From Clostridia bacterium (GTDB lineage: Bacteria > Bacillota > Clostridia > UMGS1840): a stretch of 43,830 bases of DNA. A program made the position numbers and the translations under genes. Position 1 is the stretch's first letter, and every line of letters begins with the position of its first letter. The stretch is taken from positions 1 to 43,830 of the forward strand of contig JAFUIN010000020.1 in assembly GCA_017468465.1 (NCBI GenBank). The letters run 5' to 3'. The notes below the pieces were generated by a model. That model ran no database searches and was not told the DNA's origin. It saw nothing but the letters and a program-made list of their open reading frames with translations. Positions 1 to 43,830 of this stretch are shown in pieces.

Positions 1-37
1 TCCGTTCATCATGTGTAAAATGAATATATGACGACAT
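1..37 (-). CDS. IS30-like transposase, first 12 codons only
   Basis: The minus strand has an AAGGAG Shine-Dalgarno (45-50) six bases before an ATG at 37-35, opening a frame that runs off the window edge and reads MSSYIHFTHDER. The pattern M-x-x-Y-x-H-[LF]-T-x-x-[ED]-R is the usual N-terminus of IS30-family transposases, where it begins the HTH_38-type DNA-binding domain. Only 12 residues are visible, so the family call rests on this short match plus the inverted repeats around the start codon. No catalytic DDE residue is inside the window. It could be another small protein with a similar start. Confidence 0.55.
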   Translation of the reverse strand, partial: MSSYIHFTHDER

Positions 38-130
38 AGCAATCTCCTTTGTGTTAATTGTTTTGTAGCAAATTCATTTTACACAAAAATTGCTATGTTG
101 TCTATTTTTATTTAGTGTTGCACTTCAAAT
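1..130 (-). mobile_element. End of an IS30-like insertion sequence (5' side of transposase)
   Basis: The region holds the putative transposase start (1-37), its RBS and a short AT-rich leader. The element's outer end is probably near 111-130, where a motif containing AGTGTTGCACTTCAAAT resembles IS30-family terminal repeats; this is recollection, not an alignment. The opposite end is outside the window, so the terminal repeat and target duplication cannot be confirmed. Two pairs of inverted repeats (12-25 with 72-85; 31-43 with 89-101) lie in this end. Confidence 0.45.
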
Positions 131-143
131 GATAACATACCTA

Positions 144-163
144 CCTTCCCCTCAAGGGGAAGG
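144..163. repeat. GC-rich hairpin repeat beside the IS end
   Basis: A perfect 8-bp stem CCTTCCCC (144-151) and GGGGAAGG (156-163) closes a TCAA loop. There is no adjacent T run, so it is not a standard intrinsic terminator for either strand. It resembles short dispersed palindromic repeats of gut Clostridia, but only one copy is visible here. It lies about 14 bases from the likely IS end. Confidence 0.5.
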
Positions 164-223
164 CTTACTGTGTTTCGCCAAATTTCGACATCCTTTATCA
201 TTTTGTCAAGTCAGGCAGAAAAA

Positions 224-1660
224 TTATACATTAACTGAATAATCCTTTTGAAATCCATGTGCGCCATAAATTTTCCATTTTCCTACACCAAGTCTTTGCA
301 TAATTGCCTTGCGTTCTTCTGCACAAAGTACGGGATTGGTATCAACGGATGTCATAAGGATCGGAGCATATTGGTTATATTCTGCCTGCTCCCGAGTTAA
401 TCCGTGAACGTTAATATAAATATCCCCGGTAATTGCAATATGGTTTCGATAGTCAATCAAAACTACTTCTCCGGGAAGATGTCCGCCCTGACCCTCATAC
501 ACCTCAAAATGAAGTTCTCCAAAATCAAAAAAACCAATTTGAGTAAGAGGTTCTTCAGGATTGACTATATCATCCCACAATGCTGTAACCTTTTCAGGAT
601 TTACCGTTTTATAGGACGTGAGTAATTTACAAATATTGATATATGGTTTATGCAGGGCATTTTCTTCCCTGTATCCATTTTGTCCATTATATTCTCTCTG
701 TAAGCACATTGCAGTTTTACGGCTGGCAATAACCTCGTCAAATATCGGCAATAGTCCGCAATGGTCAACATCAGCATGCGTTATAAGTATTGTTTTTTTA
801 ATCTCATTAAATTCAGGGATAATTTCTTGAAATACGCTAAGCATTTCTTCTTTATAACAAGCATAACCACTATCTATAAACAAATATTTTCTGTCACTAT
901 TTATAATGATTGTGTTACTTCCGCAAGGAGGCTCTATCAATGTGATCTCGGTTTTCTCAGTGATTTGATGTTTCGTTATGCGTGGGGAAAAATTTTTCCC
1001 CTTTGAAGCGCCAAGTAATTCTGCAAATTTGCTAATACTGTCAAAGGTACGGTATGGTGACAAACCCTGCTCGTCCAAGGTCTGCATAGCTAAATTTATA
1101 TGCACTAAAAGCTCTTTGCTGATATCAGTGGTTAACCCCATAATTTGAGCCAACCCCATGACATATGTATTATAGAAAATACTGTTATCATAAACCTTCT
1201 CTGAGCTGTTATAGTCAATTATTCTGACTTTGCATATTTTTTCAACTTCCTTCAAAAATTCAGATATTTTTTGAGAATCATCAACATACAAGCCCATTTT
1301 GAAATACTGATAACTTGTCCCATTCTCTTGCGAACTGATATATGATATGTTAAAATTAAATTGATCAATAAGAGTCAAAACATCCGTAACACTCCCAGGA
1401 ACATCTTTCAAGCAAAATTCCAATAAAACAATGCTCGTTTTCATGTTGTTATTTGGAAGATAACCGATCTTTTCAAGTTCACTATCTGCTTTTTTCAGCT
1501 GTTCCTCTGTTCCTTCTGCATCTATGAACAGTGTATGTGAATCTACGGCCTTATTGTAACTTACACGTGTAATGTTAATTCCTAATGCCGAAAAGCACTT
1601 ACTTGCTTTCAAAAATGCGCCAATGCGGTTTGGCATTGATGTTATATACGTTTTTTTCAT
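224..1660 (-). CDS. Tandem ACT domains fused to a metallo-beta-lactamase-fold hydrolase
   Basis: A 478-residue protein. Residues 1-68 and about 73-150 each look like an ACT ligand-binding domain; the second contains VPGSVTDVL. A helical linker (about 155-230) leads to a metallo-beta-lactamase fold from about 240. Metal ligands visible are THADVDHCG (His295, Asp297, Asp299, His300), His394 in GGHLPGE, Asp413 in TGDIYI and His468 in GAHG. The second ligand of the usual HxHxDH motif is Asp instead of His. GAGGA lies five bases before the ATG. ACT domains usually sense amino acids, so a ligand-gated hydrolase is a reasonable inference, but the substrate is unknown. It appears to be a single-gene unit. 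Confidence 0.75.
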   Translation of the reverse strand: MKKTYITSMPNRIGAFLKASKCFSALGINITRVSYNKAVDSHTLFIDAEGTEEQLKKADSELEKIGYLPNNNMKTSIVLLEFCLKDVPGSVTDVLTLIDQFNFNISYISSQENGTSYQYFKMGLYVDDSQKISEFLKEVEKICKVRIIDYNSSEKVYDNSIFYNTYVMGLAQIMGLTTDISKELLVHINLAMQTLDEQGLSPYRTFDSISKFAELLGASKGKNFSPRITKHQITEKTEITLIEPPCGSNTIIINSDRKYLFIDSGYACYKEEMLSVFQEIIPEFNEIKKTILITHADVDHCGLLPIFDEVIASRKTAMCLQREYNGQNGYREENALHKPYINICKLLTSYKTVNPEKVTALWDDIVNPEEPLTQIGFFDFGELHFEVYEGQGGHLPGEVVLIDYRNHIAITGDIYINVHGLTREQAEYNQYAPILMTSVDTNPVLCAEERKAIMQRLGVGKWKIYGAHGFQKDYSVNV

Positions 1661-1984
1661 TTATTTTCCTCGTTCTCAGCAAATTTTGCACCAAATCTCA
1701 AAGCTAAAGTAAATCTGCTTTAGCGTGCGAAGCACCTTTAGCTGAATTCAATTTCGTTGAAATCATGATATAATTAGGTGATAGAAAAATACAAATCATT
1801 CTACCAGGAGTAAAAATGCTTGCTTGCAAGGGCATTTTTACGACGCCGTCAATTGGCATACGCAGTCTGAAAGGCTGCAAGCGAGTTGGAAACTCCGCAT
1901 ATGTCAATTATAACATAGCAAAAAACATTTGTCAAACGAAAAAGGCTTTGCAAAATTACCCTTTTGCAAAGCCTTTTTATTTGG
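1661..1984. other. Structured intergenic region; possible small plus-strand RNA
   Basis: This 324-nt gap has no convincing protein gene but several inverted repeats. They are a 7-bp stem at 1703-1709/1718-1724, a 9-bp stem at 1811-1819/1832-1840, and a larger fold. In the larger fold 1851-1863 pairs with 1897-1909 (11 of 13) around two inner hairpins, about 1862-1878 and 1881-1898, giving a three-way junction. An extended -10 TGATATAAT sits at 1766-1774 on the plus strand and a two-way terminator at 1939-1980 closes the region. The layout suggests a roughly 200-nt RNA or a dispersed palindromic repeat. An ATG at 1816 has a good RBS, but its frame runs through the terminator. Confidence 0.4.
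1939..1980 (-). terminator. Intrinsic terminator of the hdr-flox-frd-exchanger operon (bidirectional)
   Basis: A 17-bp perfect stem (1939-1955 with 1962-1978) with a six-base loop and T runs on both strands lies directly downstream of the exchanger gene ending at 1985. It would also stop a plus-strand transcript from the structured intergenic region. Confidence 0.9.
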
Positions 1985-3241
1985 TTAGAATAAAATAATA
2001 ATAAATTGAGAAACCAAAACTACCGCAATCAATGCAATAGGATATGTCGCAGCATAAGCAGCCGCAACGTCTTCTGTGCCGGCTGTTCCAATTAAGGTTC
2101 CGAGTGCCGGTGTGCTGGTCATACCGCCGGTAATCGCTCCCAAATTGTTCAGGAGGCTCAATTTCAGGACATATTTTGCAAAAAGATATCCTATAATAAG
2201 AGGTACGATTGTCATGATAATGCCATATACAAAATACATCACATCAAAATATTTCACAAAATCTGCTCCTCCGGGGATACCTGCTCCAACCAAAAAGAGA
2301 ACCAGACCAAGCTCACGGAATAATTTCAGAGTAGACTGTTCCGGCATAATATTTAATTTACCGATTCTTCCGAAATGACCGAATACCAAAGATGCCAGCA
2401 AGCATCCACCGGTAGTAGTCAGAGAAAAACAGGTTCCGGATAAGCCTGCGGAGCTCATGGGAATTTTAATTCTGCCTAAAAATACCCCAACCACTGCTGC
2501 CAATGCAAAAACAGCAAAACCGTGACCATCTAATTCCAATAATTTTCCGTTGAATACTTTTTTCTTGCTGATATCATCGGTTGCCTGAATTAGCTTTGCA
2601 CGTTCTTCGTCCATATTAGCTTTGGTAAGCTTCGGAATCAGCTGAACAAACAACACAACTCCAATTACACCAAAAATATAAGCAATTCCGTGACCAACAG
2701 AAACTAAACTGGTTAGCTCGGGAGCAACAGTCGCTTTTGCCGCAGAAAACGCAGGAGTAGAGGTTAAAGAACCGGATAAAAGACCTACAATCATAGCAAC
2801 GAAACCATCTAAAGAGTCAATGGTTGCACCGAAACCGATTGCTTTCCCCATAAAGATACAGCTAACAGCCGCAAGTCCGCCTGCCAGAATAATAATGAGG
2901 CCCAACAGAACATAGGATTTGAAGTTTTTTTTCATATTACCGAAAAACTTGGGTCCGGCAATGAAGCCAACAGATGTAACGAATAAAATAAGACCTAAAC
3001 TTTCAACAATTTCCAGTGCTTTTTCACCAAAGTCAGCACCGTTGAACAGCAACTGCTGTTCTAAAGAGGGATAAAACAAGGCTCCAAATAACAGTGCCAC
3101 TACAAATACACCGGCATCACCAAGGCAAACACCCTTAATGGTGATTCTACCCAGTGCATATCCGCCAAACAAAATTGCAAAAATGCAAAACATCAAAAAT
3201 GTGATACCGGTAACAGGAATCACACCACCAAACAATGACAT
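1985..3241 (-). CDS. AspT/YidE-type exchanger (putative dicarboxylate or aspartate antiporter)
   Basis: A 418-residue, very hydrophobic protein with the two-fold repeat of the aspartate:alanine exchanger (AspT/YidE/YbjL) family. Each half carries a copy of the family's G-x-x-TSTPA element: LTSTPAFSAA near 160 and MTSTPALGTL near 378. The two halves are joined by a soluble segment near 205-235, shorter than the TrkA-C pair of classical AspT. The ATG at 3241 has an AGGAAG RBS. It is the last gene downstream of frdA, separated by 78 nt with a strong hairpin. From context I infer exchange of fumarate, malate or aspartate for succinate; the substrate is not shown by sequence. Confidence 0.75.
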   Translation of the reverse strand: MSLFGGVIPVTGITFLMFCIFAILFGGYALGRITIKGVCLGDAGVFVVALLFGALFYPSLEQQLLFNGADFGEKALEIVESLGLILFVTSVGFIAGPKFFGNMKKNFKSYVLLGLIIILAGGLAAVSCIFMGKAIGFGATIDSLDGFVAMIVGLLSGSLTSTPAFSAAKATVAPELTSLVSVGHGIAYIFGVIGVVLFVQLIPKLTKANMDEERAKLIQATDDISKKKVFNGKLLELDGHGFAVFALAAVVGVFLGRIKIPMSSAGLSGTCFSLTTTGGCLLASLVFGHFGRIGKLNIMPEQSTLKLFRELGLVLFLVGAGIPGGADFVKYFDVMYFVYGIIMTIVPLIIGYLFAKYVLKLSLLNNLGAITGGMTSTPALGTLIGTAGTEDVAAAYAATYPIALIAVVLVSQFIIILF

Positions 3242-3264
3242 AAATTACGCTTCCTTTCTTATGT

Positions 3265-3301
3265 ATTCCCGGGAAATTCTAATTTGAAATTTCCCGGGAA
3301 T
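3265..3301 (-). other. Intercistronic 14-bp hairpin between frdA and the exchanger gene
   Basis: A perfect 14-bp inverted repeat (3265-3278 with 3288-3301, core CCCGGGAAATT, nine-base loop). In the operon direction no T run follows, so it looks more like an mRNA-stabilising or expression-tuning hairpin than a full terminator. Confidence 0.6.
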
Positions 3302-3319
3302 TTTGCTTCGTATAAAAAA

Positions 3320-4918
3320 TTATCTTTCGTGACGTGCATAATCGGGCAGAAGCATCGGAGAAACACTGTCGTTTGCAATGCCTGCAGCTTCCAATTCTTT
3401 TGCATATGCGTAAATATGGTCGATATTCATATCACCCAAGGTAACATCCTTCGCTTTTTTAGCAGCTGCTTTACCCGCATTTCTGCCAAATACGATAATA
3501 TCCAATAGCGAGTTCCCCATCAGACGGTTTCTGCCGTGAATACCACCAACTGCTTCTCCGGCAACCAGTAAATTGGGAATTGCTTTTGTAAAGCCTTCGC
3601 CACCGATTTCCAAACCACCGTTCTGATAATGCAGAGTGGGATATACCAAAATCGGCTGTTTTCTCATATCAATGCCATAGTTCATATACATGCGAAGCAT
3701 TGCGGGAATTCTTTTTTCAATGGTTCCTTCCCCTCCTAAAATTTCGATCATAGGAGTATCCAGCCATACACCGGAACCAAGCGGAGTATCCACTCCTTTT
3801 CCGTTTGCACATTCACGGATAATCGCAGATGCGGACACGTCTCTGGTTTCTAAGGGATGCGCATATGCTTCCCCGTCTTTGTTTACCAACATTGCCCCCA
3901 GGGAACGAACCTTTTCGGTTACCAATGCACCAAAAATCTGCGACGGATATGCCACACCGGTAGGATGATACTGAATGGTATCCTGATACAAAAGCGGAGC
4001 ACCCGCTCTGTAGCCTAAAATCAAACCGTCAGCTGTTGCACCATAGTGGTTTGAGGTGGGGAAATTCTGATAATGAAGTCTGCCGGCACCACCGGTAGCG
4101 ATAACAACTGTTTTTGCTTTTGCAACCAGATAATCACCTGTTTCCATATTCAGAAGAACTGCACCTGCAACCTGACCCTTGTTATCTTTAATCAATTCAA
4201 CTGCTGAAGTAAATTCTACAACAGGAATGTTACGGTTGATGACTTCGTCGCGGAGAGTTCTCATAATTTCTGCACCGGAGTAGTCTTTACAAGCGTGCAT
4301 TCTTTTGCGAGAGGTTCCGCCGCCGTGAGTGGTAACCATGCGACCGTCTGCATCTTTGTCAAACATAACACCTAAGTCATTTAACCAACGGATTGCATCA
4401 GGAGCCTCCATAACCAGACGCTTCAACAGCTCAGGACGAGCTGCAAAATGACCGCCGCCGAAAGCATCCAGATAATGCTGAACGGGAGAATCGTTCTCTT
4501 TATCAGCAGCCTGAATTCCACCTTCTGCCATCATAGTGTTGGCATCACCGATACGAAGCTTGGTAACAATCATAACATTTGCGCCCGCTTCGTGTGCTTC
4601 AATCGCTGCAGAAGAACCTGCTCCGCCACCACCGATTACCAGCACATCCACATCATAATCAATTTTGGATAAGTCAATATTTTCGTTTAACAAACGGCTG
4701 TTAGAATGAATCAAATCGGTCAACTCACAGGGAGCCTTTTCCCCTTTGTTGGGACCAATTTTAATTTCACCGAAGCCTTCCTTACGGTAGTCAGGATGAT
4801 ACTGTTCAAGGAGAGCCTGTTTTTCGTCAGCAGTCATTCTTCTGGGTTCTGTTTTCATACGCTCTGCTCTGGTCGCTTCCACTTTTTTAATGGATTCCAG
4901 CATAGATTCTGTAAACAT
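3320..4918 (-). CDS. frdA: Soluble fumarate reductase-type flavoprotein subunit
   Basis: A 532-residue FAD protein of the succinate dehydrogenase/fumarate reductase/NadB superfamily, predicted to reduce fumarate to succinate in the cytoplasm. FAD-binding VIGGGGAG spans about 94-101. Counterparts of the E. coli FrdA dicarboxylate contacts appear in order: His318 (HPTG), Thr334-Glu335, Arg359 (ETRD), His430 (HYQNGG) and Arg465 (GRNR). The His that binds FAD covalently in FrdA/SdhA is Asn127 (ANTMMAEGG), as in NadB, so FAD is probably non-covalent. It has an unusual 88-residue N-terminal extension and a short C-terminal domain. frdB lies 14 nt upstream. L-aspartate oxidase is disfavoured because an Fe-S partner is present and nadA/nadC are absent. 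Confidence 0.82.
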   Translation of the reverse strand: MFTESMLESIKKVEATRAERMKTEPRRMTADEKQALLEQYHPDYRKEGFGEIKIGPNKGEKAPCELTDLIHSNSRLLNENIDLSKIDYDVDVLVIGGGGAGSSAAIEAHEAGANVMIVTKLRIGDANTMMAEGGIQAADKENDSPVQHYLDAFGGGHFAARPELLKRLVMEAPDAIRWLNDLGVMFDKDADGRMVTTHGGGTSRKRMHACKDYSGAEIMRTLRDEVINRNIPVVEFTSAVELIKDNKGQVAGAVLLNMETGDYLVAKAKTVVIATGGAGRLHYQNFPTSNHYGATADGLILGYRAGAPLLYQDTIQYHPTGVAYPSQIFGALVTEKVRSLGAMLVNKDGEAYAHPLETRDVSASAIIRECANGKGVDTPLGSGVWLDTPMIEILGGEGTIEKRIPAMLRMYMNYGIDMRKQPILVYPTLHYQNGGLEIGGEGFTKAIPNLLVAGEAVGGIHGRNRLMGNSLLDIIVFGRNAGKAAAKKAKDVTLGDMNIDHIYAYAKELEAAGIANDSVSPMLLPDYARHER

Positions 4919-4932
4919 ATTTTCTCTCCTCC

Positions 4933-5607
4933 TTATTTCTCAATTTCTCTGGTATTGTAGAGTTCTTTCATTTCGGTGATGGGCTTTTGCATAATTTGTT
5001 CAATCAGCGCATCAAATTCACCGTGATTGATTTCTTCTACTCTCTGCTTCAGATGCTCAGTTTCGGGTGCGATATATTTACCGGTTAAACGGCGAGACAA
5101 AAGCCCAACCATCGGATGGGAAATGCCAGCCGGACATCTTACGGAACAGCATCCACAACCTACACAGTCGAAAGACAGCTCTGCACACTTTTCAAATTCG
5201 CCTCTTTGTGCATGTGCAATATACTGCATAACATCCAAGTCCTGTGTGCAGGCCTTGGTGCAGGCATTACAACCGATACAGCTGTAGATTTCGGGATATA
5301 ATTCCATCATAATCTGCTGATTGGGTTTAATATCATTGATATTATAGGTTCTTTTATCAGTGGGGAAAAACGGAATGCTGGCAACATACATGCCTTCCTG
5401 AACCTGCGTCTGACAAGCCAGGCAGGTTTTTAATTCGTTCTGCCCTTTAATGCGGTAAATGGTTGCACAAGCACCGCAAAAACCGTGACGGCATCCGCAT
5501 CCTCTTTTCAGGGTGTAGCCCGCATATTCCATAGCAGTCATAATCGTTAAATCTGCAGGCACCTGATAGCGTTTGCCGAAGAAAAATACATTAACTTTAT
5601 TTTCCAT
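4933..5607 (-). CDS. frdB: Fumarate reductase-type iron-sulfur subunit (2Fe-2S plus two 4Fe-4S)
   Basis: A 224-residue electron-transfer subunit. Numbered from the ATG at 5607, an N-terminal plant-type 2Fe-2S domain has Cys39, 44, 47 and 62. Two 4Fe-4S motifs follow: Cys110-113-116-120 and Cys148-151-154-158. Classical FrdB/SdhB has 2Fe-2S, 4Fe-4S and 3Fe-4S clusters and docks on a membrane anchor. Here the last motif is a full four-Cys 4Fe-4S site and no anchor gene follows, which fits a soluble complex like the thiol:fumarate reductases. A TTG at 5613 is an alternative start; the ATG is preferred and an AAAGGA precedes both. It should wire FrdA to the Hdr/Flox proteins encoded upstream. Confidence 0.82.
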   Translation of the reverse strand: MENKVNVFFFGKRYQVPADLTIMTAMEYAGYTLKRGCGCRHGFCGACATIYRIKGQNELKTCLACQTQVQEGMYVASIPFFPTDKRTYNINDIKPNQQIMMELYPEIYSCIGCNACTKACTQDLDVMQYIAHAQRGEFEKCAELSFDCVGCGCCSVRCPAGISHPMVGLLSRRLTGKYIAPETEHLKQRVEEINHGEFDALIEQIMQKPITEMKELYNTREIEK

Positions 5608-5628
5608 AATCAAAACATCCTTTCTGCA

Positions 5629-6483
5629 TTAGTATTCTGCGGGTAATTCGTCGATTTCGTCGCAACGGAACACGGGACCGTCTTTACATACATATTTGGA
5701 ACCGATATTGCAACGTCCGCATTTTCCTACACCGCATTTCATACGAAGTTCCAAAGTGGTATATACCTGTTCTTTGGAAAATCCCATTTCTATGAGAGCC
5801 GCCAATACGAATTTAATCATAATCGGTGGTCCGCAAACCAATGCAGTTTTGTTATTTTCAAAGCCTAATTCTTTCAGATAGGAAGGAACAAAGCCAACAT
5901 GACCATCCCAGCCATCCTGCTCACGGTCAATTGTGAGATGCACGTTAATGCCCTCCTGTTTTGCCCAAACTTCCTGAATTTCTTTTAAGCCAACCAAATC
6001 ATCCATGCTTCTGGAACCGTATAAAATGTCTACAGTACCGTAGTTTTCGCGGTTGTCAATTACATAATTGATGACAGAGCGAAGAGGAGCCAAACCAATA
6101 CCACCGGCAATAAACAGAAGATTTTTCCCTTTTAATTCAGTTTCTACCGGGAAATTATTTCCGTAGGGACCTCTGACGGTGAGTTCATCACCAACTTCCA
6201 TCGTGTGAAGATAATCAGTTAAAACACCGCATCTTTTAATACTGAATTCCTGATACTCTTTATTGGTGGGAGAAGAAGTGATGGAAAACATTGCCTCTCC
6301 AACACCGGGAACAGAAACCATTGCACATTGACCGGGCAAATGCTCAAACACTTTGCCGCCTTCAGGCGCATTGACACGAAATGTTTTTACATCGGGAGTT
6401 TGCTGAGTAATTTCGGTAATAATGCCGATTTTTGGAATCAAAGTATCCAAATTATAGTTATCATGACAGTGACAATCGCACAT
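5629..6483 (-). CDS. floxA: FAD/NAD(P)-binding oxidoreductase, FloxA-like
   Basis: A 284-residue ferredoxin-reductase-fold protein related to AsrB, hydrogenase gamma subunits and PyrK; the likely NADH entry point. Visible are the FAD-domain MFSITSS (about 65-71) and GPYGNNF (105-111), the nucleotide-binding AGGIGLAP (126-133), CGPPIM (217-222), and a C-terminal 2Fe-2S site with Cys250, 255, 258 and 266. I chose the ATG at 6483 because GGAGG precedes it and it overlaps the previous stop as TAATG; a longer frame to 6579 would intrude about 97 nt into the upstream gene. Its place between Fe-S genes and frdB matches floxA of Hdr-Flox clusters. Confidence 0.85.
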   Translation of the reverse strand: MCDCHCHDNYNLDTLIPKIGIITEITQQTPDVKTFRVNAPEGGKVFEHLPGQCAMVSVPGVGEAMFSITSSPTNKEYQEFSIKRCGVLTDYLHTMEVGDELTVRGPYGNNFPVETELKGKNLLFIAGGIGLAPLRSVINYVIDNRENYGTVDILYGSRSMDDLVGLKEIQEVWAKQEGINVHLTIDREQDGWDGHVGFVPSYLKELGFENNKTALVCGPPIMIKFVLAALIEMGFSKEQVYTTLELRMKCGVGKCGRCNIGSKYVCKDGPVFRCDEIDELPAEY

Positions 6484-7514
6484 TATTTGTCTCCTCCTTC
6501 CTTTTGAAATGCTTTTACAACTTTTACAATATTCAAAGCAGACGGACATTTTTCTACACATCTGCCGCATCCTACACAAGAGTACATTCCATCATTATTT
6601 GCAGGGAAATACACCAACTTGTGCATAAAGCGCTGACGGAACCGCTGCATCTGACTGGTACGGTTGTTACCGTGTGCCATCATGGTAAAATCAGAATACA
6701 TGCAAGAATCCCAGCAACGATAACGCTGAACACCACTTCCAGTGGTATAATCTTTAATATCATAACACTGACAGGTGGGGCAAACAAACGTACAGGTTCC
6801 ACACGCCAGACAGGGCTGATACAACTCTTCCCATAAGGGAGAATCAAACTTTTCGGTTAATACATCACCGTTCCAGCCTTCTAAAGATAAATCCATATAG
6901 GGAAGCTTTTCTACAATGGCTTTGGTTGTTTCCTGCTGCTTCTGCACAGCAGAATCGTCAGCTTCTGCAAACAGCTCCTTCACAGCATCGGTCAAAGCTG
7001 CACCTTTTTCAGTCAACGGATTCCAGTATAGAAAATCGCCAACCAGCCAGGTTGCAACATCTGCTTTCGGATCAGTACAATCAATGCCGAACGCCTTGCA
7101 GAAACAGCTTTCTTCCGGTTCATTACAAGCCAGTGCCACCAAAATACCATGGTCACGACGTGCTTTGTAAAATGTATCAACCGGTTCGGACAAAAAGACT
7201 TTATCCAGCACTTCGATGCCTTTCACATCACATGCTTTGATGCCGAAAACAACAAATTCCTGATTCTGAAGTTCTTCGGGAGTGATAGACAACTTATTTT
7301 CCTCTTTATGACAGGTATATAAGGTTTCGCTCTGCGGAAAAAACGCATCTTTGGGAGATTTTACAGTTTTCAATGTTTCCAAAGAAACATCAGCATCTTC
7401 AGTATATGCTGCAAAGTTTACCTGGTCAGCCACACGAACGGGAAGATACAGCTCTTTGGTTTCTGAAATTTTCCGGAATAATGCCGGTAAATCATTTTTT
7501 GCAATTTGATACAT
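6483..7514 (-). CDS. floxB: 4Fe-4S dicluster protein, AsrA/hydrogenase-beta type (FloxB-like)
   Basis: A 343-residue protein with an N-terminal alpha/beta region and two C-terminal 4Fe-4S motifs, Cys235-238-241-245 (CLACGTCTFVCP) and Cys313-316-319-323 (CVGCGRCVEKCP). Between them lie the RCWDSC and RQRFMHKL elements typical of sulfite reductase subunit A (AsrA) and the beta subunits of NAD(P)-linked NiFe hydrogenases. Such proteins pair with AsrB/HydG-type flavoproteins and relay electrons from NAD(P)H. The ATG at 7514 has an AGGGG RBS; the longer frame starting at 7559 would overlap the upstream gene by 41 nt. The B/C lettering of the Flox subunits is by context and could be swapped. Confidence 0.8.
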   Translation of the reverse strand: MYQIAKNDLPALFRKISETKELYLPVRVADQVNFAAYTEDADVSLETLKTVKSPKDAFFPQSETLYTCHKEENKLSITPEELQNQEFVVFGIKACDVKGIEVLDKVFLSEPVDTFYKARRDHGILVALACNEPEESCFCKAFGIDCTDPKADVATWLVGDFLYWNPLTEKGAALTDAVKELFAEADDSAVQKQQETTKAIVEKLPYMDLSLEGWNGDVLTEKFDSPLWEELYQPCLACGTCTFVCPTCQCYDIKDYTTGSGVQRYRCWDSCMYSDFTMMAHGNNRTSQMQRFRQRFMHKLVYFPANNDGMYSCVGCGRCVEKCPSALNIVKVVKAFQKEGGDK

Positions 7515-7518
7515 CACA

Positions 7519-8487
7519 TTATCCCCTTTCTTCGTTTGGCTCTCTGTCGGAAAATTCAAAGTGAGTTAAGGGAGCCTCCTGGTTAATATCTTCACCGGCA
7601 GTATAGTCACCGTAAAATTCGTTAATATCTTTAATGAATTTTCTATTGAACAAATGAAGCCGGATGCCCTGGGGACAAACTCGACTGCATTCTCCACAAT
7701 CGGTACATCTGCCTGCCACATGAAATGCACGGATAATGTGGAACATTTTTTCCTGGAAAGGATCCACATTCGCTTTTTGAGCGCTGTCAAACTTGGTGCT
7801 GTCGAACACACATTTTCTGCAGCTGCAAGCAGGACATACATTTCTGCAAGCATTACAACGAATACATTTGCTCAATTCTTTCTGGAAAAACTGAAATTTT
7901 TCTTCTGGAGACATTTTTTCGATTTTTTCCACTTCATGAAAACGCTCACTATCTACAGTATCGCGGGATTCCAAAAGGGTTTCATCAAACACAACATGGT
8001 CTTTCCCTTTACAAACATGGCAGCGTTCCAGCATCACATCCTGATAAGAACATTCCTTATCGCCATATAAAGTACCGATTTTCAAAGTATCGCAAGCATC
8101 CTCCATGCCGATACCGGAAATGGATTCAATCCCCTTGATACCTTCTTTTTTGATTTTTTCAATATCCAGTTTGCCTTTGCAGCCAACGCCGATAATATAT
8201 GCTTTGTCGCGGTCTACTCTGTGTTCTTTTAAGAGTTGATTGAAGCTATAGGAATCACAAGGTTTTAAGAATACCAGTGTTTTTCCCTCTTTTTTGGATG
8301 CTTCAATCATATATTTACTTAAGTTTGCACCGCAAAACGCATCGTAAACAAATTCGGAAAGATCTGCTTCGCTTTCAAAATAAGATGGTTCGGGGTTATA
8401 CGCCATATCGCCGGCTTTCCAGCCAAGAACTCTTTGAACTGTTCCGTTTGCCAACAGCTCTTTGGCACGGTTCACTAATTCTTGCAT
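7519..8487 (-). CDS. floxC: 4Fe-4S dicluster protein, FloxC-like
   Basis: A 322-residue protein. The N-terminal half (1-180) has scattered Cys (77, 103, 132, 146, 156, 159), with FLKPCDS and GVGCKGK resembling the FrhB/F420-dehydrogenase beta N-region. The C-terminal half has two 4Fe-4S motifs, Cys208-211-214-218 and Cys261-264-267-271, spaced as in HdrC-type ferredoxins. It overlaps the upstream floxD by 13 nt and has a GGGGGA RBS before the ATG at 8487. Role inferred: electron relay between FloxA/B and HdrA. Confidence 0.75.
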   Translation of the reverse strand: MQELVNRAKELLANGTVQRVLGWKAGDMAYNPEPSYFESEADLSEFVYDAFCGANLSKYMIEASKKEGKTLVFLKPCDSYSFNQLLKEHRVDRDKAYIIGVGCKGKLDIEKIKKEGIKGIESISGIGMEDACDTLKIGTLYGDKECSYQDVMLERCHVCKGKDHVVFDETLLESRDTVDSERFHEVEKIEKMSPEEKFQFFQKELSKCIRCNACRNVCPACSCRKCVFDSTKFDSAQKANVDPFQEKMFHIIRAFHVAGRCTDCGECSRVCPQGIRLHLFNRKFIKDINEFYGDYTAGEDINQEAPLTHFEFSDREPNEERG

Positions 8488-8915
8488 CGTAAATCCCCCA
8501 ATCTGACATTTTCGCCTAAAGATTTGATTTTTTCCACAAATTCATTCATGGTTTGTGAAAATTTTACGCCTTCTGCGGCAGATACCCATTCCACACGGGT
8601 TCTGCCTTTTTCAATACCAAGATAATCCAGCATGGAAAACAGCAAGGTCATACGACGACGAGCATAATAGTTACCGGTAGAATAGTGACAGTCTCCCGGG
8701 TGACATCCGCAAAGAATAACGCCGTCTGCACCTTTTTCAAAGGCTCTTAAAATAAACATCGGATTTACACGGCAGGAACACGGAACTTTGATGATTTTTA
8801 CATCTGCCGGATATGACAATCTGCTGCTTCCTGCTAAGTCTGCACCGGCATAACTGCACCAGTTACAGCAAAATGCAACAATTTTTGGTCTGAATTCGTT
8901 TTCTGTTAACGGCAT
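8475..8915 (-). CDS. floxD: MvhD/FloxD-type [2Fe-2S] electron-transfer subunit
   Basis: A 146-residue protein of the methyl-viologen-reducing hydrogenase delta (MvhD) family, which passes electrons from a donor module to HdrA. Diagnostic motifs: FCCNWCSY (Cys16, 17, 20), CSCRVNPMF (Cys46, 48), GADGVILCGCHPGDCHY (Cys69, 71, 76) and GNYYARRR. GGAGG lies ten bases before the ATG at 8915, which sits inside the 3' end of hdrA (10-nt overlap). No hydrogenase large or small subunit gene is nearby, so the donor is expected to be Flox rather than H2. Confidence 0.9.
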   Translation of the reverse strand: MPLTENEFRPKIVAFCCNWCSYAGADLAGSSRLSYPADVKIIKVPCSCRVNPMFILRAFEKGADGVILCGCHPGDCHYSTGNYYARRRMTLLFSMLDYLGIEKGRTRVEWVSAAEGVKFSQTMNEFVEKIKSLGENVRLGDLRCKN

Positions 8916-10894
8916 ATCGCATCCACCTCCGCAATAATTTGTCTGTTAGAGAAGCCCTGAAGGTCCATAGCACCGGAGGGACAAGTAACGGTACAAGCAC
9001 CGCAGCCCTGACACAAAGCGCCATTTACCTGTGCAACACGTCTTGTTTCACGGATACCGTGATCATTTACTTCTTTTTCTTCATAAGTGATTGCACCATA
9101 GGGGCAAACATTTGCACACTGAGAACAGCCGTTACAAAGCAGTTCATCAGGTTTTGCAGTACAGGGGTTTGTGGTCAGTTTGTCTTTCGCCAGCAAACCG
9201 ATTGCTTTCACCGCTGCCGCACCTGCCTGTGCAACAGTTTCTGGAATATCTTTGGGGCCCTGGCACACACCGGAGAGGAACACCCCTGCTGTGGGAGATT
9301 CTACCGGACGAAGTTTCGGATGTGCTTCGGTTAAGAAATTGTTGGTATCAATACTTGCAGTCAGCATCGTTGCAATCTGACGAACAGAAGCTTCCGGCTC
9401 AATGGCAGTTGCCAAAACAACCATATCTGCTTCTTTTAAGATTTGCTTGTTATCAAGCAGGTCAGAGCCCTGAACCAACAGTTTCCCATTGGGCAGCGGA
9501 GCAACCTTACCAACCTGACCTTTTACATAATTCACGCCATATTCTTCTACAGCACGTCTGTAAAACTCGTCAAAGTTTTTACCCGGAGTACGAACGTCAA
9601 TATAAAATACAGTTACGTTGACATCCGGATATTTGTCACGAATAAGCATTGCGTGTTTTGCAGTATACATACAGCAGATTTTAGAGCAGTAGCTTTTTCC
9701 GCGATTATCGGAGCATCGGCTGCCTACACACTGAATGAATACCATTTCTTTGGGAGCTTTCCCGTCGGAAAGACGTTCCAGATGTCCTTTGGTAGGACCT
9801 GCCGCATTCATAATACGCTCCAACTCCAATGAGGTGATAACGTCTTTGCTCTGGTTGTAAGCATATTCGTCATAGTTATCCAATTTAATGGTATCAAAAC
9901 CGGTTGCTACAACGATAGCACCGTATTTTTCAGTAATAATTTCATCCTTCTGGTTATAATCAATCGCGCCAGCCTGACAAACCTTTTCACAAACACCGCA
10001 TTTGCCGGTTTTGAATTTGATACAAGCATCACGGTCAATGACCGGAACATTGGGAATCGCCTGTGCAAAGGGAGTATAAATGGCACTTCTGGTATTTAAG
10101 CCGCGGTTAAACTCGTTCAAAGATTTTTTGGACGGACATTTTTCCTGACAAACACCGCATCCGGTACATTTTGCACTGTCAACACTTCTTGCTTTTTTAC
10201 GGATATCTACAGTAAAATCACCAACAAAGCCGGTAACCTTATCGACTTCGCTGTAGGTATAAATGTTGATTTTTTCGTGTGCTGCAGCTTCCACCATTTT
10301 GGGAGTCAGAATACAAGCGGAACAGTCCAAAGTGGGGAATGTTTTATCAAGCTGAGACATTCTGCCGCCGATGGAAGGTGTTTTTTCAACAATATCTACT
10401 TCATAACCTGCATCTGCAATATCCAGAGCAGTCTGTATTCCTGCAATACCGCCGCCGATTACCAACGCACGTTTGGTTACGCGGCTTTCGCCCGCCTGCA
10501 ATGGTGTGTTTAAGTTTACCTTTGCAATCGCAGCTCTTGCCAGAATCACAGCTTTTTTAGTAGCTTCTTCCATATCCTTATGAATCCAGGAGCAATGCTC
10601 ACGAATGTTGGCAATTTCCACCATATACGGATTTAACCCTGCACGTTCTGCAGCTTTTCTAAAGGTTGCTTCGTGCATACGGGGTGAGCAGGAACAAACA
10701 ACAATTCCTGTCAATTTCTTTTCTTTCACCGCTTCTAAAATTTTCATCTGACCGGCTTCAGAACACATATAAGGATAGTCTTCCGCATGGCAAACACCAG
10801 GTTCGCTCAAAACGGTTTCTACCACTTTTTTTACATCTACCGTTGCAGCAATGTTACTGCCGCAATGGCATACAAAAACTCCAATTCTCTGCAT
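8906..10894 (-). CDS. hdrA: Heterodisulfide reductase-like subunit A, electron-bifurcating flavoprotein
   Basis: A 662-residue HdrA. Numbered from ATG 10894, a Cys-containing N-terminal domain (FVCHCGSN; CSCSPRMHE near 67-75) precedes the FAD Rossmann motif VIGGGIAG (145-152) and the HdrA signature LDCSACILTPKM. An inserted 4Fe-4S ferredoxin domain follows (CTGCGVCQEKCP near 243-254), then a second Cys set near 299-306 and a C-terminal di-cluster ferredoxin (CNGCSQCANVCP 587-598, CQGCGACTVTCP 628-639). HdrA FAD is the known bifurcation site in methanogen Hdr complexes. A GTG nine bases upstream is in frame but poorly placed relative to the GAGGTG RBS. hdrC ends 5 nt upstream. Confidence 0.93.
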   Translation of the reverse strand: MQRIGVFVCHCGSNIAATVDVKKVVETVLSEPGVCHAEDYPYMCSEAGQMKILEAVKEKKLTGIVVCSCSPRMHEATFRKAAERAGLNPYMVEIANIREHCSWIHKDMEEATKKAVILARAAIAKVNLNTPLQAGESRVTKRALVIGGGIAGIQTALDIADAGYEVDIVEKTPSIGGRMSQLDKTFPTLDCSACILTPKMVEAAAHEKINIYTYSEVDKVTGFVGDFTVDIRKKARSVDSAKCTGCGVCQEKCPSKKSLNEFNRGLNTRSAIYTPFAQAIPNVPVIDRDACIKFKTGKCGVCEKVCQAGAIDYNQKDEIITEKYGAIVVATGFDTIKLDNYDEYAYNQSKDVITSLELERIMNAAGPTKGHLERLSDGKAPKEMVFIQCVGSRCSDNRGKSYCSKICCMYTAKHAMLIRDKYPDVNVTVFYIDVRTPGKNFDEFYRRAVEEYGVNYVKGQVGKVAPLPNGKLLVQGSDLLDNKQILKEADMVVLATAIEPEASVRQIATMLTASIDTNNFLTEAHPKLRPVESPTAGVFLSGVCQGPKDIPETVAQAGAAAVKAIGLLAKDKLTTNPCTAKPDELLCNGCSQCANVCPYGAITYEEKEVNDHGIRETRRVAQVNGALCQGCGACTVTCPSGAMDLQGFSNRQIIAEVDAICR

Positions 10895-10899
10895 TTTTC

Positions 10900-11286
10900 T
10901 CACCTCTTATATCTTCTGAATGCGCTGACTAAAAGCTGCTGCGGAAGTTCCTCATCCAAAAGCTCGGGAATTTCATCTGCACTTAAATAATCACCGCCGC
11001 GTTCTCTTACAACAATCTGACGTGCTGCATCAATGAGCTTGCCGGGTTTCACATCACGCGGGCAACGCTCTACACATGCAAAGCAGGAAAGGCATTTCCA
11101 CAACGATTTAGAATCAGCCAATGCTTCAATATCTTCGTTTAATACATAAGAAACAAACTGATGAGGTTTAATATCCATTTCGTTGTACGAAGGACAGGTT
11201 GCAGAGCATTTTCCGCATTTCATGCATTTATAAGGATTCACTCCGCTGATTTCTTTAATTTTTTCAGAGTAGTTTCTGTGACTCAT
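10900..11286 (-). CDS. hdrC: Heterodisulfide reductase-like subunit C
   Basis: A 128-residue di-[4Fe-4S] ferredoxin-like protein with Cys21-24-27-31 (CMKCGKCSATCP) and Cys65-68-71-75 (CLSCFACVERCP), the HdrC arrangement. It relays electrons between HdrA and HdrB. Its ATG overlaps the hdrB stop as ATGA, indicating translational coupling. Confidence 0.92.
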   Translation of the reverse strand: MSHRNYSEKIKEISGVNPYKCMKCGKCSATCPSYNEMDIKPHQFVSYVLNEDIEALADSKSLWKCLSCFACVERCPRDVKPGKLIDAARQIVVRERGGDYLSADEIPELLDEELPQQLLVSAFRRYKR

Positions 11287-12080
11287 TTTTTCTCCGCCTC
11301 CTCTTTTACACCAAGGGCTTCTGCCAATAACTCTGTGAAATAATATACAGGCAAGGTTTCCTTTTGTGCCTTGTTCAGATTATACATACAAAGAGGGCAA
11401 GCAGTAATTAACATATCTGCACCAAACCCTTTTGCGCTTTCTGTAATGGTGTCACACATTGATTTTGCCATTTCTTTTTCTTTTAGGGAAATATATCCGC
11501 CGCAACATTCATTGCGGTAGGGATAAACAACCGGTTCTGCACCCAGTGCACGAATAAAATCTTCCATAATTTTCGGATTTTCCGGATTATCAAATGCCAT
11601 AACCTTACCGGGACGAAGCAACAGACATCCATAGTAAGCACCGATTTTTTTCCCGGTTAAAGGATTGGTAACTTTTTCTTTCAGTTTATCAAATCCAATT
11701 TTATCACGAAGAACTTCGAGATAATGAAGTACATTTGTTTCGCCGCTGTATGGCTCCGAAAGATTCATATAATTATTGGCACGTGTTCTGATGTCATCCA
11801 CATGTTTCATATCGTCATTCACACGTTTCACAACATGATAACACGCAGAACAAACTGTAACAAGCTCCTGCCCTTTTTCTTTCGCATCATTCAGCACACG
11901 AACGGAAGAAAGCTTCGTTGCAATTTCATCATTTCCAAGCGGATATACACCGCCACAGCATTGCCAGTTTTCAATTTCTTCCAGTTCAAAGCCCAACACC
12001 TCAGCACAGGTTCTTGCATAACGGTCAAGGTCTTTCGCTTTGTTTTTCAGGGTACAACCCGGATAATAACTATACTTCAT
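11283..12080 (-). CDS. hdrB: Heterodisulfide reductase-like subunit B with two CCG motifs
   Basis: A 265-residue protein with two complete CCG domains: Cys9, Cys41-42, Cys77, Cys80, and Cys152, Cys192-193, Cys228, Cys231. In methanogen HdrB these ligate non-cubane [4Fe-4S] clusters that reduce CoM-S-S-CoB. Intact ligands suggest a working redox centre, but a bacterium of this type should lack that substrate, so the partner here is inferred to be FrdAB or an unknown disulfide. First gene of the operon; AAGGA lies before the ATG at 12080. Confidence 0.92.
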   Translation of the reverse strand: MKYSYYPGCTLKNKAKDLDRYARTCAEVLGFELEEIENWQCCGGVYPLGNDEIATKLSSVRVLNDAKEKGQELVTVCSACYHVVKRVNDDMKHVDDIRTRANNYMNLSEPYSGETNVLHYLEVLRDKIGFDKLKEKVTNPLTGKKIGAYYGCLLLRPGKVMAFDNPENPKIMEDFIRALGAEPVVYPYRNECCGGYISLKEKEMAKSMCDTITESAKGFGADMLITACPLCMYNLNKAQKETLPVYYFTELLAEALGVKEEAEKK

Positions 12081-12171
12081 ACTCAGAGTTCCTTTCTGTC
12101 AAATTTCTCTGTACTTGTATCTACGGTCATTTGCCAAAACAACCGATTGATTTTTTCTTTTTCGCTTTTGT

Positions 12172-12189
12172 TTGTTAAAAAAATAACAA
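12172..12189. promoter_or_regulatory. Rex-like redox operator in the hdr operon leader
   Basis: An 18-bp palindrome with arms TTGTTA and TAACAA separated by six A:T pairs. It matches the clostridial Rex consensus TTGTTAA-N4-TTAACAA at 13 of 14 fixed positions. Rex represses fermentation and respiration genes when NADH/NAD+ is low. The site is about 40-55 nt downstream of the predicted start, where a bound repressor would act as a road-block. No rex gene is in the window. Confidence 0.65.
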
Positions 12190-12232
12190 TTATTCTCACA
12201 AAAAAACAGCATAAAATAAATACTGCCTTTTT

Positions 12233-12261
12233 ATTGTAGCATACTTTTCATGATTGCACAA
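12233..12261 (-). promoter_or_regulatory. Predicted promoter of the hdr-flox-frd operon
   Basis: On the minus strand an extended -10 TGCTACAAT (hexamer TACAAT, 12233-12238) lies 17 bp from a weak -35 TTGTGC (12256-12261). It is the best sigma-A match upstream of hdrB. Confidence 0.6.
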
Positions 12262-12355
12262 GCTTTTTTTACATTTTTTTTATTTTTTTTATATTCTGCA
12301 CAAAACAAATGATTTTCCCGGTGATATCAGCATCATTTTTCATAAGAAAACATCA

Positions 12356-12392
12356 CAAAAATGCACCTTCTGCTCGAGGTCAGAAGGTGCAT
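12356..12392 (-). terminator. Intrinsic terminator of the sodium symporter gene
   Basis: A perfect 12-bp stem (12361-12372 with 12381-12392) with an eight-base loop, followed by five T on the minus strand. Confidence 0.9.
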
Positions 12393-12402
12393 TCTTAAAA
12401 AG

Positions 12403-13761
12403 CTATATTTTAAGATAGCCTAATGCTTCCAATACAGAAGAAATCAGAATCAATAAAATACAAACAGGTGCAACGTATTTAATGACCACTTCAAACAATT
12501 TTTTACGTTTGAAGGTGGCAGATGATTCCACCTCATCAATAATGGTTTTCGGCTTGATTACATAACCCACAAAAACACAGGTTAAAAACGCAACAATCGG
12601 CATCAAAACGCTGTTACTTGCAAAATCAAAGAAATCGAGGAATGACATTCCGATAATTTTGACACCATCCAAAACACCGTACCCCAATGCAGACGGAATC
12701 CCCATTAAAACAGAAACTGCGAGAACCAAAACGCAAGAAAGAATGCGGTTAATTTTGAATTTATCACATACGATAGACACCACGGTTTCCATCAGTGAGA
12801 TGGAAGAAGTCAGTGCTGCAAACAACACTAAAATAAAGAATGCCGCACCAATCAAAGTACCTGCCGGCATGGTTTCAAACACCTTCGGCAATGTTTCAAA
12901 CATTAAGCTGGGACCTTTTCCCAATGCTTCGGGGGTACCTCCGGAAAATACGAATACAGACGGGATAATCATTAAGCCTGCAAAAAATGCAATCCCGGTA
13001 TCAAACAGCTCAATTTGCTTTACAGAGGATTCCAGGTTGACATCTTTTTTCATGTAAGAACCATAGGTAATCATAATCCCCATGGCAAGAGACATCGAGT
13101 AAAACAGCTGCCCCATTGCTGCCAGAACAGTCGTGATTGAAAACTTGGAAAAATCAGGCTTTATGTAATAAACCAACCCATCAATGGCACCCGGCATAAA
13201 TAAGGAATAAATTGCAATAGCAATAGAAAGTACCACCAAAATCGGCATCATGATTTTGCTCACTTTTTCAATGCCTTTTTCAACACCAAGAAGAACAACC
13301 ACAGCAGTAACAAGGATGAATGCCAAAAACCACAGCACCGGTTCTACGGGCTGGGTGATAAACTGGCCAAAATAGGCATCAGTTGCTGCCTGCGATGTAC
13401 CGCCTGACACAAAAGCCCACAGGTACTTGGTTACCCACCCACCAATAACAGAATAATATGGGAAAATAACCAGCGGAACAATTGCAGCAAGATATCCGAC
13501 AAACGAGTATTTTTTATTCAGAGAACGAAAAGCTCCGATGGCGCTTAATCCTGTTTTTCTGCCCAATGCTATTTCAGCAGTCATCAAAGCAAACCCAAAG
13601 GTTAATGCCAGAATTAAATATACCAAAAGGAAAATTCCACCGCCGTATTTTGCTGCCAGATACGGAAATCTCCAGATATTTCCTAACCCAACAGCAGAGC
13701 CAGCCGCCGCCAGCACAAAGCCGATTTTGCCGGTGAAACTGCTTCTTGTATTATTTTCCAT
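12403..13761 (-). CDS. Neurotransmitter:sodium symporter (NSS/SNF) family transporter
   Basis: A 452-residue polytopic membrane protein. The N-terminal signature GSAVGLGNIWRFPYL (about 22-36) forms the unwound TM1 sodium/substrate site of the LeuT fold. About eleven to twelve hydrophobic segments follow, as in bacterial NSS proteins. It probably imports an amino acid with Na+; the substrate cannot be read from sequence. The ATG at 13761 is preceded in frame by a GTG at 13764, and the AGAGGA RBS could serve either. Single-gene unit with its own consensus promoter and terminator. Confidence 0.9.
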   Translation of the reverse strand: MENNTRSSFTGKIGFVLAAAGSAVGLGNIWRFPYLAAKYGGGIFLLVYLILALTFGFALMTAEIALGRKTGLSAIGAFRSLNKKYSFVGYLAAIVPLVIFPYYSVIGGWVTKYLWAFVSGGTSQAATDAYFGQFITQPVEPVLWFLAFILVTAVVVLLGVEKGIEKVSKIMMPILVVLSIAIAIYSLFMPGAIDGLVYYIKPDFSKFSITTVLAAMGQLFYSMSLAMGIMITYGSYMKKDVNLESSVKQIELFDTGIAFFAGLMIIPSVFVFSGGTPEALGKGPSLMFETLPKVFETMPAGTLIGAAFFILVLFAALTSSISLMETVVSIVCDKFKINRILSCVLVLAVSVLMGIPSALGYGVLDGVKIIGMSFLDFFDFASNSVLMPIVAFLTCVFVGYVIKPKTIIDEVESSATFKRKKLFEVVIKYVAPVCILLILISSVLEALGYLKI

Positions 13762-13801
13762 CACCTGTCATCCTCTCATTTTTCTAAAAATATCGACGAA
13801 T

Positions 13802-13830
13802 ATTATACATCAAAAATACATTTTTGTCAA
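13802..13830 (-). promoter_or_regulatory. Perfect consensus sigma-A promoter of the symporter gene
   Basis: TTGACA (13825-13830) and TATAAT (13802-13807) on the minus strand, separated by 17 bp. Confidence 0.9.
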
Positions 13831-13891
13831 TAGCGCATTTTCTTCACCAATGAAAAATTTTTTCATATATTGAAATCGGGAGGTGAATTTT

Positions 13892-14302
13892 ATGTTTTCC
13901 TGCAACTGTAACAACGGTTGTATCGGTCTGTCGGTAATTGCAAGCATTATTATCGGTGTAATTGCAGCTTTCTTGCAAATTACTGCCGCAATCGTTGTTA
14001 CCCCTGCATTTTTATGGGTACTTTTCGGCATTGCAGTGGGCTACCTGGCAATTACCCTGATTGCTGTGGCACTCCTTCGCGGCAACGGACTCCGTAGCTG
14101 CGTGTGCCGGATTTTACCCGCAGTTTTCATCGGAATCTTAGGTACCGTTTTAGCTGCTGTTATCCTTTTGGCGATTACCTTTGCCGCAACCAGTATTGTA
14201 GGCGCAATCATTACAGGTGCATTGCTATTTTTCTTTGCACTGTTGATTTCTGCCACTGTATGTCTGGTAACATGTGCTGCCGGTTGTTCCGATAGCAATT
14301 AA
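13892..14302 (+). CDS. Small Cys-rich four-helix membrane protein, unknown function
   Basis: A 136-residue protein beginning MFSCNCNNGCIG, followed by about four hydrophobic segments (roughly 12-32, 38-58, 72-98 and 100-128) and a Cys-containing tail (CLVTCAAGC). GGGAGGTG precedes the ATG at 13892; a GTG at 13883 lies within that RBS and is not the start. The three Cys at 4, 6 and 11 and the C-terminal Cys could form disulfides or bind metal, but nothing identifies a function. A strong terminator follows, so it is monocistronic. Confidence 0.75.
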   Translation: MFSCNCNNGCIGLSVIASIIIGVIAAFLQITAAIVVTPAFLWVLFGIAVGYLAITLIAVALLRGNGLRSCVCRILPAVFIGILGTVLAAVILLAITFAATSIVGAIITGALLFFFALLISATVCLVTCAAGCSDSN

Positions 14303-14314
14303 AATTTTGATTTC

Positions 14315-14382
14315 AGGCTGTAATCTGATTTTTCAAATAAAAATGCTTAATTTTTTTGAAAAACGATTGCAGCCTTTTTTTA
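14315..14382 (+). terminator. Long-stem intrinsic terminator
   Basis: Outer stem 14315-14325 with 14365-14375 (one G-U pair), inner TTTTTCAAA/TTTGAAAAA pairing, then a run of seven T. It follows the small membrane protein gene. Confidence 0.85.
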
Positions 14383-14419
14383 TTTTTTTGTATTTTTTCG
14401 TATTTCTTGTCATTTTTGC

Positions 14420-14448
14420 TTGTATTTTGTGGAAAACTATGCTATAAT
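14420..14448 (+). promoter_or_regulatory. Promoter of the E2-like gene
   Basis: TTGTAT (14420-14425), 17-bp spacer, then TATAAT (14443-14448) with a TG extension (TGCTATAAT). Confidence 0.75.
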
Positions 14449-14494
14449 GTTCACAGAATTTTCACAAATTACATAAAGAGAGGTACTCCCTTTG

Positions 14495-15346
14495 ATGAGA
14501 AAAGAAGGAAGAAGAATCAAAACCGGACCTGCAATGGATGCGGTTGCCGCATTTATTATGCCGAATCGAGTTGGGGCTTCCAACACATTTCACGCCGTTG
14601 CAGAAATTGGAAATTGCGAAAGCTTTATTCGTGAAAAACGTGCCGAGGGCTATTCCTCTTTCGGCATGATGCACATTTTTATGGCAGCATATGTTCGTGT
14701 GGTTTCAGAGCTTCCGGGAATCAACCGATTTATCCGCGGTCAAAGATTGTATGCCCGAAACGGCATAGAAATCTGTATGGCAATCAAAAAAGAACTGAAG
14801 CTGAACGCTCCGGAAACCGTTATCAAGCTGTATGCCTCCCCTTGCGATACTGCCGCTACCATATACGAGAAGTTAACAGCAGAAATTGCAGAAAATAAAA
14901 AAGAAGGCGACCGCAATTCTATGGACAGTGCTATCAAGGTTTTGGTCAGTCTCCCCGGAATTCTGCTAAAATGTGTTGTTTCATTCTTAAAAATGCTGGA
15001 CTATTTCGGGTTGCTCCCCCGCTTTCTTACAAAATTAAGTCCGTTTCACGGTTCTTTGTTTATCACCAATCTGGGTTCTTTGGGAATCCCTCCGGTGTGT
15101 CATCATTTATACGACTTTGGTAATCTCCCTGTTTTTATCGCAATGGGAAAAAAGAGAAGCGAATATGTCATGGATAAAACCGGTGAAGTTGAAAAAAAAC
15201 GCTTTATTGATTTCACTGTAGTTTGTGATGAAAGAATTTGTGATGGTCACTACTACGCCAGTGCATTCAAGAGACTGAAGAAGCTAATCGAAAATCCGGA
15301 AGAATTGTTTCTTCCTCCAAAAAACATCATAGAAGATATCAAATAA
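14495..15346 (+). CDS. Stand-alone 2-oxoacid dehydrogenase E2/CAT-fold protein, catalytic His replaced
   Basis: A 283-residue protein resembling the catalytic domain of dihydrolipoamide acyltransferases but lacking lipoyl and peripheral-subunit domains. The C-terminal element that reads DHRxxDG in active E2 and CAT enzymes reads DERICDG here (Glu246 in the His position), followed by the usual FKRLKKLIENPEEL helix. A hydrophobic stretch at about 147-180 (LVSLPGILLKCVVSFLKML) is unusual and could contact membrane. AGAGAGG precedes the start; a TTG three bases upstream is an alternative. With the general base missing, acyl transfer by the standard mechanism is doubtful. It has its own promoter and terminator and no E1 or E3 neighbour. 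Confidence 0.75.
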   Translation: MRKEGRRIKTGPAMDAVAAFIMPNRVGASNTFHAVAEIGNCESFIREKRAEGYSSFGMMHIFMAAYVRVVSELPGINRFIRGQRLYARNGIEICMAIKKELKLNAPETVIKLYASPCDTAATIYEKLTAEIAENKKEGDRNSMDSAIKVLVSLPGILLKCVVSFLKMLDYFGLLPRFLTKLSPFHGSLFITNLGSLGIPPVCHHLYDFGNLPVFIAMGKKRSEYVMDKTGEVEKKRFIDFTVVCDERICDGHYYASAFKRLKKLIENPEELFLPPKNIIEDIK

Positions 15347-15353
15347 AATGCTC

Positions 15354-15396
15354 TAAAAAAAAATCTGCTCATCCAAAAGGATGGGCAGATTTTTTT
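15354..15396. terminator. Bidirectional terminator between convergent genes
   Basis: A stem of at least 14 bp (15361-15374 with 15379-15392; one G-U) with an AAAA loop, flanked by A and T runs on both sides. The T run overlaps the stop codon of the AEC gene. Confidence 0.92.
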
Positions 15397-16363
15397 ACCA
15401 CAATACAATAAATAAAAGATACATCAGCGGCAAAGTCGCAATCGCCAAAATGTGAGAAATACTTGTCATAGATGCACCGGTTTGGGTGTCTCCACCATAG
15501 GCTGCGGGATACACAATGGTGTTCATGCCCAGTGGTGCAGCAAAAGCCATCAGAGTTAAGGTCATAATTTCCTTGGAAATTCCAAGCAAACGCATCACAA
15601 GCATCATAGCAGCGGGAATTGCAATCAACCTCAACAAGGATACAACATATACCTTTTTATTGGTAATAAGTTTTTTGAAATCATAACCGCCAATGATAAA
15701 GCCGGCAAGCACCATTGCAATCGGTCCCTGACACTTTCCGGCAGATTCTGCAGCCGTCAGAACAAATTCGGGTAAAAATTCAGGTGCGTTCAAAAGTCCC
15801 AGTAATGTCCCAATCACCAATGCAATCAGCGGTGGCTTCAAAAGACCGGTTTTTAAGTTTTGCAAAAGGCTTGCATTTTTTTCTTTTGGGACAAGAATGT
15901 ATAACCCCCAACTGTTGCATACAATCCCTATCAAAGCAGTAAATAACATATATTTAGAAAGCATTTCTGCCCCCCAAATCTCTTGCACAATAAACATTCC
16001 AAGATAACCATAGTTACCGAAAGTCAGCGCATAGCGGTATATTCCGCGCTGATAATCTTCTGCCGCAGTATGTTCACGTTTGGGAACAAATAACCGTGCC
16101 AAGGGATACGCCAAAGCGATTGCAACCGCTACAACTCCCAATCCATAGAGCATCAAGGTGTAATTCTCACGAAATGATGCAACCGTGCACTGAGTCATCT
16201 GTGTATGTAAAAACAAAGCCGGAACAAAAACACAAGTCTCCAGATTCGCAATAATACTATCTGCATGATCCGGGAAATTGCATTTCTTTCGTATGGTAAA
16301 ACCAACCATAATCATAATGAAAATGGAAAGCATCTGTTCTAATGTTAAATAAAAAAACTGCAT
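15395..16363 (-). CDS. AEC (auxin efflux carrier) family permease
   Basis: A 322-residue membrane protein with about ten hydrophobic segments in two five-helix halves, as in the AEC family. Bacterial members move malate, malonate or other organic acids. FGNYGYLGMFI in the first half and the FAAPLGMNTIVYPAAYGGD region in the second fit the crossover elements. AAGGAG precedes the ATG at 16363. It has its own promoter, and a palindrome in its leader suggests a specific regulator. Substrate unknown. Confidence 0.85.
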   Translation of the reverse strand: MQFFYLTLEQMLSIFIMIMVGFTIRKKCNFPDHADSIIANLETCVFVPALFLHTQMTQCTVASFRENYTLMLYGLGVVAVAIALAYPLARLFVPKREHTAAEDYQRGIYRYALTFGNYGYLGMFIVQEIWGAEMLSKYMLFTALIGIVCNSWGLYILVPKEKNASLLQNLKTGLLKPPLIALVIGTLLGLLNAPEFLPEFVLTAAESAGKCQGPIAMVLAGFIIGGYDFKKLITNKKVYVVSLLRLIAIPAAMMLVMRLLGISKEIMTLTLMAFAAPLGMNTIVYPAAYGGDTQTGASMTSISHILAIATLPLMYLLFIVLW

Positions 16364-16402
16364 TTGATGTCTCCTTTTATAAAGTCTCGGTGTCGGGATT
16401 CA

Positions 16403-16414
16403 CCATACGTATGG
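16403..16414. promoter_or_regulatory. 12-bp perfect palindrome in AEC leader, possible operator
   Basis: CCATACGTATGG, about 50 nt downstream of the predicted transcription start and 40 nt upstream of the start codon. Position and symmetry fit a dimeric repressor site. No regulator gene is adjacent. Confidence 0.35.
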
Positions 16415-16467
16415 AATGATTCTGAAAAAATTCCGGATTTTTATGAACCCCATTAAAAACCGAAATA

Positions 16468-16496
16468 ATTTTACCACAGTTTCTATAAAATTTCAA
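16468..16496 (-). promoter_or_regulatory. Promoter of the AEC permease gene
   Basis: TTGAAA (16491-16496), 17-bp spacer, extended -10 TGGTAAAAT (hexamer 16468-16473) on the minus strand. Confidence 0.75.
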
Positions 16497-16623
16497 GCAT
16501 AATTTGACATTTGTTCTTTTTTTGTATATTTTGTGCAAATTTTTTTGTTTTTGGCAGAAGATGTTTTTTCACAAGCTACGAATGATGAGCGAAAATTATA
16601 TAAAACTGATTCAAAGTTACCAC

Positions 16624-16651
16624 TTGATTTTTCCCTGAAAAATGTTATAAT
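16624..16651 (+). promoter_or_regulatory. Promoter of addB-addA
   Basis: TTGATT (16624-16629), 16-bp spacer, TATAAT (16646-16651) with a TG extension. Confidence 0.7.
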
Positions 16652-16725
16652 GTATGTATCAAAAATTTGCTGATTTTTGCGTTCGTTTTACCGCCACAAA
16701 AAAATCAAATTGAAGGAGAATTGTT

Positions 16726-19700
16726 ATGTCGTTACATATCTTATATGGAAACCAGCTGCAAAAAGCGGATTCCGTGTTATTTTCAAAAATCAAAGAATGT
16801 ATTGATAACGGTCAGAATGTCCTCTATATTGTGCCGGAACAGTACTCCTTTAATGCAGATAAAACCTTGCTCAATGTCCTGGGCGAAAAATATACCCATC
16901 TTACGGAAACCGTAAACTTCAAACGATTGGCAACCACGGTCAACAAAAAATATGCGCCAAATAAATCAACCTACATAGATGATGAAACAAAGACACTTTT
17001 AATTTATAAAATTATAAAAGAAAATGCAACGCTGCTTTCCACGGTGAAAAATCGCCGGAACAGTCCGGATTCTGTGCTGATTTTCAAAAACATCTTATCC
17101 GAATGTAAAAGCTGCCTCATTGACCATCAAACTCTGGAAACTGTCAAAAACAATCTGGATAAGAACACTTTTTTATATCAGAAAATTTGCGATTTGGATT
17201 TTATTATTACACAATATCAAGCTGAAATTTCTGAAAAGTTCAGTGATTTTGAAGACAGCTTTCACACACTTGCCAACTGCATTGATGAACACTCGCTGTA
17301 TCGGGATTACGAAATTTTTGTTGAACATTTTACCGGCTTTTCTCCTGCAGAATATCTTGTGATTTCTGCCCTGTTAAAGCAAGCAAAAAATATTTATCTG
17401 CCTCTCATGCTGGATGACCTTTCCAAAAAAGAACCGGGCGATCTGTTCTTCCCCACATATAAAACCTACGAGCAGTTAATCCGTCTTGCTAACCGACAGA
17501 ATCAAACAGTATCGGCTCTGCAAATCACAGATGCAACGCCCTGTTTTTTTGCAGAAGTATTTGATGCAGTTCCCATGGAAGCTGCTCCCGATAACTTTTC
17601 CTTAACCAATGCAAAAAATCAACAGGATGAAATCCGTTTTGTGATGGAAACCATCCAAAAGTTGACAGCACAAGGTGCATCATATTCCGATTTCACTGTA
17701 TTAACCGGTGATTTGTCCGTATACTGTGATGATCTCGAAAAAGCTTTTTTAGAAGCAGGCATCCCTTGTTTTATTGATAAAAAAACTCCGCTGACAAAAA
17801 ATCCCTTGTCGAAAATCTTCCTAACCATGCTTTCAGCGGTAAACTCCGGATATCAGTTGGATGCTGTTTCGGAATACTTAAAAAGCCTATGTGCCATTTA
17901 CAATATCCACGATGAAGTCTGCATTTTTGAAGAACTGCTGTATCAATTCCGCATTCAAAAACAAGACCTTTCAAATGCTGACCGCTGGCATCAAAAGTGC
18001 GAATTCATCAAACATCAAAACAACTATTTTACAAAACAGCTCGAAACAATTTTAACGATATACGAAACCTTCTTATCCCCTGTTATCAAGCATTTTTCAA
18101 AACCGAATAATTATCTTCATGCTTTTCGTTGTTTCTCAGGGGCTTTGCATTTAGAAGAAACTGTTCAGGTGTATTTGTCTCAAAAGGAAGCCTCTTTGCG
18201 AAACGAAACTGCAAACGCATATAACACCATTCTCACTGCAATTAAAAATATTGATACGCTGATTGGAACAGAACACATTACACCGCAAAACTATTATATC
18301 CTCCTGAAGCAATCGCTGGAGTTATATGAAACTGGTGAAATCCCCAACACATTGGACGCTGTCACAATATCCGACACAGACAGAGGCCGTAATTTGTCGT
18401 CTCCTTATGTGTTCATTTTGGGAATGAACGAAGGAATTACACCCAAAACAACCGGCAACAGCTCCTACCTCTCCGATTTGGAACGAGAAACCATTTCAGA
18501 AATCACAGGAATTGACCTCCCCACCTCCCTAAGCGACAATGCTTCATCTGTTTTTTCACTCTATCGTGCATTCTTATCGGCAACTAAGCATTTATATCTG
18601 TGCAAAAACGAAGCAGAATCGGACCATGCCAAACGAACCCCTTCTTTTATCTGGAAAAGACTGGCGCAATTTGCAACTCCTACTCTCTATGAAAGCTTTG
18701 CTGCAACACAAGCAGAATATAACCAAAAAGCCGTCAGCACCTACTGCAATCCATATAAACAACGGCTGACCCCGCAAGCAATTCCGAATGAAATTTTAGA
18801 GGATGAACGAAAAGCTTCTCTCCATACCGTGTTACAGCAAATCGGCGAAATGAAGGATGAGGGATATTACAGCACCGACAAAAAGCTTTCCAGAAAAATT
18901 TTGAGCACAAAATACCAAAAACAACTGAACACCTCTGTTACCCGTTTGGAATCCTACCAGAAATGTTCCTATGCTTATTTTGTAAACTATATTCTAAATG
19001 TTTCAGAGCGGGAAAATGTGAGCTACGATATGCGAAAAACAGGGTCCATTATTCACAATCTGTTTGATCGGTTTTCCAAACGGCTGAAAGCCGACAATCT
19101 CACCTGGGAAACCGTGGAAGATAGCTACATTGAAGCACAAATTGAACAGTTGGTCCCCAAAGAAATTGCACACCAGTTCCCCGAGCTGTCTTTGTTTAAC
19201 CCCCGCACAAAATATCTGATTAAAAAATTCAAACGGTTACTGCGCACCGCTATTGCTTATATCCGCGAGCACTTCTGCCAGGGAGATTTTGTACCCATCG
19301 GATATGAAATTCCTATCGGTGATGACGGCATTGCGCCTCTCACCATTGCTCTGGAGGACGGCTCTGTGATGCAACTCTACGGAAAAATTGACCGTTGTGA
19401 TGCAGCAAAATCAGCGAATCGTTTGTTTGTCCGGATTATTGATTACAAATCCAGTGCCAAAGAATTCAATTTTACACTGATTAAAGACGGCATTCAGCTT
19501 CAACTGCTCACCTACCTGCAAACTGTCTTAAAAAACGGCGGCGAATATTTGAATTTCTCCGATGAAATCTTACCCGGAGCTGTTTTTTATACCAGTTTTG
19601 ATGATTCATTAGTCTCCTTCAAAGATAAACCGGCTCCTGACGAGGTTGCAAAAAAAATTCGCCAAAAGTTCACAATGAAGGGCTTCGTGCTGAATGACGA

Positions 19701-20070
19701 TTCTCTAATTTGTGCAATAGACCGTCAATTAGGAAGTGAGCCTTCCTATCAATCCGGCGTGTGTGAAATTAAAACCGATGCCAAGGGGCAATACAAATTA
19801 AAGCATTTTCTCTTTATGGAAGAATTCAAACGCTTACTCAACGACTGTGAAGAAACAATTAAAACAATCGGGAACAAAATGATGAGCGGAGATATCTCCA
19901 TAAAACCGTACCGCTACGGAAAAGAAACCGGTTGCGATTGGTGTCCTTACGCAAGCGTTTGCATGTTTGACCCCAAAATGCACCCTTACCGCAATTTGAA
20001 AAAGCTCTCGAAAGATGAGTATTTCAAAAACCAAACCGAAGAAACGGCAGGTGAAAACCATGGCAATTAA
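16726..20070 (+). CDS. addB: AddB, Fe-S nuclease subunit of the AddAB helicase-nuclease
   Basis: A 1114-residue protein with AddB architecture: an N-terminal helicase-like region, and a C-terminal RecB-family nuclease domain with IIDYKSS (Asp906, Lys908). Four cysteines frame the nuclease domain and should bind its 4Fe-4S cluster: Cys747, and Cys1070, Cys1073, Cys1079 (CDWCPYASVC). AddAB processes double-strand breaks and loads recombinase. Oddity: the start (LYGNQLQKADSVLF) lacks the Walker A GxGKT expected near residue 8-15, so this subunit probably cannot hydrolyse ATP. AAGGAG precedes the ATG. It overlaps addA by 11 nt. Confidence 0.93.
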   Translation: MSLHILYGNQLQKADSVLFSKIKECIDNGQNVLYIVPEQYSFNADKTLLNVLGEKYTHLTETVNFKRLATTVNKKYAPNKSTYIDDETKTLLIYKIIKENATLLSTVKNRRNSPDSVLIFKNILSECKSCLIDHQTLETVKNNLDKNTFLYQKICDLDFIITQYQAEISEKFSDFEDSFHTLANCIDEHSLYRDYEIFVEHFTGFSPAEYLVISALLKQAKNIYLPLMLDDLSKKEPGDLFFPTYKTYEQLIRLANRQNQTVSALQITDATPCFFAEVFDAVPMEAAPDNFSLTNAKNQQDEIRFVMETIQKLTAQGASYSDFTVLTGDLSVYCDDLEKAFLEAGIPCFIDKKTPLTKNPLSKIFLTMLSAVNSGYQLDAVSEYLKSLCAIYNIHDEVCIFEELLYQFRIQKQDLSNADRWHQKCEFIKHQNNYFTKQLETILTIYETFLSPVIKHFSKPNNYLHAFRCFSGALHLEETVQVYLSQKEASLRNETANAYNTILTAIKNIDTLIGTEHITPQNYYILLKQSLELYETGEIPNTLDAVTISDTDRGRNLSSPYVFILGMNEGITPKTTGNSSYLSDLERETISEITGIDLPTSLSDNASSVFSLYRAFLSATKHLYLCKNEAESDHAKRTPSFIWKRLAQFATPTLYESFAATQAEYNQKAVSTYCNPYKQRLTPQAIPNEILEDERKASLHTVLQQIGEMKDEGYYSTDKKLSRKILSTKYQKQLNTSVTRLESYQKCSYAYFVNYILNVSERENVSYDMRKTGSIIHNLFDRFSKRLKADNLTWETVEDSYIEAQIEQLVPKEIAHQFPELSLFNPRTKYLIKKFKRLLRTAIAYIREHFCQGDFVPIGYEIPIGDDGIAPLTIALEDGSVMQLYGKIDRCDAAKSANRLFVRIIDYKSSAKEFNFTLIKDGIQLQLLTYLQTVLKNGGEYLNFSDEILPGAVFYTSFDDSLVSFKDKPAPDEVAKKIRQKFTMKGFVLNDDSLICAIDRQLGSEPSYQSGVCEIKTDAKGQYKLKHFLFMEEFKRLLNDCEETIKTIGNKMMSGDISIKPYRYGKETGCDWCPYASVCMFDPKMHPYRNLKKLSKDEYFKNQTEETAGENHGN

Positions 20071-23000
20071 ATACACTCCTGCACAACAGCGTGCCATTGA
20101 TACGAAAGAGAAATCTCTTTTGGTGTCCGCTGCAGCCGGAAGTGGAAAAACTGCGGTGCTGGTACAGCGCATTATCGAAATGATTTGCGAAAAAGACGGT
20201 CCGGATATCGACCGTCTGCTTGTGGTGACCTACACCAATGCTGCAGCAGCCGAAATGAAAGAAAAAATCAGCAAGGAAATCTTAAACCGGCTTTCCATGG
20301 AACCTACTAACCGCAAACTGAAACGACAGCTTTTGCTGCTGTCCAATGCAAACATTCAAACCATTCACAGCTTTTGCTTAAATGTCATCAAAAACAATAT
20401 CCACATGACAGACATTCCCGTTGGGTTCCGAATTGCTGATGAAACAGAATGCAATATTATCATTCAAAAATGTCTGACTGAGCTGATAGAAGAAAAATAT
20501 GAAGAAAACAACGAGGCTTTTCTGAAGCTGGCAGATACCTACGGCTATGGCAGAGATGACCAGAAAATATACGATTTAATTCTTTCCTGCCACCGCTTCA
20601 CCTCCACCCTGTCAAATCCGGAAACATATTATGATTTTTGTATCAAACAAGCAAAACAAGTAACCAAAAACTTTTCCAGAACAGTTTTTTCAAAAATTAT
20701 ACGCCAAAGACTGCGAGACATTCTGACAGAACACGAGATGAACTACCGCATTGCCTTGGCTGATATTGAAGCAAATCCGGACCTACACCCATATTTTGAT
20801 ATTTTTTCCGAAGAACATCAGTTTATGAAAAATCTGCTTCGAGAAACCAAATTTGAAGACATACAGTTTCGTCTGAACACCTTTAGTTTTGCTTCTCTTG
20901 CTCGTGTAAAAGGCAAAAAAACCGGTGTTGATAACAGTTTTATCAAAGACATCCGTGAAAGATTCAAAAAAGATATCGGCGATTTTCTTCCCTTTGTCTC
21001 CAATTCAGTGGAAGTGGAACAAAAAGATGCTCGTTCTCTTTTGGAATTCATTCAAACGCTGACTGCTCTTACCAAAGAGTTTACAGCTCGCTATCAGGCA
21101 GAAAAGAAGAAAAAAGCGGTAATAGATTTTTCCGATTTTGAACATTACGCTTTTCGGATTTTATCCGATGAAAACGGCAACCCCTCAGAAATCGCAAAAA
21201 CCTATCAGGAGCATTTTCTTGAAATTTTAATAGATGAATATCAGGATACCAACGATATCCAGGATCATTTGTTCCGCTTGATTTCCCGAAACGAAGAAAA
21301 TCTGTTTCTGGTGGGAGATGTGAAGCAAAGTATTTACGGCTTCCGTCGGGCAAGACCGCAAATTTTTGTTGAAAAACAAGAAACCTACTGTGATGATAAA
21401 CATGAAGTGATTTTGCTTTCCAACAATTTCCGCAGCAGAGGTGAGGTTGTGGATGCAGTAAACAATATTTTTCTGCAAATCATGACCAAAAAAACTGGGA
21501 AAACAAACTACAAAAAAGAAGCCTTAGTTCAGGCAAGCTCCTACCCTGCTGACCCCGATTCCGACTACACGGCAGAAATCCTGTTATTTGATAAAGCCCA
21601 AAAATTTGAATTCACCGATGAAGCCATGGAAGATTTCAACGAAGAAGCCGTTGTGATTGCACAAAAAATTCATCAGCTGATCGCAGTCGACAAAATAAAA
21701 ATTCACGACTTGAAAACAAACACATCGAGACAGGCATCTTACGGAGATGTCGTGATTTTACTGAGGAATCTGACCTCCTTTGCTCATCAGCTCTATGACA
21801 CGCTGACTGAATTTGGCATTCCGGTCAGTGCAGACTTTTCGGAAAGTCTGTTTGCATCGCTTGAAATTCGTGTGGTGCATGCAATCCTGAAAGCTGTGGA
21901 CAATCCATACGATGATTTAGCGCTGGTTTCTCTGCTGAAAAGTCCGTTGTTTCATTGGTCGGAAGATGAAATTTTCACGGTGCGAAACCATTCTCCAAAA
22001 GAGCCATTTTACTGTGCACTTCAGTGCTCGAACACCGATGGTTCCAAAGAAGTGCTCGCCTTTTTGGATAAATTCAAAGCACTTGCATATACACAAAAAA
22101 TTACAACCTTTCTCGATATCTTATACCGGGAATACCACTTCAAAGAACTCTTTTGTGTTTACAAAAACCCCGAACAGCGAATGGAGAATCTTGAAATTTT
22201 TTCACAAATGGCTCGAAATTTTGACAACGGCCAAATCAGCGGTTTCAAGGGATTCCTGAATTATCTGGAACAGGGACTGAACACTGCCCACCCCATTCCT
22301 GCCTTTCGGGAACAGCCACCGGAAAATGCTGTCCGTATTCTTACCATGCACAAAAGCAAAGGGTTGGAATATCCCATTGTGTTTGTTTCGGGTCTCGGAA
22401 AGCAATTTGAACACAAATCCGGAAGAAACCAGGTTGTATTTCATCCGGACTATGGAATTGGCGCTGATTACATTGATGAAATGCACCGTTTTTCTTATCC
22501 GACGCTGACCAAAAAAGCCTTGCAGATTGCAATTAAAGATGAAGAAGTCAGTGAAGAAATGCGCGTTTTATATGTTGCTTTAACCCGTGCAAAAGAAAAG
22601 CTGATTCTAACAGCAACCGTATCCAATGCAGAGAAAGCAATGATCAAATGGGAATCCATTCAGAACACCGGTGGAATCACCAAAAACAGTATTTATAAAG
22701 CCTCCTCCTTTATCCAGCAAATAATGCCTTGTGTGCTGAATCATAAAAGCTATCAACTTCAAATTAAATCTGCACTGGATATTTTCGGTTCTGAAAGCAA
22801 TCAACCCAAAAAAGATGATACAGAGGTTCCGCCTGTTTGGGATGCAGAGCATCTGTTTGTTCCCTATCATCATACCGAGCGCACATTATTACCCACCAAA
22901 ATTGCCGTTACCGAAGCAAACCGGTTACAAAAAGAAGAATCCTACGCCCACACCGTCTTATTATCCGATTTAGATACGCTACAAACAAGTTATTCTCAAA

Positions 23001-23488
23001 ATGAATACGGAACTTATTTTCACAAGATTTTTGAACATCTAAATCTTTCTGCCATAAAAAGCGGAGTGTCCCCCAAAAATGCAATTCGGGATGCTATTCT
23101 CTTAGTGGGAGAAAAAGAATATTCCGATGATGTATCTCAAAAGTTAGAAGCATTTTTCCAAACAGACATCGCCCGGAAAATTCTTCATGCTGATGCGGTT
23201 TATCGTGAAAAATCCTTTTTGGTAAGAATTCCGGCAAATAAAATCTATCCGGTTGAAACCACTGATGATATTTTTCTACAGGGTACTACCGACTGTTATT
23301 TTGTAACTGATAATACAATTACTCTTTTGGATTTCAAAACTGACCGTAATCCAAATGAAGAAAAAATCCGCAAAAACTACACCCGACAAATTGAACTGTA
23401 TCGCTACGCTCTGGAAAAAACAGAAGAAAAAGCGGTCACCAAAAAATACATTTATACTGCTGCAAACAACAGTTTTATCGAGTTTTAA
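20060..23488 (+). CDS. addA: AddA, UvrD-family helicase/nuclease subunit of AddAB
   Basis: A 1142-residue superfamily 1 helicase. The Q-motif TPAQQRAID and Walker A AAAGSGKT (24-31) are at the N-terminus. Motif Ia VVTYTNAAAAEM, motif II IDEYQDTN, motif III VGDVKQSIYGFR, motif V TMHKSKGLEYPIV and motif VI VALTRAKEKL follow in order. The C-terminal RecB nuclease motif LDFKTDR is intact. I chose the ATG at 20060 (AGGTG RBS, short overlap with addB) over one at 20015, which would overlap addB by 56 nt. As the only AddAB subunit here with a Walker A lysine, AddA should be the sole motor. Confidence 0.95.
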   Translation: MAIKYTPAQQRAIDTKEKSLLVSAAAGSGKTAVLVQRIIEMICEKDGPDIDRLLVVTYTNAAAAEMKEKISKEILNRLSMEPTNRKLKRQLLLLSNANIQTIHSFCLNVIKNNIHMTDIPVGFRIADETECNIIIQKCLTELIEEKYEENNEAFLKLADTYGYGRDDQKIYDLILSCHRFTSTLSNPETYYDFCIKQAKQVTKNFSRTVFSKIIRQRLRDILTEHEMNYRIALADIEANPDLHPYFDIFSEEHQFMKNLLRETKFEDIQFRLNTFSFASLARVKGKKTGVDNSFIKDIRERFKKDIGDFLPFVSNSVEVEQKDARSLLEFIQTLTALTKEFTARYQAEKKKKAVIDFSDFEHYAFRILSDENGNPSEIAKTYQEHFLEILIDEYQDTNDIQDHLFRLISRNEENLFLVGDVKQSIYGFRRARPQIFVEKQETYCDDKHEVILLSNNFRSRGEVVDAVNNIFLQIMTKKTGKTNYKKEALVQASSYPADPDSDYTAEILLFDKAQKFEFTDEAMEDFNEEAVVIAQKIHQLIAVDKIKIHDLKTNTSRQASYGDVVILLRNLTSFAHQLYDTLTEFGIPVSADFSESLFASLEIRVVHAILKAVDNPYDDLALVSLLKSPLFHWSEDEIFTVRNHSPKEPFYCALQCSNTDGSKEVLAFLDKFKALAYTQKITTFLDILYREYHFKELFCVYKNPEQRMENLEIFSQMARNFDNGQISGFKGFLNYLEQGLNTAHPIPAFREQPPENAVRILTMHKSKGLEYPIVFVSGLGKQFEHKSGRNQVVFHPDYGIGADYIDEMHRFSYPTLTKKALQIAIKDEEVSEEMRVLYVALTRAKEKLILTATVSNAEKAMIKWESIQNTGGITKNSIYKASSFIQQIMPCVLNHKSYQLQIKSALDIFGSESNQPKKDDTEVPPVWDAEHLFVPYHHTERTLLPTKIAVTEANRLQKEESYAHTVLLSDLDTLQTSYSQNEYGTYFHKIFEHLNLSAIKSGVSPKNAIRDAILLVGEKEYSDDVSQKLEAFFQTDIARKILHADAVYREKSFLVRIPANKIYPVETTDDIFLQGTTDCYFVTDNTITLLDFKTDRNPNEEKIRKNYTRQIELYRYALEKTEEKAVTKKYIYTAANNSFIEF

Positions 23489-23514
23489 GTATCAAAAGAA
23501 GGGAGCTTTTCACA

Positions 23515-23763
23515 ATGAATTATACGTATTTTCCAAAGGGCGTCTGCTCCAGAAAAATCGAATTAACCATTGAAGATAACATCATCCAATCTGTCACATT
23601 TACCGGTGGCTGTCACGGAAATTCGCAAGGTGTCTCCCGCTTGGTAGAGGGGTATGAAGTAAACGAAGCAATTCGTCGTCTGGAAGGAATTAACTGTATG
23701 GGGAAAGGAACCTCCTGCCCCGACCAATTATCCAAAGCACTGAAAGAGGCAATCAAAGCATAG
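23515..23763 (+). CDS. Small TSCPD-domain protein (TIGR03905-like)
   Basis: An 82-residue protein with the TSCPD motif near 66-70, Cys11, a GGCHGN segment near 31-36 and Cys62 in the conserved spacing of the TSCPD family. That domain also occurs at the C-terminus of B12-dependent ribonucleotide reductases, where its Cys may take part in thiol exchange. The function of stand-alone copies is unknown. AAGGGAG precedes the ATG, 26 nt after addA, and a terminator follows, so it is probably co-transcribed with addBA. Confidence 0.85.
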   Translation: MNYTYFPKGVCSRKIELTIEDNIIQSVTFTGGCHGNSQGVSRLVEGYEVNEAIRRLEGINCMGKGTSCPDQLSKALKEAIKA

Positions 23764-23808
23764 AAAAAAACCTATGACAAAAAAGATTTTTGTCATAGGT
23801 TTTTTTTA
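23764..23808. terminator. Bidirectional terminator between convergent genes
   Basis: A long stem (AAAACCTATGACAAAAA paired with its complement) with a short loop and A/T tracts on both flanks. It serves the addBA operon and the convergent VanY gene, whose stop overlaps it. Confidence 0.92.
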
Positions 23809-25005
23809 TTTGAATTCATTTATGGAAACATATTTTGCATAATATTCTTCGTATGTTATGCCTTCTTCGTATATGATCTGTGCAGCTTCAACACCAATAT
23901 AACGGTAATGCCACGGCTCATAGGCATATCCTGTCAACCATTCTTTCCCTTTAGGATATCTTAAAATAAATCCATACTCATGTGCATGTTCTTGCAGCCA
24001 TCTGAACTCCGCGGTGTATTCAAAGCTGCCTCTGGTGGAGTTGATATCAACGGCCAAGCCTGTTTGATGCTCGGAAAAACCGGGTCTTGCCGAGTAACGA
24101 TCTGCATTCACTTTTCCGGTTGTTCTGACCTTGGTATTGTATAAGTTATTCTGGTAGGTTTCTGTTCGATATGCCGAAACGACCCGCATGGAAAGGTTCT
24201 CTTGTCTTGCCGCATCTGCCATTTCGGTAAATTTTTCATAAGCAACACCTGCAAGCAAATATTGCTTTCCGTCGTTCACCGTATATTCCCAACTCATAGG
24301 AACAAGATTATACTGCTCAAAATTTGACGGTAACCTGTGATACTTATTCACCAGAACAAACAGCTCGTAAGGTTGTCCAATGGTCGTCACATTATCATAA
24401 AATGGCTCATCCAACCCCAAATTTACTCTAAAAACAATTTCCTCCATGCTCAATGATGGCATTTTTTCGTGTAAATTTATATATTTTTGAAACCGTTCCG
24501 GATAAAAATTGCTGTTTCTGTACATAGCCATTACATCTTGAATCACTTTATGATAATCGCTATGAAACATGTATTTTTGTATCTTCAATTTCTGGTTATC
24601 AAACGAAATTTCATCCGGACACAAAACAACGGAAAGCATATCCAGCGGTATGTAAGTTGTGTTATTTTCTAAAATTGACGAACATTCGTATTCCTTTACT
24701 TCGTCATTTACAGTGATGGAACATTCTCCCACAGTATGCCGTATGATATCTCCGTCACGTGATAAGGCCAAAATCTGACTATCACTGCTTCTAAAAAATA
24801 CCGCTGCTCCCATCTTTTCAAAAATCATCCTCATGGGAACATAGTGTATGTCATTGCAAATGACAGACACAGAATCCGTTATCTCTCCATTAACCTCGAT
24901 TACAAATCCTTTTTTATGATGCAATTCCTGACCATTTGCCTGAACACAAATAGAAGTAATCATTAACAAAACACATGCGATAATAATTGCCGATTGCTTT
25001 TTCAT
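23806..25005 (-). CDS. Secreted stalk-domain / VanY D-alanyl-D-alanine carboxypeptidase
   Basis: A 399-residue exported protein. A signal peptide (1-23) is followed by a copper-amine-oxidase-N-terminal-like (stalk) domain at about 33-140, a linker, and a VanY/LAS peptidase domain from about 255. Zinc and catalytic residues are visible: SEHQTGLAVD (His313, Asp320) and EPWH (Glu363, His366), plus SAYR (Arg280). It should trim D-Ala from peptidoglycan stem peptides outside the membrane. There is no vanS/vanR/vanH context, so this is cell-wall turnover rather than glycopeptide resistance. GGAG lies eight bases before the ATG. Confidence 0.88.
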   Translation of the reverse strand: MKKQSAIIIACVLLMITSICVQANGQELHHKKGFVIEVNGEITDSVSVICNDIHYVPMRMIFEKMGAAVFFRSSDSQILALSRDGDIIRHTVGECSITVNDEVKEYECSSILENNTTYIPLDMLSVVLCPDEISFDNQKLKIQKYMFHSDYHKVIQDVMAMYRNSNFYPERFQKYINLHEKMPSLSMEEIVFRVNLGLDEPFYDNVTTIGQPYELFVLVNKYHRLPSNFEQYNLVPMSWEYTVNDGKQYLLAGVAYEKFTEMADAARQENLSMRVVSAYRTETYQNNLYNTKVRTTGKVNADRYSARPGFSEHQTGLAVDINSTRGSFEYTAEFRWLQEHAHEYGFILRYPKGKEWLTGYAYEPWHYRYIGVEAAQIIYEEGITYEEYYAKYVSINEFK

Positions 25006-25058
25006 AAAATTTTCTCCATGATTTCCACATTTTTCCCAAAATGTCTATGCTTACTTTG

Positions 25059-25089
25059 ATTATACAACGTCCCCTGATGTGCGATACAA
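25059..25089 (-). promoter_or_regulatory. Possible promoter of the VanY-type gene
   Basis: TATAAT (25059-25064, minus strand) with TTGTAT 19 bp upstream (25084-25089). The spacer is long and the -35 weak, so only the -10 is well supported. Confidence 0.4.
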
Positions 25090-25165
25090 TATTTTTCATA
25101 AAAATATCTCATTTTTTGAGCATTTATAGAAAAATTAGCTTTGTGAAAGCAAAACTACAACAATG

Positions 25166-25205
25166 ATGAAAAACGAAAATCCCCGTTCTTGCGAACGAGG
25201 ATTTT
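25166..25205 (-). terminator. Terminator of the tRNA-Ser pair
   Basis: Immediately after the encoded CCA, a 13-base stem (AAAATCCTCGTTC and its complement, G-U allowed) with a GCAA loop is followed by CGTTTTT on the minus strand. Confidence 0.9.
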
Positions 25206-25297
25206 TGGCGGAGAAGGAGGGATTTGAACCCTCGCGACGGTTACCCGCCCTACGCCCTTAGCAGGGGCGCCTCTTCGGCCAACTTGAGTACTTCTCC
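25206..25297 (-). tRNA. tRNA-Ser (anticodon GCT)
   Basis: On the minus strand the 92-nt gene starts GGAGAAG and ends CTTCTCCG plus an encoded CCA. The acceptor stem pairs fully, the T arm carries GGTTCAAATCC, the anticodon loop reads CTGCTAA (GCT, decoding AGC/AGU), and a long variable arm marks the class II serine tRNA. Confidence 0.97.
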
Positions 25298-25330
25298 ACA
25301 ACCGAAATTCAATTCTATATTTTGTTTTGG

Positions 25331-25364
25331 CAGGCAGGCTCCAAACAAATTCAAAACCTGCCTG
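25331..25364 (-). other. Spacer hairpin between the two tRNA-Ser genes
   Basis: An 8-bp stem CAGGCAGG / CCTGCCTG (25331-25338 with 25357-25364) with no T run, so it is probably part of the processed tRNA spacer rather than a terminator. Confidence 0.5.
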
Positions 25365-25371
25365 ACCGTTT

Positions 25372-25458
25372 TGGCGGAGAGACAGAGATTCGAACTCTGG
25401 GCTCTTTCGAGTCACTAGTTTTCAAGACTAGCTCCTTAAACCACTCGGACATCTCTCC
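25372..25458 (-). tRNA. tRNA-Ser (anticodon TGA)
   Basis: An 87-nt minus-strand gene from GGAGAGA to TCTCTCCG plus encoded CCA. The anticodon loop CTTGAAA gives TGA (decoding UCA), the T arm carries GAGTTCGAATCTC, and a long variable arm is present. It is 74 nt upstream of tRNA-Ser(GCT) and shares its promoter. Confidence 0.97.
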
Positions 25459-25476
25459 CTATCAAGAACAAGGTGT

Positions 25477-25505
25477 ATTATATCAAATATATTCCGAATT
25501 GTCAA
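25477..25505 (-). promoter_or_regulatory. Perfect consensus promoter of the tRNA-Ser operon
   Basis: TTGACA (25500-25505), 17-bp spacer, TATAAT (25477-25482) on the minus strand, about 19 bases upstream of the first tRNA. Confidence 0.92.
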
Positions 25506-25540
25506 TACTTTTTGGGGAAATTCTCCCTTTTTTCTGAAAA

Positions 25541-25590
25541 AATCCTTTTGCAATCCGTTCTATTCATCTGCACAGATATCAAGAACGGAT
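25541..25590 (-). terminator. Probable terminator of the amino acid ABC operon
   Basis: A 9-bp stem (25553-25561 with 25582-25590) just past the ATPase stop codon. On the minus strand it is followed after about eleven bases by TTTTTT. The offset T run makes this less certain than the other terminators. Confidence 0.5.
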
Positions 25591-25606
25591 ATAAGCATCG
25601 GATATC

Positions 25607-26353
25607 TTACAAAACCTTGTTCAAAAAGTCGATGGTTCTGGGATTTTTAGGATTGGAAAAAATCTCTTCCGGTGTTCCCTCTTCCACAATAACACCATCA
25701 TCCATGAATAATACACGGTCTGCAACTTCACGGGCAAAGCCCATTTCATGTGTTACAACAACCATGGTCATTCCATCTTTTGCGAGCTGTTTCATAACAG
25801 AAAGTACTTCGCCAACCATTTCGGGGTCTAACGCACTGGTAGGCTCGTCAAACAGCATAATATCGGGATTCATAGCCAATGCTCTGGCAATGGCAACACG
25901 CTGTTTCTGACCGCCGGAAAGCTGCGACGGATAGCTGTCTGCTTTATCGGATAAGCCAACGGTTTCCAATAATTTCAATGCGTTCTCTTTTGCTTCTTCC
26001 TTGGTTGCTTTTTTCAAATCAACAGGTGCAAGCATCAAATTCCGCAATACATTCATATTTGCGAACAAATTGAAGTGCTGAAAAACCATTCCGATGTTTT
26101 CTCTTGCTTTATTGATATTAAGCTTTTTGTCGCTAATGTGATAGCCGTCTATAATGATATCACCCATTGTGATATCTTCCAAACGGTTCATACAGCGAAG
26201 AAAAGTGGATTTACCGGAGCCGGACGGACCAATGACACATACCACTTCTCCTTCTAAAATGTCGGTCGTAATCCCTTTGAGAACTTGCGTGTGACCGAAA
26301 TTTTTCACTAAATTTTCAACATGAATTTTTACGTTTTTACTTCTTACGGTCAC
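25607..26353 (-). CDS. glnQ: Polar amino acid ABC transporter ATP-binding protein
   Basis: A 248-residue ABC ATPase of the GlnQ/HisP type: Walker [11 protein letters not shown]-loop VFQHFNLF, signature [15 protein letters not shown], Walker [15 protein letters not shown] and switch His in VVTHEMGF. It energises uptake of a polar amino acid with the permease and binding protein encoded upstream. The start is GTG at 26353, eight bases after AGGAG and overlapping the permease gene by 17 nt; no good ATG exists nearby. Confidence 0.94.
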
Positions 26354-27011
26354 GTTTTAAGCTCCTTTCCAACGCATTTGCCACTTGCTGCAAAGCTAAA
26401 ATTACAATCAGATACATCACTGCAACAATCGCCCAGGTTTCAAATGATTTAAAGGTGATTGCAATAACATTCTGTGCTTTGTTTACCAATTCCGGAAAAC
26501 CGATTACTGATAAAATGGAAGTGTCTTTCAAGGTAATAATAAACTGGTTCACGATGCTCGGAATCATATTTTTAATCGCCTGAGGTAATACAACACGGAA
26601 CATAGACCGCCAATAAGAAAGGCCTAAGCTTCTTGCGGCTTCCATCTGCCCGGGGTCAATAGACTGAATCCCTGCACGAATAATTTCCGACATATATGCA
26701 CCGCAGTTTAACGCCAGACAAATTGTACCTGCCTGAAGGGATGTCAATACAAAGCGCAAGCCGAAAATAGTTCTTGCACCATAGGGGATTCCGTAAAACA
26801 CAAAGAAAGCCAAAACAATCATCGGCACCCCACGAATGAGGTTAACATAAATAACCGATATTGCTCTGGACAGTTTGTTATCTACCACGCTGGATAAGCC
26901 GAAGATAACACCCAATATACAACCAAAAAGCAATCCCCAAAGTGCCAACAGCAAGGTTTGCCCCATTGCCGAAAGCAACAAAGAACCATATGTAGTGATA
27001 ATTTGCGTCAT
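26337..27011 (-). CDS. glnP: Polar amino acid ABC transporter permease
   Basis: A 224-residue inner-membrane protein with about five transmembrane segments of the HisM/GlnP family. The cytoplasmic EAA loop reads [20 protein letters not shown], the coupling site for the ATPase. AGGAGGGG lies before the ATG. It follows the binding-protein gene after 94 nt that contain a hairpin, and overlaps the ATPase gene. Confidence 0.93.
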
Positions 27012-27053
27012 GGGTATAAACCCCTCCTACTACTATACCTACTCATACGAAGA

Positions 27054-27075
27054 GGCATCGGACACTGCCGATGCC
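27054..27075 (-). other. Intercistronic hairpin between binding-protein and permease genes
   Basis: An 8-bp stem GGCATCGG / CCGATGCC (27054-27061 with 27068-27075) with a six-base loop and no T run. Such hairpins often protect the 5' message, giving more binding protein than permease. Confidence 0.5.
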
Positions 27076-27105
27076 CCACCGTTTTGTTACATAAACTATA
27101 AAATA

Positions 27106-27855
27106 TTAACCGAGATATTTTGCGATGATTTCGTCGTATTTACCGTTTGCTTTGATGTTTTCCAGACCTTTGTTGAATAAGTCAATCAGTTCCTGTTTGG
27201 ATTCATCAAAAATTGCGAAGCCGTACTGTGCAGGGTCGTTTTCAGTGCCTTCAACGAATTTCATGTCTAATTCGCCGGTTTTGATGTTGTATTTCAAAAT
27301 CGGAGTATCGTCTAAACAAGCATCAACCTGACCACCCGTAACTGCCTGATACATATCAGGAGAGGTAGCGAAGGTTACAACTTCAAAACCATACTGGTCT
27401 TTAATGCTTTCTGCATACTGATTGCTCATGGTACCGTTTTTAACAGCAACTTTTTTGCCTGCCAAATCAGCGAAACCGGTGATAGCAGAATCTTTTGCAA
27501 CAGCCATACCCTGGGTTGCATCATAGTAACCGTTAGAGAAAGTCCAGCCGTTTGCTTTTCTTTCATCGGTGATGGAAGCACCAGCGATCATACCGTCTGC
27601 CTGACCTGCCTGACATGCAGCGATTGCAGCATCCCAGCCAATGTACTGAAGGTCATAGGTAAAGCCCTGATCTTCTGCGATTGCAGCTAAGATATCCATA
27701 TCAATCCCAACAATGTTGCCGTCAGCATCCTGGAATTCAAAGGGACTGAAACCTTTATCGGTTGCGATTACAAAGTTTTTGTCGCTTGTAGTACCGCAAG
27801 CAGCCATGCTTACCAGTAACACAAAAGCTAAAACGATTGTAAGAAGTTTTTTCAT
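27106..27855 (-). CDS. Amino acid ABC transporter substrate-binding lipoprotein
   Basis: A 249-residue family 3 solute-binding protein. The signal peptide ends in a lipobox (SMAAC, lipidated Cys20), anchoring it to the outer face of the membrane. The mature part has the two-lobed SBP_bac_3 pattern with FSPFEFQDADGNIVGIDMDI near the start. Substrate is probably Gln, Glu, Cys or a basic amino acid; sequence alone does not decide. GGAGG lies before the ATG. First gene of the three-gene operon. Confidence 0.93.
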   Translation of the reverse strand: MKKLLTIVLAFVLLVSMAACGTTSDKNFVIATDKGFSPFEFQDADGNIVGIDMDILAAIAEDQGFTYDLQYIGWDAAIAACQAGQADGMIAGASITDERKANGWTFSNGYYDATQGMAVAKDSAITGFADLAGKKVAVKNGTMSNQYAESIKDQYGFEVVTFATSPDMYQAVTGGQVDACLDDTPILKYNIKTGELDMKFVEGTENDPAQYGFAIFDESKQELIDLFNKGLENIKANGKYDEIIAKYLG

Positions 27856-27889
27856 ACTATGTATACCTCCAAAAAAAAAGATTATATTT

Positions 27890-27918
27890 ATTTTATCTTA
27901 AATTTATAAAATTGTCAA
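27890..27918 (-). promoter_or_regulatory. Promoter of the amino acid ABC operon
   Basis: TTGACA (27913-27918), 17-bp spacer, TAAAAT (27890-27895) on the minus strand. Confidence 0.85.
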
Positions 27919-27976
27919 GAGTTTCACAAAAAAACTTGAGAATTTATAAAATATTTCCGACAAATTTCACACTATC

Positions 27977-28876
27977 TTATTTTTTTGTTTTTTGAAGCTG
28001 AACTCCACAGACTCCCACCACAATCATCATAATGGCAAAAAAAGCCTTGCCGGAGAACGGTTCTTTCAGGAACAAAACTCCAGCCAATACCGAAACAACA
28101 GTTGTAAAATTGGAAAAAACCGTTGTTTTGGAAACGGGCAAATAAGTATTGGCATAATTCAAAAGAAAAAATGCAACAACAGATGAAACAACACCCAGAT
28201 ACAAAATGCCGGAGGTAAATGAAACCTTCAAAAAGGGGGTAAAAATTGAAATTAGTTGTCCCCTGTTTTCAAACAAAGCAATACTCATAAAAACAACAAG
28301 CCCGGAAGCCATCATAATATAGGTTCGTTTCAGAGGTGAATATTGACCGGAAATTTTCCGACTCAACGTATTGTATGCAACTGAAGAAAACACCGCACCC
28401 AAAAGAAGTAAAATTCCAAGAGGACGCACGGTTCCGTCAGAGGTTCCTAAAAGTGCCATAATAATTGCACCCAACACCGATAATACTGTAAAAACATACT
28501 GCATTGGTGTTGGAATTTCCTTCAGAAACAGAATGCCGCTAAACATGGAAACTACGGGAATCATAGCAATCATCACAGAAGAAAAGGAACTGGTTGTCAT
28601 TTGAATACCATAGGTTTCAAACAAAAAATATAAAATTGGCTGAAACAGCGCCATTAAAAAAAGCAGTCCTGCATGAGAAGTCAGCCGGATTTTTGTTTTG
28701 GAAATTATTACAACTGCAGTCATTACAACAAATGCAATCAAATACCGGTCTGCCAAAACAACAAAAGGCGAAGCGGATTCTAACGCTATTTTTGTAAACA
28801 GAAAGCTAAACCCAAAAATGATTTGAGACAGACAAGCTGCCACAGTTGCTGTAATTTGTTTGTTTTTTGTCTGCAA
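27977..28876 (-). CDS. EamA/DMT-family transporter (downstream copy)
   Basis: A 299-residue protein with ten hydrophobic segments in two EamA repeats, each with the family's E-x-P element (LFLKEIPTP in the first region, LFLKEPFSG near the C-terminus). It is a drug/metabolite exporter by family; substrate unknown. A GTG at 28885 is one base from the GGAG and cannot use it well, so a TTG at 28876 (ten bases away) is chosen with modest confidence. It is the last gene of a six-gene operon and 13 nt after the MFS gene. No clear terminator follows. Confidence 0.82.
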   Translation of the reverse strand: MQTKNKQITATVAACLSQIIFGFSFLFTKIALESASPFVVLADRYLIAFVVMTAVVIISKTKIRLTSHAGLLFLMALFQPILYFLFETYGIQMTTSSFSSVMIAMIPVVSMFSGILFLKEIPTPMQYVFTVLSVLGAIIMALLGTSDGTVRPLGILLLLGAVFSSVAYNTLSRKISGQYSPLKRTYIMMASGLVVFMSIALFENRGQLISIFTPFLKVSFTSGILYLGVVSSVVAFFLLNYANTYLPVSKTTVFSNFTTVVSVLAGVLFLKEPFSGKAFFAIMMIVVGVCGVQLQKTKK

Positions 28877-28889
28877 GGAAAGCACACTC

Positions 28890-30146
28890 CTATTCTACCG
28901 GTTTTCTGCCGGTTTTCCAAAGACAAGCATATACGATAATTGCCAGAATGGGACAAAGTGATGTGGTTAAAATGCCAATTCTCATGCCCAGCTGCTCCGG
29001 TGTCAGAAATAACTGTTCTGCCAGAGAAATCACGGCAGGATTTGCGATTGCAATATCGGTGACTGTGCCTGTCAGCTGTGAAATCAGTGCTGCGCCAAAA
29101 TCGCCTCCCGCAGCCATCATGGCATAAATAAACACGCCGCTTTTGGGAAATTTATCCGCTGAAATAACGATACATCCGGGCCACAACATAGAAGAACAGA
29201 ATCCGACCAGAACACAGGCAACCAGCCCTAACATTGCATTGGAAGAAAGCGCACATATCAGATAACATACTGTTGAGCCGATTGCGCCAAAAAGAATGGT
29301 TCGGAAAATGTTTTTCCCGATTTTGGCATAGAGTGTTCTTCCCAATCCCAAAAATACGGAAAAGAGTGCCACACCGAAAATGTCTCCCCACACCTTTGAA
29401 ATGCCGAGTGCCTGCTCCAGATAACCGGATGCCCATTGTGCCATATTGCATTCAATGGCACCACCTAAAAAGATAGCCAATACACAAAGCCACAAAGTGG
29501 GATTGGAAAGCAAGGTTAACACCCCTGAGACTTTTTCGGGCGTTTTTATTTTGGGAATGGTGACTCCGAAAAACAGCCAAAGAGAGCTAATGGGAAGCAA
29601 AACAAATAGGAGCACCAGGCAATACCACAAATCGGTGGGAAAAATATGCAAAAATGCAGTGGAAATTACCACTACGGGAACAACTCCCCACGCATAAACT
29701 GAATGAAGCTTGCTGGTTTCCCTGTCTGGATCATCTGTTGGAATAGTAGCGATGACAGGGTTGATAAGCACCTCGCACAGCCCAGCTGCCGCTGAAAAAA
29801 TTACGGTCCCAATCAAAAGGCCTGCATATACCGAATCAGGAAAAAATAAATGCCAGATTGCAAAAATTACCATTCCGATGATGGTTAACACCGGTGTAAA
29901 TTTTACTGTTTTTTCGATGTTGAATTTATGAGAAAACAGCGCAAACAACATATCAAGCATTAACTGTGTAAAAAAGTTGATAAATACAAAAAGCCCAAGC
30001 TGTGAATAGGAAAAGCCATAGGTTGAACGAAAGCAGATAAATAACAACGGGGGCAGATTGCATACTACGGACATTGACAAACTGACTGTGTAGCACGCCC
30101 ATCTCAATCGGTTATGTTGGTTTTTTATCCTTTTTTCTAAAATCAT
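28890..30146 (-). CDS. Major facilitator superfamily transporter
   Basis: A 418-residue protein with about twelve hydrophobic segments and the overall pattern of sugar- or metabolite-type MFS carriers. The region between TM2 and TM3 (ALFSHKFNIEKTV) holds a degenerate version of the MFS loop motif. The ATG at 30146 is used; a TTG six bases upstream directly abuts the previous stop and is an alternative (GGGG lies upstream of both). Substrate unknown. It is tightly packed in the operon. Confidence 0.85.
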   Translation of the reverse strand: MILEKRIKNQHNRLRWACYTVSLSMSVVCNLPPLLFICFRSTYGFSYSQLGLFVFINFFTQLMLDMLFALFSHKFNIEKTVKFTPVLTIIGMVIFAIWHLFFPDSVYAGLLIGTVIFSAAAGLCEVLINPVIATIPTDDPDRETSKLHSVYAWGVVPVVVISTAFLHIFPTDLWYCLVLLFVLLPISSLWLFFGVTIPKIKTPEKVSGVLTLLSNPTLWLCVLAIFLGGAIECNMAQWASGYLEQALGISKVWGDIFGVALFSVFLGLGRTLYAKIGKNIFRTILFGAIGSTVCYLICALSSNAMLGLVACVLVGFCSSMLWPGCIVISADKFPKSGVFIYAMMAAGGDFGAALISQLTGTVTDIAIANPAVISLAEQLFLTPEQLGMRIGILTTSLCPILAIIVYACLWKTGRKPVE

Positions 30147-30152
30147 AAACAA

Positions 30153-30758
30153 TTACAACCCCAAATGTTTTCGCAGTTTTTCCGCATCCTGATCAAACAC
30201 ATAGCCTTCAATGCCTATTTTTTTCGCAGCTTCTGCATTTTCCATAAAATCATCCACAAATATGGTTTCTTCTGCCTTTAACTGATAGGTTTTCAAAACA
30301 TATTCATAAATTTCAAAATCCGGCTTTGCCATTCCGACTTCTGCAGAAAACACCAATCCGTCAAACTGTTCCAGAATGGAAACCATCCACGGAATCGTGC
30401 GATATTTTTTGGCAAATGTCATGGTGGCATTGGACAACAGATACATCCGGTATCCTTTTTGCTTCAATTCTCTTACCAAGCGAGCCATACCTGCCACCGG
30501 AGTTGCCGTATTGGTCCAGTTGTTGTAAACGGTGCAAGCATCCTCCCATAAGTGCTTTGGTAATCGGCTGCAAGCTTTTTGAAGCAGCTCCTCGTCGGTC
30601 ATAACGCCACGGTTTAATTTGTCCCAATCCATTGGGTCAAATACCGCCTCACGAATCAGTTTTTGTTCTGCCTCATCGGAAACATATGTTTTTGTTGTGT
30701 AATCCGCCAAGGTCCATCCTAACACATTTCCAAAATCAAAAATAATATTTTTAATCAT
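30153..30758 (-). CDS. HAD-family hydrolase, copy 2 of a tandem pair
   Basis: A 201-residue HAD subfamily IA phosphatase of the YihX type. Motif I is FDFGNVLG (nucleophile Asp near residue 8, with the DxGN form usual in this group), motif II is LLSNAT, the Lys is in MAKPDFEIY and motif IV is VDDFMENAEAAK. The cap region carries DWDKLNRGVMTDEEL. AGGAG sits eight bases before ATG 30758; the GTG at 30767 falls in the RBS. It closely resembles its upstream neighbour, so the two arose by tandem duplication. Likely a small sugar-phosphate or nucleotide phosphatase. Confidence 0.9.
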   Translation of the reverse strand: MIKNIIFDFGNVLGWTLADYTTKTYVSDEAEQKLIREAVFDPMDWDKLNRGVMTDEELLQKACSRLPKHLWEDACTVYNNWTNTATPVAGMARLVRELKQKGYRMYLLSNATMTFAKKYRTIPWMVSILEQFDGLVFSAEVGMAKPDFEIYEYVLKTYQLKAEETIFVDDFMENAEAAKKIGIEGYVFDQDAEKLRKHLGL

Positions 30759-30782
30759 TGCTGTCACTCCTTTGGTTGCTTA

Positions 30783-31388
30783 CTACAGCTCTAAAAATTT
30801 ACGTAATTTTTCTACATCCTGGTCAAAGAGATATCCTTTGATTCCTACTTTTTCACAGCCTTCAATGTTTTTTTTGTTGTCGTCAATAAACACACAATCT
30901 TCTGCCTTCAAAGAAAATTTTTTCAAAATGTATTCATAAATTTCCAAATCCGGCTTTGCCATATGAATGGTGCCTGACAGCACCAACCCGTCAAACTGTT
31001 CAAACAAAGAACGAATCCACGGCACCGTGTGATAGGTTTGCGCAAATCCAATACTGATGTTTGAAAGCAAATACAGTTTATGCCCTTTTTGTTTTAATTC
31101 GTGAACCAATGATGTCATCAGCGGAACCGGTGTCATCGTATTAACCCAATTCCGATAGACATTTTCTGCTTTTCGGTGCATCTGCTTAGGCAAACGGCTG
31201 AAAGCCCCCTCTAAAACCTCTTCATCAGTTATTGCACCACGGTCTAAACGATCCCAATAAAGACGGTCAAATATCACATCACGAATCTGAATCCGTTCTT
31301 CATCGGTGTCAACATAAGGAGCAGTCAAACGGTCAGAATAACACTCCCCTAATACATTTCCAAAGTCAAAAATAATATTTTTTTTCAT
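30783..31388 (-). CDS. HAD-family hydrolase, copy 1 of a tandem pair
   Basis: A 201-residue paralogue of the next gene with the same motifs: FDFGNVLG, LLSNIS, MAKPDLEIYEY, FIDDNKKNIEG. Both copies end with nearly the same residues (FDQDxEKLRKxLxL). They differ most in the cap segment after motif I and around SGTIHMAKP versus SAEVGMAKP, so they may prefer different substrates. The ATG overlaps the preceding EamA stop as ATGA, with AAGGAG about twelve bases away. Confidence 0.9.
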   Translation of the reverse strand: MKKNIIFDFGNVLGECYSDRLTAPYVDTDEERIQIRDVIFDRLYWDRLDRGAITDEEVLEGAFSRLPKQMHRKAENVYRNWVNTMTPVPLMTSLVHELKQKGHKLYLLSNISIGFAQTYHTVPWIRSLFEQFDGLVLSGTIHMAKPDLEIYEYILKKFSLKAEDCVFIDDNKKNIEGCEKVGIKGYLFDQDVEKLRKFLEL

Positions 31389-32323
31389 TCCTGATTGATA
31401 CTCCTTTTCTTGAAATCATTTTGAATGAATATTCCGCAACAGATAAGAAGCAGCGAAATGATCAGCATCATTGGTGATACCCGACTTTGCTCTGAAAGCA
31501 ACCAACGGGACAACACGACACCAAATACCGGTATCATAAAGCTGAATACTGCCACCCGGGATATCGGATTATGTTTTAACAAAATTCCCCACAAGGAATA
31601 TGCCACCGCAGAAAGCAAAGCCAGATATCCCAAAACGAGTACCGCCTGCCAGCTTGCAACAACCACTTTGCCACCCAGTAAGAATCCGGGTAACATCATG
31701 ATGATACCGCCAATCATAAACTGATACCCGCTGATTACAACAGGGTCCTCCACGTGAGAATACCGCTTCATTAAAGAGGATGAGATGCCGTATGCAACGG
31801 TAGCGATAAATACAAATCCGTCACCCAAAAAATTGATATTCCACTGCAGTCCATCAATGTGAATCAGTAAAATTCCGGTAAATCCGATAATACAAGCAAG
31901 CAACTTTTTTAATGTCAGCCTTTCCTGACGAAAGAAAAGACAAGCTACCAAAATTGCCGAAAAAGTTCCGGCTCCACTGATGATGGTTGCTTTTACGCCG
32001 GTGGTATTTGCAACACCAATGTAGAAAAAAATGTACTGTATTACGGTTTGAAACATCGAAATCAAAGTGATTTTCCCAAAATTCCGACGTTTTGGAAATA
32101 GCAATTTCCCCTGAACGATGCTATAGAACATAACAACAATGGCACCTGCAATAAAAAATCGAATTCCGGCAAATAAAATGGTGGAAGCAGTATCCGACAC
32201 CGGAAGCATCAGCTGATAACCAATTTTTATGAAAGGGGTTGCACTTCCCCAAAGCGCACAACAAAATATTGCAATAAATGTCACCACAAACGGCTTCGTC
32301 AAACAATCTTTTTGTTTCATCAT
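31385..32323 (-). CDS. EamA/DMT-family transporter (upstream copy)
   Basis: A 312-residue ten-helix EamA protein beginning MMKQKDCLTKPF. The first repeat contains CALWGSATPFIKIGY, the second VAYSLWGILLKHNPISR. GGAG lies six bases before the ATG at 32323; a longer frame from a TTG at 32353 would overlap the previous gene. It is only distantly similar to the EamA at the end of the same operon. Substrate unknown. Confidence 0.87.
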   Translation of the reverse strand: MMKQKDCLTKPFVVTFIAIFCCALWGSATPFIKIGYQLMLPVSDTASTILFAGIRFFIAGAIVVMFYSIVQGKLLFPKRRNFGKITLISMFQTVIQYIFFYIGVANTTGVKATIISGAGTFSAILVACLFFRQERLTLKKLLACIIGFTGILLIHIDGLQWNINFLGDGFVFIATVAYGISSSLMKRYSHVEDPVVISGYQFMIGGIIMMLPGFLLGGKVVVASWQAVLVLGYLALLSAVAYSLWGILLKHNPISRVAVFSFMIPVFGVVLSRWLLSEQSRVSPMMLIISLLLICCGIFIQNDFKKRSINQE

Positions 32324-32342
32324 CCAATTCTCCAAAAACCGA

Positions 32343-33011
32343 TTACCAAACAAACGGAATCAAGCGATATTTTACCCGTTTTTGATAATCAGAGTAGCCC
32401 TCTAAATTTGCTCTTAAAAAGTTTTCTTCTTCTATCACCCGATTGACAATGAGGATAGGATAGCATAAAAATATAAGCAAGCAAATCCACGACCCAAGCA
32501 TAACAGCCATAGATAAAAACATAACAATGCTAACCGCATACATCGGATGCCGCACAATGCTGTAACACCCGCAGTCGATAATTTGCTGATTTTCACAAAT
32601 TGTAACAGTTCTGGTTAAATATGGATTCTCTCTCATGATTTTTACATAAAACAAGTAGGCAATCAGGTAACATACCGCTGCAAAAACGGACAACCAATCT
32701 GCAACTCTTCCATACCGGAACCGAAAGCTGAAGCCGGAACTTATAAATCCTGCTATAAACATCATAGCACTGCAAACAACAACCATTTTTTGAGAAAAAA
32801 GCGTTTCCCTTGTGTCCAGACGATTTTTAAGCTGCTTGGGTGCTTTGAAAAATAAAACGATGCCGAAAACAGCCATTGGAACAAATACAACCCCAAGGAA
32901 TAACCACCCGTTCCAAAAGTGTACTGTACCAGCAGGAAGAAAGGTCAACAAAACGACTATGACCAATCCAACCAGATATTTCAAAAAGCCCTGTAAAACG
33001 AAATCATTCAT
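32343..33011 (-). CDS. Isoprenylcysteine carboxyl methyltransferase-family membrane protein
   Basis: A 222-residue membrane protein with about five hydrophobic segments and the ICMT/NnrU-like signature: RHPMYAVS (about 152-159) plus EEENFL (about 195-200), the S-adenosylmethionine-binding elements. Bacterial members methylate unknown lipids or small molecules, and no prenylated protein is evident here. AGGAG precedes the ATG. First gene of the six-gene operon, directly behind a consensus promoter. Confidence 0.88.
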   Translation of the reverse strand: MNDFVLQGFLKYLVGLVIVVLLTFLPAGTVHFWNGWLFLGVVFVPMAVFGIVLFFKAPKQLKNRLDTRETLFSQKMVVVCSAMMFIAGFISSGFSFRFRYGRVADWLSVFAAVCYLIAYLFYVKIMRENPYLTRTVTICENQQIIDCGCYSIVRHPMYAVSIVMFLSMAVMLGSWICLLIFLCYPILIVNRVIEEENFLRANLEGYSDYQKRVKYRLIPFVW

Positions 33012-33087
33012 TGGATATCTCCTGACAACAAATAATAAAAACAGTTCAAATATTCCGACAAATTTCTATTCCTTTTTTAACATGCAG

Positions 33088-33116
33088 ATTATAACATAAT
33101 TTATCTGTAATGTCAA
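33088..33116 (-). promoter_or_regulatory. Perfect consensus promoter of the ICMT-EamA-HAD-HAD-MFS-EamA operon
   Basis: TTGACA (33111-33116), 17-bp spacer, TATAAT (33088-33093) with a TG extension, minus strand. The -35 lies right beside the terminator of the upstream SLH gene. Confidence 0.92.
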
Positions 33117-33117
33117 C

Positions 33118-33163
33118 GAAAAAGAAAACCGCTGCCAACATTTTTTTTGCTGACAGCGGTTTT
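33118..33163 (-). terminator. Terminator of the SLH-protein gene
   Basis: A stem of about 15 bp (33125-33139 with 33148-33163, two G-U pairs) and an A/T loop, followed by TTTTCTTTTTC on the minus strand. Confidence 0.9.
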
Positions 33164-33179
33164 AATTGGTTATATGATA

Positions 33180-34973
33180 TTATTTGGTAATAACAACAGT
33201 TTGTGCTTCAAATACACCGTTTGTTAAAAGACCGATGCAAGTGATGTCATCGCCAACTTTGATATCCTTGATAGATTTAGAAAGCGCACTGGTAGAATTG
33301 TTATCAATAATTTTGGTTTTTGTGTTGCTTACATAAACCACAACAGTATTTCCTTCTGTGTTCAGAACAGAAACCAGATTTGCAGTGGTATTCACAGACT
33401 GAACAACACCGGTTACATTTGCATTCTGTGACTGAGTAGAAACTTCCACTTTGGAAACAGTGGAACCGTCTAAAGTAACTTTTGCATACTGTGCCAATCT
33501 TAAATCGTAAATGGTAGAAACATCGCCAAATACATAGAATTTGCTGTCTTTACCAATCGGGAAGGTGCTGGGAACATTGCCATCCATTAAGGTGATGGTG
33601 GGTTCTGCAGAAATTTTGATTTCGGAGATTGTTCCGGAGGTGGATTTAATTTCAGAATATGCTTCAATTTCAATAATTCTGTTGTATTTCAGATTCACGG
33701 AAGAAAGCTTATCACCAATACCTAAAGAAGAAAATTCAACAGGAGTTCCGTTCTTTCTGATTGCAACATTGTTTGCATTGATTGTGTACTTTTCCGCATT
33801 TCCTAATTTATCTTCGAGTTCCAATGTAACAAAGGATTCATCAATAATAATATCGGAAATAGTAACATCTGATAATTTTCCGGTAGATTCAGAAACAGTT
33901 AAGGATACAATTTTGTTGTATTCGCTTAATCCCAGAACAGCATAATCTCCGGCTCTTACATTTGCTAATGTACTGTCAACACCATTGATGATGACAACAG
34001 CGTTTTCTGCCATTTCATAGGTGGTTACCAAAGTGGTATCCGGATTTCTTAACTGAATGCTCTTGTTAGAAGACTGAATGGTTCTGACTTCACCGTCAAC
34101 TGTAGATTTGATTTCCGGAATTTCAAAGAAGGTGTCAATCGAAATGATTTTGTTATCCAGCATAGTAACAACAGCGTTTGCGCCTTTGAATAAATCTCTG
34201 GGTGCAATTTCTTCGCCGCGGTTACGAATCTGCACATCGTTTGTAATGTCGTAGGTTTTGGTAACTACAAAGATTTTTGCAGTATTGTCGGAAACATTAA
34301 CACTGTCAATCGTACCTTTGGTAATGGTAATATCAATATTTTTCATCATACGGTACAGCAGTGTTGCCATCTGTGCACGGGTAACATTTGCTTTGGGAGA
34401 AAAGTTATTGTTACCGGTACCGTTCATCAGTTCTTTGTCTCTCACATAATATACAGCTTTTCTGAATTCTTCTTTGATGTCTTTATCATCTGCATAAGAA
34501 TTAACAACAACTGAAATTTTGTTCATTTCTTCAATACCGTCAGCGGCTTTTGTGATATAAAGAGCTGCTTCTTCACGGCTTAAGGGAGATTCTAACTTAG
34601 CGTCCAGAATTTCATCAACAGTGAATACCTGTCTGAAAATGAGAAATGCTAATTCTTTTTTATAAATGGTGGTTAAAGAAGATAAATCTTCTTCATAAAT
34701 GGAATAGATGCTGTTGATATTATCGGTAATTGAAGTGGTATTGTAACCTAAAATTCTTGCAATCAAAAGCATTGCCTGCACTTTGGTTACATTGACATCG
34801 GGAGCAAATTCAGTCGCCGATACCCCTTTAATAATATCTTTTTCTGCCATTTCATAAATTGCATCGTATGCCCAACTGTGGCTTTCTTTGGTAACATCCT
34901 TAAATGATGCACCAAATGCTACTGTGGTGAACAGCATAAAGCAAAGAATAAACGATAAAACTCTTTTTGCCAT
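33180..34973 (-). CDS. S-layer-homology (SLH) domain surface protein
   Basis: A 597-residue exported protein. A signal peptide (about 1-22, ending VAFGA) is followed by an SLH region to about 215: one clear SLH repeat (FKDVTKESHSWAYDAIYEMA near 24-43), a weak middle one, and a clear third with NNFSPKANVTRAQMATLLYR. SLH triplets bind pyruvylated secondary cell-wall polymer. The remaining 380 residues are beta-rich and look like repeats of a 60-80-residue unit with alternating V/T/I strands (for example TITKGTIDSVNVSDN, STVDGEVRTIQSSN, VTGVVQSVNTTAN). Function of that part is unknown. GGAGG precedes the ATG. The gene follows galE by 48 nt with no terminator between, so co-transcription is likely. 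Confidence 0.88.
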   Translation of the reverse strand: MAKRVLSFILCFMLFTTVAFGASFKDVTKESHSWAYDAIYEMAEKDIIKGVSATEFAPDVNVTKVQAMLLIARILGYNTTSITDNINSIYSIYEEDLSSLTTIYKKELAFLIFRQVFTVDEILDAKLESPLSREEAALYITKAADGIEEMNKISVVVNSYADDKDIKEEFRKAVYYVRDKELMNGTGNNNFSPKANVTRAQMATLLYRMMKNIDITITKGTIDSVNVSDNTAKIFVVTKTYDITNDVQIRNRGEEIAPRDLFKGANAVVTMLDNKIISIDTFFEIPEIKSTVDGEVRTIQSSNKSIQLRNPDTTLVTTYEMAENAVVIINGVDSTLANVRAGDYAVLGLSEYNKIVSLTVSESTGKLSDVTISDIIIDESFVTLELEDKLGNAEKYTINANNVAIRKNGTPVEFSSLGIGDKLSSVNLKYNRIIEIEAYSEIKSTSGTISEIKISAEPTITLMDGNVPSTFPIGKDSKFYVFGDVSTIYDLRLAQYAKVTLDGSTVSKVEVSTQSQNANVTGVVQSVNTTANLVSVLNTEGNTVVVYVSNTKTKIIDNNSTSALSKSIKDIKVGDDITCIGLLTNGVFEAQTVVITK

Positions 34974-35021
34974 AAGTAAAATCCTCCGAAAAATATATTA
35001 AAAATTTTTTAACAATTAAAA

Positions 35022-36035
35022 TTAGGCTTCATAGCCATTGGGATTTTGTTTCTGCCAATTCCACGCATCGCGGCACATATCCACAATGTTCTTTTCTGCC
35101 TGCCAGCCGAGCTCTGCTTTCGCTTTGCCGGGATCTGCATAGCAAGCAGCGATATCACCGGGACGGCGTGCAACAATCTGATACGGAACTTTGATGCCGT
35201 TTGCTTCTTCAAAAGCTTTCACAAGATCCAAAACGCTGTAGCCTGTGCCGGTTCCCAGATTATGTACAAACACACCGGTTTTATCCTGAATATACTCAAT
35301 GGCTTTCAAATGCCCCATAGATAAATCCATAACGTGGATATAGTCTCTCACACCGGTTCCGTCGTGGGTATTATAATCATTACCAAAAACGCTCAACTGT
35401 TGCAGCTTGCCGGAAGCAACCTGTGTGATGTAGGGCATCAGGTTATTGGGGATGCCTTTCGGATTTTCACCGATTCTGCCGCTTTCATGCGCACCGATAG
35501 GATTGAAATAACGGAGCAGAGAAACAGAAAATTCTTTATCAGACACATACACGTCAGACAAAATCTGTTCCAAAAACAGTTTTGTTCTGCCATATGGATT
35601 GGTTGCAGAATTGGGCATATCTTCTGTAATGGGAACCTTGTGCGGATCGCCATATACGGTTGCAGAAGAAGAAAAAACAATTTTCTTTACATTGTGTTTA
35701 ATCATGACCTCCAGAAGTGTAAATGTTCCGGTAAGGTTGTTTTCGTAATATTTCAGCGGGATGGAAACAGATTCACCAACTGCTTTCAACCCTGCAAAAT
35801 GAATGACAGAATTGATGTCATGAATAGAGAAAATCTCATCCAACTTATCATAATCGTTAATATCACATTCATAGAAATCAACAGTTTTTCCGGTAATCTC
35901 CATAACCCGTTTCAAAGATTCGTAACTGCTGTTTGAAAGGTTGTCTACTACAACAACTTCATAGCCGTTTTCCAACAGCAGTAATACGGTGTGACTACCG
36001 ATATATCCGGCACCGCCGGTAACTAAAATTTTCAT
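35022..36035 (-). CDS. galE: UDP-glucose 4-epimerase
   Basis: A 337-residue extended SDR enzyme interconverting UDP-glucose and UDP-galactose in the cytoplasm. NAD motif GGAGYIG (7-13), catalytic Ser in FSSSATVYG and YxxxK as Tyr148-Lys152 (NPYGRTK) are intact, and the length is typical. GGAGG precedes the ATG at 36035; a TTG 12 bases upstream lies before that RBS. The neighbouring SLH gene suggests the sugar nucleotide feeds surface polysaccharide. Confidence 0.95.
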
Positions 36036-36076
36036 AAGTACCTCCAAATGATTGCTACATAATTTTGCACAGTTAC

Positions 36077-36105
36077 ATTATAGCACTAACTTTATCAAAA
36101 GTAAA
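36077..36105 (-). promoter_or_regulatory. Promoter of galE
   Basis: TTTACT (36100-36105), 17-bp spacer, TATAAT (36077-36082) with TGC extension on the minus strand. Confidence 0.75.
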
Positions 36106-36124
36106 TATAAATTTCAAAAAAAAC

Positions 36125-36153
36125 TTTACTTTTTAACGAAATTGTTATATAAT
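36125..36153 (+). promoter_or_regulatory. Promoter of the flavodoxin-like gene
   Basis: TTTACT (36125-36130), 17-bp spacer, TATAAT (36148-36153). It is divergent from the galE promoter, with the same -35 hexamer. Confidence 0.65.
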
Positions 36154-36248
36154 TGCAATATAATTTGTGCCTGAAATGAAAATTCTGCATATTTGTATAT
36201 TGTATTGGCAAAAAAATCTGTGATTTTCTTCCGGAAAGGATTGTTATT

Positions 36249-36830
36249 ATGAAAAAAATCATTGGCATTAACGCCAGCCCGAATTGTGATGGAAATACTG
36301 CATTTTTACTCAATCAAATGGGGAAAGAAATCCAAAAAAACGGTGTTTCGTTTGAAGTGATTCATATTGGAGAAGCACTCTTAGAACTAAAGCTTCCCTT
36401 TTGCGTGTGTTGTTCCTCCCCCTGTAATCAATCCTGCTATAAAGGCACAAAAATGGAAACAGTTCTGCAAAAATGTGCAGAAGCAGACGGCATTGTGTTC
36501 GGCAGCCCTGTTTACTTCGGAAGTATGTCTGCCCAGTTAAAATGTTTTTTTGATAAAACCCGTGATGCCCGTGCAAAAAAAGTTTTCCTTGGAAAACCTG
36601 CCTGTGCAATCAGTGTGGGTGCCACCAAATACGGCGGTCAGCAATCAACCCTTCGTGCAATTCAGGATTGCTGTATGGTGCTTGGGTTTAGCATTGTAAC
36701 AGATGCAGATGAAGAATACGGCTGCGGTCATTTTGGGTTGAGTGCGCAAAAGCCCGCCTGCGAGGATGTCTATGCGCTGAACCGTATTCCCGTATTGGCA
36801 AAAAGAATGTGTCGGGAAGTTTTGAAATAG
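36249..36830 (+). CDS. Flavodoxin-fold NAD(P)H-dependent FMN reductase-like protein with Cys cluster
   Basis: A 193-residue protein of the flavodoxin_2/NADPH-dependent FMN reductase group. The FMN phosphate loop is NASPNCDGNT (8-17) and the second loop GSPVYFGSMSAQLK (about 85-98). Residues 52-63 hold CVCCSSPCNQSC, a Cys cluster in the position where iron-sulfur flavoproteins (Isf) bind 4Fe-4S. If Cys52/55/59/63 ligate a cluster it would act as an electron carrier. AAGGA precedes the ATG. Partner unknown. Confidence 0.82.
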   Translation: MKKIIGINASPNCDGNTAFLLNQMGKEIQKNGVSFEVIHIGEALLELKLPFCVCCSSPCNQSCYKGTKMETVLQKCAEADGIVFGSPVYFGSMSAQLKCFFDKTRDARAKKVFLGKPACAISVGATKYGGQQSTLRAIQDCCMVLGFSIVTDADEEYGCGHFGLSAQKPACEDVYALNRIPVLAKRMCREVLK

Positions 36831-36894
36831 TTTTTTCTTCAACAATATCTGATATCGTAATATTTTTTAATTAAAGCGAAAAAGAGGTTTTTCT

Positions 36895-38001
36895 ATGAAG
36901 CTTTTAATTTTGTCCATAACCGCCGGTCAGGGACACCACCAAACCGGATTGGCTGTATCAACCTATTTTGAGCAGCAAGGTCACCAGGTAACACAGCTGG
37001 ATTGTTATGAATATTTAAGCCCTGCCATGAAGGATATGGTGTCTCACGGCTATTTGATGTCTACCAAATATTCCCCCAAATTATATGGAAAAATTTATCG
37101 GTTAGCCGAAAAAACAGACAATCAAGATACTTACAGCACGGTGTTTCAGCTGACCAATTCTTTGTTTCATAACAAAATGGCAAAATTTCTGGAGGAAAAT
37201 GCACCGGATGCTGTGGTTTGTACCCATGTGTTCGCAGCCATTTTAATGAGTTACCTGGCAGAAAAGGGATATCTCTATCCCACAATCGGAATTATTACCG
37301 ATTTCAAGGTGCATCCGTATTGGGAGTCCACTCGTTTGGACTACTACGTTGTGCCGAATGAATATTTGATTCCTTCACTGTTGAAAAAAGGAATCAAAAA
37401 AGAGCAAATTCTCCCCATCGGAATTCCGATTTTTGAAAAATTCAATCAAAAAACAGACAAAAAAACCGCCAGAAAGGAGCTGCATCTTCAACAGATGCCG
37501 ACCATACTGGTCATGAGCGGAAGCATGGGCTTTGGGAATGTATATAAAATCATCAAAAGTATTGATACCTTACCCTACGAGCTTCAACTGGTTACGGTAT
37601 GCGGCAACAACAAAAAGCTGAAGAAAAAAATTGATAAAAATGATTGGAAACATCCTTTGGTCAATTTTGGCTTTGTTTCCAATGTGGACAAGCTGATGGA
37701 TGCCGCTGACTACATTATTACCAAGCCCGGCGGACTAACCGTTTCAGAAGCGCTGACAAAGGAGCTTCCCATGCTGATATCCAAACCGATTCCCGGTCAG
37801 GAAGAACGAAATCTGGAATTCCTTTTGAATTTTGGCTGCTGCATGCGCATTTCAAAAACCAGTCCGGCAGATGAAATCATCGCCCAGCTGATGATGAATT
37901 CTAAAAAAACCGAGTTAATGCTGGAAAACATCCGCTTGCTGAAAAAGCCGCAATCAACAAAAAATTTATACGAACATATCATAAACATTACAAAACGCTG
38001 A
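36895..38001 (+). CDS. UgtP/MGDG-synthase-type glycosyltransferase
   Basis: A 368-residue GT-B glycosyltransferase of the MurG-like GT28 group. The N-terminal acceptor motif GQGHHQTG (about 12-19) is the processive diacylglycerol glycosyltransferase signature. The donor side has VMSGSMGFGN and the C-terminal TKPGGLTVSEAL element for UDP-sugar binding. It probably glycosylates diacylglycerol at the inner membrane face to make glycolipid anchors. AGAGG precedes the ATG. It leads an operon with rpiB, a CPBP protease and mltG; the UDP-Gal/UDP-Glc donor could come from the nearby GalE. Confidence 0.85.
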   Translation: MKLLILSITAGQGHHQTGLAVSTYFEQQGHQVTQLDCYEYLSPAMKDMVSHGYLMSTKYSPKLYGKIYRLAEKTDNQDTYSTVFQLTNSLFHNKMAKFLEENAPDAVVCTHVFAAILMSYLAEKGYLYPTIGIITDFKVHPYWESTRLDYYVVPNEYLIPSLLKKGIKKEQILPIGIPIFEKFNQKTDKKTARKELHLQQMPTILVMSGSMGFGNVYKIIKSIDTLPYELQLVTVCGNNKKLKKKIDKNDWKHPLVNFGFVSNVDKLMDAADYIITKPGGLTVSEALTKELPMLISKPIPGQEERNLEFLLNFGCCMRISKTSPADEIIAQLMMNSKKTELMLENIRLLKKPQSTKNLYEHIINITKR

Positions 38002-38015
38002 AAAGGAGAACAAAA

Positions 38016-38468
38016 ATGATAGCGATTGGAAATGACCATGTAGGTTTTGAACTAAAAGATGCAGTGATCGAAGTATTAAAGGCACACAATCTGGAATACA
38101 AAGATTTTGGTGCTTACTCCTCTGACCGCGCAAACTATCCTGTTTACGGGCAAAAAGTGGCAAATGCTGTTGCCAGCGGAGAATGTGACCGTGGTATTAT
38201 CTTGTGTGGTACCGGTGTGGGAATTTCCATTGCTGCAAACAAGGTGAAAGGAATCCGCGCTGTTGTATGCTCCGAGCCTTATTCCGCAAAGCTGGCCAAA
38301 GAACACAACAATGCAAATGTTTTGGCACTGGGCGCCAGAGTGGTTGGTCCCGAACTTGCCAAAATGATTGTGGAAAACTGGCTGACAGCTGAATTTCAAG
38401 GTGGCAGACACCAAGAACGTGTTGCGCTGATTGAAAAAATTGAAAATGGCGAAATTTTAGAACCATAA
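38016..38468 (+). CDS. rpiB: Ribose 5-phosphate isomerase B
   Basis: A 150-residue RpiB/LacA-family isomerase interconverting ribose 5-phosphate and ribulose 5-phosphate. Catalytic Cys64 lies in ILCGTGVG, with GNDHVG at the N-terminus and the EHNNANVLALGAR phosphate-binding stretch near 96-108. AAAAGGAG precedes the ATG, 14 nt after the glycosyltransferase gene. Confidence 0.96.
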   Translation: MIAIGNDHVGFELKDAVIEVLKAHNLEYKDFGAYSSDRANYPVYGQKVANAVASGECDRGIILCGTGVGISIAANKVKGIRAVVCSEPYSAKLAKEHNNANVLALGARVVGPELAKMIVENWLTAEFQGGRHQERVALIEKIENGEILEP

Positions 38469-38481
38469 AAAGGAGAAACCC

Positions 38482-39351
38482 ATGCGGTATCTTATCATTT
38501 TGGTTTGCACACCAATCCTACAATACGGAACAGCGCAACTGTTCCGCTATATAACGCCGGAATCTGCCATGCTGACGAAAACCGGAGCATTTTTGATGCA
38601 ATACATAAAAATATTTTTGCAACAATTCGTTTCGGTGTGCATTCCAGTACTGATTTTATTCCGAAAAAAGAAATACTTTCCGCGTGATGAATTTACGGTT
38701 GCAAAACCGGGATATTATTTTCGATGTATCTGGCTTGGATTTTTGCTACAGTTTATTGGCATTGCAGTTAATCTTCCAATCAGTGTTGCACTGCAAACAT
38801 TTGGATTTTCACCACCGTCTTCCCTTTCTGTTGCAAAAAATGCACTGCAATTCATGATGCAAACACTCGTTGTATGTTTAACGCCTGCCGTTTTTGAAGA
38901 AGTGCTGTTCCGACGGATTATCTTTGACAGTATCCGCAAATATTCTGTAAAAACAGCTATATTTCTTTCAGCGCTGTTCTTTGCAATGGCGCATCTTGAT
39001 TTCTACAATTTTGGTGCTACCTTTTTTATTGGGCTGATGTTGGGCCTTCTTCGTGCCAAAGGCGCTCCGTTGATTCTGTGTGTAATCACGCATTTTTTCG
39101 TGAATTTCACGGCAAGCATCTTGAATCTGTTGTTACAACATGATTTTATTGCATCACTTTTTTCGCAATATTCCGTGCTGCTATATATACTTGCCGCAGT
39201 GTTTTTCATGTTGTCCTTTCCAAAAAAAATGGCATCCGAAAACGAAATTGTTCACCAGTCGGCAGAGTCCTATCTGAAAAAGCTGTTTTGTCACCCTCTA
39301 TTCTACCTTTACATTACCATTTTCTTTATCATAGGAGTTAAAAACATATGA
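38482..39351 (+). CDS. CPBP-family intramembrane metalloprotease
   Basis: A 289-residue membrane protein with about eight hydrophobic segments. CPBP (Abi/Rce1-like) motifs: FEEVLFRR (Glu139-Glu140, Arg143-Arg144), FAMAHLDFYNF (catalytic His) and CVITHFFVNF. Family members cleave membrane-embedded or signal peptides, and some process bacteriocins. AAAAGGAG precedes the ATG. It ends as ATGA over the mltG start. Confidence 0.9.
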   Translation: MRYLIILVCTPILQYGTAQLFRYITPESAMLTKTGAFLMQYIKIFLQQFVSVCIPVLILFRKKKYFPRDEFTVAKPGYYFRCIWLGFLLQFIGIAVNLPISVALQTFGFSPPSSLSVAKNALQFMMQTLVVCLTPAVFEEVLFRRIIFDSIRKYSVKTAIFLSALFFAMAHLDFYNFGATFFIGLMLGLLRAKGAPLILCVITHFFVNFTASILNLLLQHDFIASLFSQYSVLLYILAAVFFMLSFPKKMASENEIVHQSAESYLKKLFCHPLFYLYITIFFIIGVKNI

Positions 39352-40331
39352 AATACGCATTTCGAATTGCTTTTGTTATGATATTGCTTGCTTTGTGTAT
39401 TGTTGGTGCCGATGTGTTAGGGGTTGGTTCTCCCAATGAACCGATTCAGCTTTCGATTACAGAGCAGGATAATTTATCAACTCTGTCACAGCAATTAGCA
39501 GAAAATAACATTGTCATAAGCAAGCATCTGTTCAAACTGTTCTACCAATGGAACACGCATTCTTCAGTGATTCATCCGGGAACCATTACCGTCCATAAGC
39601 AAGACTCCTATCAGGAAATTGCAGATACCATTCAGAAACCCTTGGTTGATACAATAACCATTACCATTCCGGAAGGATTTGAAGTATATGCAATCGCTTC
39701 CAGATTGCAAAAAAACGAGCTGATCCAATCAGAAGAGGAATTTTACAACGCTTTAGAACAGTTTTCCTTTGAAACCAACCAAGGCAAAAAAATTTCGGGA
39801 GAGGAAGTTTCCGGCTTTTTATTTCCGGATACCTACAGCATCTCCCAAAAAGCAACGCCCACGGAAATTATTCGGATAATGACTGACAATTTCAAACAAA
39901 AGTGGACGGATGCTTATCAAAAAAAAGCAGACAAAATGAACATGAGCATCACCGATGTCATAAACCTTGCTTCGATTGTAGAGCGGGAAGCAAGAAAAGA
40001 CGAAGATTTCCCATTGGTTGCATCGGTATTTCATAACCGGCTGAAAAAAAATCAAAAGCTGGAATCCTGTGCAACTGTACAATATATCTTAAGAGAGAGA
40101 AAACCCGTTCTTTCTTTTGCAGATACCGAGATTGACTCTCCATACAATACTTACCAATACAGCGGATTACCGCCAACCGCTATTTCTTCCCCGGGAATTA
40201 TGGCAATCGAAGCAGTTTTATATCCCGAAGAAACGGATTATCTGTATTTCTTTACAGACAAAAACGGGGATAACCATTATGCCAAAACATTTGCAGAGCA
40301 TAATGCCCTCATTCAACAATTTGGATTATAA
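39348..40331 (+). CDS. mltG: Endolytic peptidoglycan transglycosylase MltG
   Basis: A 327-residue membrane-anchored enzyme (YceG family) that cuts nascent glycan strands near the membrane. One N-terminal transmembrane helix (about 5-25) is followed by a LysM-like region and the catalytic domain; the catalytic Glu is at about 212 in ASIVEREA. LFPDTYS, VFHNRL and TYQYSGLPPTAISSPG are the other conserved blocks. The start overlaps the CPBP gene by 4 nt. Last gene before a strong terminator. Confidence 0.95.
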   Translation: MKYAFRIAFVMILLALCIVGADVLGVGSPNEPIQLSITEQDNLSTLSQQLAENNIVISKHLFKLFYQWNTHSSVIHPGTITVHKQDSYQEIADTIQKPLVDTITITIPEGFEVYAIASRLQKNELIQSEEEFYNALEQFSFETNQGKKISGEEVSGFLFPDTYSISQKATPTEIIRIMTDNFKQKWTDAYQKKADKMNMSITDVINLASIVEREARKDEDFPLVASVFHNRLKKNQKLESCATVQYILRERKPVLSFADTEIDSPYNTYQYSGLPPTAISSPGIMAIEAVLYPEETDYLYFFTDKNGDNHYAKTFAEHNALIQQFGL

Positions 40332-40335
40332 CCAT

Positions 40336-40373
40336 AAAAAATGCTTGCAACAAATTTGTTGCAAGCATTTTTC
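40336..40373. terminator. Bidirectional terminator between mltG and prfA
   Basis: A near-continuous palindrome (40336-40354 with 40355-40372, core ATGCTTGCAACAAA) with flanking A and T tracts. It lies between convergent operons. Confidence 0.9.
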
Positions 40374-40400
40374 GTTTTACATTTTAATCAAATCAGCACA

Positions 40401-41471
40401 TCAGTTTTCGCTCATCAGCAGTTTTGCGCTACGATCTGCTGTAATCAAAGCTTCCACAAAGGCATCAATATTGCCATTCATAATACTGGGAAGCTGTTGA
40501 ATTGTCAACCCGATTCTGTGGTCGGTTACACGGCACTGGGGGTAGTTATAAGTACGGATTCTTTCGCTTCGGTCTCCGGTTCCGACCTGAGATTTTCTTT
40601 CTGCCGCAATCTTGCTGTTTTGTTCCATAATTTTAATGTCATACAGCTTGGAACGAAGCATTTTCATTGCCATATCACGGTTTTTGTGCTGGCTTCGCTC
40701 GTTCTGACAAGCCACAACAATGCCGCTGGGTTTATGGGTAATACGAATAGCAGATTCGGTTTTGTTAACGTGCTGACCACCTGCACCGGAAGCACGGTAG
40801 GTATCAATTTCCAAATCATCGGGATTGATTTCCACTTCCACATCCTCTACTTCGGGAAGCACAGCAACCGTGACGGTAGAAGTGTGAATTCTTCCGCCGG
40901 ATTCAGTTTCGGGAATTCGTTGCACACGATGAACACCGCTTTCAAATTTCAGCTTGGAATATACCCCTTTCCCTTCAATAGAAAAAGAAATTTCTTTGTA
41001 GCCGCCGATTCCGATTTCGGTTTCTGAAATCACCTCGGTTTTGAATCGCTGATTCATTGCATACATCGAATACATACGGTACAAATCCCCTGCAAACAAA
41101 GCAGCTTCGTCACCACCTGCACCGGCACGGATTTCAACAATAACGTTCTTTTCGTCGTTTTCATCCTTCGGCAGCAAGAGAATTTTAATTTCTTCGATAA
41201 TCTGCTCACTCTGGTCTCTTTTATCGTAGTATTCTGCTTCTGCCATTTCTCGTAAATCGTGATCTTCTTCCCCATCCATCATTTCTTTGGCGTCGTTCAT
41301 TTCCTGCTGTGCCTGTTTATATTCACGATATTTTTCCACAATAGGCTCCAACTCGGAAATTTCTTTCATAATGTTACGAAACTGTTCCTGATCACTGATG
41401 ATGGCGGGGTCAGATGCTTTCTCATTCAGCTCGATAAATTTTTCTTCTAAAAATCCTAATTTTTCAAACAT
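40401..41471 (-). CDS. prfA: Peptide chain release factor 1
   Basis: A 356-residue class I release factor. The anticodon-like tripeptide PET (187-189, the firmicute form of PxT) gives UAA/UAG recognition, and GGQ at 231-233 triggers peptide release. Full family length. AAAGGA in the end of prfB serves the ATG, one base after the prfB stop, so the two are translationally coupled. The usual prmC/hemK partner is not downstream. Confidence 0.96.
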   Translation of the reverse strand: MFEKLGFLEEKFIELNEKASDPAIISDQEQFRNIMKEISELEPIVEKYREYKQAQQEMNDAKEMMDGEEDHDLREMAEAEYYDKRDQSEQIIEEIKILLLPKDENDEKNVIVEIRAGAGGDEAALFAGDLYRMYSMYAMNQRFKTEVISETEIGIGGYKEISFSIEGKGVYSKLKFESGVHRVQRIPETESGGRIHTSTVTVAVLPEVEDVEVEINPDDLEIDTYRASGAGGQHVNKTESAIRITHKPSGIVVACQNERSQHKNRDMAMKMLRSKLYDIKIMEQNSKIAAERKSQVGTGDRSERIRTYNYPQCRVTDHRIGLTIQQLPSIMNGNIDAFVEALITADRSAKLLMSEN

Positions 41472-41472
41472 A

Positions 41473-42589
41473 TTATTTATTTCCTTTCGCTTGCTCTTTC
41501 AGATAAGCATTGATAAACTGATCCAATTCCCCATCCATTACCGCAGTAACGTTCCCCGTTTCTGCCAAGGTTCTGTGATCTTTTACCATACTGTAAGGAT
41601 GAAACACATAAGAGCGAATCTGGCTGCCCCAGCCAATGTCCAGCTGCTCGCCTTTTAAGTCCTCAATTTTATCTTTATGTGCCTGCTGCTGCAATTCCAG
41701 AAGCTTTGCATAAAGCATTTTCATAGCAGTATCACGGTTTTTATGCTGGCTTCGTTCATTCTGACAAGACATAACAATCCCTGTCGGAATATGCGTAATA
41801 CGAATAGCAGATTCGGTTTTATTGATATGCTGACCGCCTGCACCGGAGGCACGGTAGGTGTCTACCTTCAAATCCTCCGGGTTAATATCAATCTGAATAT
41901 CATCGGGAAGCTCCGGCATTACTTCCAAGGAAGCAAAGGAGGTATGACGTCTGCCGGAAGAATCAAAAGGAGAAATCCGAACCAAACGGTGAACCCCTTT
42001 TTCCGCTTTCAAATAGCCGTATGCGTTCACACCGCTCACCAAAAAAGTAACGCTTTTAATGCCTGCTTCATCGCCGTCGAGATAATCCAACACTTCCGTC
42101 TTGAACCCTTTTTTCTCAGCATAACGCAGATACATACGATAAAGCATCTGCACCCAATCCTGTGCTTCGGTTCCACCGGCACCGGAATGCAGAGAAAGAA
42201 TGGCATTATTGCCGTCATATTCTCCGGAAAGAAGAGTTTCCAAAAGCATGGTTTCCAACTTGGAAAGAAGCTCCTTTTCCATAGACAATGCTTCCTCCAG
42301 CATAGAAGAAGCATCTTCTTCCTCTTGGGCTAATTCAATCATGACAAAAATGTCGTCGTACATTCCTTCTAAAGTCTGGAAGCTTTGCAGCTTATCTTTC
42401 AGATGCTTCAATCGTTGCAGCACCTTTTGAGAATTTTCCAAATCCTCCCAGAAGGAAGGTTCCGAAGACTGACGATCCAACTCTTTAATGTCGTTTTCTA
42501 ATTGTGCGACATTAAAGTGAATCCCTCAGTTCGTTCATTTGTTCTTGGGAATTTGTTAAGCGAAGTTTTAATTCTTCAAATTCTAACAA
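41473..42589 (-). CDS. prfB: Peptide chain release factor 2 with programmed +1 frameshift
   Basis: RF2 is encoded in two frames. A 25-codon first frame (TTG at 42589, or GTG at 42598) ends at an in-frame UAA (42514-42512) right after CUU; skipping one U continues in the main frame for 346 residues. The 371-residue product has SPF (206-208; UGA/UAA recognition) and GGQ (251-253), within one position of E. coli RF2, supporting the TTG start and the shift. The main frame has no proper start codon of its own. AAAAAGG precedes the start. The stop is UAA, not the usual UGA. Downstream of secA, upstream of prfA. Confidence 0.93.
42510..42526 (-). promoter_or_regulatory. prfB programmed +1 frameshift site with UAA stop
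   Basis: Reading the mRNA, an internal Shine-Dalgarno AGGG is followed five bases later by CUU-UAA-U. In E. coli the corresponding element is AGGGGGUAU-CUU-UGA-C, with the same AGGG-to-CUU distance. The stop is codon 26, as in E. coli. Low release-factor activity should favour slippage of the CUU-decoding tRNA to UUU. Confidence 0.9.
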
Positions 42590-42628
42590 ATCTATCACAT
42601 CCTTTTTCTTACAGAATTATCAATTTAC

Positions 42629-43830
42629 TTACGGACGGCAGCATTTTTTATATTTCTTGCCGCTACCGCAGGGACAAGGGTCATTGGGACCTACCTTTTC
42701 CTGCGAACGAGCAGGCGATTTTTTCAAACTTCCGTCTCCGTGAGTTGCCATTTGAGGTGTAGCAACCTGACGGCGTTCCACCGTCTTCTGAATAGAAACA
42801 TTCAGAACTGTTTTTGCCGTTTCGTCAGAAATGCTTTGAATCATTGCCTCAAACATATCGAATCCTTCAAATTTGTATTCCAACACAGGATCGTGCTGAC
42901 CGTATGCACGCAAGTTAATGCCGTTTTTCAGCTGATCCATGTCATCAATGTGATCCATCCACTTGCGGTCTACAACGGTTAATAACACAACACGCTCAAT
43001 TTCACGGATATGTTCTCCAAACTCTGCTTCTTTTGCTTCATACTTTTGAAGTGCCATATCGGTAATAATATTCTTCACTCTGTCTTTGGTAACTTCTTCC
43101 AAATCCAACTCATCAGGCTGGAACGGATTCTCCGGAGTGGTATATACCACATTCACAACATCTGCCAATCCGCTAAAGTTCCAATCATCCGGATATTCAC
43201 TGGCACCGCAGAACTGCTCCACTGTCATATGAACGCTGTCACGAATCATCTTGACAATGGTATCACGGATGCTTTCACCGTTTAACACCTGCTGACGCTG
43301 TGAATAGATAATGCCTCTTTGCTGATTCATAACATCGTCAAACTGAAGCACATGCTTACGGATACCAAAGTTTCTTCCTTCCACCCTTTTTTGAGCGCTT
43401 TCAATAGCTTTGGTCAGCATATTGTGCTCAATGGGTTCATCTTCGGGAAGCCCTAAGGTTTCCACCAAAGCACGCACACGTTCCGAACCGAACAGCTTCA
43501 TCAGTTCATCTTCCAAAGATAAGAAAAATTTGGTGTAGCCCGGGTCTCCCTGACGTCCTGCACGACCACGGAGCTGATTGTCAATTCGTCTGGATTCATG
43601 ACGTTCAGTGCCGATGATGCAAAGACCGCCGGCATTTACTACAGCTTCCTTTTCTTCTTTCAACTGATCAGAATATTTTTTCAATGATGCAGAATATTCT
43701 TCTCTGGCACGCAGAATTTCTTCGTCTTCCGTATGTGCAAAGCCGGTTGCCTCGGAAATGATGTGTTCTTCGTATCCGGCTTTTACCAAATCGGTTTTAG
43801 CAAGATATTCTGCATTCCCGCCAAGCATAA
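42629..43830 (-). CDS. secA: Preprotein translocase ATPase SecA, C-terminal part (truncated by window edge)
   Basis: About 400 C-terminal residues of SecA, the motor that pushes unfolded preproteins through SecYEG. Visible are [20 protein letters not shown] with GRQGDPG (helicase motifs V-VI), the helical scaffold and wing domains with [15 protein letters not shown], and the zinc-binding tail [15 protein letters not shown] for SecB or ribosome contact. The start is outside the window. The prfB start follows about 40 nt after the stop with no terminator, so secA-prfB-prfA probably form one unit. Confidence 0.96.

Follow-up and report, generated by a model that had tools for sequence, protein, structure and literature searches.

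A conserved predicted Rex operator in the leader of a proposed Flx-Hdr-linked fumarate reductase operon in Clostridia

The window analysed here, a 43,830-nucleotide stretch of DNA from a Clostridia bacterium, carries on its minus strand the compact operon hdrBCA-flxDCBA-frdBA, which runs from position 12080 to 3320 and brings together in one unit hdrABC, flxABCD and the genes for a fumarate reductase flavoprotein and its iron-sulfur subunit. The first gene, hdrB (11283-12080), encodes a CCG-domain protein resembling heterodisulfide reductase subunit B and is followed by an hdrC-like gene for a 4Fe-4S protein (10900-11286) and by hdrA (8906-10903), whose HdrA2-like product, with FAD and 4Fe-4S, is the presumed site of bifurcation. 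The Flx genes comprise flxD (MvhD/FlpD; 8475-8915), a gene for a 4Fe-4S protein named flxC-like from its position (7519-8487), flxB (AsrA/sulfhydrogenase beta-like; 6483-7559) and flxA (5629-6579), the AsrB-like product of which has FAD- and NAD(P)-binding domains and is the presumed NADH-entry subunit. An frdB-like 2Fe-2S/4Fe-4S protein (4933-5613) and an frdA-like FAD flavoprotein (3320-4918) are encoded next, and the last gene, often conserved and also on the minus strand, specifies an AspT-like antiporter (1985-3241) that may exchange C4-dicarboxylates or aspartate. Elsewhere in the window, an unusual fusion of an ACT domain to a metallo-beta-lactamase-fold domain lies beside the operon (224-1660), and a stand-alone 2-oxoacid dehydrogenase acyltransferase-like protein of 284 amino acids (14492-15346) matches only part of the catalytic domain.

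In an alignment with succinate dehydrogenase/fumarate reductase chains, the frdA-like flavoprotein displays the motifs IQYHPTG, VTEKVR, RDV, PTLHY and GRNRL, the aligned His, Thr/Glu, Arg, His and Arg of which we take to be the FrdA/SdhA catalytic residues. Since the sequence relatives of this flavoprotein also include L-aspartate oxidase, fumarate should be regarded as its predicted substrate. The earlier assignment of the operon to a bifurcating fumarate reductase nevertheless holds, because these residues are kept and the same type of operon has been proposed to be bifurcating (PMC7282089). Even in the reference organism, a bifurcating, Flx-Hdr-linked fumarate reductase has the status of a proposal (Koendjbiharie and van Kranenburg 2019 preprint, as cited in PMC7282089). 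The 'succinate operon' of Pseudoclostridium thermosuccinogenes contains fumarase, Flx-Hdr, fumarate reductase and a putative transporter (PMC7282089); the window operon shares with it the order of Flx-Hdr genes followed by two fumarate reductase genes and a transporter-like gene, but contains neither fumarase nor malate dehydrogenase (mdh) genes and ends with the AspT-like antiporter. The FlxABCD-HdrABC system of Desulfovibrio vulgaris has the same FlxABCD and HdrABC components but, going by the title of the cited work, serves ethanol metabolism and not fumarate (Ramos 2015, as cited in PMC7282089).

Upstream of hdrB, a promoter is predicted on the minus strand at 12233-12261 from the sequence and a four-genome alignment, with a -35-like TTGTGC (12261-12256), a 17-nt spacer and an extended -10 element, TGCTACAAT (12241-12233); the elements GCTTGT and TGnTAnAAT are conserved in the four aligned genomes of the genus. 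Further upstream, a terminator-like hairpin of 17 pairs on the same strand (12356-12397) ends the gene for a sodium-dependent transporter, and the operon therefore appears to begin its own transcription unit. Between the conserved promoter and the ribosome-binding site of hdrB, AGAAAGGA (12090-12097, minus strand), the untranslated leader contains the palindrome TTGTTAAAAAAATAACAA (12172-12189), which matches TTGTTA-N6-TAACAA at 12/12 positions. Its agreement with the clostridial (Clostridiaceae) Rex consensus TTGTTAANNNNTTAACAA (Ravcheev 2012, as cited in PMC8457756) extends to 13 of the 14 fixed positions, with an A instead of T at position 12 as the sole deviation, which confirms the near-perfect Rex operator described in the sequence-only reading; both this consensus and the published motif of T. 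ethanolicus Rex, ATTGTTANNNNNNTAACAAT (PMC5886521), represent the same motif as the site at 12172-12189. The predicted operator starts 43 nt past the end of the extended -10, at about +37 to +55 of the transcript for a start point predicted at about 12226, and its other end is 91 nt from the hdrB ATG (12080), so that the earlier placement just downstream of the promoter is approximately correct. In its motif, its location in the 5' untranslated region or promoter and its connection with NADH metabolism, the site resembles known clostridial Rex operators (PMC8457756; Caproicibacterium table in PMC9600882), from which it differs in its target, an Flx-Hdr-linked fumarate reductase operon.

Conservation within the genus sets the site apart from its surroundings. 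Five genomes were compared, the organism's own (G000) and G001-G004, and hdrB was found in all but G002. In the alignment of the four corresponding leaders, all 18 operator columns are invariant, whereas only 25% of the leader columns outside the operator are invariant and about 75% vary; indeed, the operator 18-mer is the longest invariant run of the alignment, even when its coding part is counted. No perfect site occurs in G002, the congener without the operon.

The site also recurs with the operon across genera, which lends further support to its reading as a Rex operator. A perfect site was found in 7 of 88 hdrB leaders, against 0 in shuffles; these seven include the organism's own leader (L011), L012 and L021, with one near-duplicate pair among them, and two from other lineages with unrelated leaders (L042 and L081). 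In most relatives, an additional malate/lactate-type dehydrogenase gene precedes hdrB and the site then lies before the dehydrogenase gene. Of 65 such mdh-type promoters, 55 contain a site when up to two mismatches are allowed, compared with about 3.7 in shuffles and 6 for the reversed pattern; when only one is allowed, the corresponding counts are 29, 0.2 and 0. In the other 10 of the 65, as well as in several loci in which hdrB comes first, no site with up to two mismatches lies within 300 bp. Because the 65 loci are related and stem from a single HdrA-seeded search, they are not 65 independent events. When similar promoters were grouped, sites with no more than one mismatch were present in 28 of 76 dissimilar groups (0.23 expected), a treatment that corrects only partly for the kinship among mdh-type loci. 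Among 34 distinct sites, 33 have A at position 7, which was not used in the selection, and 22 have T at position 12; both bases are those of the Rex consensus. In more distant genomes, in which the operon has the order dehydrogenase-fumC-hdr, good sites are present at the operon head in two of four loci, about 1.0-1.3 kb before fumC (TTGTTAAAAATATAACAA in L148 and TTGATAATTTTTTAACAA in L150), while L147 lacks a site and L149 offers nothing better than a poor match where a coding region ends.

The dehydrogenase at the head of the relatives' operons scores above the cut-off of the NCBIfam L-lactate dehydrogenase model. Lactate dehydrogenases carry Gln at the substrate-specificity position, at which this protein has Arg (in ARKPGQTR). 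This residue speaks against a plain lactate dehydrogenase and makes malate dehydrogenase the more likely identity of the predicted enzyme.

A rex gene, the presence of which was a check on the sequence-only reading, was found in the organism's genome (G000:C6:82928). Its product matches PF06971 (E 7.9e-22), contains the Rossmann motif GAGNLG and has as its best PDB match 3wg9, a Rex protein (E 2.4e-72), from which its near-identical recognition segment, TASQVRQDLNNFGGFGQQGYGYNV, differs by one substitution. The gene is directly downstream of what by eye is an isocitrate-dehydrogenase-like gene, an arrangement comparable with the acn-...-icd-rex operon of Caproicibacterium (PMC9600882). From the site, its conserved association with the operon, a rex gene whose product has a near-identical DNA-binding segment, the gene content and the active-site residues, we interpret 12172-12189 as the Rex operator of hdrBCA-flxDCBA-frdBA, through which the operon would be repressed at low NADH/NAD+ and expressed upon NADH-triggered release, an interpretation to which we assign a probability of roughly 0.88.

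The half-sites of Crp/Fnr-family regulators resemble those of Rex, and a site for an Fnr- or HcpR-type protein (TTGT.A-N6-T.ACAA) would therefore look similar to TTGTTA-N6-TAACAA; a Crp-type helix-turn-helix domain above the cut-off is indeed encoded in G004. On the other hand, a search with PF13545, the Crp/Fnr-type helix-turn-helix family, which gave matches in all control genomes, returned none in G000, G002 or G003, although the first (96% complete) and the last of these have the perfect site, and the A that prevails at position 7 agrees with the 14-position Rex consensus. A Crp/Fnr-type regulator is thus an improbable owner of the site. An even smaller probability attaches to the inverted repeat acting as an RNA hairpin, as an attenuator or stability element: the repeat is part of the predicted leader and pairs as a 6-bp hairpin when the leader is folded to minimum energy, but the leader folds no better than shuffled sequences (z -1.33; 25 of 200 shuffles as good), pair-breaking changes outnumber compensatory ones by 34 to 3 among the 34 distinct sites (with 11 more one-sided G-U changes), and the distance from the site to the start codon ranges from about 13 to over 200 nt. 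The hairpin was rejected on folding and covariation.

The window contains a single perfect match to TTGTTA-N6-TAACAA, that at 12172-12189. In the genome (1.51 Mb, 96% complete) there are three, compared with two of the reversed control; allowing up to one mismatch gives 9 and 13, respectively. The motif is thus not enriched in the window or the genome relative to shuffles or the reversed control, and its counts give no sign of a large Rex regulon. The second perfect copy lies inside an integrase coding sequence. The third is located before pyrE, directly after a strong extended -10 (L001 1501-1518; G000:C9:87017-87034), but is absent from both congeneric pyrE leaders compared, and is therefore probably due to chance or specific to the lineage. 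Copy number by itself does not establish the operator; comparative conservation does. That the leader site is itself a functionless AT-rich palindrome, as the unremarkable genomic count and the copy within the integrase gene might suggest, is the least probable explanation of all, given an 18-mer conserved in an otherwise diverged leader and its repeated occurrence at this operon in different genera, which far exceeds what shuffles and the reversed pattern give.

With a relaxed motif, Rex-like sites were found before pgk and gap, the one at gap overlapping a -35 box. In all five genomes of the genus (L006 1501-1518 in the organism itself, L143, L144, L146 and G004:C63:95738), the sequence TTGATA-N6-TAACAA precedes pgk by about 130 nt, with a conserved promoter downstream of it, and is likely to be a second Rex site. 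A Rex-like palindrome before gap is conserved in four genomes, that is, in all of those in which gap was found (L130 1543-1560, L138, L139 and L140), but is weak evidence because it overlaps the -35 box TTGATA. The 18-mer at gap, TTGACAAAAAAATATCAA, is repeated before a membrane protein gene that by eye is sodium:alanine symporter-like (L129 1590-1607; G000:C9:17589). Both pgk and gap correspond to NADH-producing or neutral steps, yet have relaxed sites, and in C. thermocellum glycolytic genes are known to possess Rex sites (PMC8457756). Since glycolytic genes for NADH-producing steps can be Rex targets as well, the operator alone is no proof of an NADH-oxidizing role, and the earlier claim that it independently supports such a role was too strong.

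The manner in which the switch may operate can be sketched from other Rex and Flx-Hdr systems, from which the binding of Rex, its NADH-dependent release, its action as a roadblock and the bifurcation are all taken. At a low NADH/NAD+ ratio, a Rex dimer would occupy the leader just inside the transcribed region and block transcription as a roadblock; upon build-up of NADH, Rex would bind the dinucleotide and leave the operator, allowing expression of the operon. The Flx-Hdr complex would then oxidize NADH, with fumarate, reduced to succinate, as the high-potential acceptor and ferredoxin as the low-potential acceptor, and this flow of electrons would lower NADH again. The equivalent operon of P. 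thermosuccinogenes is up about fourfold under CO2 limitation, for which the authors consider a possible excess of NADH (PMC7282089), and these data fit NADH-triggered expression; Rex is mentioned nowhere in that report.

The Rex operator reading implies that succinate production from surplus NADH may be switched on by NADH itself, as far as can be predicted from sequence. On balance, and with distinctly less assurance than for the operator itself, we favour a broader proposal in which the reductive succinate branch (the malate-type dehydrogenase, sometimes fumarase, Flx-Hdr and fumarate reductase) forms, in many gut genomes labelled Lachnospiraceae or Oscillospiraceae, a single unit under the control of Rex, which would act as an NADH-gated overflow valve, also make reduced ferredoxin and be a target new to the Rex regulon. 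The operon was not found as a Rex target in the open-access literature searched, a scope outside which the main Rex regulon papers (Ravcheev 2012; Zhang 2014) fall. Motif and operon are each of an already known kind; the link between the two, with its broad conservation, appears to be new. In many gut Clostridia, this link connects the recently proposed, putative Flx-Hdr-linked fumarate reductase with a well understood NADH sensor. It offers a direct test of when this enzyme is made, and it speaks for succinate formation in these bacteria serving as a sink for NADH while also providing reduced ferredoxin.

Two further observations concern the distribution of the operon. In the assembly RGIG4645, two contigs (L022 and L023) carry the same operon and show identical percentages, which probably reflects an assembly duplication. 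Across the genomes labelled Lachnospiraceae and Oscillospiraceae (L021-L100), HdrA is 87-98% identical at the protein level, an identity across labels that suggests either strong constraint or possible lateral spread of the whole nine-gene block.
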